A stretch of DNA of 64,000 nucleotides from Jeotgalibacillus aurantiacus (GTDB lineage Bacteria; Bacillota; Bacilli; Bacillales; Jeotgalibacillaceae): contig NZ_JACNMS010000001.1 in the NCBI RefSeq assembly GCF_020595125.1, forward strand, positions 744,001 through 808,000, given 5' to 3'. Below the pieces are notes generated by a model. The model worked only from the letters and a program-made list of their open reading frames with translations, searched no databases and was not told the DNA's origin. Shown piece by piece: positions 1 through 64,000 of this stretch (its first letter is position 1; each line of letters begins with the position of its first letter). Both the position numbers and the translations under genes were made by a program.

Positions 1-1083
1 GTGCACATCATCCCTGACCACCCGCTCAAACAGCTCAATGCTTTCAAATAAAGCAGACAGTTGTACTTCATGACGCACCTGCAGCTGTACCACGGTTTCC
101 TGCATCATCGGAAAATCAATCAGCTTCTGGCCAAAAGCATCCCGTTCAGATACGTAAGCAAACCCCTCTTTAAGCGCACGCTTCATAATGCCAAGTGACG
201 CAACACTGTTACAGATCCGCGACAGGTTCAATGCTTCCATCATGTAGTAAAATCCGCGGTCCGCTTCCCCAATCGGATACGCTTCTGATCCATTGAACTC
301 CACTTCGCCGGATGGGACTGCGCGTACGCCAAGTTTATCCTTAAGCCTTCTGATCGTGATTTGATTCAGCTCACCATCCTGATTGCGCCATGGTACTAAA
401 AACAGACTCAGTCCCCGTGTCCCTTCAGGTGCACCTTCCATTCTCGCCAACACTGTTGCAACTCCTGCCTGCCCTGCGTTCGAGGCAAAGTATTTCTCAC
501 CAAACAGCCGGTATACGCCGTCCTCTTTCACCGCTTTAACTACATTTGCTCCTACATCAGAGCCACCCTGCCTCTCCGTTAGAAAGGTGGCACCTTCATA
601 AAGCTCCACCTCTCCAGTAGACAAAACGTGCGGGAGAAAATGGTCCTTCAACTCCTGATCCGCATAGTGATCCAGCAGATAAGCGGTTGCCATCGTCAGC
701 GTCACTGGGCAATAAAAGCCCGCCTCCGTCTGAGATAATAAATAGCCCTGTGCAAAGCTGTAGACGTAATTACCCTTCTGCTTTAATTCAGGAATTTCTT
801 TATGCGGATAAGCGGCAATGCCTGTGTCGTATGCTTCCTTCACAGTTTGCTTATACCCTTCATTCACCCACACCTTTGACACGTCATTTCCCATTTTGTC
901 ATAACGGATCAGCCTCGGCTGGCCTTCACGATCCGTATAGGCTGCCCGCTCATCCCAGGCACCATAGCATTTATCATAAAAATCCTTTAAATGCGTAATA
1001 GCATACTCATAAAATTCCGGAGACAGCTTCTTTTTTAAAATGTCCGTAAGAAGCTGTTCATTCTCGACAAATGATGACATCAT
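1..1083 (-). CDS. AidB-like acyl-CoA dehydrogenase, 3' end missing
   Basis: The frame is open from base 1083 to the window edge (361 codons, no stop), so the C-terminus lies outside. The family oxidises acyl-CoA with FAD, or in AidB relatives binds DNA with unclear chemistry. The motif TERQGGSDVG at residues 169-178 is the AidB-type version of the flavin-binding loop, and the N-terminal 160 residues are the helical domain of the fold. GGGG/AAAGGGG lies just upstream of two adjacent ATG codons (1083 and 1080); either may be used. It is probably monocistronic. The substrate cannot be told from this part. Confidence 0.8.
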   Translation of the reverse strand, partial: MMSSFVENEQLLTDILKKKLSPEFYEYAITHLKDFYDKCYGAWDERAAYTDREGQPRLIRYDKMGNDVSKVWVNEGYKQTVKEAYDTGIAAYPHKEIPELKQKGNYVYSFAQGYLLSQTEAGFYCPVTLTMATAYLLDHYADQELKDHFLPHVLSTGEVELYEGATFLTERQGGSDVGANVVKAVKEDGVYRLFGEKYFASNAGQAGVATVLARMEGAPEGTRGLSLFLVPWRNQDGELNQITIRRLKDKLGVRAVPSGEVEFNGSEAYPIGEADRGFYYMMEALNLSRICNSVASLGIMKRALKEGFAYVSERDAFGQKLIDFPMMQETVVQLQVRHEVQLSALFESIELFERVVRDDVH

Positions 1084-1176
1084 CTCGCCCCTTTCCCCAC
1101 ATTATTTCCCGGGTAATTTATTGTTATTTTATCATGAAGAGACTGTGAATGAATGGCGATTCATTCTTTTCGCAAG

Positions 1177-1206
1177 AAAAAACTGCGGACCATTTCGCAG
1201 TTTTTC
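1177..1206 (-). terminator. Terminator after the L7/L12-like gene
   Basis: Stem AAAACTGCG / CGCAGTTTT with an 8-nt loop and T-rich flanks on both sides. It sits directly downstream of the stop of the minus-strand gene at 1210. Confidence 0.7.
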
Positions 1207-1209
1207 TTT

Positions 1210-1485
1210 TCACTCTACCGGACCTTTCCCATTCAAATCCGCTTCTATGTTATCTACATATTTTTTCGCTTCCACAAGCCCGAGCCCCGAATGTTCTCTC
1301 ACAAACTTCACAATAGCCACCTTATCCTGACCAGCCTTTAAGCGGTCAATAATCATCCGCTCAAGCTTCTGATCCTGCACGAGGTTATCGGCAACCTGCT
1401 GCTGCAGTTTTTTATTGCTGTTAAATAAAACTCCGATAATTAAAGCTGCTGCTATGAGCACAATGATTAATGATAAATCTCCCAA
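1210..1485 (-). CDS. Membrane-anchored ribosomal L7/L12 C-terminal-like protein
   Basis: 91 residues. One N-terminal membrane helix (residues 4-21) is followed by a charged helix and then a segment (about 54-82, with KVAIVKFVREHSGLGLVEAK) that matches the C-terminal fold of ribosomal protein L7/L12. In L7/L12 this domain contacts translation GTPases; whether this membrane version does so is unknown. The start is TTG with GGGGTGA six bases upstream, overlapping the end of the preceding small gene. It forms a two-gene unit with the 63-aa membrane protein at 1492-1683. Confidence 0.65.
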   Translation of the reverse strand: MGDLSLIIVLIAAALIIGVLFNSNKKLQQQVADNLVQDQKLERMIIDRLKAGQDKVAIVKFVREHSGLGLVEAKKYVDNIEADLNGKGPVE

Positions 1486-1491
1486 CTGTCG

Positions 1492-1683
1492 TCACCCCTT
1501 ATTAGAAAATGTGTCAGAACCCTTTTTCATAATCGTCACAATGACAAAAATAATCGCCACGATATTCAACGCAAGCATGACCGTATAATAGATGGACCCG
1601 CTGCCACCTGCTAAATATGTGCCATAACTGATTGCATTCAAAAACAGTATTGTTAGTAAAATCCATCTCCACTTACGTTTCAT
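1492..1683 (-). CDS. Small two-helix membrane protein
   Basis: 63 residues with two hydrophobic segments (about 6-25 and 32-52) and a basic C-terminus. I do not recognise a family. The ribosome site is GGTGGTGA. The stop codon lies inside the ribosome binding site of the L7/L12-like gene, so the two are probably translated together. Confidence 0.55.
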   Translation of the reverse strand: MKRKWRWILLTILFLNAISYGTYLAGGSGSIYYTVMLALNIVAIIFVIVTIMKKGSDTFSNKG

Positions 1684-1824
1684 TTTTTCACCACCACATT
1701 GATCTTTCTATTTTAACATACGGGGTATCGCTTAAATGGTTTCATTGCAAACATGAGCCGCCGTTTTTGATCCAATGCTTCATTTCAATCGTTTACTTTT
1801 TAAATTGATAGAGGAGGAATCACA

Positions 1825-2340
1825 ATGAAGAAAATAGGATGGTTATTGTTGCTGATGTTTATGCTTTTGCTCACAGCGTGTTCCAGTGAAGATACCTCAA
1901 CACCCGCGGATACCGAAGAAGATACGGCCACAGAGGAACAGGTGGAAATGGAGGATGAAGCATCTTCTGATGAAGGTATGATGGAGGATGAAGAGGCTTC
2001 TGAAGATGGTGAGATGACCGAGGAAGAACCTGCTGAAGAAGAAATGACGACTGAAGCTGAAGTTGTATCAGGCGATGTGGCTTCCCCATTACTTGCACAA
2101 GGCGAAACAACAGCTTTTCAATTTGATACGGTCGGCACATATGGGATCCACTGCGATCCACACCCGGTGATGAAAATGACTGTAACGGTTGAAGAAGGTG
2201 CCGAGCTAAGCGGAACCGTAGAAGCGCAAATTGCTGATTATGAATTTAGTGAAGATCTTGTTGTAGCACCTGGTACCGTGATTATCTGGACAAATGAAGA
2301 TCCGGTGAGACATAACGTGGCGGTTACGCCGGAAGGTTAA
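1825..2340 (+). CDS. Cupredoxin lipoprotein with halves in permuted order
   Basis: 171 residues. A lipobox LLTAC puts the lipidated cysteine at residue 19. Residues 20-80 are an acidic, low-complexity linker of the kind that extends a domain away from the membrane. The type 1 copper motif HCDPHPVM follows (Cys110, His113, Met116), ending a strand that normally closes a plastocyanin/amicyanin domain. Only after it come the strands that normally open the domain, with WTNEDP and His163. All four copper ligands are present but in the order C-H-M then H. The acidic linker leaves no room for a conventional N-terminal half. The ribosome site is AGAGGAGG. Likely role: electron transfer or copper binding on the outer cell face. 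Confidence 0.8.
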   Translation: MKKIGWLLLLMFMLLLTACSSEDTSTPADTEEDTATEEQVEMEDEASSDEGMMEDEEASEDGEMTEEEPAEEEMTTEAEVVSGDVASPLLAQGETTAFQFDTVGTYGIHCDPHPVMKMTVTVEEGAELSGTVEAQIADYEFSEDLVVAPGTVIIWTNEDPVRHNVAVTPEG

Positions 2341-2346
2341 TGTATG

Positions 2347-2378
2347 AGCGCATCAGAGATTGTGTGGTGCGCTTTTTT
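2347..2378 (+). terminator. Terminator of the cupredoxin gene
   Basis: Eight-pair stem GCGCATCA / TGGTGCGC (one G-T pair) followed by TTTTTT, starting seven bases after the stop codon. Confidence 0.8.
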
Positions 2379-2391
2379 GTGTGGTTGCGTG

Positions 2392-3117
2392 TTTGCGTGG
2401 AACCGGTTTGTCAGGTTAACGAGAAAGTTTGTGAGGTTAGAAGGAGAGTTCGTGAGGTTAGACGCGGAGTTTGTGAGGTTCCATAACGAATTCGTCAGCT
2501 TGCGCGGGAATTTGTGAGTTTAGTATCTTTTGGACTATGTTGGAAGGGTACTTTTTCAAACAGGATTGTTCAATCTGACAGCACTTTTGCGTGGAACCGG
2601 TTCGTCAGGTTAGCGGGCAAATTTGTGAGGTTAGGGCATGAGTTCGTGAGGTTAGACGCGGAGTTTGTGAGGTTCGGCGGCGAGTTCGGCAGCTTCCGCG
2701 AAAGTTTGTGAGGTTGGTGTCTTATGGACTATGTTTGAGGGACACTTTTACAAGCCAGGTTGTTCAATCTGAGAGCACTTTTGCGTGGAACCGGTTCGTC
2801 AGGTTAGACGCGAAGTTCGTGAGGTTAGAGCATGAGTTCGTGAGGTTAGACGCGGAGTTTGTGAGGTTCGGCGGCGAGTTCGGCAGCTTCCGCGAGAATT
2901 TGTGAGGTTAGTGTCTTATGGACTATGTTTGAGGGACACTTTTACAAGCCAGGTTGTTCAATCTGAGAGCACTTTTGCGTGGAACCGGTTCGTCAGGTTA
3001 GCCGACAAATTTGTGAGGTTAGGTCATGAGTTCGTGAGGTTAGACGCGACTTTCGTGAGGTTCCATAGCGAGTTCGTCAGCTTCCGCGAAATTTTGTGAG
3101 TTTAGTGTAATTTGGAC
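2392..3117 (+). repeat. Four-copy 194-bp satellite made of 21-bp motif arrays
   Basis: The motif TTYGTSAGGTT begins at 2407, 2428, 2449, 2470, 2491 and 2511. The same six-motif block starts again at 2601, 2795 and 2989, each exactly 194 bp on. Copies 2-4 also share about 85 bp of nearly identical sequence between blocks (containing GGACTATG and GCGTGGAACCGG); copy 1 is more diverged. Each block has an open frame of heptads of the form FVRLxxx, but the 194-bp unit changes frame from copy to copy, which argues against translation. It fills the gap between the convergent cupredoxin and ilvE genes. Confidence 0.9.
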
Positions 3118-3156
3118 TACTCTATAAAAACATTATTCTCTTAAAAATTACAAAAG

Positions 3157-3189
3157 AAAGCGGCCAGCTTCATCAGCCGGCCGCCTTTT
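3157..3189 (-). terminator. ilvE terminator, possibly bidirectional
   Basis: GCGGCC / GGCCGC stem with A/T-rich flanks (CTTTT on the plus strand, CTTTC on the minus strand), between the satellite and the stop of ilvE. Confidence 0.55.
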
Positions 3190-3226
3190 AAAGCAGACTC
3201 ATTCCTGCGTTTAGGTATTTAAAGAA

Positions 3227-4297
3227 CTAAATCTCAACCGTCCACTCAAAAACATCCTCCACTTTACCAGTCTGGATCCCGGTAATGGTATCGTACAGCT
3301 TCTGGGACAGTTCTCCGATTTCGTGATTGTTGAATACCATCTTTTTACCCTGCCAGTTCAGCTCGCCAACAGGTGAAATGACGGCTGCGGTTCCGGTGCC
3401 GAATGCTTCCTCGACAAGCCCCTGCTCGTAGGCTTCGTATAGCTCGTCAATCGCGATGCGGCGCTCTGAAACCGGCACATTCCAGCTGTTTAGCAGTTCA
3501 AGAATGGACATTCGGGTGATACCTTTTAGGATACTGCCGCTTAGAGCTGGTGTCACAACTTCCCCGTTGATTTTAAAGAAGATATTCATGCTGCCGACTT
3601 CCTCTATATAACGCTTTTCGATGCCATCAAGCCACAGGACATCTGCATTACCGGATTTACGTGCATTGGCCTGTGCCTGATAACCGGAGGAATAGTTTCC
3701 GGCCGTTTTTGCCATCCCGGTCCCACCTTTAACGGCACGGGTGAATTCCTGTTCCACGTGGATCGTGACAGGCTTAATGCCTCCTGCAAAATATGAGCCT
3801 ACAGGCGACAGCAAAATCATCATCTTATATGTTTTAGATGGTCCTACAGCAAGATTCGGTTCGGTCGCCACGATAAAGGGACGAATATATAGTGAAGTGC
3901 CTGGCGTGTCCGGCACCCAGTCCTGCTCAAGGTCAATCAGGGTTTTCAAATACTCAAGCACCTGCTCTTCATCAATTGGCGGAATACTTAGTCGCTCACC
4001 CGACCTATTAAGCCGCTCCAGATTTTTTTCAGGGCGGAATAGAAGAACCTTTCCTTCAGGTGTCCGGTAAGCCTTCAATCCTTCAAAAATGGTTTGTCCA
4101 TAATGAAAAATCATGGCGGCTGGATCGAGGGTAAGCGGTGCGTATGGAATAATCCGCGCATCGTGCCAGCCCCTGCCTTCCTCATATTCCATTAAAAACA
4201 TATGATCCGTAAATGTGGTGCCAAAAGGGATCTGATCCGTTGAGGGCTTTTCTTTTCGCTGCTGACATTTTACAATCTCCAAAGTCTGTGTGCTCAT
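3227..4297 (-). CDS. ilvE: Branched-chain amino acid aminotransferase
   Basis: 356 residues, the usual length of class IV PLP aminotransferases of the IlvE/YwaA type. The enzyme exchanges the amino group of Leu, Ile and Val with 2-oxoglutarate. Family features include YGQTIFEGLKAYR near residue 70, YIRPF near 160, and a C-terminal EEAFGTGTAAVISPVG segment that helps bind PLP. The ribosome site is AAAGGAG, 8 bases before ATG. No T-box or other leader is visible upstream and no other ilv genes adjoin, so it appears to be a stand-alone copy. Confidence 0.93.
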   Translation of the reverse strand: MSTQTLEIVKCQQRKEKPSTDQIPFGTTFTDHMFLMEYEEGRGWHDARIIPYAPLTLDPAAMIFHYGQTIFEGLKAYRTPEGKVLLFRPEKNLERLNRSGERLSIPPIDEEQVLEYLKTLIDLEQDWVPDTPGTSLYIRPFIVATEPNLAVGPSKTYKMMILLSPVGSYFAGGIKPVTIHVEQEFTRAVKGGTGMAKTAGNYSSGYQAQANARKSGNADVLWLDGIEKRYIEEVGSMNIFFKINGEVVTPALSGSILKGITRMSILELLNSWNVPVSERRIAIDELYEAYEQGLVEEAFGTGTAAVISPVGELNWQGKKMVFNNHEIGELSQKLYDTITGIQTGKVEDVFEWTVEI

Positions 4298-4505
4298 TGA
4301 TCAAAACTCCTTTTCCATCATCTTTTATTTGCCTTATTCTACATAGAAAATTTAGTGATGAAAAGGACTAAAGTGAAAAAATTCAGAATGTTGGAGAAAT
4401 CGGGCGTTATTTAGAGTAATAGACAGCCAGGTGAACGTAAATAGTCCAGATACTGTGGAGAAAACTTAAAATCGCAATCCAAATGTCTAAGACAGCACAC
4501 AGAAA

Positions 4506-4778
4506 TTACTTCTCTTTCCCCACCAATCTAATGTCATAAAATAAAATTTGAAATGCAGCAAAAGAAACCACTGGTAAAAGAAAATACAGTGTGAGGAGAA
4601 TGGGCCCTTCCATCATTTGTGTTTCTACCAGACTATGAGCAGTACTTTCCATAAAAAGTGTCAGCATGAAAGCCAAAGTAACACTTAGCGTAACTCTCAA
4701 TCCTTTCCGATCTGCTTTACTTTCCCAAAAGCAAGCAATACTGATGATTAACAAAATAATGATTAGAAATAAATACAT
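4506..4778 (-). CDS. Small membrane protein, unknown
   Basis: 90 residues with three hydrophobic segments (about 1-18, 29-47 and 60-80). I do not recognise a family. AAGGAG lies nine bases before the ATG at 4778; an in-frame ATG at 4787 is too close to that site. No neighbours suggest a function. Confidence 0.5.
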   Translation of the reverse strand: MYLFLIIILLIISIACFWESKADRKGLRVTLSVTLAFMLTLFMESTAHSLVETQMMEGPILLTLYFLLPVVSFAAFQILFYDIRLVGKEK

Positions 4779-4880
4779 ACCATTCACTCCTTCAATTGAT
4801 TAAAACTATCATTCAACACCAACCCTTATTTATCCTTGATTACACTTGAAAAAAGTTAATCTCACATCTCAAATTCAAAT

Positions 4881-4938
4881 AAAAAAGCACCCAAAAACAT
4901 ACGATGACAAGTGTATTGTCGAATCGCTTTTGGATGCT
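4881..4938 (-). terminator. Long hairpin terminator of the 55-aa gene
   Basis: Outer arms AGCACCCAAAA / TTTTGGATGCT (one mismatch) with further pairing inside. On the minus strand it is followed by a T run. It lies downstream of the small gene at 5016. Confidence 0.5.
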
Positions 4939-5015
4939 GTAAATTTTGGTTCATACCCTATTTATATGGTTTACCTGCGAAAATCGAACAGCCTTTAACA
5001 TGCACAACTGCCCTT

Positions 5016-5183
5016 TTATGAGTGCGTCGAGTTTTCCACACTAGATGATGTGTGTGTTCCTTCAGCGTGATAAGGTCGGGAGTCATCACTTGAATAGGCG
5101 TGCTGACTGCGTTTTTTACGCTTCCTGTCCGAGTAAAACCCAAGCGCGAAAATAAAAGCAATGGTCCCAACAAAAATCCACAT
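5016..5183 (-). CDS. 55-aa single-helix membrane protein
   Basis: Starts MWIFVGTIAFIFALGFY, one membrane helix, then a basic stop-transfer patch (DRKRKKR) and a Ser/His-rich tail. AAGGGGGAG is placed ideally before this ATG. A longer open frame on the same strand (4958-5209) overlaps it but lacks a good ribosome site and has no protein-like composition, so I prefer this frame. Function unknown. Confidence 0.55.
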   Translation of the reverse strand: MWIFVGTIAFIFALGFYSDRKRKKRSQHAYSSDDSRPYHAEGTHTSSSVENSTHS

Positions 5184-5309
5184 ACGAACTCCCCCTTAAA
5201 AGGAAACAATTTCCTTTATCATACGCGATACCCTTTGAAAAAGGAAGCCCATATACTTGATCGAAAAGTAGTTATTAAAATATACACTCAATCGCTTTTA
5301 CATCCAGAA

Positions 5310-5400
5310 TGTCTGGTCATTTCAAAGACTCTCTATGGAGGAAAGGGACATGTTCACAATACAACCAAGAAGCGGAAGATGTTTCATGGATCGGTTTTTC
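5310..5400. repeat. Degenerate copy of the hairpin repeat
   Basis: AAAGACTCTCTATGGAGGAA and GGGACATGTTCAC line up with GAAGACTCCTGTGGCGGAAA and GGGACAGGTGAAAC of the intact element just downstream. The terminal stem is lost. Confidence 0.4.
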
Positions 5401-5439
5401 CATCTCGTTTCATAAGAAAGAGGATTTGAATTCTACACA

Positions 5440-5552
5440 GGGTCGGACTCATCCGAAGACTCCTGTGGCGGAAAGGGACAGGTGAAACCGACTGTGCGAA
5501 GCACAAGCGGGTTCACCGCCCGGCCACGGAAAGCGTAGGATGAGTCCGACCC
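5440..5552. repeat. 113-nt hairpin repeat, copy 1
   Basis: Terminal arms GGGTCGGACTCATCC / GGATGAGTCCGACCC pair perfectly (15 bp). Inner parts include CAGGTGAAACC / GGGTTCACC and a TGTGCGAAGCACA hairpin. Related copies lie at 43254-43366 and 56664-56778, with remnants elsewhere. Noncoding in all frames that I can see. Confidence 0.85.
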
Positions 5553-5591
5553 GTCTTTCAAAAAAAAAGGAAGCGGCTTTCAACCGCTCCC

Positions 5592-6209
5592 TCACCTCAT
5601 CATCTTCTCAATAAACTCCCTCAGCACCCGCGCAGTCAATCCCCAGATCACACGGCCTTCATAATGGTAAAAGTATTCTTTATACTGCCGTGTTTGCCAC
5701 TTATACTCGCGCCCGTTGGCAATCAGATCGAAAGGAAAATTCTCTTCCGGCTTTACCTCAACATTAATCGTATGCTCATCCGGTGGTGTCTCTATAAAAA
5801 AGGACAGCGGTACGGTAAACACTTCCTCCACCTCTGCAGGGTTCGGCTTGAGCTCATGATCATCATCTAAAAACCCTACATACGTGCTGATCGTCATCCC
5901 GAATGGTGATACCAGTTTACCGAAGGAATGGACGCGCTTAATCGAGTTTCGGCTGATGCCGAGTTCTTCTTCTGCTTCCCTTACCGCCGCCTCCTTTGCA
6001 CTGTCATCATCCTGATCGATCCGTCCTCCCGGAAAACAGATTTCCCCAGGCTGACGTCTCATGGTCAGAGAGCGCACCTCAAACAGCAGATGCAATTCCC
6101 CGTTTTTCTCCACGAAAGGAAGCAGAATCGAATAATTACGAACTGCCTCCTCTCCTAAAATAAATGGTTCATGCGCAACAAGGCGCTCCGTTAATTCCCG
6201 TTCATTCAT
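5592..6209 (-). CDS. NUDIX hydrolase, CoA pyrophosphatase type
   Basis: 205 residues. The NUDIX box runs from GGRIDQDDDSAKEAAVRE into AEEELGI (about residues 61-84), which binds Mg2+ for hydrolysis of nucleoside diphosphate-X substrates. Extra residues before the box (LPFVEKNGELHLLFEVRS and RQPGEICFPGG) fit the YeaB/NudL branch that cleaves coenzyme A to 4'-phosphopantetheine and 3',5'-ADP. The substrate is inferred from that likeness. A hairpin repeat lies downstream. Confidence 0.8.
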   Translation of the reverse strand: MNERELTERLVAHEPFILGEEAVRNYSILLPFVEKNGELHLLFEVRSLTMRRQPGEICFPGGRIDQDDDSAKEAAVREAEEELGISRNSIKRVHSFGKLVSPFGMTISTYVGFLDDDHELKPNPAEVEEVFTVPLSFFIETPPDEHTINVEVKPEENFPFDLIANGREYKWQTRQYKEYFYHYEGRVIWGLTARVLREFIEKMMR

Positions 6210-6263
6210 ACCATCAACCCCGTCAGCGTTGTTTTCTTAACTATATCAGAACAACCGCTTTGT

Positions 6264-6740
6264 TTACGCCTCAGAAGAACACGGAATGTTTTTTACGCGC
6301 TGACGCAGAAGTTGATTGAGCTGCTTGCATTTTTTGCGGTCTGATCTTTGAGGTAAAAGCTCTACTTTTAATGTTGCGACCAGTGTGGTTTTGTCAAACA
6401 GCATATCTCTAAACTGATCCACGGCTCCGCAATAGCGTGGGTAATGACGGTCTCCTGTGCCTGCTGCCACGGTCATGAGCCCCTCGGAAGCATGTTCTTC
6501 GATCAAGCAATAAACGTTCTCCATTCTTCTCGGAATCTCCCCATTTCCCCAGGAATACGTTGCAACGATGAGCACATCCGTCACAGAAAGTGCAGCTTGT
6601 GAAAAGTTCTCTGAAGCAAGCACCGTGATGCTTTGAAACGCTGCACTTAACTCCTCTTTCATCATCTCAACGAGCGCTTCTGTATTTCCTGTAGAAGATG
6701 CATAGACGATTGTGATCCGTTCAGAGCTCATCAAAGCCAT
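6264..6740 (-). CDS. Flavodoxin of the ribonucleotide reductase operon
   Basis: 158 residues. SSTGNT at residues 15-20 is the FMN phosphate loop; TYSWGNGEIP and GTGDRHYPRYC are the two isoalloxazine-binding loops, as in YkuN-type flavodoxins. The gene overlaps the 3' end of nrdF by 20 bases, and AAAGGTG within nrdF serves as its ribosome site; an in-frame ATG three codons later is possible. The place in the operon suggests that it supplies electrons for cofactor assembly in the beta subunit or for turnover, like NrdI. It is not itself NrdI by sequence. C-terminal residues are Cys-Ser rich. Confidence 0.8.
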   Translation of the reverse strand: MALMSSERITIVYASSTGNTEALVEMMKEELSAAFQSITVLASENFSQAALSVTDVLIVATYSWGNGEIPRRMENVYCLIEEHASEGLMTVAAGTGDRHYPRYCGAVDQFRDMLFDKTTLVATLKVELLPQRSDRKKCKQLNQLLRQRVKNIPCSSEA

Positions 6741-7767
6741 TGGACTGGGACACCTTTGTATACGTCCTTGACTTTTGTTCGAAGAAATCGGATTTCGTCT
6801 CGTTCATCATCTGATCGTCAAATACACGGATCCACGGCATTGGATTATCGTTTTCCGGATAAAGATTTTTCAAACCGATCTGGCGCAGGCGCTTATTCGT
6901 TAAATACTTTACATAATCACTGAACTCCTGCTGATCAATTTCAGGAATGTCCTTTAAAATGTAGCCCGCCCACTCAATCTCAAGCTCAGCTGCCTGATGA
7001 AGCGTATCGTACACCTTTTCGAGCTGATCCACCTGATTTAATTCCGGCTCTTCCTTGAGTAAAATGCGGAGAAACTGCCCCATGAAGTAGGCGTGCTGCA
7101 TTTCATCGCGCTGAATATAGCTGATCATTGTACTCGTTTTCAGCATCTTCTGCTGGCGGGCAAGGTGATAGAAAAACGCAAAGCCTGCATAAAAGTAGAT
7201 GCCTTCAAGCGCAATCGAATGAACACCGAGATGAAACAGTGTTTCGGGCGTCGGGTTGCTTCTGAATTGCTCATAGGCATCAAGAATCAGCTGATTTCTC
7301 TTTTGAACAATCGGATCCTTTTTCGCCTGTTCGAATCGTCTGATTTGCTCGTCTGTTGATACGAGTGAGCTCAGCAGATACGAATACGATTCATTATGAA
7401 CAGCTTCCTGTTGTGCTACGACAGCAAGAATCGCCTTAAAGCTCGGGTCTGTTACATAATCCATCACACCTGTCATCGCAGGGGTCTGCAGACTATCGAG
7501 TGAAGCGAGCTGTGTATTGATCCGGAGGAAGACATCCTGCTCAATTCCGCTCAGGCTGTCCCACTGCTTAATATCATCCTGCATGTTGATCTCCTGTGCC
7601 TTCCAGAAGTTCGCAAGCAGTGTCTGATACAGCTCATACATTTGTGGATACGCGATATCATTCCAGTTTAATAAACCGGACGCCTCCCCGTTAATGAGCT
7701 TTGTCGCACGGCTCGGGGCATCCGGATTTAACAGCTTTGATTTTTGTAAGGGTGCAGTGATGGCCAT
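6721..7767 (-). CDS. nrdF: Ribonucleotide reductase class I beta subunit
   Basis: 348 residues. All metal ligands of the diiron or dimanganese site are visible: Asp91 (LDSLQ), Glu121 and His124 (EAVHNESY), Glu188 (LEGIYFY), Glu222 and His225 (DEMQH). Tyr128 is in the place of the radical tyrosine. The subunit makes the radical used by NrdE to reduce ribonucleotides. ATG at 7767 follows AAAGGAGG; a longer frame to 7836 only runs back into nrdE. It sits 13 bases after the nrdE stop and overlaps the flavodoxin gene. I use nrdF by operon position; by sequence it could equally be named nrdB. Confidence 0.92.
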   Translation of the reverse strand: MAITAPLQKSKLLNPDAPSRATKLINGEASGLLNWNDIAYPQMYELYQTLLANFWKAQEINMQDDIKQWDSLSGIEQDVFLRINTQLASLDSLQTPAMTGVMDYVTDPSFKAILAVVAQQEAVHNESYSYLLSSLVSTDEQIRRFEQAKKDPIVQKRNQLILDAYEQFRSNPTPETLFHLGVHSIALEGIYFYAGFAFFYHLARQQKMLKTSTMISYIQRDEMQHAYFMGQFLRILLKEEPELNQVDQLEKVYDTLHQAAELEIEWAGYILKDIPEIDQQEFSDYVKYLTNKRLRQIGLKNLYPENDNPMPWIRVFDDQMMNETKSDFFEQKSRTYTKVSQSNGFDEL

Positions 7768-7780
7768 GGTGATTCCTCCT

Positions 7781-10036
7781 TTAGCTTTCGCAAACCTCGC
7801 AGGCTTCGATTTCTGTCTGTGATGTACTTCGGACATAATAGGTTGTTTTCAATTTACTCTTCCATGCGTCAATATGAAGATCCAGCAGCTCTTTGGCTTT
7901 GATGTCATGACGAACGTATATATTAAAGCTGATACCCTGATCGACATGACGCTGTCTCGCTGCATTTTGACGGATGCTGTCATGCTGATTCAGGTGATGA
8001 CGGGCTTTTCTGTAATACTCATACGTTTTGTGATTCAGGTCCGGTGCGGTAACGGTGAATTTAAAGTTCTTCTTTTCCTCTGCATATTCAACAGCGTAAA
8101 GCGGGTCAATCCCGTCCGTCGAGCCACCGATTTTAGCCGTAGAGGAATTCGGTGCGACCGCCATCATCCAGCCGTTCCGTAGACCTTTGGCCGATTTTTC
8201 ACGAAGTGCTCTCCAGCGCTCACTTTGATAACCTCTACGCTCGAAATACGCGCCTGTCTCCCATTCAGAACCTTTAAACGCATGATAAGCTCCTTTTTCT
8301 TCCGCCAAATCAGCTGATGCACGGATCGTTAAATAGGCGATCTCTTCGTAAAGTTTGTCAGCGTATACTACAGCCGCATCAGACTCCCAGTAAATCCCCT
8401 TTTTCGCCAGCAGGTGATGCCAGCCGAACGTGCCCAGACCGACTGCGCGGTATTTTTTGTTCGTCTGAGTAGCCTGCTTAACTGAAATCGTGTTCAGATC
8501 AATGACATTATCAAGCATACGCAGCTGGATCGGAATGAGCCTTTCAAGAACATCCGCCTCTACAGCACGCGGCAGATTGACAGATGACAGGTTGCATACA
8601 ACAAAGTCACCCGGCTTTCTCACAATCACGATGTTGCCTTCCTCGTCTGTAAATTCTTTTGTAATTGTGGTTGGCGACATATTCTGTGCGATTTCTGTGC
8701 AGAGATTGCTGCAGTAAATCGATGTCCTGCCAATGCCATTTACGTGCTTATTCGGATTCTGGCGATTCACTTCATCTCTGTAAAACAAATAGGGCGTTCC
8801 GGTTTCCAGCTGGGCAATCATGATTTTTGCCATCAGATCCATCGCGCGGACTGTTTTTCTCGGAAGAAGTGGATGCTGTACAGCCTCTTCATATTTTTCT
8901 TTAAAATAGCGGTGGTCTGCTTCATCATAAAAATCCTCCAGGCCAAGCGGCTGTCCATTTTCGTCCCTCCATCCCATCACCTGCTTTACCTGATGGGGAC
9001 AGAACAGGTGCCATTCACCAACACTGCGTCCCGCTTCATCCTTTTCGAGCAGCTTTTCCATAAACAGATCCGGAATGCAGACACCTGTAAACAAATCATG
9101 AGCTTTACGCCGCTCATCACCATTGTTTGTCTTCAGTTCAAGAAAGCTCATCAAGTCTTTATGGAACACATCGAGATAAACGGCCACCGCGCCCTGACGC
9201 TGTCCAAGCTGATCGACACTGACCGCCGTATCATTTAACAGGCGGATCCACGGCACAATCCCTGAAGAATTACCTTTAAACCGTTTAATATCGGAGCCGA
9301 GCGCCCTCACCTTTCCAAAATAAACACCCAGTCCCCCGCCATCCTTACTTAAACGTGCGGAATCCCAGTTATTCAGATAAATGCCGTCCAGCGAATCATC
9401 TACTGTATCAATAAAACAAGATGACAGCTGGCCGTAGCTTTTACCGGCATTTGATAAAGTGGGTGTCGCCACCGTCATATAAAGATTCGACATCGCCCAG
9501 TATGCCTCACGGATCAAATCGAGGCGTTTATGTACAGGTTCCTTCTGCATCAGCGTCATCGCAATAATCAAAAAGCGTTCCTGCGGAAGTTCAAATACCC
9601 TTCCCTCATAGTCTTTTGCTAAATAGCGGTCAGCTAATAAAAACAATCCGATATAGGAAAAAAGCTGATCGTTTTCAGGTGTAATCAGGCTGCCAAGCGT
9701 ATCAATTTCCTCTTTAGAATAAGTATGCATGAGGTTTTTGTCGTAAATGCCAAGCGTCGTTAAATGAGAGATTAAGCCATAAAAATCTCCATAACGTTCC
9801 GACGCGTCATATCCTCTTGATTGTGCAGCCTGTGCATAAAGCTTTAAAGAAAATAGCTTTGCAGCTGTGTAAGTCCATCCCGGCTCATCCATGGTGATTC
9901 TGTTTAATGCTTCTCCTATTGCCTCATCAAGTGAAGGTTGGCTAAATCGCTTTAATGCTTCCAGCAGTTGACCTGCATGCTCTCCTGCCAGGCTCCTGAT
10001 GTCGTGCTCCATTTCTGTTACGGTACTTGTCATCAC
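7781..10036 (-). CDS. nrdE: Ribonucleotide reductase class I alpha subunit
   Basis: 751 residues. Catalytic cysteines are visible at 207 (QLSSCF), 445 (SNLC) and 481 (VCNLSS), and the C-terminal shuttle pair at 746/749 (CEVC). The chain has only about 50 residues before the barrel, so there is no room for a full ATP cone; overall activity may lack dATP control. Start is GTG 10036 or ATG 10033, both near AAAGGGATG. The gene is led by a B12 riboswitch with its own terminator and two NrdR boxes, so expression should fall when cobalamin is plentiful. This implies a B12-dependent class II reductase elsewhere in the genome (inference). nrdA would be an equally fair name. Confidence 0.93.
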   Translation of the reverse strand: MMTSTVTEMEHDIRSLAGEHAGQLLEALKRFSQPSLDEAIGEALNRITMDEPGWTYTAAKLFSLKLYAQAAQSRGYDASERYGDFYGLISHLTTLGIYDKNLMHTYSKEEIDTLGSLITPENDQLFSYIGLFLLADRYLAKDYEGRVFELPQERFLIIAMTLMQKEPVHKRLDLIREAYWAMSNLYMTVATPTLSNAGKSYGQLSSCFIDTVDDSLDGIYLNNWDSARLSKDGGGLGVYFGKVRALGSDIKRFKGNSSGIVPWIRLLNDTAVSVDQLGQRQGAVAVYLDVFHKDLMSFLELKTNNGDERRKAHDLFTGVCIPDLFMEKLLEKDEAGRSVGEWHLFCPHQVKQVMGWRDENGQPLGLEDFYDEADHRYFKEKYEEAVQHPLLPRKTVRAMDLMAKIMIAQLETGTPYLFYRDEVNRQNPNKHVNGIGRTSIYCSNLCTEIAQNMSPTTITKEFTDEEGNIVIVRKPGDFVVCNLSSVNLPRAVEADVLERLIPIQLRMLDNVIDLNTISVKQATQTNKKYRAVGLGTFGWHHLLAKKGIYWESDAAVVYADKLYEEIAYLTIRASADLAEEKGAYHAFKGSEWETGAYFERRGYQSERWRALREKSAKGLRNGWMMAVAPNSSTAKIGGSTDGIDPLYAVEYAEEKKNFKFTVTAPDLNHKTYEYYRKARHHLNQHDSIRQNAARQRHVDQGISFNIYVRHDIKAKELLDLHIDAWKSKLKTTYYVRSTSQTEIEACEVCES

Positions 10037-10071
10037 ATCTTCATCCCTTTCGTGAAGTAATACCGGAAAAT

Positions 10072-10105
10072 AAAAAGCCCCGCTCTCCTATTTGGAGAAC
10101 GAGGC
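10072..10105 (-). terminator. Regulatory terminator of the B12 leader
   Basis: On the minus strand GCCTCGTTCTCC / GGAGAGCGGGGC with a 5-nt loop, then TTTTTATTTT. It lies between the cobalamin aptamer and nrdE, so the riboswitch probably acts by transcription termination. Confidence 0.85.
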
Positions 10106-10191
10106 AGATATCAACGTGAATGAGAACAGAAACGGATCCCCGTCCTGTTATTCCCGCTGCATCTTCTCTATTCCCGGAGAAGCTTACAATC

Positions 10192-10352
10192 GGCAAAAAC
10201 GGCAGGTCTCCTGGCTCACACATCTTCCTTTCTGCACCCTTCCCATCTTTAACAGACAGTGGCTTGTACAGATCGTCCGTGCTTACAGTTGCGGGAACAG
10301 CTCCGGATTCACACCGGATTCCCTTTTAACCCTTAACGGGCACCGTTTTCAC
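10192..10352 (-). promoter_or_regulatory. Cobalamin riboswitch controlling nrdE-nrdF
   Basis: Minus strand. P1 is AAAACGG (near 10350) with CCGTTTT (near 10198). Conserved parts appear in order: GGGAATCCGGTGTGAATCCG, CCCGCAACTGT, GCCACTGT, GGGAAGG, and the B12 box GAGCCAGGAGACCTGCC. A terminator follows 90 nt on. The aptamer family binds adenosyl- or other cobalamins; the ligand form is not decided here. Confidence 0.95.
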
Positions 10353-10358
10353 TGGTAG

Positions 10359-10405
10359 TAACAATATATTGTGTTATTTAGTTATAAAAATTCTATATAT
10401 TGTAT
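10359..10405 (-). promoter_or_regulatory. Tandem NrdR boxes upstream of nrdE
   Basis: Box 1 (10359-10374) reads ACACAATATATTGTTA on the minus strand and box 2 (10390-10405) reads ATACAATATATAGAAT. They start 31 bp apart, three helical turns, the usual spacing for NrdR. They lie just upstream of the riboswitch, where the promoter should be. Confidence 0.8.
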
Positions 10406-10518
10406 GATCTTCACTATACCTAATCATGCAAAAATACGCAATCGATATTTTTTCATGGATAAAAAAGATCTTCTTACAGCTAAATAATGGTAAGATAAAC
10501 GCATCGACTAAGAAAGGA

Positions 10519-10563
10519 ATGATAATGATGAAAAACGTATATAAGGGGACTATGACAAAGTAA
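10519..10563 (+). CDS. Possible 14-aa leader peptide
   Basis: MIMMKNVYKGTMTK with GAAAGGA upstream; ATG at 10519 or 10528. The stop is followed at once by two hairpins and then the GNAT gene. The layout resembles translation-attenuation leaders, in which a stalled ribosome frees the next gene's ribosome site. There is no independent proof that the peptide is made. Confidence 0.35.
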   Translation: MIMMKNVYKGTMTK

Positions 10564-10567
10564 AAAC

Positions 10568-10611
10568 GTGCAGGAACTGCTGTAATGTCCTGCACATGAA
10601 ATCAGTTCATG
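10568..10611 (+). promoter_or_regulatory. Two adjoining hairpins before the GNAT gene
   Basis: Stem GTGCAGGA / TCCTGCAC (10568-10595, 8 perfect pairs), then CATGAA / TTCATG (10595-10611), ending four bases before the AAGGAG of the downstream gene. No T run follows, so these are not a normal terminator. Confidence 0.5.
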
Positions 10612-10625
10612 AATAAGGAGATTAC

Positions 10626-11159
10626 ATGATGTTAATAGATAACGAACTTGTATTAAGACGTGTTGAGGAGCATGATTTACCTGTCATTTGGGAGGGTGCT
10701 TTCTCAAGCGATACGCCTGAATGGAAACGCTGGGATGCACCGTATTTTCCGCATCACAGGAAAACTTATGAGGAATTTTTAAAGAAAAAGGAACAATACG
10801 TGAATGCCCCGGATGTTATGGTGATTGAGATTAATGGGGACGTGTACGGAACTGTCACTTACTACTGGGAGCATGAGCCGTCAAAGTGGCTTGAGATGGG
10901 GATCACCTTTTACCGGGAAGTGCATTGGGGCAAAGGCTATGGCACGCGCGCATTGCGCCTTTGGATCGGTCACCTGTTTGACACGCTGCCACTCGTCCGT
11001 GTCGGCTACACAACCTGGTCCGGCAACCACCGGATGATCCGCGTCGGTGAAAAGCTTGGCATGCAAATGGAAGCACGTATTAGAAAAGTGCGTTTTCATG
11101 ACGGTCAGTATTTCGATTCGATCCGCATGGGGATGCTGCGCGAGGAATGGATCAGGTAA
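10626..11159 (+). CDS. GNAT N-acetyltransferase, RimJ/RimL type
   Basis: 177 residues. LVLRRVEEHDLP opens the fold, and WGKGYGTRALRLWIGHLF is the acetyl-CoA pyrophosphate loop and helix; KLGMQMEARIRKVRFHDGQYFDSIRMGML is split by the last strands, as in the RimJ/RimL family. Members acetylate protein N-termini, polyamines or small molecules such as antibiotics. The target is unknown. The leader peptide and hairpins upstream, if real, suggest induction by a translation inhibitor. A 9-bp inverted repeat (CGCGAAGCC / GGCTTCGCG, 11171-11212) follows the stop. Confidence 0.85.
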   Translation: MMLIDNELVLRRVEEHDLPVIWEGAFSSDTPEWKRWDAPYFPHHRKTYEEFLKKKEQYVNAPDVMVIEINGDVYGTVTYYWEHEPSKWLEMGITFYREVHWGKGYGTRALRLWIGHLFDTLPLVRVGYTTWSGNHRMIRVGEKLGMQMEARIRKVRFHDGQYFDSIRMGMLREEWIR

Positions 11160-11295
11160 AGATTGTTGGTCGCGAAGCCTGGACGGTTTGATAAGCCGGA
11201 TCGGCTTCGCGGGTAACTAGAGGTTTGCTGGTGATGCGGTTCCGGGGACACAGGCGTTGTGGCGGTGGTGTCGGGGCGTGGAGAGTTGCCGGGAT

Positions 11296-11480
11296 TCCTT
11301 CACTTCGGGCAGTTTTTCCTTCTTACTGGATTTTTTATCCTTCTTTTCGGAAATCGATTCCTTCTTTTAAGATTTTTATTCCTTCACTAGCCCTTCCACC
11401 TACATGATTTCCTTCATTCAATCTCCAGATTCCTTCTTTTCAAGGTCCCGATTCCCTCACTCCTGAAGATGATTCCTTCA
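11296..11480 (+). repeat. Nine-motif 21-bp array, TCCTTC family, copy 1
   Basis: TCCTTC or TCCCTC begins at 11296, 11317, 11338, 11359, 11380, then 11410, 11431, 11453 and 11474. Steps are 21, 21, 21, 21, 30, 21, 22, 21. The bases between motifs are not conserved. The array fills the gap between the convergent GNAT and hydrolase genes, and I see no other feature in this 450-bp stretch. Confidence 0.9.
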
Positions 11481-11606
11481 ATTCCCTAACTGCACCTGAT
11501 TGGACGCGATTCTCGAATACTCATCACGCAGTCAAGGATCGCGGGCAACTGGGGAGTCTTCTTAACACGAATTCCAGCCTGCTGACTTCGCACCCCAAAA
11601 AGGCCT

Positions 11607-12251
11607 TCACCCATCAAACATCCCGGTCTGCAAAAACCGGTGAACGAATTCCGCAGTTTCTCTTCTGTGATGAATGTCCTTATGTCCGTATGGCAGAATC
11701 AAAAAATCCTTTAACCCCCGATCATAGACGGAACTCATTTCGACGCGGCCGTCATTGCGCTCTCTAATCATTTTACCGAGGAAAAGGTTGGACCTGTCCC
11801 CTGCAATGGACCCCATTTCAACATCAGCCGGCTTAAACGCATAAGTTCCGACGAATTCAGGTGTAATAGAAGCAATGGTTTTGTAAATCCTCGTGAAAGG
11901 CTGCACGCGATGGGCATGCCGGGCCAGCTGACTTCCCTGGCTCGGTGTAGCGATCAGGACTGCTCTCATAACCTTGGCTGCATAACCAGGGTCAGACAGC
12001 ACGTCTCTGATGACAAGCCCGCCTGTACTGTGCCCGACTAAAAAGACCTGCTCTCTATCAGGTACTCGATTAAGCATTTGCTTAAGGTGTGATGCCGCAT
12101 CTTCAAACGGATGAAAGCGGAGCGGGTAGTTCAATGTCAGACAGTCATAGCCGAATGATGCAAGGGAACGCTCCAATGGATACATATCAGATGCCCCTTT
12201 ATTAAAGCCGTGGATCAGAAAAATACGATTTTGTTTAATCTGTTTGTCCAT
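11607..12251 (-). CDS. Alpha/beta hydrolase
   Basis: 214 residues. FLIHGF near the N-terminus gives the oxyanion region; VGHSTGG (residues 72-78) is the nucleophile elbow with Ser at 75; a late His lies in LPYGHKDIHH. This resembles small cytoplasmic esterases or lipases. Ribosome site AGGGTGA. The substrate is unknown. Confidence 0.8.
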   Translation of the reverse strand: MDKQIKQNRIFLIHGFNKGASDMYPLERSLASFGYDCLTLNYPLRFHPFEDAASHLKQMLNRVPDREQVFLVGHSTGGLVIRDVLSDPGYAAKVMRAVLIATPSQGSQLARHAHRVQPFTRIYKTIASITPEFVGTYAFKPADVEMGSIAGDRSNLFLGKMIRERNDGRVEMSSVYDRGLKDFLILPYGHKDIHHRRETAEFVHRFLQTGMFDG

Positions 12252-12363
12252 TTCTTCACCCTGATAACCATTACTTATGGAAATCCTTTCATAATTAAAC
12301 CTTTTCTTATCAATCTTTGAGCACTACAATTACATTAACTGTAACACAGAAAGGAATGAAACC

Positions 12364-12741
12364 ATGCCTTACTCATTTAAGCAAATTGATCATATTCAGC
12401 TCGCTGCCCCTGTTGACTCCGAAGAAGCAGCGCGCGAGTTTTTCCACGGCGTACTCGGTTTGCCTGAGATCGAAAAGCCTGAAAGCTTAAAAGCTAACGG
12501 CGGTGTGTGGTTTGCATGCGGAAAACAACAGCTGCACATTGGTATTGAAAAGGATTTTTCACCCGCGCGAAAAGCACATCCTGCTTTTGAAATGGAACAC
12601 ATTCAACTTCTTCAGGCTCATTTAGAGGAACAAGGTTACCCTGTCATTTCAGATGACCGGCTTCCCGGAGCGATCCGCTTTTATGTAGATGACCCATTTG
12701 GAAACCGGCTTGAGTTTTTAGAATGGGAGAACGGCAGATGA
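12364..12741 (+). CDS. VOC-family protein (glyoxalase/dioxygenase fold)
   Basis: 125 residues, one pair of beta-alpha-beta-beta-beta modules. Metal-ligand candidates are His10 (IDHIQLA), His59 (LHIGIE) and Glu119 near GNRLEFLEW. It overlaps the next gene by ATGA, so the two are probably translationally coupled. Function of this VOC branch is not known. Confidence 0.8.
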   Translation: MPYSFKQIDHIQLAAPVDSEEAAREFFHGVLGLPEIEKPESLKANGGVWFACGKQQLHIGIEKDFSPARKAHPAFEMEHIQLLQAHLEEQGYPVISDDRLPGAIRFYVDDPFGNRLEFLEWENGR

Positions 12742-13388
12742 GAAACGTTCATACGATCAAAAATTCAATTGGACAAAACCTTGATATAACCGAAATCTGC
12801 CTGTCTGACGAACCAAAAGGAACAGCACTGATCCTCCCGGGTGCGGGCTATTCCATCCAGGCACCACTCATGCATTACGCTACTAACTTGCTGGTAAAAG
12901 AGGGCTATCAGGTGATTCTTGCAGATTACGCCTACAACAAAGAACCATACAATAGTATGTCAGATGAAGAATATCGTTCTTCCGTACTGAAGGATGGGGA
13001 GCTTATTTTTGAAAAGGTAGGACAATTGAGAAAAGACGGGTCGCTCCTGATTGTTGGGAAATCGATCGGAACGATGATGATGGCTCAGGAATCCAATTTC
13101 AATCGATTGAGTGATGTAAAAGCCATCTGGATGACGCCGCTTATTCATGGCGAGCTCGTCAGACAGGCCCTTGAAGAGACAAAATGGCCGAGTCTCTCGA
13201 TCATCGGTGATCAGGATTTCTGTTATTCGCCTGAAGCAGCTGAAGCGATTGAACGAAATCCGCTAGTGAATAATGAGGTGATCGCAGGAACAGATCACGC
13301 GCTGCAGTATGAGGATGATTTGCTGGGATCTATTGACGTGCTAAAGCAGGTGATGGAAAGCCTGGTCAGATTTTTGCAGCAGTCATGA
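12738..13388 (+). CDS. Alpha/beta hydrolase coupled to the VOC gene
   Basis: 216 residues. LILPGAGYS is the oxyanion loop; VGKSIGTM carries the nucleophile Ser; the late GTDHALQYED supplies His. The ATG at 12738 overlaps the VOC stop (ATGA) and has GGGAG eight bases upstream, better than the in-frame ATG at 12723. It resembles dienelactone-hydrolase-like or YbgI-type small hydrolases; the substrate is unknown. Confidence 0.75.
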   Translation: MRNVHTIKNSIGQNLDITEICLSDEPKGTALILPGAGYSIQAPLMHYATNLLVKEGYQVILADYAYNKEPYNSMSDEEYRSSVLKDGELIFEKVGQLRKDGSLLIVGKSIGTMMMAQESNFNRLSDVKAIWMTPLIHGELVRQALEETKWPSLSIIGDQDFCYSPEAAEAIERNPLVNNEVIAGTDHALQYEDDLLGSIDVLKQVMESLVRFLQQS

Positions 13389-13483
13389 CTCCTCAGCTAT
13401 CCATTTGCAGAAATGGTTTAATCCGAAAACGACCAGACCTTGTTTTGATTGATGTTGCTGAATGAGCGAACCTTGAGCTTAAT

Positions 13484-13668
13484 GTTGATCGAATGTTTAT
13501 TATTGTCGCTAGGCAGCCTGTTTATGTCGTTAGGATGGTTGTTTATGTCGATAGCCTGTTTCAGAAGGCACTAATTGTCATTAGCACCAGAATTAACGTC
13601 GATCAGCCCATAACTTCTGTCGTTAACATCTCCAGTTTTGTTGATAGCGCGAAAGAATCTGTCGATAA
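13484..13668 (-). repeat. Nine-motif 21-bp array, CTATCGAC family, inverted copy
   Basis: On the plus strand GTCGATAG-like motifs begin at 13484, 13505, 13526, 13547, then 13577, 13598, 13619, 13640 and 13661. Read on the minus strand the steps are 21 x 4, 30, 21 x 3, the same plan as the arrays at 11296 and 58556. It lies between convergent genes. Confidence 0.9.
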
Positions 13669-13708
13669 CTGATCACGACCTCCTGCCACGATACAATCAT
13701 CCAACCAA

Positions 13709-13744
13709 CAAAAAAACGTGCGGCCATAAGCCACACGTCTTTTT
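13709..13744 (-). terminator. Terminator after lacI-type gene, bidirectional
   Basis: ACGTG...CACGT stem with A7 on the left and CTTTTTGTT on the right, just below the stop of the regulator gene. Confidence 0.65.
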
Positions 13745-13745
13745 G

Positions 13746-14759
13746 TTAATCCACTTTCGTCGTTGTCCATCTTACAACGAGCTCTGGTTCTACGGCCACT
13801 GTGCTGGACTCGATTCTGTTTTTGATCAGATCGAGCAGAATATGGGCGGCCATTTTGCCCATCTTCTCTTTATCCTGTCTGATCGTTGTCAAAGGGGGTT
13901 CGACATAACGGGCAGGGAGGATATCATCACAGCCGATAATGGAGATGTCTTCAGGTACACTCAGACCTTTTTCTTTTACAGCCTTCATCGCACCGATAGC
14001 CATCAGGTCTGACACCGCAAAGACCGCTGTTGGGCTGTCTTCCAGATCAAGAAATTCGTGCATTCCTTTGTAACCGCTGTCTTCAAAGAAGTCACCTTCG
14101 TAGATCCAGTCTTCTTTAACAGGAAGACCGTAATATTGAAGAGTCTTTTGAAAAGCGGACAATCTGGAATCAGCGATCAGGGAGCCGTTTGTTCCCCCGA
14201 TGTAGCCTATTTTCCGATGACCGTTTAAATAAAGGTGTTCAACCACTTTTGCTGCAATGCTGTTGCTGTCACTCATGACATAGCTTGAGAAAGGTCCATT
14301 CAGTTCGATATCAACCCCTACGCAAGGAATCGGGCTCATATCAAGCTCATATACGGAGGATTCAATCTGGTCACCTGCAATGATCAGGCACCCATCCACC
14401 TGAAAATGCTGGCAGCGTGCAAGATAATTCTCCTTTTCCTCAAAAAACTGTTCGTTTGAAAAAAGGACTAGATCGTAGCCAAGCTGGCCAATGGTTTTTT
14501 TGAATTCATTCAGTACTTCTACAAAAACGGGGTGGGTGAGGTCCGCATTCACCTTACCGGCAAAGACGACGCCCACCACGTTCGTTTTTTTATCCTGAAG
14601 CAGTCTGGACTGGGAAGGACGATAGCCTTCCTGTGCCATAATTTCAAGGACACGTTTCCTCGTTTCCTGACCAACATCATGATAATTATTAAGAATTTTA
14701 GATACCGTTGCCTGAGAGACACCGGCTAATTTGGCAATATCTTTAATGGTTACTTTCAT
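13746..14759 (-). CDS. LacI-family repressor of the beta-glucoside operon
   Basis: 337 residues. The N-terminus TIKDIAKLAGVSQATVSKIL is the LacI helix-turn-helix with hinge helix, followed by a periplasmic-binding-protein-like sensor. ATG at 14759 has GGGGAG nine bases upstream; the longer frame to 14792 runs into the permease gene. It is the last gene of the GH1/ABC operon, 29 bases after the permease stop. It probably represses the promoter upstream of the GH1 gene, where three inverted repeats lie. Confidence 0.9.
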   Translation of the reverse strand: MKVTIKDIAKLAGVSQATVSKILNNYHDVGQETRKRVLEIMAQEGYRPSQSRLLQDKKTNVVGVVFAGKVNADLTHPVFVEVLNEFKKTIGQLGYDLVLFSNEQFFEEKENYLARCQHFQVDGCLIIAGDQIESSVYELDMSPIPCVGVDIELNGPFSSYVMSDSNSIAAKVVEHLYLNGHRKIGYIGGTNGSLIADSRLSAFQKTLQYYGLPVKEDWIYEGDFFEDSGYKGMHEFLDLEDSPTAVFAVSDLMAIGAMKAVKEKGLSVPEDISIIGCDDILPARYVEPPLTTIRQDKEKMGKMAAHILLDLIKNRIESSTVAVEPELVVRWTTTKVD

Positions 14760-14788
14760 TGGCCTAGACTCCCCTGTCTTCAGCACAC

Positions 14789-15637
14789 TCAACTCTTTAC
14801 CGCCCCTTGTGTAAGGCTGCTGATAAAGGCTTTGTTGAACAGCAGGAAGACGATGATTAATGGCACGGTAGCCCAGAATGTGCCTGATAATATCATACCA
14901 TAATCACGATTATAGGAGTCACTCAACGCACGTAATGCGACCTGCAACGTATGAGTTGACTGGTCCTGAAGTACAACAAGCGGCCACAGGAAGTCGTTCC
15001 ATACGTTCATAAAAACGATGATACCAAGTGTTGCAAATGCAGGAAGAATCGCCGGTGTAACAACATTCCAGTAAATACGGAAGTTTGAACAGCCATCAAG
15101 TCTTGCCGCTTCAATCAGTTCATCAGGAATCGCCTCTTTAATGTACTGGCGCATCCAGAAGATACCAAAAGCATTAATTAAGCCCGGGACGATGATGGCC
15201 TTCAGGTCACTTAACCAGCCAAGCTGACTGATGATGTAGTACGACGGAATGAGCCCAAGCTGAGGAGGAATCATCATCGTAATCAAAATGAGCACGAATA
15301 AAGCATCGCGTCCTTTAAATTGGAGCTTTGCAAACGCAAAGCCGGCAAGTGAACAGAGAAACAGACTTCCCACTGTGACAGAAACGGATACAATCAGTGA
15401 GTTCATCATTGCACCGAAGAAATCAATGGTGCCTAATACATTCGTAAAGTTCGTGACCAGCTCCGATCCTGGCAGTAATGCAGGCGGAGTCTGGTTGATG
15501 ACATGGTTTGGCTGTGTTGCCATCACAAACATCCAGTAGAATGGGAACAGGGATACCAGTCCGGCAAATGTCAAAAGGGAATAAAGGATCGCTTTTCTAG
15601 ACAGTTGTTTTGGCTGAGTTGGTGTAATAGCTTTCAT
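14789..15637 (-). CDS. Sugar ABC transporter permease (MalG/LacG type)
   Basis: 282 residues, six membrane helices. The loop EAARLDGCSNFRIYWNVVTP is the EAA motif that docks on the ATPase. ATG at 15637 lies one base after the stop of the first permease, with GAGGAAGG upstream. No ATPase gene is in the operon, so a shared MsmK/MsmX-type ATPase elsewhere is likely (inference from other Bacillales). Confidence 0.9.
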   Translation of the reverse strand: MKAITPTQPKQLSRKAILYSLLTFAGLVSLFPFYWMFVMATQPNHVINQTPPALLPGSELVTNFTNVLGTIDFFGAMMNSLIVSVSVTVGSLFLCSLAGFAFAKLQFKGRDALFVLILITMMIPPQLGLIPSYYIISQLGWLSDLKAIIVPGLINAFGIFWMRQYIKEAIPDELIEAARLDGCSNFRIYWNVVTPAILPAFATLGIIVFMNVWNDFLWPLVVLQDQSTHTLQVALRALSDSYNRDYGMILSGTFWATVPLIIVFLLFNKAFISSLTQGAVKS

Positions 15638-15638
15638 C

Positions 15639-16580
15639 TTATGCCTTCCTCGCTTTCCCGCGGCCAAGCCGGTTTGTAATCAACAGATTCAGTACAGAGA
15701 AGATCATGATGATTCCGAACAGTACGATCGCTGTTGCAGATGCTGTACCAAAGAAATTGTTCTCAAATGCATCACGGTATAAGTAGGCAACAACCGTAAT
15801 TCCTTCTTCACGGAGATTTCCACCGAAGAAAATCAGCGGCTCTGTAAAGATCTGAAGTGATCCGATTGTTCCCATGAATACGGTAAATAGGATAAATGGC
15901 TTCAGCATTGGCAGCGTAATGTAACGCAGCTGCTGGCTAAGTGTTGCACCATCAATTTTCGCTGCTTCGTAAAGATCACTCGAAATACTCTGCATTCCGG
16001 CAAGATAGATAATTGTGTTATAACCTACCCAGCGCCAGAAAATCATCGTGGCAATGGCAATTTTTGCTCCCCACTCTGACTGGGTGAAGACGATTGGATC
16101 TACGCCAAAAACGCCTAAGATACTGTTTACAAGACCAAAAGATTGGCTGTTAAAAATAATACTGAATAGAATCGCTACCGCTACGATCGACGTTACATAA
16201 GGCATAAAGATCGCAACACGGAAAGTATTCTTGAAGCGCAGCGCCTGTGCATTCAGCGCATAAGCCAGCAGAAACGCCACAATCAGCTGTGGGACCGTTC
16301 CTAAAAGACCAATCACGACTGTGTTATAAATAGATTTCCAAAAGATAGGATCATTGAAGATAATCGTAAAGTTGTTTATGCCATTGAAGGTCATTTCACC
16401 AAGGCCATTCCATTTAAAGAAGGCAAGGTAGAAGCTGAAAAGCATTGGAAACAAACCAAAAATCGCAAAGAGGATAAAAAACGGTGATACGAATAAATAT
16501 CCGGCAATGCTGTTGCGTTTTTCCTGACTCATTGAGCGTTTTACTTTTTTCTCGGTGTATTTCTCAGAGTTTGATACCAT
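15639..16580 (-). CDS. Sugar ABC transporter permease (MalF/LacF type)
   Basis: 313 residues, six predicted membrane helices, with the EAA loop EAAKIDGATLSQQLRYITLP. ATG 16580 follows AAAGGAG; the ATG at 16592 overlaps that site. It pairs with the next permease as a heterodimer in the membrane. Confidence 0.9.
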   Translation of the reverse strand: MVSNSEKYTEKKVKRSMSQEKRNSIAGYLFVSPFFILFAIFGLFPMLFSFYLAFFKWNGLGEMTFNGINNFTIIFNDPIFWKSIYNTVVIGLLGTVPQLIVAFLLAYALNAQALRFKNTFRVAIFMPYVTSIVAVAILFSIIFNSQSFGLVNSILGVFGVDPIVFTQSEWGAKIAIATMIFWRWVGYNTIIYLAGMQSISSDLYEAAKIDGATLSQQLRYITLPMLKPFILFTVFMGTIGSLQIFTEPLIFFGGNLREEGITVVAYLYRDAFENNFFGTASATAIVLFGIIMIFSVLNLLITNRLGRGKARKA

Positions 16581-16654
16581 GTTGCAGGACATCTCCTTTT
16601 ATCAAAAAGGGTAAGGAACCGGCTAAGCGGTCCTTACCCATCTTTGAACTTATT

Positions 16655-17932
16655 TTACTCACGCTCAAGACGCTGTTTGATTCTTTCCATTGCGTCATCC
16701 CACTCTTTGTCCGGATCTCCACCGCTGCTTAATACGTTATTAAGTGCTGTCATGATCTCACCCTGAACAAGAAGGTAGTTGCGTCCTTTATATACATCTT
16801 TAACCTGTTCTGCTGCTTCTGCGAATACTGCAGCTGTGTTAATTCCACCGAAGTAATCATCAGTGTAGTTGATAAATTCATCCTGCTCATATGTTGCTGG
16901 TGTTGATGGGAATAGACCCATATCCTTGAATGACTCAAGCTGTGTTTCCGGTGATACAAGCCACTCGATAAATGCGTACGCTTCTTCCTGCTGATCTGAC
17001 TCCTCAGAGATCGTCAGGTATGATCCACCCCAGTTACCAGCGCCTTCAGGCATTGTTGTGATCATCCACTGATCAGAATCAGGAGCATTTCCTTTTACAA
17101 CACCCTGCATCCATGCCGGTCCAAGAAGTGTAGCGTAAGAACCTTCAGCCATCCCCTGACCCCATTCAGGTGTCCATAGAGGCATGTTCCCTACAGCGCC
17201 TTCTTCAATCAGGCTTACAGTGTAATCATATGCTTCACGAATCGCTGCATTATCTTCAACAATCAACTCATTATCGCGGTTAAAGTAGTGCTCATCAGCC
17301 TGGTCACGCTTTGCATTAAAGATCAGCTCTGCATTATCAACAACCGGCTTTCCAGTTTTCTCTGCTACGTCTTTCGCGAACTGAGAATAGGCTTCCCATG
17401 TATTAAGAGATGCTGCAAGCTCAGCAGGATCCGTTGGATAACCCGCTTCCTCTACTACATCTTTACGATAGTACATTGCTGTTGGACCGATATCTGTCGG
17501 CAGACCGAACATGAACTCACCGTCAGCGCTTTGTCCTACGTTCCAAACCCACTCAAGATAGTCGCCTTGTACATCTTTAGCACCTAAATCATAAAGGTTT
17601 GCAAAACGATCCTGTGCTTCACGGTAACGCTCGATTTCCCCTACTTCGATCATCGCAATGTCAGGTGCACCCTGTCCTGCAGAAAGAGCAGTGAACAGGT
17701 TGTTATGGTGGTCACCCATTTCAGTTGACTGAACGTTGATTTTAACGTCCGGATTTTCTTCCATATACTTCTCGGCAAGCTCTTCATAGCCCGTTGTTCC
17801 GAAAACCCACATGTCGATTGTTTCGCTTCCACCGCCGCTGCCTGAACCGCTGCCGCTTTCATCGCTTGAACATCCTGCCAGAATCGCCATTGCACTACCT
17901 GCTAAAATACTTGTTTTCCAAAGCTTTTTCAT
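16655..17932 (-). CDS. Sugar-binding lipoprotein of the ABC transporter
   Basis: 425 residues. The signal peptide ends in LAGC (lipidated Cys near residue 21) followed by a Gly/Ser linker (SGSGSGSGGG). The rest is a cluster B (MalE-like) solute-binding protein. ATG 17932 has AGGGGGAT upstream, 11 bases after the GH1 stop. Its ligand is probably a beta-linked di- or oligosaccharide, judged from the GH1 gene before it. Confidence 0.9.
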   Translation of the reverse strand: MKKLWKTSILAGSAMAILAGCSSDESGSGSGSGGGSETIDMWVFGTTGYEELAEKYMEENPDVKINVQSTEMGDHHNNLFTALSAGQGAPDIAMIEVGEIERYREAQDRFANLYDLGAKDVQGDYLEWVWNVGQSADGEFMFGLPTDIGPTAMYYRKDVVEEAGYPTDPAELAASLNTWEAYSQFAKDVAEKTGKPVVDNAELIFNAKRDQADEHYFNRDNELIVEDNAAIREAYDYTVSLIEEGAVGNMPLWTPEWGQGMAEGSYATLLGPAWMQGVVKGNAPDSDQWMITTMPEGAGNWGGSYLTISEESDQQEEAYAFIEWLVSPETQLESFKDMGLFPSTPATYEQDEFINYTDDYFGGINTAAVFAEAAEQVKDVYKGRNYLLVQGEIMTALNNVLSSGGDPDKEWDDAMERIKQRLERE

Positions 17933-17943
17933 TTCTAATCCCC

Positions 17944-19287
17944 CTAGTTTGTTTTGACTTGCACTTCTACCCCATTGTTCTGAATGACCTGCTGAAACCA
18001 TTTAGCACTTTCTTTTGGAATACGTTCCTGTGTTTCAAAATCAACATATACCAGGCCAAAGCGTTTGCTGTAGCCGAATGCCCATTCAAAATTGTCCAGG
18101 AAACTCCAAGCGAAGTATCCTCTTAAATCTGCGCCGGCTTCGATTGCATCCAGACATGCGTCCAGGTGCTCCTGAAGATATTGAATACGGTCGGAATCCA
18201 CTACCTTGCCGTCTGTCACTTCATCATCGTAAGCGGCACCATTTTCCGTTACATATAAAACCGGGTTGTTATACTCTTCCTTCAGTCTGATCAGCAGATC
18301 TGAAAGCCCCTTTGCATATACTTCCCAGCCCATTGCTGTACGACGGTGTCCACCACCTTCATGACCCGCATCCAGCCATGCTCCCGGCTGATGATTCAGG
18401 TATGAGATGGAGTAATAATTAATACCAAGGAAGTCAACCGGTGCTGCAATCGCTTCCAAATCTCCTTCTTTAATAAAAGAGAAATCAGTATACACACTGT
18501 AATGCTCAAGCATATCTGCCGGATAAGATCCTTTGAATACAGGATCCAGGAACCAGCGATTCAGGAATCCATCCCATCTTACAGCTGCTTCTTTAGAAGA
18601 AGGCTGCTCGTCTGCAGCGTATGAAGAGTTCAAGTTAAGCGTAATGCCAATCTCACCCTTACGCTGCTTCGCACGAAACTGTTCAACCACTTTGCCGTGT
18701 GACAGTAATACATGGTGTGCGGCTTTTAAAAACGCAGGGATATCACGGTAACCCGGTGCATGCTCGCCTGAACCATGACCCAGCCAGCTGACTACCCAAG
18801 GTTCATTATGTGTAATCCAGTTCGAAACCCGGTCCCCAAACCGGTCAAACAGCACTTCACAATAATGAGCAAATTCTTCTACAATCTCACGGTTCATCCA
18901 ACCGCCGCGATCCTGCAATGCCTGAGGTAAATCCCAGTGATAAAGTGTCACAGCCGGCTTAATGCCTTTCGCTTCAAGCTCTGTTAACAGACGGTCGTAA
19001 AAGGCAAGACCTTCTTCGTTGACTACCCGGTCTCCATCAGGAAAAATTCTGGACCATGAAATCGAAAAGCGGTACCATGGTACATCTAAATCTTTCATTA
19101 ATTGAATATCTTCCGGATAACGATTAATGTGGTCACACGCAACCTCGCCATGATCTCCATTCAGTACCTTCCCCGGATTTTTACAAAATTGATCCCAGAT
19201 CGATTCGCCTCTGGTATCACGACCACCCTCTATTTGAAAGGAAGAAGTAGCGGTTCCCCATACAAAGTGTTCTGGAAATTTCCTCAT
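17944..19287 (-). CDS. GH1 beta-glucosidase
   Basis: 447 residues, the normal GH1 length. Acid/base Glu162 in THNEP and nucleophile Glu348 in VTENG are both present; the N-terminus FVWGTATSSFQIEGG is typical. There is no signal peptide, so it acts in the cytoplasm. It resembles BglA/BglB beta-glucosidases rather than 6-phospho enzymes, in line with ABC rather than PTS uptake. It is the first gene of a five-gene operon (GH1, binding protein, two permeases, LacI). It hydrolyses imported cellobiose-like sugars to glucose (inference). Confidence 0.93.
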   Translation of the reverse strand: MRKFPEHFVWGTATSSFQIEGGRDTRGESIWDQFCKNPGKVLNGDHGEVACDHINRYPEDIQLMKDLDVPWYRFSISWSRIFPDGDRVVNEEGLAFYDRLLTELEAKGIKPAVTLYHWDLPQALQDRGGWMNREIVEEFAHYCEVLFDRFGDRVSNWITHNEPWVVSWLGHGSGEHAPGYRDIPAFLKAAHHVLLSHGKVVEQFRAKQRKGEIGITLNLNSSYAADEQPSSKEAAVRWDGFLNRWFLDPVFKGSYPADMLEHYSVYTDFSFIKEGDLEAIAAPVDFLGINYYSISYLNHQPGAWLDAGHEGGGHRRTAMGWEVYAKGLSDLLIRLKEEYNNPVLYVTENGAAYDDEVTDGKVVDSDRIQYLQEHLDACLDAIEAGADLRGYFAWSFLDNFEWAFGYSKRFGLVYVDFETQERIPKESAKWFQQVIQNNGVEVQVKTN

Positions 19288-19306
19288 GTCGTATCAGCCC
19301 CACTAA

Positions 19307-19451
19307 TTACGAATATTTTTTCGTAAATTATTTAATAGAATAAAAATCTTTCGTTAATTTGGATTTTAAACCTCTTAGAAAGCGTTGTCAATATGAATTT
19401 TTAGATTATTTTCGTAGTTTACGAATTATTTTAACGAATATTTTTCGTTAA
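19307..19451 (-). promoter_or_regulatory. Promoter, cre and three operators of the beta-glucoside operon
   Basis: Minus-strand promoter TTGACA (19391-19386), 17 bp, TAAAAT (19368-19363). A CcpA cre-like site, TAGAAAGCGTTGTCA (19376-19390, one mismatch to consensus), covers the -35 box and spacer. Inverted repeats: TTACGAA-N6-TTCGTAA (19307-19326, downstream), TTCGTA-N3-TACGAA (19411-19425) and TTAACGAA-N5-TTCGTTAA (19431-19451, upstream). They share the core ACGAA and suit a LacI-type repressor bridging the promoter. Confidence 0.75.
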
Positions 19452-19665
19452 AACTTTCACAAACATTCAATTCTAGTAATATATTCGCTTTTATATTCGT
19501 GTTAAAGTTTGTTATATCCTGATTATTTGGAAAAACGGGGTCATTTGTAGGGGTTTTTAAGGAAAGTGCTTTTCGTATCAATGAAAGTGAGTTTGACGCG
19601 GAACCAAACTGCTATGATCACGATCTCCACTCCGCGGGAAACAGAGGTGTTGTCGTTTGGAGTCT

Positions 19666-19860
19666 ATCGACCTTTATTTCGTTTCAATCAACGTTTTTAG
19701 AGGCGCTATAGACAAATATCAAATGCCTATCGACAGTTCCGGGACCGCTAACGACATTTTGAATCTGGTCAAGCAGCCGATCGACATTAGTTGGCTTTCC
19801 ATCAACAAAAGAAACGATTGGCCCTATCAACAAAAAGAAAATGCTCGTCTTATCGACATA
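19666..19860 (+). repeat. Nine-motif 21-bp array, CTATCGAC family
   Basis: ATCGAC-like motifs begin at 19666, 19687, 19708, 19729, 19750, then 19780, 19801, 19826 and 19852. Steps are 21 x 4, 30, 21, 25, 26, so the plan is kept except for small insertions in the last two steps. It lies between the beta-glucoside promoter region and the 3' end of the L31 gene. I see nothing else in 19452-19660. Confidence 0.85.
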
Positions 19861-19964
19861 ACAATGCCCTATCCCGGCCTTGTATGACAACGATTAAAAG
19901 TCCAACAAACCAAAAAGTCCGCATCCACTTAAAAGTGAACACGGACTTTCCGGTTGTGATGACA

Positions 19965-20210
19965 TTATCCAATGTTGTATTTCTTTCTGAAGCGTTCTGC
20001 ACGGCCATCTTTGTCCGCAAACTTCTGGCGGCCTGTGTAGAATGGGTGTGTGTCAGAGCTGACCTCAACTTTTAAAAGGGGGTACGTGTTGCCGTCTTCC
20101 CACTCAATCGTTTCATTAGACTTCATTGTAGAACCAGTCAGGAATTTAAACCCGCTGTTCGTGTCCATGAATACAACTTTTCTGTAATCCGGATGGATAT
20201 CCTGTTTCAT
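19965..20210 (-). CDS. rpmE2: Ribosomal protein L31, type B (zinc-free)
   Basis: 81 residues with the typical start [16 protein letters not shown] and end [20 protein letters not shown]. No CxxC zinc pair is present, so it is the zinc-independent paralogue that replaces L31 on ribosomes during zinc limitation. A Zur box lies upstream, in agreement. Confidence 0.95.
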
Positions 20211-20248
20211 TTGTATTGCCTCCTTATTTATATCACGTTCATTTAATC

Positions 20249-20269
20249 AAATCGTAAACGTTACGTTTT
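20249..20269 (-). promoter_or_regulatory. Zur box of rpmE2
   Basis: AATCGTAAACGTTACGTTT is close to the Bacillus Zur consensus (AAATCGTAAT and its complement around a central base). It is 40 bp upstream of the L31 start. Confidence 0.75.
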
Positions 20270-20385
20270 GAGTTTACTCTCCTATTAAAACATATTTCAT
20301 ATAAGAGATCAAATCTTTGGATTTTAAAGGGAATGAGCCTTTATAAATAGAAACAAACATCAGAACTTTTAAAGGAGGCAGATAC

Positions 20386-20841
20386 GTGTATCAGTATTTT
20401 AACGACTACATCATCAGAGAGGGTACACAGAATATCCCTGCAGATCAGGTTGAGAGATTATTCATGGATGCAGGATGGGTACGCCGTACACCTGAATGGC
20501 AAAAAGAAAAATTTACGCTGATTTTCCAGAACTCCACCTGGGCATATACAGTTTGGGATGACAATGAAATGATCGGTATGGTCCGGGTACTGTCCGATCA
20601 GGTTATGGCAGCCACGATTATGGATCTGGCTGTACACTCTTCTCATCGCGGTAAAGGGATTGGTCAGAAGCTCGTGGGGTTATGTCTGCAAAAACTCCCT
20701 CACGGAGACTGGTTCGCTCACACTTCAAGCAATAATTATTCATTCTATGAGCAGCTTGGTTTTGAAGTGAAAGATCCGAATCACAACGGCACATGCGCTT
20801 ATTACGGATATATTGAAGCGCGAAAGGCTGGTCACCGTTAA
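20386..20841 (+). CDS. GNAT N-acetyltransferase
   Basis: 151 residues. The acetyl-CoA loop HSSHRGKGIGQKLV is clear, and FYEQLGFEV ends the fold. Start is GTG 20386 with AAAGGAGG eight bases upstream. The substrate is unknown. It is followed by selD, but a gap of about 90 bp suggests separate control. Confidence 0.85.
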   Translation: MYQYFNDYIIREGTQNIPADQVERLFMDAGWVRRTPEWQKEKFTLIFQNSTWAYTVWDDNEMIGMVRVLSDQVMAATIMDLAVHSSHRGKGIGQKLVGLCLQKLPHGDWFAHTSSNNYSFYEQLGFEVKDPNHNGTCAYYGYIEARKAGHR

Positions 20842-20928
20842 AGTCAAAGCGCACCTGCTTCATGATTTTTCCTTGAATGTGCTACACTTATGGACAGTGA
20901 TGATTATCTTGGAAAGAGGTTGAATAGC

Positions 20929-21978
20929 ATGACAAGTTCAAATAATGTACGTTTAACATCCCTATCCTCTAAAGGTGGTTGCGGCTGTAAAATCGGCCCC
21001 GCTGATCTTGCACAGGTACTGAAGAATCTTCCGCAGGCCGAAGCCAATCCGAATCTGCTTGTTGGACTGGATACGAGTGATGATGCAGGCGTGTATAAGA
21101 TTAATGAAGAAACAGCGATTGTACAAACCGTTGATTTTTTCACGCCGATAGTTGATAACCCTTATGATTTCGGCCAGATTGCAGCAGCGAATGCGATCAG
21201 CGATGTGTATGCAATGGGTGGAACCCCGCTTACCGCATTAAATATCGTCGCATTTCCGATCTCTACTTTAGATAAAAGTATTTTGACTGATATCCTCCGC
21301 GGAGCCGGCGATAAATTGAAAGAAGCCGGCGTCACACTCGTTGGCGGGCATTCTATTGATGACAAAGAGCCGAAATTCGGATTAGCAGTCACAGGAACGG
21401 TCCATCCTGATAAAGTGAGAGCCAACGCAGGCGCTAAACCTGGTGATAAGCTGATTTTAACGAAGCCGATTGGTGTCGGGATTTCTACTACTTCTCTTAA
21501 AAACGGTCTGCTGACTGAAGAAGAAACAGCTAACGTAACAAAGGTAATGGCGACGTTAAATAAAACAGCCGCCGAAACGATGTCTGCTTATGATGTTCAC
21601 GCTGCAACAGATGTGACAGGCTTTGGATTACTTGGTCACGCGTCTGAAATGGCAGCAGGCAGTGATGCAGGGCTCGTCATTTATAAAGAGGATGTTCCGG
21701 TTCTTCCACGCGTCCGCGAGCTGGCTGAAGCAGGTTCTGTACCGGGTGGGACACGCAATAACTACGCACATTTAGAAGGCAAGGTTGATTATCCTGAGGA
21801 AATGGATCAGCTTGACCGCTACATTTTATGTGACGCGGTAACGTCAGGCGGATTGTTGATTTCTGTGTCACCTGATGACGCAGATCAGCTGCTTGCCGAC
21901 TTACGCAGTAAAGAGGTAAATGCTCATCTGATTGGAGAAGTTACTGCAGACCATCCTGGAAAAATTCGTGTGGTATAA
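20929..21978 (+). CDS. selD: Selenide, water dikinase
   Basis: 349 residues. GGCGCKIG at residues 16-23 holds the catalytic Cys18 and Lys21, so this form has Cys rather than Sec. The enzyme makes selenophosphate from selenide and ATP. ATG 20929 is preceded by AGAGG; the ATG at 20890 has no ribosome site. It is joined to selU (18-base gap), which uses selenophosphate for tRNA. No selA or selB is in view. Confidence 0.95.
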   Translation: MTSSNNVRLTSLSSKGGCGCKIGPADLAQVLKNLPQAEANPNLLVGLDTSDDAGVYKINEETAIVQTVDFFTPIVDNPYDFGQIAAANAISDVYAMGGTPLTALNIVAFPISTLDKSILTDILRGAGDKLKEAGVTLVGGHSIDDKEPKFGLAVTGTVHPDKVRANAGAKPGDKLILTKPIGVGISTTSLKNGLLTEEETANVTKVMATLNKTAAETMSAYDVHAATDVTGFGLLGHASEMAAGSDAGLVIYKEDVPVLPRVRELAEAGSVPGGTRNNYAHLEGKVDYPEEMDQLDRYILCDAVTSGGLLISVSPDDADQLLADLRSKEVNAHLIGEVTADHPGKIRVV

Positions 21979-21996
21979 AGATTGAAGGTGAAAAAC

Positions 21997-23040
21997 ATGA
22001 CACGTGAAATTACATTAAATGATTTAATGGATGCCCATGAGAAAAAAGAGCGGGTCCTCGTTGACGTCCGTTCACCCGGTGAATTTGAGGAAGGTTCGAT
22101 TCCGGGCAGCATCAATATCCCTGTTTTTGATAATGAAGAAAGAGCTGAAATCGGCACGATTTATAAGCAGGTTGGTCAGGAACAGGCGAAAGCACGCGGA
22201 CTCGAGATTTTTTCTGCAAAGCTTCCGGTATTCGTCGAGCAGTTTAAGGCGCTGGATGCCCCGATTTCAGTTTTTTGCTGGCGCGGAGGCATGCGGAGTA
22301 AGGCAGCTGCTACCTTTACAGACTTCATGGGACTTGATGTGAACCGCTTAACTGGCGGCATCCGTACTTATCGCCAGTGGGTTGTCCAGGCACTGGAGGA
22401 TTATGAATTTAATGCGCAGCTTCTCGTATTAAACGGGTATACCGGTTCCGGCAAAACAGCGATTTTGCGGAAGCTTCAGGAGGAAAATGAACCTGTTCTT
22501 GATCTGGAGGGATATGCCGGTCACAGAGGATCCATTTTCGGACAGATTGGACTGATCCCTAACAATCAGAAAAAGTTCGATTCTTTGTTGATCACTGATC
22601 TGAGGCGCTTTAAGGATTCTCCTTATCTACTGATGGAAGGTGAAAGCCGCCGGATCGGACGCGTTCATATGCCAGACTTTTTGTTTGAGCGAAAAGAAAA
22701 AGCACCTCAGATCTTTATTCAATTACCACTGGATGTGCGCGTTCAAAATATCCTTGACGATTATCAGCCGGACGAGTCCAGGGACGCCTTTTTAGAAGCA
22801 TTCAGCCGGATCGAACGAAGAATGCATACGCCAGTTGCGAAAGATATTCGCGATCATTTAGAAGCAGGAGAATTTCGGGAAGCGTTCAAAATGCTTCTGG
22901 TTCATTATTACGATCCCCGCTACGAGCACTCGATCAGTCGTCATGAAGAGCGGAATGATATCGTGATTGAAGCAGAAACACTTGAAGAAGCTTACTTGAA
23001 GGTAAAAGAAATCCTTGCTCAATTTACAGTAAAGAAATAA
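21997..23040 (+). CDS. selU: tRNA 2-selenouridine synthase
   Basis: 347 residues. An N-terminal rhodanese domain carries the catalytic Cys94 in FCWRGGMRS, and a P-loop GYTGSGKT follows near 147-154. The enzyme (also MnmH) geranylates and selenates 2-thiouridine at the wobble position of tRNAs for Lys, Glu and Gln. ATG 21997 has GAAGGTG upstream; an in-frame TTG lies earlier. It forms a selD-selU unit. Confidence 0.93.
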   Translation: MTREITLNDLMDAHEKKERVLVDVRSPGEFEEGSIPGSINIPVFDNEERAEIGTIYKQVGQEQAKARGLEIFSAKLPVFVEQFKALDAPISVFCWRGGMRSKAAATFTDFMGLDVNRLTGGIRTYRQWVVQALEDYEFNAQLLVLNGYTGSGKTAILRKLQEENEPVLDLEGYAGHRGSIFGQIGLIPNNQKKFDSLLITDLRRFKDSPYLLMEGESRRIGRVHMPDFLFERKEKAPQIFIQLPLDVRVQNILDDYQPDESRDAFLEAFSRIERRMHTPVAKDIRDHLEAGEFREAFKMLLVHYYDPRYEHSISRHEERNDIVIEAETLEEAYLKVKEILAQFTVKK

Positions 23041-23045
23041 GTGCA

Positions 23046-23078
23046 AAGCCAGCCTCGGGAATGAGAGGCTGGCTTTTT
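23046..23078 (+). terminator. selDU terminator
   Basis: AGCCAGCCTC / GAGGCTGGCT stem with TTTTT, six bases after the selU stop. Confidence 0.9.
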
Positions 23079-23159
23079 GACGTTTTGTTATCTTGTAAAC
23101 CGCGGCGGATTTTTTCACAAAAGTGACCAAGCACTCATCCCGGCTTCACTTTTCTGTAT

Positions 23160-24074
23160 TCAACCCCGCTTCAGCACAAACGACAGTGCCGCCAGAAGGG
23201 GTAATTCAATCAGCGGGCCGACTACGAGGACGAGTGCCAGTAATGGCTGATCCGGAAAGACGGCGAGCACCACGGCTAAGACGAGTGGTGAATTTCTCGC
23301 AATCGTTGTCATATGAAGACTGATGCGATCTTCTCTTTCTAACCCTGCGAATGCAGCAGCTCCCTTGCCCAGCCAATACAGACTGACGAAAAACAGCAGT
23401 AAAGGAATGATCAGTCTCAACAACTGATCGATTTCACCTAAGATCACCTCTCCCTGTGAAGCGAACATGGCAAAGATCACGATGCATAAAATTAGCACCT
23501 GCACCCATTCCATCAAGGATTCCTGAAAGGACCCCACGAAACGCCGAACAAGGAACGCCGCGGCAAACGGAATGAGCAGGACAAGCAGCACAGAAGGAAT
23601 GACATCTAAAATTTCCGGCCCCACCACTACACGCCCAAACAACAGCATCCACACGGGTAACAATAGAAGCTGAAGCATAAGGTTTACCGGGAGCAGGCTG
23701 ACAGAAGCCGCTGTATTCCCCTTTGCGATGCCGGTAAAGACGATATACCAATCCGTACACGGGGTAAGTACGAGTAATAAAAAGCCAAGCCACAATAATG
23801 GCGCATCAGACAAAAAGACAGCACCGATTCCCCATGCAAGAAACGGGGTAATAATAAAATTTAGGGTAAGACTTATAATGACAAAGGAACGGTTTTGAAA
23901 TGCATTCCTGATTTCACTTAATGGAACGGGTAAAAACGTAAAAAATAAAAGCAGAATCAGCAACGGCAAAATGATTTTCTCAATTGAACCTGCCATAGAT
24001 AATGAACTGACTCCGAGTCCTCCGGCAATAGCCAGCAACAGAAGCCACAAGTAAGCCTTCTCCAAATTCGTCAC
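23160..24074 (-). CDS. SBF-family transporter, arsenite/bile-acid carrier type
   Basis: 304 residues with about ten membrane helices. The motif TPCTDWYIVFTGIAKGN in helix 4 resembles the conserved Cys-containing stretch of ACR3 arsenite exporters (APCTAM) and other bile-acid:sodium symporter relatives. No arsR or arsC adjoins, so an arsenic role is open. The gene diverges from the fluC pair. Confidence 0.75.
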   Translation of the reverse strand: MTNLEKAYLWLLLLAIAGGLGVSSLSMAGSIEKIILPLLILLLFFTFLPVPLSEIRNAFQNRSFVIISLTLNFIITPFLAWGIGAVFLSDAPLLWLGFLLLVLTPCTDWYIVFTGIAKGNTAASVSLLPVNLMLQLLLLPVWMLLFGRVVVGPEILDVIPSVLLVLLIPFAAAFLVRRFVGSFQESLMEWVQVLILCIVIFAMFASQGEVILGEIDQLLRLIIPLLLFFVSLYWLGKGAAAFAGLEREDRISLHMTTIARNSPLVLAVVLAVFPDQPLLALVLVVGPLIELPLLAALSFVLKRG

Positions 24075-24140
24075 TCCTCTTGACCATCTCTTATGGAATG
24101 CTTAATGTAAATTGTATCAGATTCGAACGGAGGACAATGA

Positions 24141-24527
24141 ATGACCTACATATGGATTGGAATGGGCGGGGCTATTGGCAGTATGCTGCGGTATATCACC
24201 AGCCTGCTTTTACCTCCTGTCTCGGGATTCCCACTCGGGACGCTTACGGTTAATCTGATTGGCTGTTTGATTCTCGGGTTTTTATCTTCACAGGCAGATA
24301 CCAACTGGAGCGCCTCTCCACAAGTGAAGATGGCGATTAAAACAGGATTGATTGGATCATTCACGACCATGTCCGCCGTCAGCACTGAGCTTGTGGTTCT
24401 TTTACAAAGTGAACGCTATGGGATCGCACTGCTTTATTTCACATTAAGCTTACTGGGCGGTCTATGCCTGGCAGCACTCGGAATGCGCCTTGGTAACCTT
24501 ACTGTGAATAGGAGGAAGGTCAAATGA
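24141..24527 (+). CDS. crcB1: Fluoride channel subunit FluC/CrcB 1
   Basis: 128 residues, four membrane helices. GTLTVNLIGCLILGF and TTMSAVSTE are the conserved pore segments. Gram-positive bacteria often make a heterodimer of two FluC proteins for fluoride efflux, as expected here with the next gene. Ribosome site CGGAGGA. I looked for a fluoride riboswitch upstream and did not find one. Confidence 0.93.
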   Translation: MTYIWIGMGGAIGSMLRYITSLLLPPVSGFPLGTLTVNLIGCLILGFLSSQADTNWSASPQVKMAIKTGLIGSFTTMSAVSTELVVLLQSERYGIALLYFTLSLLGGLCLAALGMRLGNLTVNRRKVK

Positions 24528-24871
24528 TCATTATGTTGTTATCAGCAGGCGGATTTTTCGGGGCGATTTGCCGTGCAGCTGTCTCCAGCAAGATGAATCA
24601 GGAGAATGCGCCTTATGGAACCTTACTGGTCAACCTGCTGGGCTCCTTTTTACTTGGCTATGTGCTTTCTCTTAGTGTAAACGGATACTTATATGCATTT
24701 GCTGCCATTGGTTTTCTCGGTGCTTTTACAACGTTCTCAACCTTTTACACAGAAATCGTAAAGCTGATGATGGAAAGGAGAACCGGACTGGCAATCGCCT
24801 ACCTTTTTTTGACCTATGCAGCAGGAATTTTACTTGCAGCGCTCGGTTTTTTTACAGGAAATGCACTTTAA
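24524..24871 (+). CDS. crcB2: Fluoride channel subunit FluC/CrcB 2
   Basis: 115 residues, four helices. GTLLVNLLGSFLLGY and GFLGAFTTFSTFYTE match the pore asparagine and phenylalanine-box regions of FluC. It overlaps the first gene by ATGA. Confidence 0.93.
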   Translation: MIIMLLSAGGFFGAICRAAVSSKMNQENAPYGTLLVNLLGSFLLGYVLSLSVNGYLYAFAAIGFLGAFTTFSTFYTEIVKLMMERRTGLAIAYLFLTYAAGILLAALGFFTGNAL

Positions 24872-24881
24872 ACACGCGAAA

Positions 24882-24908
24882 AAACCTCCGGCCGCCAGCC
24901 GGAGGTTT
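24882..24908 (+). terminator. Terminator after crcB2
   Basis: AACCTCCGGC / GCCGGAGGTT hairpin with an A run before it and a weak T run after. Confidence 0.65.
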
Positions 24909-25102
24909 GCGCTTATACATCTATTGGGTGGGAAGATATTATTCTCTCTTAATCGCCAATTCGGTTTGTTGGTTCCTTTTTCTTAAGAAAGCCGCTGTCT
25001 TCCCGGCAGTTCACTACAATGCAGCAAAATAGCGATTCATTGCCCGCCACCTTACCGTTGATTTACGTGGTCACAAAGGTAATTTACCCCATTATCCACG
25101 AT

Positions 25103-25531
25103 TTAAACGTCTTCACTCTCTCCCTCGTGGCTGAATTGCCAGCTGATGCCGAACTGATCAGTCACTTGTCCATATGCCTTGCTCCAAAACGTTTCCTGCA
25201 GCTCCATATCGACCTTTCCGCCCTGCTTGATCCGGTCAAACTGCTTTCTCAAAAGTGCTTCGTCCTTGAGCCAGACGGTTAGTGAAATATGATTCCCCTG
25301 AATATACGGTGCACCCGGAAATGTGTCTGAAAACATCAGCATACTGCCATTTACATTTAGCGCTGCATGCATGATGCGATCTTTCACTTCTTCAGGAACA
25401 TCAAATTCAGTATTAGGCGGCTGCTCCCCAAACGTCATGATATCCGGAGCCGGTGAATCAAATACCTCGCGATAAAATGCCACAGCTTCTCTCGTATTGC
25501 CATCAAAATTCAGATATGCATTCAAAGACAT
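25103..25531 (-). CDS. PhnB-like VOC protein
   Basis: 142 residues. LNAYLNFDGNTREAVAFY, MHAALNVNGSMLMFSD and YGQVTDQFGISW are landmarks of the YjdN/PhnB branch of the VOC superfamily (often mislabelled 3-demethylubiquinone methyltransferase). ATG 25531 has AAGGAG eight bases upstream; the GTG at 25540 is too close to that site. Function unknown. Confidence 0.85.
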   Translation of the reverse strand: MSLNAYLNFDGNTREAVAFYREVFDSPAPDIMTFGEQPPNTEFDVPEEVKDRIMHAALNVNGSMLMFSDTFPGAPYIQGNHISLTVWLKDEALLRKQFDRIKQGGKVDMELQETFWSKAYGQVTDQFGISWQFSHEGESEDV

Positions 25532-25674
25532 CCTGTTCACTCCTTTTTTTCACTTACCTTATATATTCGGAACATATATTGGAAACCCTTTTAAAAAAGC
25601 AGCCGATTGTAAACTTTTATTTTTCGATTCTTTCCGGCTAATTTTATAGGATGGAAAAGAAGGTGGTGCATGAC

Positions 25675-26406
25675 ATGAAACGAAAGACAAATAAACAGAA
25701 ATGGCTGATGGGACAGACATGGAACGATTTACTTTTTGCCCACTATCCGGTGCCCGCAGAGGAGATTCGTCCACTGATTCCTGATTGTCTTGCGCTTGAT
25801 ACGTTTGGGGGACAAGCGTGGATCAGCGTGGTTCCTTTTGAAATGAACCATATTTATTTCCGGGGCCTTTCCCTGTTTACGTATAAGAGACGCTTCGCCG
25901 AATTGAATGTGAGAACGTACGTGACTTTTAATGGTGAGGCAGGCATTTATTTTTTCAGTCTTGATGCCAACAGCCCGCTTGCCGTTAAGCTTGCGAATTT
26001 TTCCTATGCCCTTCCCTATTTACATGCGGACATGAGTGTCGTTCATTCGGAAAATCGCATTCATTTTAAAAGCAGCCGGACGGATACGCGGGCACCTTTT
26101 GGGGATTTCGATGGTGTGTACGGTGCAAATGGGGATCCATTCAGAACGGTGAAAGGGTCGCTTGAATTTTGGCTTACAGAGCGTTATGCCTTATTTGTGT
26201 TAAAGGGACGGAAAATTCTAAAGGGTGCTATTTATCATGATCAATGGACCCTGCAACCCGCTTATGCGGAATTTAAAGTAAACCGTGTAGCCGAAAGTGC
26301 AGGAATTTTACTGTCTCCAAAACCTGAATTACTTCACTTTGCAAAGCATTTGAAGGTTCATGTCTGGCCGCCTGAACAGGTAGGGATCTTTGATAGAGAA
26401 TCATAA
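25675..26406 (+). CDS. YqjF/DUF2071 family protein
   Basis: 243 residues. LLFAHYPVPAEEIRPLIP, GQAWISVVPFEM and LNVRTYV are typical of the YqjF family, whose function is unknown. ATG 25675 has AAGGTGGTG upstream; the ATG at 25651 has none. Confidence 0.85.
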   Translation: MKRKTNKQKWLMGQTWNDLLFAHYPVPAEEIRPLIPDCLALDTFGGQAWISVVPFEMNHIYFRGLSLFTYKRRFAELNVRTYVTFNGEAGIYFFSLDANSPLAVKLANFSYALPYLHADMSVVHSENRIHFKSSRTDTRAPFGDFDGVYGANGDPFRTVKGSLEFWLTERYALFVLKGRKILKGAIYHDQWTLQPAYAEFKVNRVAESAGILLSPKPELLHFAKHLKVHVWPPEQVGIFDRES

Positions 26407-26553
26407 GGATTTGGGTTAGCGACCCGGTGGAAGGTTCAGATGATACTTCATAGAGGTTGAAAAATTCTCGTTGAAACACAGTAGATTTCACTTTATTTCT
26501 TAGAATATCAAATGTGTTACGCAACGTCATACTAATGGACCCGCTTTGATCGT

Positions 26554-26586
26554 AAAAAGGCATGGCGCAAATTCGCCATGCCTTTT
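26554..26586. terminator. Bidirectional terminator
   Basis: AAAAGGCATGGCG / CGCCATGCCTTTT, a 13-bp perfect stem between the convergent yqjF-like and dedA genes. Confidence 0.9.
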
Positions 26587-26592
26587 CATCTC

Positions 26593-27235
26593 TTATGCTC
26601 TGGAGCGCCTTTTAACAATATAATAAATCACAGCTGCAATAAACAGCACTGCAAGAATGACGTAGGCGACATTTGAATAAACGTCCATTCTCCGGACAAT
26701 TGTCTCCCAGGAATCTCCTACTGATGCTCCAAGATAAATCAACACAATATTCCAAATCAACGTTCCTGCTGTTGTGAAGCCAAGAAATATCCAAATGTTC
26801 ATTTGTGAAGCCAAGAAATATCCAAATGTTCATATTTGACATCCCTGCAGGAATAGAAATCAGGCTTCTGATTAGTGGAACAAATCGGCAAAAGAACACA
26901 GTCCAGGGGCCATATTTATCAAACCAGGCATCCGCCCTGTGCAAATCCTCTTTATTCACACGCAAAACCGTTCCCCAGCGGTCAATGATTTTCTCAAGCC
27001 TCTCTACATCGAGCTGAACTCCGATATAGTAGAGTGCAATTGCACCTGCTACTGAGCCCGCAGTAGAGGCTGCTACCACACCGGGAATGGTTAATCCCGA
27101 ATCTACTGTCATGAACCCGCCAAATGTTAAAATAACCTCAGAGGGGATCGGCGGGAATATGTTTTCCAGTGCAATCAGAAAAAACACACCAAAATATCCA
27201 TAATCATTCATTATTTCTGTCAGCCAATTTTCCAT
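26593..27235 (-). pseudogene. DedA-family membrane protein, frameshifted by a 31-bp tandem duplication
   Basis: Reading from 27235, the frame gives a normal DedA start (ENIFPPIPSEVILTFGG, then FVPLIRSLISIPAGMSNM) up to NIWIFLGFT. There the segment at 26773-26803 is repeated at 26804-26834 (30 identical bases, spacing 31), which shifts the frame. The proper C-terminus (TTAGTLIWNIVLIYLGASVG and on) lies in another frame ending at 26593. With one copy removed the gene would be 204 codons, the family's usual length. DedA proteins flip undecaprenyl-phosphate or lipids and support membrane potential. The duplication looks recent because both copies are identical. Confidence 0.9.
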
Positions 27236-27318
27236 TAGATACTCCTTTGATAGCAGAAACTTTCCGCCATCACCATTTTCTGCCGAGGACGAAAGCGATT
27301 GTGAAGGGATGTTTAAAC

Positions 27319-27603
27319 ATGAATCAAAAAGAACTAGCGCAACATATTATCCAAAAGTATCAGGAAGATGAAAAAATCATGGTTTTATTGTTTATCCAGT
27401 GGTGCCAGGATCAAAACCTTGATCCTGAAAAATTATATAAAGAGGCTTACCCTGCTCAACCGGCTAACTCTTTCCTGAAACAGCTGATGGACGATCAGGT
27501 TTCAACTGATATGGATATTGATGCCGGTACACTCATTCAGGTCATGCAGACTTTTGGTAATGATGATCTGGCTCATGTCATTGCCAAATACGCTGAAAGA
27601 TAA
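27319..27603 (+). CDS. Conserved small protein, unknown
   Basis: 94 residues, rich in Gln and acidic residues, with no membrane helix. GAAGGGATG is upstream of the ATG at 27319. The longer frame back to 27169 overlaps the dedA start and looks accidental. I do not recognise the family. It converges with the phosphotransferase gene, four bases away. Confidence 0.6.
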   Translation: MNQKELAQHIIQKYQEDEKIMVLLFIQWCQDQNLDPEKLYKEAYPAQPANSFLKQLMDDQVSTDMDIDAGTLIQVMQTFGNDDLAHVIAKYAER

Positions 27604-27606
27604 CAC

Positions 27607-28506
27607 TCAGCTCAGTGATTTCTTCAGTCCTGTCAGAGCCCAGCGAAGCACGTTTTGATCATTTGTACTTTTTGCATAACGCAATAGCACCGTATTCAGA
27701 AATGCAGCTTTAAAACGGGCCAATTTGATCGTTTCATCATTAACTTCACCGTATGCATCAAAAAAGAGACTTCTTTTTTCATGAGAAATGCACTGAAATA
27801 CGATGGATAGATCGGATGCAGGATGACCAATATGTGCATCTCCCCAATCAATGATTCCTGCAAGCTTTCCCTCTCTGGCAATCAGATTTTTCGGGTGCAG
27901 GTCCCCGTGAACAAGCACGGTGCCTGCAGGATTCTCCCATTCTTCAAGCTGATCCAGATAACTCAGCAGCTGCTGATAGAGCTTTTCAGGAATAACTGGA
28001 GCAGCCTCCTCCGCTATGACATAAAAGTGTTTTCTTCTTAGCGCGGTGGATAAGCGATTCAAATGGTCAGGACCTGCATCTATACACTCAACAGGGAGAG
28101 CGTGAAGTTTTTTAAGAAAATGCCCAAGTTTCTCAGCTGCTTCATTCAAACAGTCCGTGTCTTCAAGATCAGTTAACACCTGGCCTTCTATCAGAGAAAA
28201 ACCGACATATGAATCGTTTTCATCCTGCCCTTTTTGAAAGTAAACGGGTTTCGGATAATCGAATCCGCCCTCAAAGGATACCTTTTCAAGGCTTGTGAGA
28301 ACTTTGTTTTCTATGTACATGGCCTCGAGCCCAAGCTTTCTTCTCGGAAAACGGAACACCCATTGTTCATTTACCATGTAAACAGTGTGGTCAAAGCCTG
28401 TTCCTAAATCTTTAATTTTTACTGGTTTGAGCTCCGGATAAGCCTCTTCTATCTTATCCCGTGCCTCTTTTATGGTGATCGGGTTTGTAGCTTCCCATGG
28501 ATTCAT
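27607..28506 (-). CDS. APH-family phosphotransferase (macrolide/aminoglycoside kinase-like)
   Basis: 299 residues. LGTGFDHTVY is the nucleotide loop; VHGDLHPKNL is the catalytic loop (Asp acts as base), and IIDWGDAHIGHPASDL holds the metal Asp. It most resembles macrolide 2'-phosphotransferases of Bacillales in these motifs, but the true substrate may be another small molecule. Confidence 0.85.
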   Translation of the reverse strand: MNPWEATNPITIKEARDKIEEAYPELKPVKIKDLGTGFDHTVYMVNEQWVFRFPRRKLGLEAMYIENKVLTSLEKVSFEGGFDYPKPVYFQKGQDENDSYVGFSLIEGQVLTDLEDTDCLNEAAEKLGHFLKKLHALPVECIDAGPDHLNRLSTALRRKHFYVIAEEAAPVIPEKLYQQLLSYLDQLEEWENPAGTVLVHGDLHPKNLIAREGKLAGIIDWGDAHIGHPASDLSIVFQCISHEKRSLFFDAYGEVNDETIKLARFKAAFLNTVLLRYAKSTNDQNVLRWALTGLKKSLS

Positions 28507-28637
28507 TGTCTCACTCCTGCAACTCTTTCACGATTTTTACTCATTATATCAAATACATAGCTTTATTGATTTTTGAAATAGTAGTGTATGATGTTAGATA
28601 ACGATTTGAACCGAATTGTTTAAGAGGAGTGCTTGAT

Positions 28638-29264
28638 ATGGAATCATATCGTCATTACGCAGAAAGTATTGTCTTCGCGCATCAATATAAAAAAACAATT
28701 GTTGCAGACCATCACCCCGACCTGGAATGCATTGGGATTGGCAGAAGTGCTGCGGCATTTCGGATTAAAGGGAAAGATCTTGTTGTAAAAGTATTTTTCC
28801 CCGAGTTCGAATCAATTGCCAAGGAAGAAGCTGAGGTTTATTCACTACTCAGCGATAGTCATTTTTATCCTTCGATCTATGATAGCGGACCAAATTATCT
28901 CGTTATTGATTACGTTGAAGGAAAGACGTTTTTCACCTGTCTCACTGACGGCACTTTTATTAAGAAGCGTTATGTTGAAGAGGTGGATGAAGCACTTGAA
29001 GTGGCCCGAAATGCAGGATTGACGCCATCTGATGTTCACCTGAGGAATATGATTGTCCTGCCTGATGACCATGTTAAACTAATTGATTTGGCAAGATTTC
29101 GTCAGCTGAAAGAGGATGATTCCCAGTGGGATGACTTAAAGGGAGGGTGGCCGCTCTATTCAAGACCCTGGTTTCCTAAAAAGATACCCGCTTTCCTGCT
29201 TAACCGGATCGCGTTTATCTATAAAAAATCACCAAGACTGTTCAAGTGGATTTTCCATAGGTAA
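28638..29264 (+). CDS. Protein-kinase-like protein (YrzF type)
   Basis: 208 residues. GIGRSAAAFRI and LVVKVFF give a glycine loop and an invariant Lys; TPSDVHLRNMIV and VKLIDLARF are the catalytic and metal loops. It looks like the short YrzF-type Ser/Thr kinase homologues of Bacillus. ATG 28638 has AGAGGAG upstream. A parS-like site begins at the base after the stop codon. Confidence 0.8.
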   Translation: MESYRHYAESIVFAHQYKKTIVADHHPDLECIGIGRSAAAFRIKGKDLVVKVFFPEFESIAKEEAEVYSLLSDSHFYPSIYDSGPNYLVIDYVEGKTFFTCLTDGTFIKKRYVEEVDEALEVARNAGLTPSDVHLRNMIVLPDDHVKLIDLARFRQLKEDDSQWDDLKGGWPLYSRPWFPKKIPAFLLNRIAFIYKKSPRLFKWIFHR

Positions 29265-29280
29265 TGTTTCACGTGGAACG
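29265..29280. promoter_or_regulatory. parS-like site (ParB/Spo0J binding)
   Basis: TGTTTCACGTGGAACG matches the 16-bp parS consensus TGTTNCACGTGAAACA at 14 positions. It lies directly after a stop codon, between convergent genes. Confidence 0.7.
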
Positions 29281-29282
29281 CT

Positions 29283-30014
29283 TCAGAGCTGGTCAAATAT
29301 AAGTTGTAAAATCAAAAGGAAAGTCACTGATTTAAGAATTGGTGAGATGATAGCAGGCTTTATTTTTCTCGCTACCCTGACACCTAATTGTGCACCCAAC
29401 CACGAACCGGCCATGAGTGAAATAGTCAGAGACCAGATAATCGATCCTGCGGCAATGTATGTAATCGCTGCTCCAAAGCAACTTGAAAAAGTCGCCAACC
29501 TGACAAGCCCCACAGCGTTAATATATGAAAGGTTCAGACTGCTTAATAAATAGAGCATCAGTGTCCCTTGACCCGGACCGAATAAACCGTCATATAGGCC
29601 AATTCCATACACACCGGTAACAGACTTAAAACTTGGAATAAGCTTGCGGTCACCTTTAAAGATCGTTTTTCTGAGGAAAGAAGAAATAAATACACAAACT
29701 AGTAAAATAATGGCCAGCACATATAACTGCTCAGGAGTTATGACAGCAGCAATGGCTCCTCCCGCAACTCCCCCAAACAAACTGACCGGGATGATCCATA
29801 CAGATTTTCTGAAGTCCAATTCCTTTTTTCTCAACAAGTATAAAAAAGAGAAATAAGAGCTGATCGTGTTTGAAACTTTATTGGCACCGATTGCAGAATG
29901 AATCGGAACACCTAACAATAGCATGACAGGCAGACTGATCAAGCCTCCTCCCCCAGCAAGTGTACCTAGGGTTGTGGCAACAATTCCGGTAATAAAGATC
30001 AGAAAAAAATCCAT
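29283..30014 (-). CDS. TauE/SafE-family sulfite or organosulfur exporter
   Basis: 243 residues, about seven membrane helices. LGTLAGGGGLISLPVMLLLG and the second half GLYDGLFGPGQGTLMLYLL are the two repeats of the family. ATG 30014 has AAAGGGGG upstream. An inverted repeat overlaps the start region (see the next entry). The substrate is inferred only from the family. Confidence 0.85.
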   Translation of the reverse strand: MDFFLIFITGIVATTLGTLAGGGGLISLPVMLLLGVPIHSAIGANKVSNTISSYFSFLYLLRKKELDFRKSVWIIPVSLFGGVAGGAIAAVITPEQLYVLAIILLVCVFISSFLRKTIFKGDRKLIPSFKSVTGVYGIGLYDGLFGPGQGTLMLYLLSSLNLSYINAVGLVRLATFSSCFGAAITYIAAGSIIWSLTISLMAGSWLGAQLGVRVARKIKPAIISPILKSVTFLLILQLIFDQL

Positions 30015-30018
30015 AACA

Positions 30019-30050
30019 ATACCCCCTTTACTCAAGTGTATAGGGGGTAT
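30019..30050 (-). promoter_or_regulatory. ATACCCCC / GGGGGTAT inverted repeat at the TauE promoter
   Basis: Eight-base arms separated by 16 bp. C4-5/G4-5 blocks flanked by AT recall operators of CsoR/CstR regulators, which control persulfide and copper genes. The right-hand arm also serves as the ribosome site, so the likeness may be partly chance. Confidence 0.4.
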
Positions 30051-30123
30051 TTTTATAAGTAAATTCGATTAAAATAATGAATCTCAATAATCAATACTTA
30101 TGTCTATAATCTTTGCTCTTTTA

Positions 30124-30489
30124 TCACAATAATATCCTCATAAAATTATCCCATTCAGCAGGAAACTGATTATAGCCTTTTTTCACAATCGTCTGGTCAT
30201 CCATCTCAATAGCAATATGCCAGTGTGTATTGTCAACAGGATGATGACGCGCATGCAAATATGTATCTTCCCATTCAAACAAATGCAGATGTTTCAGTTT
30301 TTCGATGATGAGATCCTTTGCCTGAGGAGGAATAGTCGAAGCAGGAAGTGTAACAGTACGGTAACAATGCTCACTCATCCTTGAAATTTTAAGCTCATTA
30401 AAGTCAATAATCGTTCTGTATGACGTCCCCTTCATTTCAGAAACCCTCACATCAATTTGATTAATCTGATGATAATAAAGCTTCCCCAT
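30124..30489 (-). CDS. Conserved hypothetical protein
   Basis: 121 residues, soluble, with His-rich LHARHHPVDNTHWHIAIEM. I do not recognise it. Start ATG 30489 follows GAGGGGAG at a long spacing; ATG 30510 is another option. Confidence 0.5.
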   Translation of the reverse strand: MGKLYYHQINQIDVRVSEMKGTSYRTIIDFNELKISRMSEHCYRTVTLPASTIPPQAKDLIIEKLKHLHLFEWEDTYLHARHHPVDNTHWHIAIEMDDQTIVKKGYNQFPAEWDNFMRILL

Positions 30490-30680
30490 TTCTCTCACTC
30501 CCCTCTTCATCTTTCATTTTACCCCTAAGTGTATCCAAAGAAAATATACCTTTCATATATATCTTTAAGGGTATAAAATAACTACAAATAAGATAAAAGA
30601 CATACTAAAGAAAGACAGATTAAACCTTTCGGCGTATGATGTAAGAAACACATGATGAACAGGTGTCAGGAGGAACAATC

Positions 30681-32912
30681 ATGCATAACATGAAATCGGA
30701 CCCTTACTACTTATTTCACTTTTTCTCCAAGCTATATAAAATGGTATTTCTGATGGAAGTGGACGAACTGGGGTACCGATATGTGGAAGTAACAGAAGAA
30801 GCAAAAACGCTCTCTTCACTTCCTGATGATTGGAAAAACAAATATATTCAGGATATGTATGAGCCCTGGATTGCCAATCCGCTGATTGGTCAATACGATT
30901 TTGCTGTCTCAACAAAAGAACCTGTCTTCTTTTCAGATAAGATGAATAAACCCTCTAATGTATCAGAGTTTGCAGCATCCGTTCTTTTGCCAATTGAAGA
31001 TCTGCAAGAGCAGGTGCGGTATATTTTGTGCCTGACGAATGACCTGACCGATGACACTGCTTCAAAGCTGTTATCTGCCATTGAAAATATAGATTCCCTT
31101 ACAGGACTTCCTAACCTCATAAAAGTCAAATCAACACTTACAGAGATGCAGGAACGCGATCCTGCTCTTCAGGTCGCCATCCTTTATTTAAATATAGACA
31201 GATTCAAATTTATCAATGAGTTGCTTGGAATTGAAGAAACCAACATGCTTTTTAAAAAGCTTGCCAGAGCAGTTTCGTCTATTTTACCTATGGGCTCAAT
31301 AATGGGGCGGATTGATGGAGATGAATTCATTATCACCCTTGTTGGTGAATCGGCCAATAAGGCAATGGAGGTTGCCACAGGTGTATTAGATGAAATTTCA
31401 ACCTTTTCATATTTGGTGAACGGTATTCCAATCTCTGTAACCGGATGTATCGGGATAAGTCACCATGCTGACGAATTACACGCGCTGATTGCAAGTGCAT
31501 GTACAGCCATGGTCGATGCGAAACGAAAAGGCAGAAATAACATCTCCGTCTATACACCAAATGGACAGCTACAGAACCATGTGGATGAAGTCATGATTGA
31601 AACTGAATTAGCCAGAGCTCTCCAAAATAATGAACTGAACGTCTTCTATCAGCCCAAGCTGAATCCGGTAAGTGGCAAGATCAATTTCGAGGCACTGGTG
31701 CGTTGGTACAACCCTAAGCTTGGCGTGGTTCCACCATTAAAATTTGTACAACTGGCTGAAAAAAGCTCTCTGATACTTGAACTGACCAAAGCCGTTACGA
31801 AAAAAGTGTGTCAGGATTTCGAGATGTATCCTGAGATTTTCAGCAATACAAGAACCGCCATTAATTTATCTGCCGTGATTTTCGAGCCTGAAATGATTGA
31901 CGAAGCGGTACTCGATATCCTGAAACAGTATTCGATTTCACCGGAAGCAATTGAAATTGAAATCACCGAAAGCATGCTGATGACTGACCCTGCCGGTGGA
32001 ATGGAGACCATTCACTATTTACAGGAAAGCGGTTTTACCGTAGTGATTGATGATTTTGGCGTAAGCTATTCCTCGTTGAACTACTTAAAAATGTTTGCAC
32101 TGGATGGCATTAAGATCGACCGGTCCTTTATTAAACAGATCACGGAAACCGAAGGCAAAAAGGATATTGATATCGTTCATTTCATTATTCAGCTTGCTAA
32201 AAAACTGAATATGAAAGTGACAGCTGAAGGGGTGGAGACGAAGCAGCAGTTTGATTTACTGACCGGTCTCGGCTGTAATGAAATACAGGGTTATTTTTTA
32301 AGTAAACCTGTACCGGCTGAACAGCTTGAAGATATGCTGAATACGGTTCATAAATCAATTAGCCTGAAGCGTACTCCAGATGAGTGGGTTGCCTCTCTTC
32401 AGGCAGCCGTAACCATCGATACTGCTGAAAAAGAGCGTCTTCATGCTCTTTACGATCTGAATATTTTAGATACACCATCTGAGGAAACTTTTGAACGGAT
32501 CACCCGGACAGTCAGGGATGCTTTTCACGTACCCATCACCTTTATTTCTTTTATTGATGATGAGCGGCAATGGTTCAAATCATGCATTGGATTACCCGAG
32601 CCTGTCATGGCAGCGAGAGAAGTTCCCAGGGACCAGACAATCTGCGATAAAGTCATTAGAAGCGGTGAACCGTTAATTATTGATGATATGTTCTACAGTG
32701 AAGATCCTTCTATTCAGATACTTGCCAAAGAAGCCGGCTTACATTTTTACGCCGGGATCCCGATTAAACAGGACGGACAAGTCATCGGGACCTTCTGTAT
32801 CGCTGACTTTCATCCGAGAAGGCTGAGCGATGAGCAAATCGCCCGTCTTCATGACTACACCGCCTGGATCGATACAGAATTAAAGCTCAGAATTAAAACA
32901 GTAGCGAATTAA
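30681..32912 (+). CDS. c-di-GMP enzyme: degenerate GGDEF, EAL and C-terminal GAF
   Basis: 743 residues. An N-terminal sensor-like region (about 1-135) is followed by a GGDEF domain (about 140-290) in which the signature reads RIDGDEF, one Gly replaced, so cyclase activity is doubtful. The EAL domain (about 305-550) keeps FEALVRW, ITESML, IDDFGVSYSSL and IKIDRSFI, as expected for an active phosphodiesterase. A GAF domain (about 580-740) with FERITR, FISFIDDERQWFKS and GTFCIADFHPR ends the chain; a C-terminal GAF is uncommon. No membrane helix. ATG 30681 follows AGGAGG. Confidence 0.88.
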   Translation: MHNMKSDPYYLFHFFSKLYKMVFLMEVDELGYRYVEVTEEAKTLSSLPDDWKNKYIQDMYEPWIANPLIGQYDFAVSTKEPVFFSDKMNKPSNVSEFAASVLLPIEDLQEQVRYILCLTNDLTDDTASKLLSAIENIDSLTGLPNLIKVKSTLTEMQERDPALQVAILYLNIDRFKFINELLGIEETNMLFKKLARAVSSILPMGSIMGRIDGDEFIITLVGESANKAMEVATGVLDEISTFSYLVNGIPISVTGCIGISHHADELHALIASACTAMVDAKRKGRNNISVYTPNGQLQNHVDEVMIETELARALQNNELNVFYQPKLNPVSGKINFEALVRWYNPKLGVVPPLKFVQLAEKSSLILELTKAVTKKVCQDFEMYPEIFSNTRTAINLSAVIFEPEMIDEAVLDILKQYSISPEAIEIEITESMLMTDPAGGMETIHYLQESGFTVVIDDFGVSYSSLNYLKMFALDGIKIDRSFIKQITETEGKKDIDIVHFIIQLAKKLNMKVTAEGVETKQQFDLLTGLGCNEIQGYFLSKPVPAEQLEDMLNTVHKSISLKRTPDEWVASLQAAVTIDTAEKERLHALYDLNILDTPSEETFERITRTVRDAFHVPITFISFIDDERQWFKSCIGLPEPVMAAREVPRDQTICDKVIRSGEPLIIDDMFYSEDPSIQILAKEAGLHFYAGIPIKQDGQVIGTFCIADFHPRRLSDEQIARLHDYTAWIDTELKLRIKTVAN

Positions 32913-32950
32913 AAACAGCAGCCCATATACATGTGTGGGCTGCTGTTTTT
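32911..32950. terminator. Bidirectional terminator
   Basis: AAAACAGCAGCCCA / TGGGCTGCTGTTTT, between the convergent GGDEF-EAL gene and the FMN reductase gene. Confidence 0.9.
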
Positions 32951-32951
32951 T

Positions 32952-33524
32952 CTATGCTTGTCTTGGAATCACCGGCTGTTCGAGTGCCGTCTGATGATCT
33001 TTCAGGCTTTGACTAATCGTTACTACTGAATGAGCCAGCTTGCGGAGTCTGTGATGAATATCCTCATCCGTCAACACGCCGCTCGTAAAATGATCATTGT
33101 GGGCGTAAACACCACCCGGAACAATATGCGCTCTAAAATAGCTCGCCAGCGGATTCAACTGATGCTCAATCGCAAGATAATGATGATAAGTTCCTCCTGT
33201 TGCAACAAACCCAATGACCTTTCCTTTCAACGCATCATTTGGAATGAGGTCAAATACATTTTTCAGCGCACCTGTGAGTGAACCTCGATAAATAGGTGTG
33301 CCAATAATGAATGAATCCGCCTCAATAAATTGCCTGATGAGCCAGGCAGTTTCCCCTTCGTATTTAGATGGGTCACGTCCGTCGCAAAACTGAACCGTTA
33401 ACTCCGAAAGATTAACGAGTTCAACTTCAACGTCTTCTTTTTCCTTTGCATACTCCGCTGCTTCACGAATAATCGTATACGTTTTAGATCCTGACAAACT
33501 GCCTGACAAAGCAAGAATCTTCAT
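32952..33524 (-). CDS. NAD(P)H-dependent FMN reductase
   Basis: 190 residues. LSGSLSGSKTY binds FMN phosphate, and GTPIYRGSLTGALKN is the second FMN loop, as in SsuE/MsuE-type reductases. It overlaps the monooxygenase gene by 4 bases (33521-33524) and so should supply FMNH2 to it. Both are under the SAM riboswitch at 34779-34940. Confidence 0.9.
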   Translation of the reverse strand: MKILALSGSLSGSKTYTIIREAAEYAKEKEDVEVELVNLSELTVQFCDGRDPSKYEGETAWLIRQFIEADSFIIGTPIYRGSLTGALKNVFDLIPNDALKGKVIGFVATGGTYHHYLAIEHQLNPLASYFRAHIVPGGVYAHNDHFTSGVLTDEDIHHRLRKLAHSVVTISQSLKDHQTALEQPVIPRQA

Positions 33525-34609
33525 ACAAACACCCCGCTATCAAAGAGTGCTTTCTCCTTCTGTTTCACGAGCGGAATGACTTCCCGTCCAAAGCGCTCCA
33601 GGTCTTCTTCATAATGAAAATGACCTGTTAAAATGAGATCCACGCCTATTTTTTTCAGTTCAATGATACGGTCTGCCACCTGTTCAGCAGTTCCAATCAG
33701 ACCTGTTTTGAAGCCGTCATTGTATTGTACGAGATCCTCAAAAGTAGAATTTGCCCACATACCATCCTTTTCCTTCGTCGCCTGCCCCGCTTCTTTTACT
33801 GCGTTACGAAAGCCTTCAACAGCTTCAGTATCTGCATTGGATACAATATCACGAAGCAATTGCACTGCCTCCTCCTCAGTATCTCTCACGATCGCAAAAC
33901 CATTGACAGCAAATTTGACAGTCCTGCCTTCTTTTTCAGCAAGTGCTCTTACTTCTTCGATTTGTTTTTGAAAACCTTCAAGTGTATTCCCATTCATAAA
34001 ATAATAATCTGATACCCGTGCAGCCATTTGCTTGGCAGCTGCCGAATTTCCTCCCTGAAAAATAGGCAGGTTTCCACCCTGTTCAGGCTTTGGTTTAAGC
34101 GGTGCATCATTAATACGGTAAAAGTCGCCTTTAAAGGTTGTCGTTTCCTCTGTCCACAACGAACGTAGTACGCGGGCAAATTCCTCTGAACGACGATATC
34201 GCTCATCATGATCCAGCCAGTGCTCCCCATAACCGATAAATTCCTGTTTAAACCACCCACTCACAATATTCACAGCAGCACGGCCGTTACTAATGTGATC
34301 CAGCGTGGCTAGCATTTTAGCATAGACAGCAGGATGCCATAGACCCGGGTGAACTGCAGAAATCAGCTTTAATTTCTTCGTGACTGATGCAAGCGCAGAA
34401 CCAAGCGTAATGGCCTCCAGTTGATATTCGGCACCATAGCTTGCGAAAAAACGGGTCTGTAACAGAGCATAATCATATCCCGATTCTTCTGCAATTTGTG
34501 CATAACGTTTGTTGGCTTCAAAGCTCCAATCCGTTCTTTGAGGCAGTTTTGATACGACTAATCCCCCACTGACATTGGGTACCCAATAGGCAAATTGTAG
34601 TGTTGTCAT
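33521..34609 (-). CDS. sfnG: FMNH2-dependent monooxygenase, dimethylsulfone type
   Basis: 362 residues, a luciferase-like (LLM) barrel. The N-terminus FAYWVPNVSGGLVVS followed by QRTDW is, from memory, characteristic of SfnG, which converts dimethylsulfone to methanesulfinate and formaldehyde. The related SsuD/MsuD enzymes cleave alkanesulfonates and cannot be excluded. Pairing with an FMN reductase and a SAM riboswitch fits a role in sulfur scavenging when methionine is short. Confidence 0.82.
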   Translation of the reverse strand: MTTLQFAYWVPNVSGGLVVSKLPQRTDWSFEANKRYAQIAEESGYDYALLQTRFFASYGAEYQLEAITLGSALASVTKKLKLISAVHPGLWHPAVYAKMLATLDHISNGRAAVNIVSGWFKQEFIGYGEHWLDHDERYRRSEEFARVLRSLWTEETTTFKGDFYRINDAPLKPKPEQGGNLPIFQGGNSAAAKQMAARVSDYYFMNGNTLEGFQKQIEEVRALAEKEGRTVKFAVNGFAIVRDTEEEAVQLLRDIVSNADTEAVEGFRNAVKEAGQATKEKDGMWANSTFEDLVQYNDGFKTGLIGTAEQVADRIIELKKIGVDLILTGHFHYEEDLERFGREVIPLVKQKEKALFDSGVFV

Positions 34610-34778
34610 TCAAATCGTCTCCTTTACTTATGTTGTAAATAGACGAACATCCTATGTGAGTGATAATCTAAAATAGATGACCAGGGATGTCCGTTCCGAA
34701 TGCAAGCGGACTCTTTCATCAAGAGGAGAGGTGTGGCAGCACCTCTTTTTGTTTTGTCAAAAATTCATCAGTTAAAAT

Positions 34779-34812
34779 AAAAACCCCCTCTATCTGCAGA
34801 TGATAGAAGGGG
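34779..34812 (-). terminator. Regulatory terminator of the SAM leader
   Basis: Minus strand CCCCTTCTATC / GATAGAGGGG with a 7-nt loop, then TTTTTATTTT, 20 nt after the aptamer. Confidence 0.88.
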
Positions 34813-34832
34813 CGGCACAGTAAAGATCCTCA

Positions 34833-34938
34833 CCTTCTCATCTTCGGAATATCTTCCTCTGAATTTGGCACCGTGCAGCAGGCTGCTGGTTGCCGAGGCT
34901 TCGCAGGGTCAGTCCCTCCACCTCTCTTGATAAGAAGT
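34833..34938 (-). promoter_or_regulatory. SAM riboswitch (S-box) upstream of sfnG
   Basis: Minus strand. CTTATCAAGAGAGGTGGAGG opens P1/P2, then GGGACTGACCCTGCGAAGCC, CGGCAACC, GGTGCCAAATTC, and GATGAGAAG closes P1. All S-box hallmarks are present. About 170 nt separate the terminator from sfnG; that stretch holds a plus-strand-oriented AGAGGTG / GCACCTCT hairpin (about 34724-34750) of unknown use. Confidence 0.95.
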
Positions 34939-35035
34939 CTTGCTATAAAATTATAATCCCTATCATAAAGATAGGATTTAACGAAGTCAACTGTTTTTTG
35001 AAAATTGAATTATTATCGGATCGTTCATCGAAGCT

Positions 35036-35248
35036 TTAAGGAATCATTTCTCCGAAAACCGCTATAAATCCCAGAGCTAAAACAGCATATATTCCTGTTC
35101 CAACGCAGCCTGTGATCACTGTGTATAAAATAAAGGCCTCACGTGTGATCCTCTCACTTCGGTATGCTGTTCTGTAAAGGCGAAACAAGTTGAACATGGT
35201 TACGAACACAATCACCGCTGCTCCAAGACTGACTATCATAACTTCCAT
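35036..35248 (-). CDS. Small two-helix membrane protein downstream of rhodopsin
   Basis: 70 residues with hydrophobic segments at about 3-22 and 40-62. ATG 35248 has GGGGGTGCCGGGA upstream; a longer frame reaches 35275. It follows the rhodopsin gene on the same strand but beyond its terminator, so co-transcription could only be by read-through. Family unknown. Confidence 0.5.
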   Translation of the reverse strand: MEVMIVSLGAAVIVFVTMFNLFRLYRTAYRSERITREAFILYTVITGCVGTGIYAVLALGFIAVFGEMIP

Positions 35249-35315
35249 TCCCGGCACCCCCATCCAAACGCGCACTTCGTTTTTCTACTGCTCATGATCA
35301 GGAAAAGTTTCACAA

Positions 35316-35344
35316 ATAAAAAAAGAGCACCCATCAGGATGCTC
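35316..35344 (-). terminator. Rhodopsin gene terminator
   Basis: Minus strand GAGCATCC / GGGTGCTC stem then T7, ten bases after the stop. Confidence 0.85.
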
Positions 35345-35354
35345 CTCCACACAT

Positions 35355-36104
35355 TTATGAAAGCTGAGATTTCTTTACAGCAGACATGGTTTTTACTGCA
35401 AAGAATGCCACGAGTCCAAATCCAACCTTGTTGATCAAGTCCGCAAAGTTATAAATTAATTCACGCACCAGCTGAACCTCCACCCCTGATGCAAACAGTG
35501 TGACAGCATAGCCGATTGGATAAATTGCCCAGCCAATCAGGATGAACAGACGCATCTGCAGCAGCGCTTTTCGAATAGGCGCCGGCTTGTCCATCGCAGC
35601 CTTCGTCACATTTGTGAACAGCAGATAAATAATATACAGCCAGGCAATACAGCCGATGACATAACTCCAGAGTCCAAGCTGAGTAAAGCCTCCTGCTATA
35701 TTGATAGAGGATTCACCGATATAACCAGCAATAATCATAATGATGTCAGCAATAATTAATGATGCAAGGAGTGTGCGGCTTGCCTTCCCTTTAAGCCCGA
35801 GTAAAAGCGGAAATTTCACAAGGAGTAACGGTGTTGTTACAAGCCAGTCAATATAACGGATTTCTGTTGGAAAACCATCGATCTCTGATAACAAACCTGA
35901 CGTGCCGACCGCATCCTTCATGTAGTAGTAGTGAATGGCAGCTACAAATGTGACCAGCGCTGCCACGGTTGCGGTTGACCGGTATTCAGGTGCCAAACTA
36001 TTACGCTCCACAAGAAAATATAACGTCCCAGCTGCCATTCCAACGAACCCAACCCAGAACATGTACTGTGTCGCCAAAACCAATAGATTGACTTCGGTTT
36101 CCAT
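35355..36104 (-). CDS. Proton-pump type microbial rhodopsin with lysine donor
   Basis: 249 residues, seven helices. Retinal Lys226 lies in ADLINK in helix G with Asp222 beside it. Helix C reads RYIDWLVTTPLLLVKFP: Arg83, acceptor Asp86, Thr90 and Lys97 at the donor place. His58 in helix B can pair with Asp86. This D-T-K plus His set is that of the Exiguobacterium sibiricum rhodopsin (from memory Asp85, Lys96, His57), which pumps protons out of the cell. Leu94 at the tuning site predicts green absorption. AAAGGAGG lies upstream. No retinal or carotenoid gene is in the window. Confidence 0.95.
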   Translation of the reverse strand: METEVNLLVLATQYMFWVGFVGMAAGTLYFLVERNSLAPEYRSTATVAALVTFVAAIHYYYMKDAVGTSGLLSEIDGFPTEIRYIDWLVTTPLLLVKFPLLLGLKGKASRTLLASLIIADIIMIIAGYIGESSINIAGGFTQLGLWSYVIGCIAWLYIIYLLFTNVTKAAMDKPAPIRKALLQMRLFILIGWAIYPIGYAVTLFASGVEVQLVRELIYNFADLINKVGFGLVAFFAVKTMSAVKKSQLS

Positions 36105-36250
36105 CTTCCTTGCTCCTCCTTTAAAATATAGGTGTGATTACACTTATATTTTACACCCGACAAAAGTTTTATTATTTATCAGAATACTCTGATTATACAG
36201 GTTGAATGTGTTGCTATGAAACGATTTTGACGAACTTGTGTCAACATCAT

Positions 36251-36286
36251 AAACAGCCTGTCTCATCCTATAAAACAGGCTGTTTT
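36251..36286. terminator. Bidirectional-looking terminator after the alpha-glucosidase
   Basis: AAACAGCCTGT / ACAGGCTGTTT with A/T-rich flanks, below the stop of the minus-strand gene at 36349. Confidence 0.75.
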
Positions 36287-36348
36287 ATCATGACTATTGA
36301 CTCATAAAAATCTGATCACAAATTGCTTAACTACTCGTTTTATAAAAC

Positions 36349-38007
36349 TTAGACCACTCGGTTTTCTTTTATTTCATATACTCTCGCTTCATGAGGCTGA
36401 AGCCTGATCTGCTCCGGCATATGACCACGCTCATCATTAGATACCTGATAATTGCCGATGATCAGACGGGCAGATTTTTTGGCATAACGCTCCGGAATGT
36501 CCACACCCAGCTGATCGTCAGAATGATTCAGTATCACAAGCCAGGTGACACCTTCATAGCTGCGTGTATACAAATATAAAGGGTCTTTTCCATAAGACAA
36601 GTCGGTATAATCACCATATGTCATCACAGGGTGCTCTTTTCTGAGTTCAATCAGATTCTGATACGTATAAAAAACGGAACTCGGGTCTTCAAGTGCTTTC
36701 TCTACATTGATTTCTCTATAATTCGGATTGATCTTAATCCATGGTTTTCCCGAAGTAAAGCCGGCGTTATCGTTGGCATTCCATTGCATCGGCGTTCGTG
36801 AATTATCACGGCTCAGCAGCAGCAGGCTCTCAAACACTTCCTCCGGATCACGGCCTTTTTCGACCTCTTCCTTATACTTATTTTTCATCGCAATATCATT
36901 GTAGTCGTCAATCGAGTCAAAACGCACACCCGTCATACCGATTTCTTCCCCCTGATAAATGTAGGGCATGCCAGGCAGCGTATGCAGCATAATACCAAGC
37001 AGCTTCGCCGACTCAACGCGATACTGACCATCGTTCCCATAGCGGGTAACCTGTCTCGTGTGATCATGATTATTTAAAAACTGTGAATTCCAGCCTTTTT
37101 CAAACGTCCCCTTATACCAGCTTTCCTGAATTTCTTTATAACGTTTCAGATCCATCACAGGCATTTCATCCGCCACCTGAAAATGAAACAGCGTATTCAG
37201 TTCATTGCGGTCTTCATGAACGTATAAAAGCCCTGTCTCAGGAGTCACAAACGGAATCTCTCCGACCGTCATCACATCATAATGAGACAGTACTTCGCGG
37301 TTCATCTCCTGAAGATAATCGTGAATACCCGGGTTATCCGCCAAATAGCTGATATGCGATGGGTCATCAGCATCCGGGAAGCCGTCCTGCTTCGCAAGCA
37401 GGTTAATGACATCCATACGGAAGCCGTCGATACCAAGATCGAGCCATGAGCGCATCATGCGGAAAATCTCTTTGCGCAGTTCATCGTTTTTCCAGTTCAA
37501 ATCAGGCTGCTCTTTAGCGAAGGAATGAAAATAATAATCCTCTGTCGCTTCATTATACGTCCATGAAGATGGTTCAAAATAAGAGCGCCAGTTATTCGGC
37601 GGTCCGTCTCCTTTACCCTCACGCCAGATATACCAGTCGCGCTTCGCATTGTCCTTTGACGATTCCGATTCAAGAAACCACGGATGCTGATCGGACGTAT
37701 GATTCACCACGAGATCCATGATCACCTTCATCCCCCGGTCATGAATCGCAGAAAGCAACTCCTTAAACGTCTCCAGATCCCCCGCCTTTTCCATCACCGA
37801 CTCATAATCTGAAATATCGTAGCCATTGTCACGATCCGGTGATTCATAAAACGGATTAAGCCAAATCACATCCACGCCAAGCTTTTGTATGTAATCAAGC
37901 TTCTCAAGCACACCTTGCAAATCACCAATCCCATCCCCATTGCTGTCATAAAAGCTGCGCCAGTATACCTGATATACGACTGACTCTTTCCACCACGTTT
38001 TTTTCAT
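36349..38007 (-). CDS. GH13 alpha-glucosidase (oligo-1,6-glucosidase type)
   Basis: 552 residues, usual for MalL/oligo-1,6-glucosidases. The four GH13 regions are present: DLVVNH, GFRMDVIN (nucleophile Asp), VGEIPF (acid/base Glu) and LNNHDH (third acid). No signal peptide, so it cleaves imported isomaltose-, maltose- or sucrose-like sugars in the cytoplasm. The MDVIN sequence after the nucleophile region suggests alpha-1,6 preference, but this is only a rule of thumb. A cre-like site lies at its promoter. Confidence 0.92.
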   Translation of the reverse strand: MKKTWWKESVVYQVYWRSFYDSNGDGIGDLQGVLEKLDYIQKLGVDVIWLNPFYESPDRDNGYDISDYESVMEKAGDLETFKELLSAIHDRGMKVIMDLVVNHTSDQHPWFLESESSKDNAKRDWYIWREGKGDGPPNNWRSYFEPSSWTYNEATEDYYFHSFAKEQPDLNWKNDELRKEIFRMMRSWLDLGIDGFRMDVINLLAKQDGFPDADDPSHISYLADNPGIHDYLQEMNREVLSHYDVMTVGEIPFVTPETGLLYVHEDRNELNTLFHFQVADEMPVMDLKRYKEIQESWYKGTFEKGWNSQFLNNHDHTRQVTRYGNDGQYRVESAKLLGIMLHTLPGMPYIYQGEEIGMTGVRFDSIDDYNDIAMKNKYKEEVEKGRDPEEVFESLLLLSRDNSRTPMQWNANDNAGFTSGKPWIKINPNYREINVEKALEDPSSVFYTYQNLIELRKEHPVMTYGDYTDLSYGKDPLYLYTRSYEGVTWLVILNHSDDQLGVDIPERYAKKSARLIIGNYQVSNDERGHMPEQIRLQPHEARVYEIKENRVV

Positions 38008-38042
38008 CTGTAGAACCCCTCCCGAAAAGTAGTTGTACGGCT

Positions 38043-38059
38043 ATTATAAACGCTTTCAG
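38043..38059 (-). promoter_or_regulatory. cre-like site and -10 box before the alpha-glucosidase
   Basis: Minus strand TGAAAGCGTTTATA (38058-38045) resembles CcpA cre sites, and TATAAT (38048-38043) overlaps it. The site overlaps the stop codon of the upstream gene. No strong -35 box is seen. Confidence 0.45.
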
Positions 38060-38925
38060 TCCTCCTGTGCTTTGATCCTGATCATTTCCCCTAATCGCCT
38101 GATCGTTTCCCGGCCACCATAGCTCCCATGGTTCAGTCCATTGCGATCCGCCCCTCCTCCAAGTGCCAGAAACTGCTCTGAAGGTTTAAAATGCAGACCA
38201 ATCACCTGAGCCTGAAATGTTTTGCTATAACCCATTTCATATCGGGCACTCGGGTAGCCGTCCAATGCCTGCGGTTCAGACAGACTCGTGTCCGGATAAA
38301 ATTGCCTGAATCTTGCACAATGCTCTTTTCCCAAAATCAAAATGGTACCTGGTGAAAGAAAATGCAAAGTATCTGTTAAAAGAGAACAGATCTGAGGCGT
38401 ATTGATCACGCCCTCCCTGTCTTTAATCTGCCCCATCTGCTTAAGTGTCGGGATAGGAAAGAAATCAATATGTACAGCCGGCATCAAAAGATCCGATTGA
38501 TAAAAGCTGTAGCCCAGCCCATTTAAAAAGCCCTCAAGCTTCGCCCCATTTCTTTTACCAAACCAGCCACTATAGACGGTCTTACGTTCAAAGTAAGTCT
38601 GATAATGGGTAACCGTTTCTGAAAGCGATGCCTCATCCATTTGATAATCGTATAAACTGACGCCTTCTTCCCTGACAAAAAAACGGGATTTCTCCTGAGG
38701 TAGAAGATTTCCGTCAGAGGATAAAAATTCTTTTGAGGAAGGGTTTGTACCAATTGTAACGAGAGACCCCGGTGCTCTTCTGCCAAACCAGACAACCGGT
38801 ATCGAGCGGTCCAGCACCTGACCGGCGAATACGGTTTGATGAAGTGACTGCTGCAGGTCAACGGCTTTTTGAATAAGCATGACCGCTTCATTAAGCTTTT
38901 CTGGTGATAATCCGGCTTCGTTCAT
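38056..38925 (-). CDS. Conserved hypothetical protein, perhaps uracil-glycosylase-like
   Basis: 289 residues, soluble. LVTIGTNPSSKEFL recalls the first catalytic motif (GxxPS/GxDPY) of the uracil-DNA glycosylase superfamily, and ILILGKEHCARF the later strand; this is a weak likeness and no clear second motif was found. The gene diverges from a NUDIX gene. Function unknown. Confidence 0.5.
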   Translation of the reverse strand: MNEAGLSPEKLNEAVMLIQKAVDLQQSLHQTVFAGQVLDRSIPVVWFGRRAPGSLVTIGTNPSSKEFLSSDGNLLPQEKSRFFVREEGVSLYDYQMDEASLSETVTHYQTYFERKTVYSGWFGKRNGAKLEGFLNGLGYSFYQSDLLMPAVHIDFFPIPTLKQMGQIKDREGVINTPQICSLLTDTLHFLSPGTILILGKEHCARFRQFYPDTSLSEPQALDGYPSARYEMGYSKTFQAQVIGLHFKPSEQFLALGGGADRNGLNHGSYGGRETIRRLGEMIRIKAQED

Positions 38926-38997
38926 TCGTGATCCCCCTCGCTTCCTCCTTCATTATGCTATACAATCAGAAGGATGCCAAAAATAGGAGGGTTTACC

Positions 38998-39444
38998 ATG
39001 CGAATTCGTAATTCAGCAAAAGCCATCATCAAAAAGAACGACAGAATTCTTCTGACACAACATAAGGATCAAGAAGGGTTTTTCTATATATTCCCTGGAG
39101 GTGGCCAAGAACACGGAGAGAGTCTGCATGAGGCCGTAAAGCGTGAATGTCTTGAGGAAACAGGATATATTGTGGAGCCTCACGACATTATCCATATCCG
39201 AGAATACATAGGAAAAAACCATGAGTACGCTGATGCTGATTCCGGCGTTCATCAGATTGAGTATTATATGGAATGTACAGCAAAGGAACAGCCCTCACTT
39301 CCAACTAACCCAGACAGCAACCAGGTTGATATGCAGTGGGTACTGATTGAAAAGCTTCACGAGCTGCGCGTGTATCCAAAAGCGATTGTAGATTATCTTC
39401 AACATGAATCTAAAAACCGGATTTATATAGGTGATGTGAATTAG
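38998..39444 (+). CDS. NUDIX hydrolase
   Basis: 148 residues. The box GGGQEHGESLHEAVKRECLE followed by ETG is complete (about residues 34-56). ATG 38998 follows AGGAGG; the ATG at 38974 overlaps that region poorly. Substrate unknown; family members clean up oxidised or modified nucleotides. Confidence 0.88.
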   Translation: MRIRNSAKAIIKKNDRILLTQHKDQEGFFYIFPGGGQEHGESLHEAVKRECLEETGYIVEPHDIIHIREYIGKNHEYADADSGVHQIEYYMECTAKEQPSLPTNPDSNQVDMQWVLIEKLHELRVYPKAIVDYLQHESKNRIYIGDVN

Positions 39445-39501
39445 GATTGTGGCGGGAGACGTCGTACTATGATCATGTTGGATCTAAAAAATCATGTAAC
39501 C

Positions 39502-39581
39502 GTGTCGTGTCGTTCTTTCGCGATTGCTCAGTGAGCCATTTGTCTTCCTCTGCTGAAGGAGGAAACGGAATGACCCGGCAC
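39502..39581. repeat. Shortened hairpin-repeat copy with flanking direct repeats
   Basis: Arms GTGTCGTGTCGTTCT / GGAATGACCCGGCAC pair imperfectly and resemble the ends of the copy at 56664. The 10-bp direct repeat AATCATGTAA flanks it (39490-39499 and 39583-39592), as a target duplication would. The centre is shorter than in intact copies. Confidence 0.5.
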
Positions 39582-39729
39582 GAATCATGTAAGATCACTT
39601 TGAACCCTTTTTCAGCATTTGATCAGATTAACTTTTATTCGTAAAATCCAATGATCAACTCTTCAGGTTATTACTCCTTTTGCTCTTGAAACCCTATTAA
39701 ATCAGTGTTTTCACCGATGTGTTTTTAGT

Positions 39730-39815
39730 TTGTGAAATATTGAGCAAAAGTATTGCATTTCTGTTTGGACCGGCGTATACTGTACTTAACATCAATATTG
39801 TGAAAAACTTCACAA
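39730..39815 (+). promoter_or_regulatory. nox promoter with two Rex sites
   Basis: -35 TTGCAT (39753-39758), 17 bp, -10 TATACT (39776-39781). A perfect Rex operator TTGTGAAAAACTTCACAA lies at 39798-39815 just downstream, and a weaker half-matching site TTGTGAAATATTGAGCAA at 39730-39747 just upstream. Rex senses NADH/NAD+, so the gene should be derepressed when NADH builds up. Confidence 0.85.
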
Positions 39816-39839
39816 TATAAATAACAGGAGGAAACAAAC

Positions 39840-41171
39840 ATGAAAATTGCAGTAATCGGAAGCACTCACGCCGGTACAGCGGCAGTAACGAATATGGCCC
39901 AGATGTATCCAGATGCAGAAATCACGGTTTATGAGCGAAATGACAACGTATCATTCTTATCCTGCGGTTTAGCATTGTATGTAGGCGGAGTGGTAGAAGA
40001 TCCAAAAGGTCTGTTCTACTCTTCTCCTGAAAAACTGCAGTCATTAGGCATCAATGTGAAAATGCAGCACGAAGTTAAAGAAATCGATACTGAAAATAAA
40101 CAGATTGAAGCAGTCAATCTCGTCACAGGCGAAGCCGTCTCAGACCGCTACGACAAGCTCGTCATGTCAACAGGTTCATGGCCGGTCATTCCGCCAATCA
40201 AAGGCATCCGTTTAGAAAATGTCCTGCTTGCTAAGAACTATAACCAGGCCAATACGATTATCGAAAAATCAAAAGACGCAAAACACGTAACAATCGTAGG
40301 CGCCGGATATATCGGTGTCGAGCTCGTTGAAGCATTTGAACAGGCAGGCAAAAAAGTAACACTTATTGACGGTGTTGACCGTATTTTGAATAAATATTTA
40401 GATGAAGAATTTACTGAGCAGGTAGAAAAAGCCTTTACTGATCGCGGCGTCGAGCTTCGTTTAGGTGAAACGGTCACACGGTTTGAAGGTTCCGGGTCTG
40501 TTGAAGCTGTTGTAACAAGCGGTGGACGTATTGAGACAGATCTTGTGATTATGTGTGTCGGATTCCGACCAAACACTGACCTGTTAAAAGGAAAAGTGGA
40601 GATGCTTGAAAATGGCGCAATTACAGTTGATGAATATATGCGCACAAGCAACCCGGATATTTTAGCTGCCGGTGACTGCTGTGCCGTGAAATATAACCCG
40701 ACTGGAAAGCCAGCTTATATTCCACTGGCAACAAACGCTGTAAGAATGGGAACACTTGTCGCTCGCAACCTCGTGAAGCCAGTGATGAAAAACGTTGGTA
40801 CACAAGGAACATCAGGACTGCACATCTATGACTTGAATATGGCCTCTACCGGATTAACGGAAACGGCCGCTGAAGCTGCGGACATTCATGTGAAAAGTAT
40901 CACAATCAATGAAAAGCACCGCCCGGACTTTATGCCAACAGCAGAAAATGTCATGCTGAAGGTCAGCTATGATCCGGAAACACGCAAAATTGCCGGGGCT
41001 CAGGTGTTATCTAAAGCTGATGTGACGCAGTCTATTAACACATTAAGCGTATGTATCCAAACGGGCATGACGATCGATGAGCTCGGATTTGTCGACTTCT
41101 TCTTCCAGCCACACTTTAACCAGCCGTGGAACTTTCTGAATAAAGCAGGATTGGCTGCGGTGGCTCAGTAA
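39840..41171 (+). CDS. nox: NADH oxidase (CoA-disulfide reductase family)
   Basis: 443 residues. FAD-binding GSTHAGTAA at the N-terminus, redox Cys42 in FLSCGLALYVGG, NAD-binding GAGYIGVELVEAF near 155, and a C-terminal dimer domain. The single Cys in this setting is typical of H2O-forming NADH oxidases, though CoA-disulfide reductase or polysulfide reductase activity is possible. Rex control supports a role in NADH balance. Ribosome site AGGAGG. Confidence 0.88.
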   Translation: MKIAVIGSTHAGTAAVTNMAQMYPDAEITVYERNDNVSFLSCGLALYVGGVVEDPKGLFYSSPEKLQSLGINVKMQHEVKEIDTENKQIEAVNLVTGEAVSDRYDKLVMSTGSWPVIPPIKGIRLENVLLAKNYNQANTIIEKSKDAKHVTIVGAGYIGVELVEAFEQAGKKVTLIDGVDRILNKYLDEEFTEQVEKAFTDRGVELRLGETVTRFEGSGSVEAVVTSGGRIETDLVIMCVGFRPNTDLLKGKVEMLENGAITVDEYMRTSNPDILAAGDCCAVKYNPTGKPAYIPLATNAVRMGTLVARNLVKPVMKNVGTQGTSGLHIYDLNMASTGLTETAAEAADIHVKSITINEKHRPDFMPTAENVMLKVSYDPETRKIAGAQVLSKADVTQSINTLSVCIQTGMTIDELGFVDFFFQPHFNQPWNFLNKAGLAAVAQ

Positions 41172-41189
41172 GAATTGTGCATCATGCGA

Positions 41190-41217
41190 AAGCCGCTCTC
41201 TAGGGGAGCGGCTTTTT
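41190..41217 (+). terminator. nox terminator
   Basis: AGCCGCTC / GAGCGGCT with TTTTT, 19 bases after the stop. Confidence 0.88.
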
Positions 41218-41312
41218 GATGCTGGTGGGCGGAGCAGCGGGCGATCGACAACACCAAATTATTTGCAAAATGCTAAAACATGGATGAGTGCCAGGCGGGT
41301 AAATGGTCACTA

Positions 41313-41430
41313 TTTTACGAACCGGCATTAAAATCCTGCGAAACCCCTCACACATCCTGCGAACGTCCGGCATCATTCTTCGAACCATCCTCAATATTTT
41401 GAGAAACTCGCTCAAAATCCTGTGAAACTC
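41313..41430 (-). repeat. Six-motif 21-bp array, TCCTGCGAA family
   Basis: The core GCGAA (variants ACGAA, TCGAA, GAGAA, GTGAA) begins at 41317, 41338, 41359, 41380, 41401 and 41422, each exactly 21 bp on. It lies between the convergent nox and lipase genes. Strand is nominal. Confidence 0.85.
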
Positions 41431-41532
41431 ACCAAAAGCCGCCTCCAGAAACCACAAAAAAGCCGCTCCCTTCCCCAAAGGAGCAACTTTTCAGGAAATT
41501 CTCTTTATATGAACATTCAAACCCAATGAAGA

Positions 41533-43092
41533 TTAATAAGCGTTACCCTTTTCATCTACAAATACTGATTTAATCACGGTACGCTGGAACTTTTCACCTG
41601 TTGGCGTTGTTCCTTCAACTTCAACGGTCATATTGTAGCTTCCTTCTTCAGATGGCAGCTGAATAGCATTGCCGCTTTGTTTAAATATACGCATTTTTTG
41701 ACCGAGCTTTTTGTTATCTTTACCGTTACCCGGCACAAACCCGATGTCAGCAAACGCCTTCACACTGGCTTTTCCGTTAGATTTTGCAGCCAGTCCGTTT
41801 TGTGTCTTAAGGTTCCAGTTCTTTTTATCAGCTTCAGGCTCAAGAACGAGCTGGTCATTTAGCGCAGAGTCAAAAGTGACCATCAGCGCGTAGGCAGTTG
41901 GCGCATCTGAAACCGTTGCGGCCTTCCACTCTCCCGCTTCCGGCTGATCGATCGTAATGGTGTGATGATATGCTCCCTTAAAGAACATCGTGTCATCCTC
42001 AACGGATGTAACATTGAACGTTTCAGGCACTGCTTTCCCTGGACGAGTCAGTTCGACTTTGTCGTGCTGCGTTGCACTCAGCCAGTTGATCACAAGTTTT
42101 TCTGCTTCGCTTTCTACATAAAACGATTCAGAGGCAAGTCCATCCTGCTGTCCTCCACGCACGAGCACATCCATCGACGGCTCAGTCACTTCTGCTGTTG
42201 CAGCCACTTCGTTAAATGCAGAGAAAGTGGAAGCAGCCCGCTGTTGTGTCAGGTAAGGCTGGAAAATAGAGAATACATTGCTTCCCTTGTTCACTTCTCC
42301 GTGATTCCAGTTGCCAACCCCAAGACTCGTTGCGTACGGAAGCTTAGAACTCGCTACAGAAACAACACCGTCACTCGGGCCGTCAATAAAGCCGCTGCCA
42401 TACCAGTAGCTGCTGAAAATCGGACCAGTACGATTGCCGGCAAGGCTCAGGTAACGATTCTGACTGACTTCAAAACGATTATCCGTAATCGAACGGAAGT
42501 AGCGCATGTTTCCAGTCTGAAGACTCTGCGTGCCTGCGCTGTTTTGCCCAATCAGATTTGCAAGCCAGCCAAATGATGAACTGTTGGCCAAATCCGCAAG
42601 CTCACTGCCATAATGAGGTGAGCCAAGTGTGATGACATTGGAAACGAGCGGGTATTTCCCCTGGTGAATCAGCGCCACCTGCGTATCGACGCCACCTTTA
42701 CTGTAGGCTACGATTACAAGTTTTTTCCCGCCGTAATGGTTTGAAATCTGCTGCAGTTGACCCGCAAGCATCGCACCATTATCCCAGTAGCTGCGCGGCG
42801 AGCCGCCTGAATCATACAATTCAACAAAAGCTGTCTGATAACCAGCCTGGAATGCACGGTTGTACATATCGTTATCTGTATACCAGACCGTAGAATCATT
42901 TGTCAGTCCCTGAACAAATACAACCACGGGTTTATTTGGATCAACATACGCCGGAGTAGCCCCCATCAGAATCGTTCCGGGTACGAGGTTCGCATCGCCT
43001 GGTGATTTAAATCCACCAGCAAATGCAGCCGAAGGCATTGCCATTGACAAGAGCAGCATAAAAGCAAGAAACATGGAAAGCGGTTTTCTCAT
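41533..43092 (-). CDS. Secreted lipase/esterase with C-terminal extension
   Basis: 519 residues. A signal peptide (residues 1-25, ending SAAFA) precedes an alpha/beta-hydrolase domain: VVVFVQGLTND is the oxyanion strand and AYSKGGVD holds Ser131, a variant of the usual GxSxG. SDGVVSVAS near 240 would supply Asp, NHGEV the His. Residues after about 300 form a beta-rich region of unknown role, perhaps for surface or substrate binding. The long ORF is intact and the ribosome site is GGGAG. Confidence 0.85.
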   Translation of the reverse strand: MRKPLSMFLAFMLLLSMAMPSAAFAGGFKSPGDANLVPGTILMGATPAYVDPNKPVVVFVQGLTNDSTVWYTDNDMYNRAFQAGYQTAFVELYDSGGSPRSYWDNGAMLAGQLQQISNHYGGKKLVIVAYSKGGVDTQVALIHQGKYPLVSNVITLGSPHYGSELADLANSSSFGWLANLIGQNSAGTQSLQTGNMRYFRSITDNRFEVSQNRYLSLAGNRTGPIFSSYWYGSGFIDGPSDGVVSVASSKLPYATSLGVGNWNHGEVNKGSNVFSIFQPYLTQQRAASTFSAFNEVAATAEVTEPSMDVLVRGGQQDGLASESFYVESEAEKLVINWLSATQHDKVELTRPGKAVPETFNVTSVEDDTMFFKGAYHHTITIDQPEAGEWKAATVSDAPTAYALMVTFDSALNDQLVLEPEADKKNWNLKTQNGLAAKSNGKASVKAFADIGFVPGNGKDNKKLGQKMRIFKQSGNAIQLPSEEGSYNMTVEVEGTTPTGEKFQRTVIKSVFVDEKGNAY

Positions 43093-43253
43093 TTCTTTCT
43101 CTCCCTTTATACGGTTTGGACCGAAAATCCCGACCCTTGCATTTCCAGCCGCATACAGTGTTCGACAAATGTAAGCGTTTTCCTTTGTAAATGATATAAA
43201 TAATTATTTATTTTTTATGAAGGGTGTGTAAATGGAGTTCATCTTCATAAACC

Positions 43254-43366
43254 GTGCGTGGGCATTCCTACGCTTTCCGTGGCCGGGCGGTGAACCCGCC
43301 TGCGCTTCGCACAGTCGGTTTCACCTGACCCTTTCCGCCACAGGAGTCTTCGGAATGCCCAGGCAC
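43254..43366. repeat. 113-nt hairpin repeat, copy 2 (inverted)
   Basis: Arms GTGCGTGGGCATTCC / GGAATGCCCAGGCAC pair with one mismatch. The inside is the reverse complement of copy 1 in most places (CGCTTTCCGTGGCCGGGCGG, CCACAGGAGTCTTC). The outer stem sequence differs from copy 1 yet still pairs. Confidence 0.85.
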
Positions 43367-43508
43367 TCTTTTAAAATTAATAATTTACAGTGAAAGACGA
43401 TAATAAAATCCCATCAGAACAAAATAAACTGTATTTCAATCCACTATCCTTTATATTCTTGCCATCTACCCCCTCTTCTACTACGCTGAATGAAAAGGAG
43501 TGGTGGGG

Positions 43509-44108
43509 ATGAATCCGTGGGATCGCCGTTTTAGTGCGGAAAAATATATTTATGGGACGGAGCCGAATGAGTTTCTTGTGTATGCACAGAAGAAGTGTCA
43601 GCTTCATTCGGCAAAGGTGCTGACGGTGGCTGAGGGTGAGGGCAGGAATGCGGTGTTTCTTGCGCGTAAGGAAAATGAAGTGGAGGCATGGGATTATTCT
43701 GCGGAAGGTCTTGCTAAGGTTCAGCGTTTAGCAGAACAGAACCGGGTGGAGGTCAAAACCAGGCTGGTTGATTTAACTCAGGCTGAGTGGAAATCTGAAT
43801 CAGCGGATGCGGTGATTAATATATTCGGTCATATTGATCCGGCGGGGAGAACAGATATGCTGGACGGTATTAAGAGTACAGTGAAGCCTGGAGGATACTT
43901 TATTTCAGAGGTGTATTCAAAGCATCAACTGGCGTATAAAACAGGTGGCCCTCCTGATATGGACTATTTATATGCAGCCATGGAGATGCTTGAGGAATTC
44001 AGTGACTGGAAGCTTATCCACTTTTTTACGGGAGAAGTGGAGCGGTATGAAGGTAAGCTGCATAACGGGTTGTCTCATGTTGTGCAGGTGATTGCGCAGA
44101 AAGTATAA
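43509..44108 (+). CDS. Class I SAM-dependent methyltransferase (TehB-like)
   Basis: 199 residues. VLTVAEGEGRNAVFLA is motif I (SAM binding), VEAWDYS motif II and ADAVINIFGHI motif III. MNPWDRRFSAEKYIYGTEPNEFL at the N-terminus, here cited only for its first part WDRRFS, is shared with TehB-like thiol/tellurite methyltransferases. ATG 43509 has AAGGAG eight bases upstream. Substrate unknown. Confidence 0.82.
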   Translation: MNPWDRRFSAEKYIYGTEPNEFLVYAQKKCQLHSAKVLTVAEGEGRNAVFLARKENEVEAWDYSAEGLAKVQRLAEQNRVEVKTRLVDLTQAEWKSESADAVINIFGHIDPAGRTDMLDGIKSTVKPGGYFISEVYSKHQLAYKTGGPPDMDYLYAAMEMLEEFSDWKLIHFFTGEVERYEGKLHNGLSHVVQVIAQKV

Positions 44109-44130
44109 AAAGCATGCGGCTGCATGCTTT

Positions 44131-44625
44131 TTATCCATTTGCCTTGAGCGAGCTCCTAGCAGCAGGACGCTGTTTCTGTGACGCGGTCTCAAGCTTCGGT
44201 CCAAGCTGGAATAACAGCACACCTGCGCTGATCATCAGCACCCCGACAAATGATTGGAACGTAAACGGAACCTTTTCGAGTCCGAACCAGCCCAGCGTAT
44301 CCCACATCAAACCAAAAAAGATTTGTGACACCATCACTAGCGAAATCGCCCGGCTTGGCCCCAGTGACTGAACGCCCTGAGTTACACATGCGACGACACC
44401 CACGCCAACAATACCACTGAACCAGAACCACGGCTCTGCATCAAAAACAAATAACGCTGCTCCTTCAAAGGCAAGCCCCGCTGCAAATGAAGCAAGAAAG
44501 CCGAGTGCCAGCACAAGCATCGTGGTCGACCAGACACTTACCTGCTTTTTGACGTTGGCGTTAAATGTGTTTTGCAGGCACACAAATGCGCCACCTAACA
44601 GCGCAAGTAAAATTCCAACAATCAT
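44131..44625 (-). CDS. DMT-family membrane protein (DUF606/YdcZ), first copy
   Basis: 164 residues, five hydrophobic helices, half the size of common DMT transporters, so probably a dimer. GGAFVCLQNTFNANVKK resembles GGFFLTFQSVANATIGQ of the neighbour at 45314; the two likely form a heterodimer. ATG overlaps the stop of the Crp-type gene by 4 bases. Confidence 0.8.
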   Translation of the reverse strand: MIVGILLALLGGAFVCLQNTFNANVKKQVSVWSTTMLVLALGFLASFAAGLAFEGAALFVFDAEPWFWFSGIVGVGVVACVTQGVQSLGPSRAISLVMVSQIFFGLMWDTLGWFGLEKVPFTFQSFVGVLMISAGVLLFQLGPKLETASQKQRPAARSSLKANG

Positions 44626-45302
44626 TGCACATCCCCCTTTTCATAAATATTTTCACCTGCGAGTTCCATGATGGAAGCGCGGTTTAAAATTTCGATGGAG
44701 CCGCGTGATTTCGATATCCACCCTGCCTTTTGGAACTGGCTCAATACGCGATTTAAATGACGGTAGCTCGTACCGATCAGATCTGCCATATCAACAAGTG
44801 AGGCCGACTCGATTTTTTCTTTGACAGGCGTCATTGATAGCAGGTAGCTCGCCACTCGCACATCAACCGGATAAAGCAGATTAAAGTTCATCGTATGTGA
44901 CTTCAGCTCGAATTTTTTCGTGATGGCTTCAAGTAGAAATTGCAGCCAGGCCGCATTCTGAGCCATTCCATTTCGCAGCACTGTGTATGGAATTTCAATG
45001 ACGGTCGTTTCCATAACACTTTCTACCGTGTTGATGAGCGGACCGTGCGTGACATATTCAACATCGCCGACAATATCAAACGGCGTCTTAAACGCGACAA
45101 TCAGCCGCTTCCCCTCAGGAGAGAGCATTGACACCTTTACTTTCCCTTCGACAAGCAGCAGCATTGCCGTTGCTGTCTCCCCCTGTAAAAGAAGTTTTTT
45201 ACCAGGGGCAAACGTACGCACCTGCATCACCTGTTGAAGCTCCTTTGGAAATAAGTCCTGCAAATCGTATTTGGTTAAATAATAAGAGGTTTTCTGAACC
45301 AC
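44622..45302 (-). CDS. Crp/Fnr-family regulator (YeiL-like)
   Basis: 226 residues: an N-terminal cyclic-nucleotide-type barrel (about 20-120, LLLQGETATAMLLLVEGKVK) and a C-terminal helix-turn-helix (DLIGTSYRHLNRVLSQFQ). No Fe-S cysteine cluster is visible, so it is not FNR itself. Start is GTG with AGGAGG seven bases upstream. It lies between two DUF606 membrane genes and probably controls them through the palindrome at 45793-45814. Confidence 0.85.
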   Translation of the reverse strand: MVQKTSYYLTKYDLQDLFPKELQQVMQVRTFAPGKKLLLQGETATAMLLLVEGKVKVSMLSPEGKRLIVAFKTPFDIVGDVEYVTHGPLINTVESVMETTVIEIPYTVLRNGMAQNAAWLQFLLEAITKKFELKSHTMNFNLLYPVDVRVASYLLSMTPVKEKIESASLVDMADLIGTSYRHLNRVLSQFQKAGWISKSRGSIEILNRASIMELAGENIYEKGDVQ

Positions 45303-45313
45303 TTTTACACCTC

Positions 45314-45739
45314 CTAAATTTTCAGGATGATCACACCTGCAATCATCAGCAGGATACCAATTACCTGCGTTTTACTGATTTGTTTTTTGACCATATCAAA
45401 TAATCCGAATCGATCAATCACCACTGCTACTAAAAGCTGCGCGATGAGAAAAATACTGATCGTCAGTGTGACACCCATCAAGTATACGGCTGTCATATTA
45501 CTGAACAGTACAAGAGCAGCAAACGTACCACCCGACGCATAGAGCTTCGGTACTTTAGGAAGCTCCTTCCACGTGCGGTCTCTGACAGCTGCTACGATCA
45601 GGATCGCAAGAATAAAACCGGTAAACTGCGTCATGGCCGCAGCCTGCCACGTCCCGATCTGCTGGCCGATCGTCGCATTGGCCACACTCTGGAAGGTCAG
45701 GAAAAAGCCGCCTGCAAGCGCAAATAAAATGCCTTTCAT
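45314..45739 (-). CDS. DMT-family membrane protein (DUF606/YdcZ), second copy
   Basis: 141 residues, about five helices. It is the first gene of a three-gene operon (DUF606, Crp-type regulator, DUF606). Transported substrate unknown. Its stop codon TAG lies inside the ribosome site of the regulator gene. Confidence 0.8.
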   Translation of the reverse strand: MKGILFALAGGFFLTFQSVANATIGQQIGTWQAAAMTQFTGFILAILIVAAVRDRTWKELPKVPKLYASGGTFAALVLFSNMTAVYLMGVTLTISIFLIAQLLVAVVIDRFGLFDMVKKQISKTQVIGILLMIAGVIILKI

Positions 45740-45792
45740 GATGCTTACACGTCCTTTCTGTTGCTTCCACTGTATATCCGTATTTTACCTTG

Positions 45793-45814
45793 AATAAGGA
45801 CATATGTCCTTATT
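45793..45814. promoter_or_regulatory. 22-bp perfect palindrome, likely Crp-type operator
   Basis: Core AAGGACATATGTCCTT with matching AAT/ATT ends. On the minus strand a TATACA box lies at 45776-45771; a start near 45764 would put the palindrome centre at about -40, the class II activator position. A TATAAT (45818-45813) overlaps the other edge, so repression is also possible. Confidence 0.6.
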
Positions 45815-45990
45815 ATACGAGAGTATCGCGGCGGACCGTGTTGTTCTTTCACTCGTCTATCAAGATTCATTCACATTGATTCGTAGCAGGGGCACTTTCC
45901 ACAAAAATCCGGCGAACGCAGGGGCTCTGAATGATTTTTAGGTACCTAAAAGCATACAGGTGACGCTTCGCTTGTGCAGGGATTGGGAAC

Positions 45991-46107
45991 TTGGACACTT
46001 TCTCTGGCTATTTGGACACTTTTGGGGACAGCTTGGACACTTCCCCCACTGACTTGGTCACTTTCTCACGTTACTTGGTCACTTTTTGACTGAACTTGGT
46101 CACTTTG
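45991..46107 (+). repeat. Six-motif 21-bp array, TTGGACACTT family
   Basis: TTGGACACTT begins at 45991, 46012 and 46033; TTGGTCACTT at 46054, 46075 and 46096. All steps are exactly 21 bp. It lies upstream of the DUF606 operon and downstream of the gene at 46289. I see nothing else in 45830-45985. Confidence 0.9.
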
Positions 46108-46245
46108 TTGAACAAAGAATTCTCTCCGCAACATAGACAGGCGGCTGTGCAGAAATTTCATTTCCCATTCCCCTCTAATTTGACGCGAAGGCAGACAACA
46201 CCATAAACTACACCCATTCCGCGTCAAACCAAATCACCAACAGCA

Positions 46246-46276
46246 CAAAAAGACAGCCCCTATCTAAAGGCTGCCT
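46246..46276 (-). terminator. Terminator of the 101-aa gene
   Basis: Minus strand GGCAGCC / GGGCTGTC stem (G-T pairs) followed by TTTTTGTG. Confidence 0.7.
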
Positions 46277-46288
46277 CTTCAAATCATC

Positions 46289-46594
46289 CTATTTTTTTGT
46301 CTGGCAAAGCGTTTCAGCAAATTGAAGCATGTCATCGTAAACTTCGATGCTAAACCACTCCTCTGGTGGAAGCAGGAGCTTTGGTGTTTTGGTCGGATTT
46401 CCGCCTGGGCTTACCTTTAAGATGACCCGATCTTCTTTTCTTTGCACGACTTCACCACGGTTTCTGATGCGAAGCTTTGCATACTTATCTTCAATTTCCT
46501 CATAAATACTTAACGCTTCTGTAAACGAATGGAATTGGAATTGGTGCATGTTCCCTTTTCCTATGATCACAACCTGACATAATTGGTCAGACAA
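46289..46594 (-). CDS. Conserved small soluble protein
   Basis: 101 residues if the TTG at 46594 is used (AAGGAG 11 bases upstream), or 86 from ATG 46549 (AAAAGGGAAC upstream). Mixed alpha-beta pattern with EDRVILKVSPGGNPTKTPKL. I do not recognise a family. Confidence 0.5.
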   Translation of the reverse strand: MSDQLCQVVIIGKGNMHQFQFHSFTEALSIYEEIEDKYAKLRIRNRGEVVQRKEDRVILKVSPGGNPTKTPKLLLPPEEWFSIEVYDDMLQFAETLCQTKK

Positions 46595-46664
46595 GTGTTG
46601 CTCATCTCCTTATTTTTTAAAATCCAAAAAGCATACGCAGAGGCCTTCTTTTTGGATCAAAATA

Positions 46665-46701
46665 AAAACGGTCAGGCGGCAATACGCCCTGACCGTTTTT
46701 T
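46665..46701. terminator. Bidirectional terminator of the Asp23 operon
   Basis: AAACGGTCAGG / CCTGACCGTTT with further pairing (GCGG/CGCC) and T runs on both sides. Confidence 0.9.
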
Positions 46702-46726
46702 GTCTTTTCTGATTCAGCTGAATGAA

Positions 46727-47164
46727 TTAATCCAGCTGACGGCTGTTTTCATTCTCTTTTTCAGCCTGACGATGCTTTTCCTCAAATTCTGAGCGTGTCA
46801 TCACGTCTTCTACGTGCATGTTCACTTCTACTACCTCGAGGCCTGTCATATCGTTTACAGCCTTTTTGACAGCAGCAATCGTCTCATTAAAGATTGACGG
46901 TACACTTTTCCCGTATTCAACGATCACACTCACGTCGATCGCAACCTGTTTTTCACCTACTTCAGCGTCAATTCCTTTCGTAATGTCACCTGAAGCGCGG
47001 AAACGTTCTGTTAATCCGCTCATGAATCCTCCGCTCATGCCAAGAATTCCTTTAATATCGTTCGCTGCGATACCAGCGATTTTTTTAATTACCTGATCTT
47101 CAAATGTCAGTGAATTTTTGCGTGCTGATTCGTTTTGTTTTGTTTCAGTTGTTGTTTGTGCCAT
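46727..47164 (-). CDS. Asp23/Gls24-family envelope stress protein
   Basis: 145 residues. Strand-rich core with VIKKIAGIAANDIKGI, EVGEKQVAIDVSVIVEYG and TGLEVVEVNMHVEDV, standard for Asp23. In staphylococci Asp23 gathers under the membrane through AmaP. It is the last gene of an amaP-DUF2273-asp23 operon here. Confidence 0.92.
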   Translation of the reverse strand: MAQTTTETKQNESARKNSLTFEDQVIKKIAGIAANDIKGILGMSGGFMSGLTERFRASGDITKGIDAEVGEKQVAIDVSVIVEYGKSVPSIFNETIAAVKKAVNDMTGLEVVEVNMHVEDVMTRSEFEEKHRQAEKENENSRQLD

Positions 47165-47198
47165 GTTAAAAAACTCCTTTTATCGTTTAATTTTGAAT

Positions 47199-47408
47199 TT
47201 ATCTTCTTCTGGTGAAAAATTGGAACCAGCCGTCAATATCCAGCTTCCCGTCCCGCCACATGCCGACTAAAAAGCCAAGCGCTGCGAGCGTGACAATGAG
47301 CAATGTTGGACCGAATCCAACTGTAATGATCAGGATGGCTAAGACAATTCCGATCACCAGTCCGAGCAGTCTGCCGCGGTAAGGCAGCAGCATGTCTGTT
47401 TTGTTCAT
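47199..47408 (-). CDS. DUF2273 small membrane protein
   Basis: 69 residues with two hydrophobic segments; PYRGRLLGLVIG and DGWFQFF are family landmarks. Always found beside amaP and asp23 in related genomes (established from Staphylococcus). Ribosome site GGAGGG. Confidence 0.85.
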   Translation of the reverse strand: MNKTDMLLPYRGRLLGLVIGIVLAILIITVGFGPTLLIVTLAALGFLVGMWRDGKLDIDGWFQFFTRRR

Positions 47409-47420
47409 ACGATGCCCTCC

Positions 47421-47972
47421 TTATATCACGCGGGGAGACTGTGATTTAGTTGTTTTACGTGGATCCTGAATATTAATCGACACCTTTTTGACAGGTACCT
47501 CCAGCAGGCTTTCGATCTGAACCTTGATCTGCTCCTGCATGGATTTGCCGATCGTTGGCAGTCCGCTTTGATCAAAAATGTGGCAATCCACATGTACAGA
47601 TACAGTTTCTTTCCGGCCATGCAGCTTGGCATGAACCTCAGGTGACCGGACGCCTTCAATCGAACGAATCGATTTCAACGCAACGGATTCGATACTTTTT
47701 CTCGAAATATCGATATCCCCGATACCTGTTTTTATTTTCATATACTTTTCAGGTGGCTTTGCGAAAACGCCTGTCAGCAGCAGAATGATAAAAATCAATC
47801 CGAGAAAACCGCTGATGGAAAGGATGGTGTAGATATACCAGGGTTCAGCTGACCATCCAAGGATGGAGTCTGAAACAAATGGGATCCGGTATGCTGACGC
47901 CGTCAGAACCGAGACGGCAAGCAAGCCTGCTACGCCCACCACTATGAGTAAAAGGCGATTAAACGCATTCAT
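47421..47972 (-). CDS. amaP: Alkaline shock response membrane anchor protein AmaP
   Basis: 183 residues. Two N-terminal membrane helices (about 7-27 and 47-68), then a cytoplasmic Asp23-like domain (GDIDISRKSIESVALKSI and VSVHVDCHI). AmaP anchors Asp23 at the membrane. The start overlaps the stop of a short upstream frame by ATGA. Confidence 0.88.
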   Translation of the reverse strand: MNAFNRLLLIVVGVAGLLAVSVLTASAYRIPFVSDSILGWSAEPWYIYTILSISGFLGLIFIILLLTGVFAKPPEKYMKIKTGIGDIDISRKSIESVALKSIRSIEGVRSPEVHAKLHGRKETVSVHVDCHIFDQSGLPTIGKSMQEQIKVQIESLLEVPVKKVSINIQDPRKTTKSQSPRVI

Positions 47973-48067
47973 TCCATTACCTCACTCTCAAGGTCAGGCA
48001 AACGAAGATGTTTTGCCCAATCCTCAAAATTAATCTCTTCTTTGGCCAATTCAGAAGGACTTTTCAT
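47969..48067 (-). CDS. Possible 32-aa ORF coupled to amaP
   Basis: MKSPSELAKEEINFEDWAKH starts it, and its TGA overlaps the amaP ATG (ATGA). It is acidic and soluble. No clear ribosome site precedes the ATG, and the frame stays open a further 19 codons upstream without a start, so it may be the end of a decayed gene. The 300 bases upstream (48068-48366) show no other gene. Confidence 0.35.
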   Translation of the reverse strand: MKSPSELAKEEINFEDWAKHLRLPDLESEVME

Positions 48068-48366
48068 CTGACCAGGTGGTTCAACCTTTTCTTCACGAAG
48101 GCTACGCGATCGCGATTCATCGTTGACTGGTCAGCTATAGGTTAAATACCTCGATTTTCGCACTTAAAAACGAGGTAGAAGACTCACGAAAGAAAAAAAG
48201 TAGTATGGTAGTATAATTTGATTTCAAGATAATAGGATCACTAAACTTACGTGACAATAGTCACTTTATTTTTTGCGAATACAGCGTCTAATTACACCTC
48301 ATTTGATTTTACTTAAAAAGATGAACAACAAAAAAAGAGCTCACAGAAGCTCTTTTTTTGTACGAT

Positions 48367-48960
48367 TTATGATGCGTCAAGAAGCCGGAGAACGTCTTCA
48401 AGAAGTTTTTCTTTGTTGACTCTGTCACGCTGAGTTGCCATTGGGTACATACCCCGGATCCGGTGATGTTCATCAACGAGATACAGTGTGGTACTGTGGG
48501 CAATCGTCTGATCGTCCAGTTTGACAGACTGCATCTGATAATCCTTCGTAACAGCATTGGTTTCTTCTATCGTACCTCTTAACCAATGCCACATCTCATA
48601 ATCAGCCTGAAACGCTTCTGCATACTGTATGATTCGTTCGTCTGTATCTTCTTCAGGATCCAGAGTAATAGATACCAGCTCCACGCTTTTTTTTAAACGT
48701 GAATGATCCTTCACAGCTGTCTGTATGTCACTCAAATCACTCATCGTAAAGGGACAAATGTCCGGACAGGCAGTGTAAAAAAAGGCTACAATTTTGATTT
48801 TCCCGGTATTAGATGAATAATGCTCGTTATGAAGGACGGACTTCATTTCAAAGGGCTGTGTTGTTTTTAACTCCGGCAGATGCTCTTCATTTGACCAGAT
48901 CAGCCAGCCCGCACACACAGCCACAAGCAGCATCAAGTAAATCAGCAGCCGCTTCATCAT
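48367..48960 (-). CDS. mnxC: SCO1/SenC-like copper-handling thioredoxin (MnxC-like)
   Basis: 197 residues. An N-terminal anchor helix is followed by a thioredoxin fold with CPDIC (Cys65, Cys69) and His155 (IAHSTTLYLVD), the three copper ligands of SCO proteins. It overlaps the 3' end of the MnxG-like gene by 4 bases. The Bacillus sp. SG-1 mnx operon also has an SCO-like gene, mnxC, there upstream of mnxG. Likely role: copper delivery or thiol redox for the oxidase. Confidence 0.8.
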   Translation of the reverse strand: MMKRLLIYLMLLVAVCAGWLIWSNEEHLPELKTTQPFEMKSVLHNEHYSSNTGKIKIVAFFYTACPDICPFTMSDLSDIQTAVKDHSRLKKSVELVSITLDPEEDTDERIIQYAEAFQADYEMWHWLRGTIEETNAVTKDYQMQSVKLDDQTIAHSTTLYLVDEHHRIRGMYPMATQRDRVNKEKLLEDVLRLLDAS

Positions 48961-51900
48961 TCATTTTCATCTTTTCGTTTAGAACCAAGTGGCGGCAGAT
49001 GCTTTTGCCAGCGTTCGTACACCCTGAACAGCCCCCACATGCCAATCTCTATGTCCCATTGAATGTTACCTGATCGGTACAGATAATCTCCCGAAAAGCC
49101 GTAATAGCTTCCTGCGCCATAGTGCAGCTTCAGATCCGCGGCGTGTCCTGTGATGATGTGCCCGTCAAAGGATTTCGTCTGCGATGTTAAATCCATGGCA
49201 TCTGTGTTCCAGTAATGTCCGTGTAAACGGAAGGTATGCGATCTTCTGCGTTCTGATGGATTCGTGAGACGGATAGTGACCGGATCAGCAGGATAAGCTT
49301 CAAATACAGGTGTTGATGGATCAGCGTGAACCTCTGAGCTGAAAAGGGCTGCCTTTTCAGGATTTTCCTTCAACCGGTTTACAAGCCGCTCAGTCCTGTA
49401 ATTGAATCCGCGTGAACCCTGATCATACGTATCAAACAGGTCTTCTTCCTCTTCTAGCTGTTCCTGATCAAGCAGACCGGCTGCAGGATCCGTCATAAGT
49501 TCACCGATGTTATTGACAAGTCTTGCACCGTCAAACATCGTCAGCACGAATTCTCTCGTCTCCGGAAGGAAAGGATGCTTCAGCACCACGGCGGATTCGC
49601 TTTCTTCCGCTTGTAACGTGTAAGGATGAACAGGTTCTGTACCGCGCGATTCTGCGATGAACGTGCCAAATGTTCCAAGTGAGCGATGGTTTCGCAAATC
49701 CGCCATGTCCCACAGGCAGGAGGCTCCAAATGGCTGATCCACATACCATCTATAGATGACTGTTTCACCAGGACCGGCTGTCTGTTCAAAGTTATATCCC
49801 GCATTTTCGCCTGAAGATGTTTTCACATCATACTGCACGAGCTGTGGATGAAGCGAGATACGTAAAGACGGCGGGTAAAAGGCCTGCTCTTTCACTTCCG
49901 GGTAAGGCCAGATGCCATCTTGAAAAGGAAAACGTTCCTTTGTCAGGTAACTGGTCAGGCTGATTTCCACCTCATCCCCTGCATTGGCCCGTAAAATAAG
50001 CGGTTCAGGCGTTTTATCCCCTCTTAAAATAGCGTGCATATCCTCTTCTCTCGCGAAAACAATACCGTATGGATCATGTTCACCGTATTGACTGTAAACA
50101 ATAGGGACGTGAAACGCTGCGATGCGGAATTGTTTCAGCGGTGCGCCTTCAGGAGCCGGACTCTTAATCTCCTGTGGTTTTGGAGGGATTTTTGCTAAGG
50201 AATCCAGCTGATCAGCAGACGAAGTCACGACCAGCTGATCCGGCAGTCTGATTAAGTTCTCTTGCTCTTCACCATAAGCTCTGATCAAGCCCCACAGACC
50301 ATTCCAGATGTCTTCTTCTGTTGCAAATGTCCATAAATAATCCCCTTCATGAGTGGCCATCGTTTCGAGTGTGAAGGATTCTGAGAGCCCTATGTGCTTT
50401 TGTGATTCATAACGTGTTTCAACATCAGGACGTTCTGCCTTCCATCTCATCCCGTGAACGTGAAAGCTGTGCGATTCCTCCTGCGCTCCCTGAAGCAGCC
50501 GTATCCGGAGCGGATCGTTTTTGTAACAGCGGAACACCGGCGTATAAGGGTCCCCATTTACAATAGAACTGAAGGAATAAGCGGGATCAGCTGGACCTTT
50601 GAGGCGGAACTGCAGCGGTTCGCACGTATAATTCACACCAAATACGCCCGGGTCATCCTGGGATCCAGGAAAATCAGGCGGCTGAATAGGCCGTCCATCT
50701 TTGTTATATAAAAGAGCGAAGTCATGAACAAATAAAGAGTAATCACGGTAGTCAGGAATGAGAGGGTGAACAGCTGTGATTTCTGCCCCTTGAATGACCG
50801 GTTCACCGTTAGCAGAATCAAAAAACGCTGTAAAACGGGGGTGTATAACACCCGATCCGAATACTCCATGCTGCTGATGGTGAGCGGCAAAAAGGTGGTC
50901 ATGATAAAACCACGCTTTTAATTCAACGTCTGCATAATATTCATATTGAATCGTCTGTCCCTGAAGCACGCTTGAATCATAGTTCCAGCCCACATTGGCG
51001 CCGTCATTTACAAGCACGTCAAATTTCATAAAATGAATATGGAAACCCGCTTCATAGGTTCTGGTAAAAAGCTGAAAGGCATCTCCACCGGCTACATCCG
51101 GCAGCCGGTTTGTAAATAGAATTCTCACACACGTCCCGGCAGGCGTATGAATCACGAGCGGCTCAGGCTTTTTCTCACCCGAAAGCACTGCCTCCAGATC
51201 ATCATCGAGAACAAAGATTCTTGCTTTCGGATCATTCCATCCCTGCCGGTTATAAATAATGGGCAGTTCAATCGCTGAAACGTGATATTCAATCACAGGT
51301 GCCTCAGGGTTAAACCCGCACGGATCAGCAAATACAGCACCGGGACGCGGATTTTCAATGGCTGCATTGCGCTCAAGCTCTGTCAGCCCTCTTCCTCCCA
51401 CAATCCCAAGAGGTGGGCGCGGCGCTTTAAAGCCCGGTTTCCCCGGAATAAAATTCGGAAACCCGGGGTTTTCTTTAGTTGGACGGGGAGGTGCAGGACG
51501 ACCAGGAAGTGGCTTTAAGGCTTTGATTCTCGTTCCGTCAGGATAAAACTGACTGCCATCCTGCAGTGTATCGAAAATACGATTCATCCCCCACATCCCA
51601 ACCTCGAAATGCGGATACAGATGGCAGTGAACAATGGCATCACCAATGGAGCCCTGAAGACTTCCGAGCCCATAAAGAGGTGCTACATCATACCACGATT
51701 GAGGACTGACGCTCTGAGCATCAATGATTTCTGATTCCATATTTGTGGAGTCCTTCAGCCACTGGTGCACGTGATAATGAAATACATGCGTTTCCTTAAC
51801 ACCGCTGTGTACGACCCGAATGACAGCCGGGTCCCCTTTATAGCCTTTTAATACGGGCGTTGCCGGATCACCAAACACCCACGAATCGTGATGCACTTCT

Positions 51901-52628
51901 TCCCCTTCACACTCAGGACATACGACACCTTCTTCAATTAATTTCTTACGGTTACCAAGTGGCTCATACCGGAAATTCACCGCATGTGTGGATTCTCTCT
52001 CCTCACCTGTCATTGGATCAAGCGGCTTGTTTCCGGTCAGATCATCTGTTTCCATTTCATCATGAAAGAGCCAGCCATATTCGCGAAATGAAGGTAAAAA
52101 TGGGTGATGAATGTCCGCGAATGGTCCGGAATGGATCGGTCCTCCTGTTTCAGGATGCGTCCACCAGGAACCGCGCTTTTGCACAAATAATGCACCAAAT
52201 AAACCATTGCTGTTAGAGCCTTTCTCACCACTCGCCGGGTTCCCAAGGTCAGAAAACGGATAGGCACCAGTATGATTCAGGCGAAAACGATACAGTCTTC
52301 TTTCTCCTTTTTGTACAAGTGAGGAGCGATTAAACCCTGCATCTGCACCATCTGACTGCATCACATCATAATCAGCCTCCTCTATATGAAAGCCAGCTGG
52401 AAAGGACAGTTTATTTTCGAATAAGACCTCTACAATATCTCCTTCGTTTGCCCGGATCATGAGAGGCTGAACGAGCTCAACCGGTGTAAAAGGATTTTTC
52501 CGGACGAGCTTTCTAACCTTCTTTTCATTTTCTTTTAATACATACATCATTCCATTTGGATTGTGATCGCCAAACTGGTTCAGGACGATTCGAATGGGAA
52601 TGGCTACAATGTGGAAAAAACGTTTCAT
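48957..52628 (-). CDS. mnxG: Giant multicopper oxidase, MnxG-like Mn(II) oxidase
   Basis: 1223 residues, close to the 1217 of Bacillus sp. SG-1 MnxG (size from memory). Several cupredoxin domains can be seen in three pairs (about 1-380, 440-790, 830-1215). Copper motifs: HVFHYHVH (281-288) and HCHLYPHFEVGM (334-345, with Cys335 and Met345 for type 1 copper), then HIH (530-532) and HDH (576-578). The order is reversed relative to laccases, where HxH motifs come first. Two small MnxE/F-like genes lie upstream with a 4-base overlap, and an SCO gene downstream. MnxG with MnxE and MnxF oxidises Mn(II) to MnO2, in SG-1 on the spore surface. Confidence 0.85.
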   Translation of the reverse strand: MKRFFHIVAIPIRIVLNQFGDHNPNGMMYVLKENEKKVRKLVRKNPFTPVELVQPLMIRANEGDIVEVLFENKLSFPAGFHIEEADYDVMQSDGADAGFNRSSLVQKGERRLYRFRLNHTGAYPFSDLGNPASGEKGSNSNGLFGALFVQKRGSWWTHPETGGPIHSGPFADIHHPFLPSFREYGWLFHDEMETDDLTGNKPLDPMTGEERESTHAVNFRYEPLGNRKKLIEEGVVCPECEGEEVHHDSWVFGDPATPVLKGYKGDPAVIRVVHSGVKETHVFHYHVHQWLKDSTNMESEIIDAQSVSPQSWYDVAPLYGLGSLQGSIGDAIVHCHLYPHFEVGMWGMNRIFDTLQDGSQFYPDGTRIKALKPLPGRPAPPRPTKENPGFPNFIPGKPGFKAPRPPLGIVGGRGLTELERNAAIENPRPGAVFADPCGFNPEAPVIEYHVSAIELPIIYNRQGWNDPKARIFVLDDDLEAVLSGEKKPEPLVIHTPAGTCVRILFTNRLPDVAGGDAFQLFTRTYEAGFHIHFMKFDVLVNDGANVGWNYDSSVLQGQTIQYEYYADVELKAWFYHDHLFAAHHQQHGVFGSGVIHPRFTAFFDSANGEPVIQGAEITAVHPLIPDYRDYSLFVHDFALLYNKDGRPIQPPDFPGSQDDPGVFGVNYTCEPLQFRLKGPADPAYSFSSIVNGDPYTPVFRCYKNDPLRIRLLQGAQEESHSFHVHGMRWKAERPDVETRYESQKHIGLSESFTLETMATHEGDYLWTFATEEDIWNGLWGLIRAYGEEQENLIRLPDQLVVTSSADQLDSLAKIPPKPQEIKSPAPEGAPLKQFRIAAFHVPIVYSQYGEHDPYGIVFAREEDMHAILRGDKTPEPLILRANAGDEVEISLTSYLTKERFPFQDGIWPYPEVKEQAFYPPSLRISLHPQLVQYDVKTSSGENAGYNFEQTAGPGETVIYRWYVDQPFGASCLWDMADLRNHRSLGTFGTFIAESRGTEPVHPYTLQAEESESAVVLKHPFLPETREFVLTMFDGARLVNNIGELMTDPAAGLLDQEQLEEEEDLFDTYDQGSRGFNYRTERLVNRLKENPEKAALFSSEVHADPSTPVFEAYPADPVTIRLTNPSERRRSHTFRLHGHYWNTDAMDLTSQTKSFDGHIITGHAADLKLHYGAGSYYGFSGDYLYRSGNIQWDIEIGMWGLFRVYERWQKHLPPLGSKRKDENE

Positions 52629-52921
52629 CCGCTTCCCCCGTTCTCCCGTAAAATCGGGATCTCAGGCCATCCTTCCTGTTCCAGATAAAATACTTCTATG
52701 TCATGAATATGAAGATTCCATTCCCGATTCTCAAGCTCAGCCACATTGGACGTCTCTACAAAAATTCTTACATAATCGTCTAATACACCCCTGATCGTTC
52801 CAATAAAAAAGAATGGAAAAGAAGAAGTGAGCGCAAACAGCTTTGTTCCAGTATGGTTTGTAAAAAGCTGTATCAGGCCTTCTTCATGACGATCATTGGA
52901 TGTCATTTCTTTTTTGTTCAA
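52625..52921 (-). CDS. MnxE/MnxF-like small subunit, second gene
   Basis: 98 residues. FFFIGTIRGVLDDYVRIFVE resembles VFVGTIREVGEGHLTLDPV of the neighbour at 52935, so the two are paralogues. In SG-1, MnxE and MnxF (about 12 and 11 kDa) form a ring-like complex with MnxG and bind copper. His-rich NLHIHDIEVF may bind metal. It overlaps mnxG by ATGA-type 4 bases. Confidence 0.7.
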   Translation of the reverse strand: MNKKEMTSNDRHEEGLIQLFTNHTGTKLFALTSSFPFFFIGTIRGVLDDYVRIFVETSNVAELENREWNLHIHDIEVFYLEQEGWPEIPILRENGGSG

Positions 52922-52934
52922 GAAACATTCTCCT

Positions 52935-53234
52935 TTACGTCAGCGGAAATACTTTTTCCGGACCGAAATTTCTTGTGAAGTGTGCAATATTTTCAAGCGG
53001 GATACTAAGTGGAGTCGGAAAAGTGAAGAAAGGTGCTGTCACCATTTTAATCGTAACGGGATCTAATGTGAGATGGCCCTCTCCCACCTCTCTGATTGTG
53101 CCAACAAAAACCGGTCGAAACGTTTGTCCAAACAAATTCAACTGATCCGACCTTGTCACAACAAGGATCGATTCCCCGATCATCACGCCAAGCTCTGCCG
53201 CTCTGCTTTCATTTGTTGATTTCAATGATTTCAC
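52935..53234 (-). CDS. MnxE/MnxF-like small subunit, first gene
   Basis: 99 residues. Beta-rich with FRPVFVGTIREVGEGHLTL, homologous to the next gene. Its ATG shares a base with the stop codon of the upstream gene (TAATG). Which of the pair is MnxE and which MnxF I cannot tell. Confidence 0.7.
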   Translation of the reverse strand: MKSLKSTNESRAAELGVMIGESILVVTRSDQLNLFGQTFRPVFVGTIREVGEGHLTLDPVTIKMVTAPFFTFPTPLSIPLENIAHFTRNFGPEKVFPLT

Positions 53235-53926
53235 TACTTTCCTTTAAATTTCTGATAAAACCTGGCTTTTCGAATCGTTTGGAGCTCTTTATACAAAAGC
53301 GTTTTTCTCTGGCCGATCCCTTTCAGCACAATCGAGTCTTCCCCGGCTTCCTCAAGCCTTCCTGAAAAAATGACGCCACCTTTTATCTCTGCCTTAAACC
53401 AGTGACCTTTCCATCTATTCAGACTCGTCATAAGCGATTCCTCGTAAAACAGCTCTCTCAGTTTGGATCGTCTAGAGACCGTAGCTCCGAAGTTTCTGAG
53501 CAGCTTTTTCCTGAGATCATTATCAAATAAAATCTGCTGGTGAGTTGTATCGAAATCCGGTGAGTCAAAAGGAAGTGTCGCTTCTTTAACAGCTGTATAA
53601 GGAATCCACACTCTCTCAAGAAGGCTTGTCAGAATTAAAAAGTCACGTCCAACGTCAGAGACTTTCCCTCGTACCGCTCTTTCTGCATGCAACCGGATTT
53701 CGACCTGTTGATTTCTCTTTTCTTTCAAAAAAGTTTTTAAAAGACGGATTCTGCCCTTTTCAGGCTGGTGCTTCGCAAGGAGAAAAGCATTGGCTAATGC
53801 GAGATATTCTTCCTGAAGCCTGATCTGTTCGGTCGTTCCATTGCCTGCCGGCGACGTGAAAGCCTGCTTTTTTATGCCTTCATCCTGCCACTGTATGATT
53901 TCTTCCGGTGTCTGATTTTGCATCAT
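53234..53926 (-). CDS. First gene of the Mnx operon, unknown (MnxD position)
   Basis: 230 residues. The N-terminal third is charged and helical; RAVRGKVSDVGRDFLIL and GVIFSGRLEEAGEDSIVL are two barrel-like segments that recall the GTIREV segments of the MnxE/F-like proteins. It may be a scaffold or assembly factor. The place before the MnxE/F genes is that of mnxD in SG-1, but I cannot confirm homology. AAAGGAGGG lies upstream of a double ATG. Confidence 0.65.
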   Translation of the reverse strand: MMQNQTPEEIIQWQDEGIKKQAFTSPAGNGTTEQIRLQEEYLALANAFLLAKHQPEKGRIRLLKTFLKEKRNQQVEIRLHAERAVRGKVSDVGRDFLILTSLLERVWIPYTAVKEATLPFDSPDFDTTHQQILFDNDLRKKLLRNFGATVSRRSKLRELFYEESLMTSLNRWKGHWFKAEIKGGVIFSGRLEEAGEDSIVLKGIGQRKTLLYKELQTIRKARFYQKFKGK

Positions 53927-54045
53927 TCTACCCTCCTTTCAGCTTTTATCAGCATATGCATGACAAGGCCGTGTCGAATGGGTTTCACGGTAAACAATTG
54001 CCGGACATACAATGGATGAAATTCATTTTTTATGGAGGCGTTTTA

Positions 54046-54450
54046 ATGCTGCCTATACTTATTTGCCATACTCTCTTAATCCTGGTCATTCTGCACAAAT
54101 GTTTATTATTGCGTGAACGTACCGGATACCACCTGGGAATGAATATTGCGATGCTTACCGGGGCTTCAACCGGGCTCATTATGGGGTTTGGCTTGATGGC
54201 TCAATTTCCTTTTCATTTTGTCCCCGTAACCATTTTATCTGCCTTTCTCGGGGCATTAGCAGGGCTGGCAACCGGACTGTTTTACGATCAGCAATCAGGC
54301 TTTTCAGGATTGAGCAGTGGTTTTATGGCGGGCTTGATGGGACCAATGCTTGGCCCATCCACAGGATATGACATTTTATTTGTGTGGGGTATTGAAATGT
54401 TATACCTGATGCTTTTGGTCGCAGCGATCCTTATGATTCCGAGGTCCTGA
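54046..54450 (+). CDS. Glycine-rich membrane protein, divergent from mnx
   Basis: 134 residues, four hydrophobic helices, with repeated Gly/Ala faces (TGASTGLIMGFGLM, FLGALAGLATGLF, GFMAGLMGPMLGPSTG). ATG 54046 has GGAGG eight bases upstream; longer starts exist but lack a ribosome site. The next gene is a paralogue in style. Divergent from the Mnx operon with about 120 bp between. Function unknown; a link to Mnx is only inferred from place. Confidence 0.65.
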   Translation: MLPILICHTLLILVILHKCLLLRERTGYHLGMNIAMLTGASTGLIMGFGLMAQFPFHFVPVTILSAFLGALAGLATGLFYDQQSGFSGLSSGFMAGLMGPMLGPSTGYDILFVWGIEMLYLMLLVAAILMIPRS

Positions 54451-54463
54451 GAGGAGATTTGTC

Positions 54464-54886
54464 ATGTTTTTCATCTTAATAATTCACCTATTACTCATTT
54501 TGACGGGCAGAGGCATTTATACAGGTCGAAGTTTTATTTCAGAGAGATACGCAGGAGCGTCCGTTAGCCTTGTTGCAGGCGCTTATGGAATAAGCACGGC
54601 TGTTTGGTGGGGAATTTATGTCATTCCTTCATTTTGGACAGTAGTTCTTTCCGTTGCCGCTGGTTTTGGAATTGGATGGTTGAGCGGACAAGGCAGTGCG
54701 CTGATTGCCGGTGCCATGCATGGATTGGCGTCCGGTGTCATGGGAACGATGCTCGCTGCTGCATTACAAAACCCGGCCCTGTGCGGTATACCGGTACAGC
54801 CTGTCGATTATCAGCTCGTCGTGATATTGGTGACGGCTTTTTTTGGGGTTAGTGTTCTGCTGCTGGAAGGAATCCACCTCCATTAA
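54464..54886 (+). CDS. Glycine-rich membrane protein, partner of the previous gene
   Basis: 140 residues, four hydrophobic helices. AAGFGIGWLSGQGSALIAGAMHG and GVMGTMLAAALQNP, here cited in parts (GFGIGWLSG, GVMGTML), repeat the pattern of the upstream protein. GAGAGGAG-type ribosome site. The two are 13 bases apart and probably form one complex. Confidence 0.65.
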   Translation: MFFILIIHLLLILTGRGIYTGRSFISERYAGASVSLVAGAYGISTAVWWGIYVIPSFWTVVLSVAAGFGIGWLSGQGSALIAGAMHGLASGVMGTMLAAALQNPALCGIPVQPVDYQLVVILVTAFFGVSVLLLEGIHLH

Positions 54887-54928
54887 ATGGGATTTTATGT
54901 TATGATGATTAAAAACGGAGTGACTGTT

Positions 54929-55402
54929 TTGAATCGCATTACAGAAGAAAATAGAGCAGCGGTCAGGAGATTTTTTGAAGAACATTGGGGAAGCAGTGAA
55001 ATGGTTTTATCGAGCGGTACTTATGATTGTTCAGCATTGAATGGCTTTTACACAGGAAGCGCTCTCCATATTACTGGATTAGTCACTTATATCATTAAAG
55101 AGAATGTCATTGAAGTGATTTCACTCGACAGTGTGGAAGAAGGCAGAGGAATAGGCAGTCAGCTGATGAACAAGGTTGAAGATGAAGCCTTGAGCAAAGG
55201 GATTAAGATAATTGAGTTGATGACGACAAACGATAATCTTCACGCGCTGAAATTTTATCAAAGACGGGGCTACCATCTCGCCGCACTTTTTCCGGGTGCA
55301 GTAGAAAAAGCCCGCGAGAAAAAGCCGTCTATTCCGCTCATGAGTGAGAATGGCATTCCGATACGTGATGAAATTCTTTTACGAAAGGATTTGATCATTT
55401 GA
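54929..55402 (+). CDS. GNAT N-acetyltransferase
   Basis: 157 residues from TTG 54929, which has GGAG eight bases upstream; ATG codons at 54887 and 54902 extend the frame without a better site. EEGRGIGSQLMNKVEDEAL is the acetyl-CoA loop and FYQRRGYH the late strand. The stop overlaps the start of the nucleotidyltransferase gene, so these two are a unit. Substrate unknown. Confidence 0.8.
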   Translation: MNRITEENRAAVRRFFEEHWGSSEMVLSSGTYDCSALNGFYTGSALHITGLVTYIIKENVIEVISLDSVEEGRGIGSQLMNKVEDEALSKGIKIIELMTTNDNLHALKFYQRRGYHLAALFPGAVEKAREKKPSIPLMSENGIPIRDEILLRKDLII

Positions 55403-55974
55403 ATAATGGTTTTGAGGAATGTCATGAGGTTCATAAATTGATGACTAACTTTCCTGAAAAATGGTTTATTGCCGGCGGTTGGGCGATTGACCTTGCCGTT
55501 GGCCGGCAAACGAGAGAGCATCATGACCTTGAGATTGGGATTTTACGAGATGATCAGAAGGCTGTTTTTTTATATTTGGCAAACTGGTCGTTTCGAAAGG
55601 TGGTAAAGGGTGAATTATATTCGTGGAATGGTGAGCAGCTTGAGCTTCCAATTCATGAGTTGCATGGTGTCTATCAGGGTAGAGAGCTTGAAATTTTGTT
55701 AAATGAACATGATGCAGAGGACTGGGTGTTTAGAAGAGATTCTTCTATTAGACGACCACTCGAAAAAAGCATCTTACATTTTGGTGGAATCCCCTGCCTT
55801 GCACCCGAAATCGTACTTTTGTATAAGTCCACTAACCCGCGTGCAAAGGATGAGAAAGATTTCAAAAACATGCTTCCCCTTCTTCAGATTGATCAGGCAT
55901 GCTGGCTAAATGATGCCTTAAAGATCCATAAACCAGGTCACCACTGGATCAAAGAATTAAAATGTTTCACGTGA
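55399..55974 (+). CDS. Nucleotidyltransferase-like protein (aminoglycoside/lincosamide type)
   Basis: 191 residues. WFIAGGWAIDLAVGRQTREH then DLEIGI is the catalytic region of LinA/ANT(2'')-type enzymes; the usual second acidic residue (DxD/DxE) is present as DLE. TTG start overlapping the GNAT stop. Known relatives adenylylate antibiotics; the true role here is open. Its last codons (TGT TTC ACG TGA) are part of a parS site. Confidence 0.78.
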   Translation: MNNGFEECHEVHKLMTNFPEKWFIAGGWAIDLAVGRQTREHHDLEIGILRDDQKAVFLYLANWSFRKVVKGELYSWNGEQLELPIHELHGVYQGRELEILLNEHDAEDWVFRRDSSIRRPLEKSILHFGGIPCLAPEIVLLYKSTNPRAKDEKDFKNMLPLLQIDQACWLNDALKIHKPGHHWIKELKCFT

Positions 55975-55978
55975 AACA
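55963..55978. promoter_or_regulatory. parS site (ParB/Spo0J binding)
   Basis: TGTTTCACGTGAAACA, a perfect 16-bp palindromic parS. It contains the stop codon of the nucleotidyltransferase gene. ParB loads here and spreads for origin segregation. Confidence 0.9.
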
Positions 55979-56067
55979 AAAAAAGAACATAAGAGTGAAC
56001 TGCCCCATAAAAGTTAGACACTAGTCTAATTTTTGTGGGGCAGTTCAACAGAGACGTTCTTTTTTAC
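55979..56067. terminator. Bidirectional terminator holding a 52-bp palindrome
   Basis: Outer arms AAAAAGAAC / GTTCTTTTT. Inside (55996-56047) lies a near-perfect palindrome: TGAACTGCCCCATAAAAG on the left, its complement with two G-T changes on the right, and CTAG at the centre. The inner sequence looks like two abutted ends of an IS3/IS150-type element (from memory, unverified). Confidence 0.7.
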
Positions 56068-56068
56068 G

Positions 56069-56560
56069 TTAAACTGTTAAATCCAGTTCAGACTTCATCG
56101 CGGCTGCCTGTTGCGAAAGCTTTCGCAACACGGTTGAAAAAATGGCAATGACCGCTGATGCAAATATGATACCTAAACCGAGAAGCGCAATCCCGGGATG
56201 AAGCACACCTTGTGATGCAAGCATGACGGCTCCGGCAACATATAAAATGATAATGGCCTGAGCACAATAGCTGATTGTTTTGAAATGGATAGCTGATCGA
56301 CGTGAAAATGCTGCCTTATGCCGGATTAAGTTTAATAGCAAAAACGACTGATAAATGGCAATAAAAAACGGAATCAGTGTGCTGTAAATCCCAAGAAGAA
56401 CCGGCCACTTCAGATAGGCGTATGCCGGGTCCATTGCCACACTCTGGTCTGCTGCGTACGGAAGCAAAAACACACTTAATGCGATAATGGTTAGACTGAT
56501 GATAACGAGTGTTGCTTTTAAAAAACGAATTGAGTTTTTACTCAACTTTGACACCTCCAT
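56069..56560 (-). CDS. DUF2975 membrane protein
   Basis: 163 residues, four helices. YAYLKWPVLLGIYSTLIPFF and AIILYVAGAVM match DUF2975 proteins, which in other Bacillales pair with a small XRE regulator (YozG-like). No such regulator is seen next to it. Role unknown. Confidence 0.75.
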   Translation of the reverse strand: MEVSKLSKNSIRFLKATLVIISLTIIALSVFLLPYAADQSVAMDPAYAYLKWPVLLGIYSTLIPFFIAIYQSFLLLNLIRHKAAFSRRSAIHFKTISYCAQAIIILYVAGAVMLASQGVLHPGIALLGLGIIFASAVIAIFSTVLRKLSQQAAAMKSELDLTV

Positions 56561-56663
56561 ATATTTACTTTTGTTTTATCATAACATATTTTTATTGTTT
56601 TACGATAAATTTATTCAAAAAAATCGAAAATTTTCCACTTTAAAATAATGAAGCCAATAAAAC

Positions 56664-56778
56664 GTGCCAGATCATTCCTTCGCTTTCCGCGGCCGCGCGG
56701 TGAGCCAGCTAGTGCTACGCACTACGCTGTCTCACCTGTCGCTTCTCTGCCGCAGGAGTCTTCAGAATGACCTGGCAC
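56664..56778. repeat. 115-nt hairpin repeat, copy 3
   Basis: Arms GTGCCAGATCATTCC / AGAATGACCTGGCAC pair with only two transition mismatches. Inner CGCTTTCCGCGGCCGCGCGG and GCCGCAGGAGTCTTC match copies 1 and 2. TTTTTG follows on the plus strand. The stem sequence is different again from copies 1 and 2. Confidence 0.85.
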
Positions 56779-56850
56779 TTTTTGTTTTTTAAAAGGAGAG
56801 TCATTGCATATAAAACAAAAACATAACCGGATTAACCAGGAAAGGATTTT

Positions 56851-57825
56851 TTAAGGAGATATGATGATTTCATCACCCAAGTTTACTTCGTTTAATTCAT
56901 CATACGGTGTAAGAATAAACTCCTCAGGAATATCCCCTTCAAACCAATATCTGATCATTGAAAGTGAGTCCTCCGAAACACCATCAGTCTTTATATCTAT
57001 CACAGACTCATTGCCCGAATTTATTTTTAATCGAAATGAATCTTCTAGACCAGTTGCATCAAAAATGACCAAAACTGATGCTGGACCCACTGCAAGTTTT
57101 TCAAGTTCGACTTTACGTCCATCATACAATGTGACCGTTTGATCTAACTGGATTTCTTGCACGTGACTCTTCATTTGCTCTCCTGGAAGGTTTAATGTAA
57201 ATGTCCATGGATTTTGGATTATTTCAGGGTCCACTTCACTTCTCAATACTCTGTTTATTTCTAGTTCCAATTGAAAGTCTTGGCTTTCAGGAAGATCATA
57301 GACATCGAATTCAGAGTAGATAGTAAAGGCATTTCCCGGTTCATCAATAGATTGTCCACCTGATGGATAGGAGATATCCTGGCCGTTCAGCTTTGCGTTC
57401 CCTAATAAATGTTCTCTATAACTAAACTCCACCCCGGCAGCCGGCTCAAATGTTGAGCTGATCAGGATGCGTCCGGCATCGAGCATGATTTCATTCACCG
57501 TCAGTTTCCCGTATTCATTTTCTGCTGTTTCTCCAATCTGGACTTTATAAGCTGAATAATCGGGTGGTGAAACCTGATTGACGAATTCTTCAATGGTCCC
57601 GCCGACATGTGGCTGGTCGGCCACGAGTGGCGCAGATAAGTAAAAGCTTACTGGGATAACTGAGAGCATGAGGACCGCTACAGTAATGATCTTTAAATTG
57701 TGACGCTTTTTCGGTTTGATCTTTTTTTGTACCCTGCGCGCCCATTTCTTCTGCTCGAAATGGGACAGCTCATCGAATTCTTCTATATCCAGATTCAAGT
57801 TATTTAACTCGTTATAAATACTCAT
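56851..57825 (-). CDS. DUF4179 protein, putative anti-sigma partner
   Basis: 324 residues. A cytoplasmic N-terminus with FDELSHFEQKKWARRV, one membrane helix (about 44-66), and an extracytoplasmic beta-rich DUF4179 domain. Such proteins follow ECF sigma genes and probably restrain the sigma factor. The sigma gene just upstream is interrupted by a stop codon, so this protein may have lost its partner. Confidence 0.8.
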   Translation of the reverse strand: MSIYNELNNLNLDIEEFDELSHFEQKKWARRVQKKIKPKKRHNLKIITVAVLMLSVIPVSFYLSAPLVADQPHVGGTIEEFVNQVSPPDYSAYKVQIGETAENEYGKLTVNEIMLDAGRILISSTFEPAAGVEFSYREHLLGNAKLNGQDISYPSGGQSIDEPGNAFTIYSEFDVYDLPESQDFQLELEINRVLRSEVDPEIIQNPWTFTLNLPGEQMKSHVQEIQLDQTVTLYDGRKVELEKLAVGPASVLVIFDATGLEDSFRLKINSGNESVIDIKTDGVSEDSLSMIRYWFEGDIPEEFILTPYDELNEVNLGDEIIISP

Positions 57826-57827
57826 CC

Positions 57828-58367
57828 CTACACCTCACTTCTTGATATCAGCATGTGTCTGATTTTTTTGCGTCCGCGTGAGAGTTTGTTGTGGATCCAG
57901 GATTCCCTTACATTCCACTCTGCAGCAATCTCTTTTGATGACTGACCATTGGCATAATACTGACGAAACAGCTTTTGCTCCTCAGCAGATAAGGGAGCGA
58001 GCAGCTCTTCAAGGTCGGCTTGTTCCCGAGCGTCCTGTTGCGAAAACAGTTCATCCGTCAGTTCTCCATAAGACTGCTCTCTTTGCCTCTACCTGATTTG
58101 CTTCCGCTGATAGTCGATGGCTTTATATTTCGCTACAGCCGCCACCCAGTGTTTTAACGTATTTTTAGCTGGATCATATGCCCCGATGTTTTGCCAGATG
58201 GCAAGAATCGTATCGTCCAGACATTCTTCAAAATCCTGATCTTCAACAGTGAGCTGCTTTCGGATAATCGATTTAATCAGTCCTCCATACTGCTCAATCA
58301 GAAGAGCGATCGCCTCTTCGTTTTGATTGTGTAAAAGGGTTATAAGCTTTTGATCGTGCTCCTGCAT
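57828..58367 (-). pseudogene. ECF sigma factor with in-frame amber codon
   Basis: 179 codons of open frame apart from one TAG at 58091-58089 (codon 93). Region 2 lies before it (LIKSIIRKQLTVEDQDFEEC, DDTILAIWQNIGAYD, KYKAIDYQRK); region 4 lies after it in the same frame (LLAPLSAEEQKLFRQYY, SSKEIAAEWNVRESWI, LSRGRKKIR). A single base change would restore it, so the loss is recent, or TAG is sometimes read through. Start ATG 58367 with GGGG; the stop lies two bases before the DUF4179 ATG. Confidence 0.88.
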
Positions 58368-58555
58368 GATACACCCCGTTCCTGTTTTACTCGGTACCTG
58401 CCTGTTAATACGATTCATTTTCGCAAAAGCTATCAGAAGTCCTTTAAAAAGTTGGGATTTATGTAAATTGGATTCAGCCGAGGTTGGACGCGGAGCTGTT
58501 ACTGCCTGCTGAAAAGCGGCTTGGTTTCGCGGCAAATAGAGGAGGTTAATGTGAT

Positions 58556-58740
58556 TTCTTCACTAACGTTACTGATTCAATCGTTCCAGATTTTTTATCC
58601 TTCTTTTCAAAAATTAATTCACTCGTTTCAGAAATTTATTCCCTCACTACTCCCGCAACCCTTGTTTATCCCTTCACAACAACGACTGATTTCCTTCATT
58701 CCCTGACCGGATTCCCTCTTTTCGAATCTCGATTCCTTCA
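58556..58740 (+). repeat. Nine-motif 21-bp array, TCCTTC family, copy 2
   Basis: Motifs begin at 58556, 58577, 58598, 58619, 58640, then 58670, 58692, 58713 and 58734. Steps are 21 x 4, 30, 22, 21, 21. It is almost superposable on the array at 11296, though the bases between motifs differ. It lies between the sigma gene start and the dioxygenase terminator. Confidence 0.9.
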
Positions 58741-58763
58741 ATCTCCCCATCTTACCTGCACAA

Positions 58764-58794
58764 CAAAAAACACCCCATGACTCTTCACGGGGTG
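58764..58794 (-). terminator. Terminator of the ring-cleaving dioxygenase gene
   Basis: Minus strand CACCCCGTGA / TCATGGGGTG followed by TTTTTTG. Confidence 0.9.
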
Positions 58795-58809
58795 CTTCAC
58801 TAAATTTAT

Positions 58810-59793
58810 TTATTCTTTTTCAAATGTCTTCGTACTTCTGACGGTATCAATCGGGCGAACCGCGGCCTCGATTTCTCCCCGTTTCGGCTCAAGAAACGGT
58901 GGCAGGGACAGCTTTTCACCAAGCGTTTCGTATGGCTCATCTCCCATAAAGCCGGGACCGTCTGTGGCAAATTCAAAAAGAATCTGCGGCGCAACCCGCA
59001 CGTATAGGGATTTAAAGAAAAAGCGGTCTACAAAACCGGATGTCGGGAAACCGAAGCCTTTCATGCGCTCATCCCAATCATCGAGCATGTCGCGATCCTC
59101 AAGGCGGAAGGCGGCATGATGGACCGTTCCGTAGCCCTGTTGTGCCTGCGGCAGGAACGTGTTGTGTTCCACGATGATTTGTGAACCGTTTCCTCCCTCC
59201 CCTGTTTCAAACAGGTGAAAAGACTTTTCCTCCGCTACTTCTTTAAACAGCAGCACTTTTTCAAGCATTTCTTTAAAATAATCGAACTGCGCTACGCGGA
59301 CAAAGATCGGTCCGAGGCCTGTAATCGCATACTCCAGCGGAATCGGCCCATTTTGCCACGGTGTCCCTGACGCTACTCCCTCATTTCCTTCATCTGAAAT
59401 GAGCTGATACTGCTGATCATCGAAATCAACAAACGATAAGGTCTTTTTGCCAAACTGCTCTTTTACTCCTTTATGCTTGACGCCTAGACGGTCAAAACGC
59501 TCGACCCAGTAGTCAATCGCCGCATCACTTGGTACGCGGAAGGATGTTTTTGAAATTTCGTTTGTACCATGATTCCCTTTTGGAATGCCAGGAAAATCAA
59601 AAAAGGTCATATCGGTTCCCGGACTGCCAGTATCGTCTGCAAAGAACAGGTGATACGTCTGGATATCATCCTGGTTGACCGTTTTTTTCACGAGACGCAT
59701 GCCGAGTACATACGTAAAAAACTCATAGTTCTTCTCCGCACTGCTGGTGATCGCCGTCACGTGGTGGATTCCTTTTAATTCTTTAATGGACAT
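58810..59793 (-). CDS. Ring-cleaving dioxygenase (MhqA/MhqO type)
   Basis: 327 residues, two VOC modules. GIHHVTAITS opens the first, HHAAFRLEDRDM the second, and LFEFATDGPGF holds the third metal ligand; expected ligands are His11, His about 229 and Glu about 281. B. subtilis MhqA and MhqO degrade quinones and catechols. I see no certain MhqR operator. Ribosome site GGAGGG. Confidence 0.88.
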   Translation of the reverse strand: MSIKELKGIHHVTAITSSAEKNYEFFTYVLGMRLVKKTVNQDDIQTYHLFFADDTGSPGTDMTFFDFPGIPKGNHGTNEISKTSFRVPSDAAIDYWVERFDRLGVKHKGVKEQFGKKTLSFVDFDDQQYQLISDEGNEGVASGTPWQNGPIPLEYAITGLGPIFVRVAQFDYFKEMLEKVLLFKEVAEEKSFHLFETGEGGNGSQIIVEHNTFLPQAQQGYGTVHHAAFRLEDRDMLDDWDERMKGFGFPTSGFVDRFFFKSLYVRVAPQILFEFATDGPGFMGDEPYETLGEKLSLPPFLEPKRGEIEAAVRPIDTVRSTKTFEKE

Positions 59794-59966
59794 GCTTAAA
59801 GCCCTCCTTCAAGTCAGTTTACTGTCTGCATCTAGCATCTTATGAACGGATGATTTGTGCAAGAATTCTGTTTCATGGAGTGTTCCTTATTCATTTTTTG
59901 ACGAAATTCCTTCATAATAGACCAAAGTCTGAATTTAGCCCTGTGAAGAACGAAAGGAGGACAAGG

Positions 59967-60461
59967 ATGAAGATTCCGAAGGTTGATTTTTATTTCGGCG
60001 CGCTGCTGTCTCAGCTTGTGAATAGAGGCTACACACCTGTCATGAAGGAAAGCGGTAATGACCGCCGTATCTATGCGCTTGAAAAAGATTCGGGAAGTTA
60101 TCTGATTTATGCCAAGTATTCCTTTACGCCCCGTCTCAAATCGGAATCGAAAATCTGGACATTCTTCTTTTACGATACCGAGCTTGAAAAGACGCTTGGT
60201 CAGGACGGCCGTTATTTATTTGCCTTCATTTGCGGGGAGGATGACCTGAACAACTCAGAGATTCTGCTGCTGACTGAAAGTGAAGTCATTGAATGCATCC
60301 AGACGACTGATGAATCGAGTAAATGGCTGACGATTGAAATGGCGAATCGCAAGCGGACTCTGACCATTCGTGGGAATGCTCACACAAAAGGAACCCCGTC
60401 TCTTCGTATTCCGAGAAGTGCGGATCAGCGGCTCGAGGATTTACCGACGATGCTGTTTTAG
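59967..60461 (+). CDS. Conserved hypothetical protein
   Basis: 164 residues, soluble. YFGALLSQLVNRGYTPV and WTFFFYDTELEKTL, then FAFICGEDDL. The pattern recalls nuclease-like folds but no catalytic set is clear, so no function is given. ATG 59967 follows GAAAGGAGG; the longer frame to 59850 is upstream noise. The next gene starts 16 bases later and may be co-transcribed. Confidence 0.65.
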   Translation: MKIPKVDFYFGALLSQLVNRGYTPVMKESGNDRRIYALEKDSGSYLIYAKYSFTPRLKSESKIWTFFFYDTELEKTLGQDGRYLFAFICGEDDLNNSEILLLTESEVIECIQTTDESSKWLTIEMANRKRTLTIRGNAHTKGTPSLRIPRSADQRLEDLPTMLF

Positions 60462-60477
60462 ATTGGAGTGAATGATC

Positions 60478-60678
60478 ATGACAAATAAAACGCCTCTGCC
60501 CCGGGATTTGAGCCAGCCTGCAAAACGTGCTCTTGCACAAAAAGAAATTGATTCACTTGAAATCGTTGCCCACTATACCGAAAAAGAACTTCTTGCCCTG
60601 CACGGCGTTGGTCCAAAGACCATCCGCCAGCTAAAAGAAGAGATGGAGAAGCAGCAGCTTTCATTTAAGACGAATTAA
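60478..60678 (+). CDS. Small helix-hairpin-helix protein (RNA polymerase alpha-CTD-like)
   Basis: 66 residues. LHGVGPKTIRQLKEEM is a helix-hairpin-helix like that of the alpha-subunit C-terminal domain, so it may bind DNA without sequence preference. ATG 60478 has GGAG nine bases upstream. Several Bacillales have such stand-alone proteins of unknown use. Confidence 0.75.
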   Translation: MTNKTPLPRDLSQPAKRALAQKEIDSLEIVAHYTEKELLALHGVGPKTIRQLKEEMEKQQLSFKTN

Positions 60679-60717
60679 AGCTTGCCTTTACGTTATATAA
60701 GATTTATTAATGAAAAA

Positions 60718-60740
60718 GAGCCCTCGATAGGCTCGGTTTT
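60718..60740 (+). terminator. Terminator after the HhH gene
   Basis: GAGCC / GGCTC hairpin ending in GGTTTT, 40 bases past the stop. Confidence 0.6.
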
Positions 60741-60773
60741 AAAAATCACTATGTTAAATGGATGCATGATCTG

Positions 60774-60940
60774 CTATCGACAGATTCATTGATGCGATCA
60801 ACAAAAATTTACTTGCTATCGACATAAAACAAGAGCCTATCAACGTTAGATCCAATACTTTCAACAAATTCAGCTCTCTGATAGAATCTATCGACATAAA
60901 CAATGCCCCTATCAACAGAAATAATCGTGCTATCGACATC
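60774..60940 (+). repeat. 21-bp array, CTATCGAC family, copy with eight clear motifs
   Basis: ATCGAC/ATCAAC begins at 60776, 60797, 60818, 60839, 60860, then 60890, 60911 and 60932. Steps are 21 x 4, 30, 21, 21. A ninth motif expected near 60953 is degenerate. It lies between convergent genes. Confidence 0.88.
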
Positions 60941-61022
60941 AAAAACGACTACTCATTTGCTACGTCTCTGAAATTGAAAAAATCAACATTAATCATTTTT
61001 AGAAATCCAACCTTCAATGAAG

Positions 61023-61048
61023 AAAGAGCCCGTAAAAAGGCTCTTTTT
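61023..61048 (-). terminator. hxlAB terminator
   Basis: Minus strand AGAGCC / GGCTCT stem; A and T runs on both sides. Confidence 0.75.
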
Positions 61049-61606
61049 TCATTCAAGATTGGCATGTTTTCCATACATTTTATTAGAATCAAGCCCACGC
61101 TGATCCATGATGCTTAAAATGACCGCATCATAAAACAGGAGAAGCGTTTGTTCGAAAAGGGACCCCATTGGCTGAATGGTCTGCTTTTCGTCCTCCTGAT
61201 CCTTTTTGGCACCAGGCAATTTCACGGTTAAGTCTGCCAATGCACCGATCGTTGAATCGGGTGTAATGGTTACAGCTGCGACTATTCCGTTTAGCTTTTT
61301 CGCTTTTTGCACGACAGGAATGAGAGAGGATGTTTCACCGGAACCTGTACCGATAACAAGGAGATCTCCCTCTTCTAAATTGGCTGTGACAGTCTCCCCT
61401 ACTACATAAGCGTCAATACCCATGTGCATAAGACGCATTGCAAAAGCCTTTCCCATTAATCCTGAACGGCCCGCTCCTGTTACGAATACCTTATCAGAAG
61501 CCAGGATCTGATCAGCCAGCTGTTGCACATCCTGATTGGAGATTTGTCCGGTTGACTGATTCAGTTCATCAACAATGGTTGTTACATAGTCAGCCGTTTT
61601 CATCAT
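61049..61606 (-). CDS. hxlB: 6-phospho-3-hexuloisomerase
   Basis: 185 residues, a SIS domain. FVTGAGRSGLMGKAFAMRL and GTGSGETSSL bind the sugar phosphate. It turns 3-hexulose 6-phosphate into fructose 6-phosphate, the second step of the ribulose monophosphate pathway for formaldehyde. ATG lies directly after the hxlA stop. Confidence 0.95.
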   Translation of the reverse strand: MMKTADYVTTIVDELNQSTGQISNQDVQQLADQILASDKVFVTGAGRSGLMGKAFAMRLMHMGIDAYVVGETVTANLEEGDLLVIGTGSGETSSLIPVVQKAKKLNGIVAAVTITPDSTIGALADLTVKLPGAKKDQEDEKQTIQPMGSLFEQTLLLFYDAVILSIMDQRGLDSNKMYGKHANLE

Positions 61607-62239
61607 TTATGCTCCTTTGATCAGCCTTTGCATTTCTTTGGCCGTTGCCTTTTTATCATCCTGTCCTGTGATGCCGCCGCCAACAATGACGAGATCCGGC
61701 TGTTGCTCAATCACTTCCGGCAGCTGCTCGAGCTTAATTCCGCCTGCTACAGCTGTCTTTGTGTTTTTCACGACGCGCTTGATTGTCGCAAGATCCTTAA
61801 AGGAATCCTGTCCAACCGCCTGAAGGTCGTAGCCAGTGTGTACGCAGATGTAGTCTACGCCAAGTGCGTCCAGCTCCTTCGCACGGGTTTCAATATCTTT
61901 TACAGCAATCATATCAACCAGTATTTCTTTGCCCTGCTTTTTCGCTTCCTCAACAGCACCTCTGATCGACTCGTCCTCTGCCGCACCTAAAATTGTAATG
62001 ATATCCGCTCCGGCTTCAGAAGCCTGACTCACTTCATAGCCTGCTGCATCCATAATTTTAAGGTCGGCCAGTACAGTCAGATTGGGAAATGCCGACTTGA
62101 CTTCTTTTACGGCCTTAAGCCCTTCATTAATGACAACCGGTGTACCGATTTCGACCACATCAATATAGTCCTCTACTTCCTTTACCACGTCAATTGCGCC
62201 AGGAATGTCTACAAGATCTAATGCTAATTGTAATTTCAT
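61607..62239 (-). CDS. hxlA: 3-hexulose-6-phosphate synthase
   Basis: 210 residues, an orotidine-decarboxylase-like barrel. LALDLVDIP, ADLKIMDA (catalytic Asp-Lys-Asp) and GGGITGQDD are family marks. It joins formaldehyde to ribulose 5-phosphate. ATG 62239 follows AAAGGAG. It forms an operon with hxlB; hxlR is divergent. Formaldehyde released by SfnG (33.5 kb) could be one substrate source (inference). Confidence 0.95.
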   Translation of the reverse strand: MKLQLALDLVDIPGAIDVVKEVEDYIDVVEIGTPVVINEGLKAVKEVKSAFPNLTVLADLKIMDAAGYEVSQASEAGADIITILGAAEDESIRGAVEEAKKQGKEILVDMIAVKDIETRAKELDALGVDYICVHTGYDLQAVGQDSFKDLATIKRVVKNTKTAVAGGIKLEQLPEVIEQQPDLVIVGGGITGQDDKKATAKEMQRLIKGA

Positions 62240-62297
62240 CGATAACCCGCTCCTTTTAAAATGATTGTATGATGCTGTCTTGATACAGCATGTGGGC

Positions 62298-62365
62298 AAG
62301 TATACAAGCCTTGTTCCCAAATTGAAAGTACGCAATCTTATGTGATATAGTGTCTAAAAGTATAC
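62298..62365 (-). promoter_or_regulatory. Candidate HxlR boxes
   Basis: AAGTATAC occurs at 62298-62305 and again at 62358-62365, with GAAAGTACGC between. The repeats lie in the divergent hxlA-hxlR region, where HxlR should bind to activate hxlAB in response to formaldehyde. Confidence 0.35.
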
Positions 62366-62396
62366 TAATGGATCATACCGGGGCGGAGGAGAGCAC

Positions 62397-62762
62397 ATGC
62401 CACATTTTGAAACACGTTCATTTAACTGTGAAAAAGAATTAACACTTGCGATTATCGGTGGGAAGTGGAAGATGCTGATTTTATGGCACCTCGGAAAAGA
62501 AGGAACGAAACGATTCAGTGAGTTAAAAGAACTGATTCCGGGAATCACCCCGAGAATGCTTGTTAACCAGCTTCGGGAGCTTGAGCAGCATGGAATCGTG
62601 CATCGTGAAGTGTATGCAGTTGTTCCGCCAAAAGTGGAATATTCTTTAACTAAACACGGCAAATCACTGATGCCGATCTTAGAAGCGATGTATGCCTGGG
62701 GTAAGGATTATGTGAAGGACGTTCTTGGAGATGAAAGCCTGATTCAGTCTGACGCGAAATAA
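62397..62762 (+). CDS. hxlR: HxlR-type formaldehyde-responsive activator
   Basis: 121 residues, a winged helix ([29 protein letters not shown]). The N-terminal Cys11 in SFNCEKEL is the conserved cysteine through which HxlR senses formaldehyde. Divergent from hxlAB. Confidence 0.93.
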
Positions 62763-62869
62763 ATCAGGGGCCTGTGCCGGACATTGTGGGGGAACATTCG
62801 GAGCGATTAAATAAAGCCTGCGGTGATATACTAGTGGTAATAAGCACGTGAATAGGAGTTGCATGAAAG

Positions 62870-63031
62870 ATGATGACTTTTATTTTGATATTGTTCGTGT
62901 TTTTTGTCACCTTTTGCATTAGTGCTTTGTTTAATGTGCTGTTTAATACGATGCAGGGACGGAACTGGTTTTTTTCAGTTGTGTTCAGTTTCGTGATTGC
63001 GGTTGTGGGTGTGCTGATTTTTCAGCCGTGA
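62870..63031 (+). CDS. 53-aa two-helix membrane protein
   Basis: MMTFILILFVFFVTFCISAL starts the first helix; a short polar loop with MQGRNW is followed by a second helix ending in IFQP. AGGAG is 11 bases upstream of a double ATG. A terminator follows three bases after the stop, which supports it as a real gene. Function unknown. Confidence 0.6.
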   Translation: MMTFILILFVFFVTFCISALFNVLFNTMQGRNWFFSVVFSFVIAVVGVLIFQP

Positions 63032-63033
63032 AG

Positions 63034-63066
63034 AAGAACTCGGGGTCTTTGTACGAGTTCTTTTTT
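63034..63066 (+). terminator. Terminator of the 53-aa gene
   Basis: AAGAACTCG / CGAGTTCTT stem with TTTTTT. Confidence 0.88.
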
Positions 63067-63089
63067 ATTTGTTAAATTGATAAACCACG

Positions 63090-63242
63090 CCGGGACGGGC
63101 CTTGCAAACTTCCCAGTCCCTCGCCATACGTCAATATCAACTCACTACGGCGTGTTGCCTTTATCTCCGTCAGGGCCAGTCCAGTTTGTACGCCCGCCTT
63201 CACGTTTCCAAGGCCGCACGGCGAGCGTAGGAATGACCCGTC
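63090..63242. repeat. Diverged hairpin-repeat copy
   Basis: GACGGG near 63094 and CCCGTC near 63236 are the outer arms, and GCGTAGGAATGACCCGTC matches the right end of copy 1. The centre is longer and mostly different from intact copies. Confidence 0.5.
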
Positions 63243-63348
63243 ACTAGTTGTTTTTCAAAGCATTGAATACGTCTATCAATTAAACAAATCGTAAGATAAT
63301 AAAAGTTTAGATTTTGACTATCATGAAAATGAACTCTATCGGTTTTAT

Positions 63349-63684
63349 TCATTTTTGATTAATGATTTCCACCAGTTCGTCCCCATTCTCGTCCATGAGG
63401 TGTTTAAATTTTTTTGCTCCTCCGTGCAGTTTCATGTAAATGTAGGGACTGAATATCCACTTTTTCAGTGCGGCGCGCTCTATTTTTTCATGCGTGTAGC
63501 GCTCGACTAGATCATATCCTCCTACTGCGTTTGCTACAAAAATGACTTCTTTTTCCGTTACTGCCAGAATGCCCGGTCTTGCCACCCGGCTATAGATATA
63601 GGTGTCCAGGGAACATCTGATATGGGCAAGTATACGATCATTTTCAGACATTTGTTCCTGGACATGTTTTAATGTCATTTGCAT
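63349..63684 (-). CDS. Short bacterial PH-domain protein (YokE-like)
   Basis: 111 residues. RPGILAVTEKEVIFVANAVGG and YDLVERYTHEKIERA are the central strands of a PH-like domain, split here for length. ATG 63684 follows GGAGGC. It ends 41 bp downstream of the ABC permease stop, on the same strand, and may be co-transcribed. Confidence 0.7.
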   Translation of the reverse strand: MQMTLKHVQEQMSENDRILAHIRCSLDTYIYSRVARPGILAVTEKEVIFVANAVGGYDLVERYTHEKIERAALKKWIFSPYIYMKLHGGAKKFKHLMDENGDELVEIINQK

Positions 63685-63726
63685 CGTACCGCCTCCTATA
63701 TTCCCTTTATTCCCCATCAACATCAT

Positions 63727-64000
63727 TTAAATCTTTCTATATTTTCTCAGTGCACGAATATTAACAATGGTCAGCATGACCCCAATCAGCAATAAGATGA
63801 GTAGATTGAGATAGATATCATTGATCCCCTGACCGTAAATCATGACTGCCTTTAACGCATCTCCCCCATAATAAAGCGGCATGATTTTAGCAACAGTCTG
63901 CAGCCAGTTTTGAAGTGAATCTACCGGCAGTAATCCTGCAAAGAATATCTGTGGAATTACAACGATTGGAATGAATTGAACCATTTGCAGCTCCGAGTTT
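63727..64000 (-). CDS. ABC-2 type exporter permease, 5' part missing
   Basis: The frame is open to the window edge (91 codons). MVQFIPIVVIPQIFFAGLLP and PLYYGGDALKAVM are the last helices of an ABC-2 permease of the YhfS/YfiN/DrrB kind. About 60% or more of the protein lies outside. Substrate unknown. Confidence 0.8.
   Translation of the reverse strand, partial: NSELQMVQFIPIVVIPQIFFAGLLPVDSLQNWLQTVAKIMPLYYGGDALKAVMIYGQGINDIYLNLLILLLIGVMLTIVNIRALRKYRKI

Follow-up and report, generated by a model that had tools for sequence, protein, structure and literature searches.

The genome of a bacterium of the genus Jeotgalibacillus carries many short stretches, read as non-coding, in which a 10-letter DNA word recurs exactly every 21 bp, usually six times, or nine times in a layout of five motifs, a 30-bp step and four motifs. 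The word differs between sets of arrays and between species while the count and the spacing stay, and such arrays look like docking platforms for a DNA-binding protein assembly that remains unidentified. What is conserved here is a number and a spacing, which is the reverse of usual repeats and binding sites and is what a DNA–protein assembly of fixed stoichiometry would impose. We found no description of these arrays in the literature searched, which left out many subscription journals.

Periodic arrays in the window

We analysed a window of 64,000 nucleotides from Jeotgalibacillus aurantiacus (GCF_020595125.1, contig NZ_JACNMS010000001.1, positions 744,001 to 808,000). Below, this genome is G000 and its sister species G009, while the other genomes compared are given by number; arrays are assigned to families (A to G) according to their motif. 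The features of the window are the following.

2403..3111 (-), a satellite of four blocks of six motifs each, family B (AACCTSACGAAC on the - strand), with a period of ~194 bp
11294..11479 (+), nine-motif array of family G (ATTCCTTC), with 5 sites, a 30-bp step and 4 sites; one step is 22 bp
13483..13668 (-), nine-motif array of family F (CTATCRACA), with 5 sites, a 30-bp step and 4 sites, read on the - strand
19664..19858 (+), family F array with 5 sites, a 30-bp step and then irregular steps (21, 25, 26); absent from G009 as a clean block of about 246 bp
41189..41217 (+), intrinsic terminator of the upstream + gene, pointing at the array and read from the sequence
41297..41311 (+), conserved 5' end box (GGGTAAATGGTCACT) directly before motif 1, with a consensus near TAGGTCAAATGTCACT
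41312..41428 (+), six-motif array of family C (ATYYTNNGAAMC), with exact 21-bp steps
41457..41492 (-), intrinsic terminator of the facing - gene, pointing at the array
45889..45949 (+), probable remnant of a neighbouring A/D element: end of a last motif, CCGGCG hairpin and palindrome TTTAGGTACCTAAA; similar sequence, read by eye, follows A and D arrays elsewhere
45991..46105 (+), six-motif array of family A (TTGGWCACTT), with exact 21-bp steps
60774..60938 (+), family F array with 5 sites, a 30-bp step and 3 sites found; absent from G009

An earlier note had reported six motifs at exactly 21 bp, without any 30-bp step, near 41.3 and 46.0 kb, and both arrays are confirmed. The array at 45991-46105 consists of TTGGACACTT three times and then TTGGTCACTT three times, starting at 45991, 46012, 46033, 46054, 46075 and 46096, and there is no seventh site. 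The array at 41312-41428 reads ATTTTACGAAC, ATCCTGCGAAA, ATCCTGCGAAC, ATTCTTCGAAC, ATTTTGAGAAA and ATCCTGTGAAA, starting at 41312 and every 21 bp. The core GCGAA given for it in the note holds for only two of the six motifs, and ATYYTNNGAAMC is the better consensus.

These arrays are more than chance. At 8/10 identity and at least 4 copies, the window has 6 chains at lag 21 (four in the satellite, one at 11.3 kb and one at 46.0 kb) and 0 at each of the other 18 lags from 15 to 33, while 20 block shuffles gave 0 at lag 21. The 41.3-kb array is too degenerate for this chain test and was found by a six-row column test, which gave 5 hits at lag 21 and none at lags 19, 20, 22, 23 and 30.

Classes of copy number and motif families

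The note also proposed that six-motif arrays form a second size class of the same kind of element, next to a nine-motif class, and our clustering supports this view. In an even sample of this genome (20 x 20 kb), 18 arrays pass the five-row test at lag 21 and 1 at all other lags from 17 to 27, and with six rows these numbers are 13 and 2. We read 19 lag-21 arrays of this 400-kb sample as non-coding, at 16 places, that is about 165 per genome by extrapolation, so that any binder should be abundant. Of 85 phased six-class arrays from four species, 62 span six slots, 19 five, 3 four and 1 seven, none being longer. These 85 are the arrays whose core fitted at least 4 of 6 slots, out of 111 non-redundant detections (families E, F and G, unclassified arrays, other genomes and weaker fits were left out), and a later re-anchoring moved some of them by one slot. 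Strict scans for 3-, 4- and 8-copy arrays in the sample and the window added one lag-21 array, itself with a 30-bp step, although degenerate short arrays could be missed.

All 51 TTGGWCAC pairs lying 15-45 bp apart in this genome are 21 or 42 bp apart. The nine-motif class occurs in three motif families, and F sites step by 0 or 9 modulo 21 in 60 of 64 steps in G000 (54 + 6) and in 32 of 35 in G009. We therefore see no continuous spread inside the genome. Exceptions nevertheless exist, namely nine consecutive C motifs on contig C8 of G000 (position 46126) and seven on contig C3 of G003 (position 5692), both with visibly duplicated units. Outside the genus, arrays of 5, 4-5, 8 and 13 copies occur, and six is at most a genus rule; in the scan of 397 genomes the backward control hit once each in two genomes. 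The note's count of five motif families understates the diversity, as we count seven in this genome.

Conservation, turnover and genomic context

The comparison of 20 array pairs between G000 and G009 revealed differences at 101/1481 motif columns (6.8%) and 146/1012 spacer columns (14.4%; Fisher p 8e-10). The spacer value is higher in 16 pairs, the motif value in 2, and both are equal in 2. Sixteen pairs have no indel, and in the other four the gaps add to 21 bp (two with one further base), so motif and period look selected. These pairs represent 20 of the 35 phased G000 arrays, two B arrays of locus L048 having been left out as paralogous matches and the others lacking a matching G009 stretch in our data. 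They are not all independent: both C copies of locus L046 match one G009 region, the two arrays of locus L177 are neighbours and four are satellite blocks. Without the four satellite pairs the values are 73/1193 and 103/796 (p 3e-7), and with one L048 pair included they are 118/1554 and 176/1071.

Arrays turn over quickly. The 41.3-kb array keeps six motifs in its G009 ortholog, whereas no array is found in G001 and G004, which keep the same convergent gene pair. Three of the window's seven array loci lack a same-class counterpart in G009. Replacement at orthologous loci was seen twice: at 46.0 kb of the window the family A array faces a nine-class family G array in G009, and an A array in G000 (L181:11353) faces a C-like array in G003 (L075:11352). 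At one other matched gap (G003 L075:12865) no array was detected in G000. Five of 12 genomes of the genus have no match to the C pattern, so the C arrays at least are dispensable.

The arrays sit at the ends of transcription units. Terminators pointing at the array within 200 bp accompany 36 of 85 arrays compared to 22 of 148 other intergenic regions, although this control is crude and satellite copies are counted singly. Seventeen of 37 arrays outside predicted ORFs lie between convergent genes, compared to 78 of 350 intergenic gaps, but gene calls were crude, linked copies are counted, and 9 further arrays were set aside as overlapping an ORF. The end box lies before motif 1 of B and C arrays, with a consensus drawn from 14 non-redundant C arrays (G000, G009, G003 and G004) and 19 B arrays (G000 and G009); a simple match, for which there was no control, is found in 37 of 44. 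We suspected that B/C arrays carry one A-like site and A/D arrays one C-like site at their ends, but this was not supported when scored against 363 control windows (best p 0.005 in one of eight tests, others 0.09-1), so only the end box itself is claimed.

Possible functions and origins

We tentatively favour, with less than even confidence, the view that each array is a cis-acting double-stranded DNA platform for a sequence-specific DNA-binding protein. Sites two helical turns (21 bp) apart put six (or nine) subunits on one face of the helix, so that an oligomer of fixed size can bind or wrap about 126 bp as a unit. At the ends of transcription units, often just past intrinsic terminators, the bound complex would act as an insulator, a roadblock or a local DNA organiser, and the motif families would reflect paralogous or fast-changing binders. 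The binding of a protein, the control of the count by its stoichiometry and the boundary role are inferred, and the lack of an identified binder, the different copy numbers outside the genus and the dispensability of the C arrays weigh against this view. A further and unlikely possibility would be a family of related DNA-spooling complexes in Bacillales, in which paralogous ring- or disc-forming proteins of six and of nine DNA-binding units each read their own motif at two-turn steps and together mark transcription-unit ends at 100 or more chromosomal places. Motif and reader would co-evolve so that species swap motifs while the geometry (6 x 21, or 5-30-4) is conserved, in effect a sequence-programmed bacterial counterpart of positioned nucleosomes or insulators.

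The main alternative, which we consider less likely, is that the arrays are miniature mobile repeats, mobilised in trans by an enzyme recognising the six- or nine-site array and targeted to regions behind terminators. Presence and absence between sister species fit mobile repeats as well, including the clean block at 19643-19892, as do the absence from G001 and G004 at 41.3 kb, dispersed copies that share spacers by eye (e.g. L090:14284 and L096:7651 in G009), tandem satellites, and the conserved flanks of A/D and end box of B/C arrays. The orientation of A and C arrays follows GC skew in 29 of 35 cases, as for elements inserting with a strand preference; this count uses contigs C1, C3, C4 and the end of C2, where GC skew was sampled, and leaves out C5-C8. 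However, there is no clear target duplication, only ACA at the one clean junction, which also fits a microhomology deletion, and no array-flanked enzyme gene was noticed, though without a systematic search. Motifs change more slowly than spacers at matched arrays, Mu-type transposases are absent from all 7 species with C matches, and the Y1/REP transposase is absent from G004, which has the most C matches. A mobile element of this kind would be one defined by count and phase, with none of the enzyme families tested here behind it. With regard to a phage origin, scans of viral contigs gave 32 and 15 stretches. When the C-pattern hits, with 80 of the 119 stretches from genome contigs, were ranked by spacer identity, the lowest 45 of 430 hits showed only Jeotgalibacillus below 0.45, then an uncultured Bacteroidetes at 0.47 and viral ones from 0.53, the 15 A-pattern hits being left uninspected.

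Other explanations appear weaker still. It is improbable that the six sites of transcribed arrays titrate an RNA-binding protein or a small RNA, although six repeated unstructured sites resemble sponge RNAs in principle and the arrays lie near 3' ends. With regard to structured RNA, there is no RNA fold signal in 8 strands, which fold no better than shuffles (z -1.2 to 2.5), and no Rfam match on arrays of the window and of four array-rich stretches. Decayed minisatellites or tandem duplications of a 21-bp unit are very unlikely. Occasional 21-bp unit duplications and satellites of about 170-280 bp do exist, and long low-diversity 20/21-bp tandem arrays occur in another family (locus L107), but spacers are near random within C arrays while motifs are kept, the count peaks at six, indels are few and in units, and motif sites change at half the spacer rate. 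Degenerate coding heptad repeats, suggested by the equivalence of 21 bp and seven codons, are the least likely. Two of the 21 sampled lag-21 hits read as coding (L045:19049 and L049:18785), and nine of 46 arrays, the 41.3-kb one included, overlap a predicted ORF of 80 aa or more. In the six frames of families A-D, however, stop counts are close to the column-shuffled expectation and no frame is consistently open, the lowest cases (one A frame with 21 against 35 expected, another with 15 against 20, and one D frame with 14 against 19.5) still having many stops.

Comparison with known systems

REP/BIME elements and their RAYT transposases (PMC3733652) are likewise dispersed and intergenic, lie mostly behind genes and between convergent or unidirectional ones, and form species-specific families, some without a dedicated transposase. 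REPs are nevertheless palindromes of 20-40 bp, whereas the present ones are direct arrays of about 126 bp or more with random spacers and a fixed count. The Y1 tyrosine transposase numbers 2 in G000 and 0 in G004, which has 95 C-pattern hits. Plasmid iterons and Tn7/Mu end arrays probably share direct repeats about two helical turns apart bound by one protein, but would sit at one origin or at transposon ends and not at many chromosomal places with many motif families; DDE transposases with a Mu-transpos_C domain were found only in G002 and G005, which have no C matches. LytTR regulator sites such as AgrA boxes may combine a 9-bp motif with a step of about 21 bp, apparently as pairs at promoters, and LytTR proteins do not track the arrays, with one in G000, one in G003 and five in G008, which is without C matches. 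Compared to CRISPR-like arrays, with long near-identical repeats in free number, the motif here is short and degenerate and the count peaks at six.

The TAACTGA direct repeats of Beggiatoaceae and Cyanobacteria (PMC4679880) form 169 intergenic sets of two to six direct repeats in one genome, but they are heptamers of one motif, mostly upstream of start codons and variable in copy number. A precedent in Bacillales for the association of a ring with periodic sites is RemA of Bacillus/Geobacillus, an octamer proposed to wrap DNA with at least six periodic, weak protected sites (PMC8481266). RemA protections are 7 bp with 3-bp intervals (a period of about 10 bp), AT-rich and upstream of promoters. 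In our even sample plus window, five-row hits number 0 at lags 9, 10 and 11, 1 at lag 12 and 27 at lag 21, and the arrays of Jeotgalibacillus display a 21-bp period with strong lineage-specific motifs at gene ends.

Arrays in the window

The two arrays named in the earlier note, described there as six motifs recurring at exactly 21 bp, are in the sequence.

41312-41428, six ATYYTNNGAAMC motifs at exact 21-bp steps
45991-46105, TTGGACACTT (three times) and TTGGTCACTT (three times), starting at 45991, 46012, 46033, 46054, 46075 and 46096

In the window, chains of four or more 10-mers at 8/10 identity occur six times at lag 21 and never at the other 18 lags from 15 to 33, and 20 block shuffles gave none at lag 21. 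The 41.3-kb array is too degenerate for that test and was found by column scoring over six rows, which gave 5 hits at lag 21 and none at lags 19, 20, 22, 23 and 30. The window also has other features.

10184-10362 and 34835-34936, - strand, cobalamin and SAM riboswitches
26772-26833, perfect 31-bp tandem duplication
46179-46230, separate dispersed inverted-repeat-like element with ends TTTGACGCG... and ...CCGCGTCAAA

The last of these recurs in intergenic regions, sometimes beside arrays, and was also seen in two other stretches (L046 and L058).

Arrays across the genome and motif families

The window is part of a 3.5-Mb, 19-contig genome (hereafter G000). In 20 evenly placed stretches of 20 kb, 18 arrays pass the five-row test at lag 21 and one at the other lags from 17 to 27 together, while with six rows the figures are 13 and 2. 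Both tests together yield 21 arrays, of which we read two as coding repeats, leaving 19 arrays at 16 places. One of these two, a coding 7-residue repeat at position 18785 of stretch L049, also gives lag 21 and must be kept out of any census. The motif families seen in this genome are A, TTGGWCACTT; B, AACCTSACGAAC; C, ATYYTNNGAAMC; D, TTATTTRACMACTCT; E, TTGTATCGTTTC; F, CTATCRACA; and G, ATTCCTTC. By eye, A resembles D, B resembles C and E resembles G.

Two count classes

Leave-one-out motif scoring was applied to 85 phased arrays of families A-D from G000, from its sister species G009 and from two further genomes of the genus, G003 and G004. The slot span is six in 62 arrays, five in 19, four in 3 and seven in 1, and none is longer. 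As detection needed five good rows, shorter arrays were sought separately, and strict 3-, 4- and 8-copy scans of the even sample and window added one lag-21 array, of family F with a 30-bp step. All 51 pairs of TTGGWCAC at distances of 15 to 45 bp in G000 are 21 or 42 bp apart, and the 97 listed pairs of G009 look the same by eye.

Families E, F and G form the other class, with five sites, one 30-bp step and four sites, although not every site of every array matches the core. F sites step by 0 modulo 21 in 54 and by 9 modulo 21 in 6 of 64 steps in G000, and in 30 and 2 of 35 steps in G009. A similar layout with another motif, CGGGTCACC, is in G004 (stretch L191), where eight sites were found in a 4-30-4 arrangement. 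Exceptions exist, namely nine consecutive C motifs on contig C8 of G000 (position 46126) and seven on contig C3 of G003 (position 5692), both with visibly repeated units, as well as an irregular second half in the array at 19.66 kb of the window.

Distribution among species

Family A is in G000 and its sister G009 and not in the other 10 genomes of the genus, and family B matched those two only among 249 genomes of the order, 9 of the 12 genus members included. A relaxed C pattern of three sites hits G000 61, G009 52, G003 51, G004 95, G006 59, G011 13 and G001 6 times, and the remaining genomes of the genus (G002, G005, G007, G008 and G010) not at all; read backwards, it hits nothing in the 12. 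G003 and G004 have their own flavour, TTCTNNGAAC.

Of 397 genomes of the order, 15 have the four-site C pattern, seven of the genus and eight others, whereas the backward control hits two genomes once each. Among the others are ordinary tandem repeats, a run of 13 in G019 (a genome of another Bacillales family), and random-spacer arrays with 5, 4-5 and 8 sites. Fourteen 20-kb stretches from 14 other genomes of the order gave lag-21 hits in one only, stretch L107. This stretch, from G019, carries long arrays of TTTGACCGATAGAA (20-bp step) and TGTTTATGGGCCGG (21-bp step) in many copies at 4990-5650 and 11640-12200, possibly a relative of the same phenomenon without a fixed count. Motif arrays with a 21-bp step are therefore wider than the genus, and the six/nine rule is not shown beyond it.

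Sequence conservation and turnover

G000 and G009 are 79-96% identical over aligned window blocks longer than 400 bp. In 20 matched arrays, with motif columns set from family profiles, motif columns differ at 101 of 1481 positions and spacer columns at 146 of 1012 (Fisher p 8e-10), spacer divergence being higher in 16 pairs, lower in 2 and equal in 2. The pairs are not all independent; without the four satellite pairs the comparison is 73/1193 vs 103/796 (p 3e-7). Four pairs have gaps, adding to 21 bp (two with one further base), and 16 have none.

The arrays are gained, lost or replaced between related genomes. The 41.3-kb C array is in G000 and G009, while G001 and G004, which keep the same convergent genes, have a short gap with one terminator. 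The F arrays at 19.66 and 60.77 kb are absent from G009, the first as a clean block of about 246 bp. Where G000 has the A array at 46.0 kb, G009 has a nine-class G array, and at another orthologous gap G000 has an A array (stretch L181, position 11353) and G003 a C-like one (stretch L075, position 11352). An operon of about 4 kb that reads like siderophore uptake, on contig C10 of G009 (~290.1-294.2 kb, stretch L155) and absent from G000 at this place, carries a C array at its 3' end. Some dispersed copies share spacers, so copying occurs.

Genomic context

Arrays are enriched behind terminators, with 36 of 85 having one pointing at them within 200 bp, against 22 of 148 other intergenic regions. 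B and C arrays begin with an end box, consensus near TAGGTCAAATGTCACT, while A and D arrays are followed by TTTCRTGAAAAATCC and often by a CCCGGCG hairpin. A conserved flank (GACTTATGACCTCGAGGGGCTAG...AAGCGG...) precedes several A arrays (stretches L089, L090, L091 and L095) and looks like another interspersed repeat.

On the G000 contigs with sampled GC skew (C1, C3, C4 and the end of C2), C arrays lie with the motif on the strand of negative skew in 18 of 21 cases (p 0.0015) and A arrays in 11 of 14 (p 0.06), together 29 of 35 (p 1e-4), whereas B and F arrays are mixed. This may reflect replication, gene strand or insertion preference. No reading frame is kept open, no fold signal was found in eight strands, and no Rfam family overlaps an array in the window or in four array-rich stretches.

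Possible mechanism and comparison with known systems

The step equals two turns of B-DNA, indels come in whole units and the count is peaked, which points to double-stranded DNA bound on one face by an oligomer of set size. That the count equals a subunit number is an inference, as is the insulation of neighbouring transcription units suggested by the place of the arrays behind terminators. The main alternative is that the arrays are miniature mobile repeats, although the enzyme families tested do not follow them.

RemA, an octameric ring in Bacillales proposed to wrap DNA with at least six periodic sites, provides a precedent for the principle (PMC8481266) but not for the family, since its period is about 10 bp, which is not enriched here, and its sites are at promoters. 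We found no account of such arrays in the literature, as far as our incomplete coverage of it allows. The nearest described sequences are REP elements (PMC3733652) and TAACTGA repeats (PMC4679880), both different in layout from the arrays reported here.
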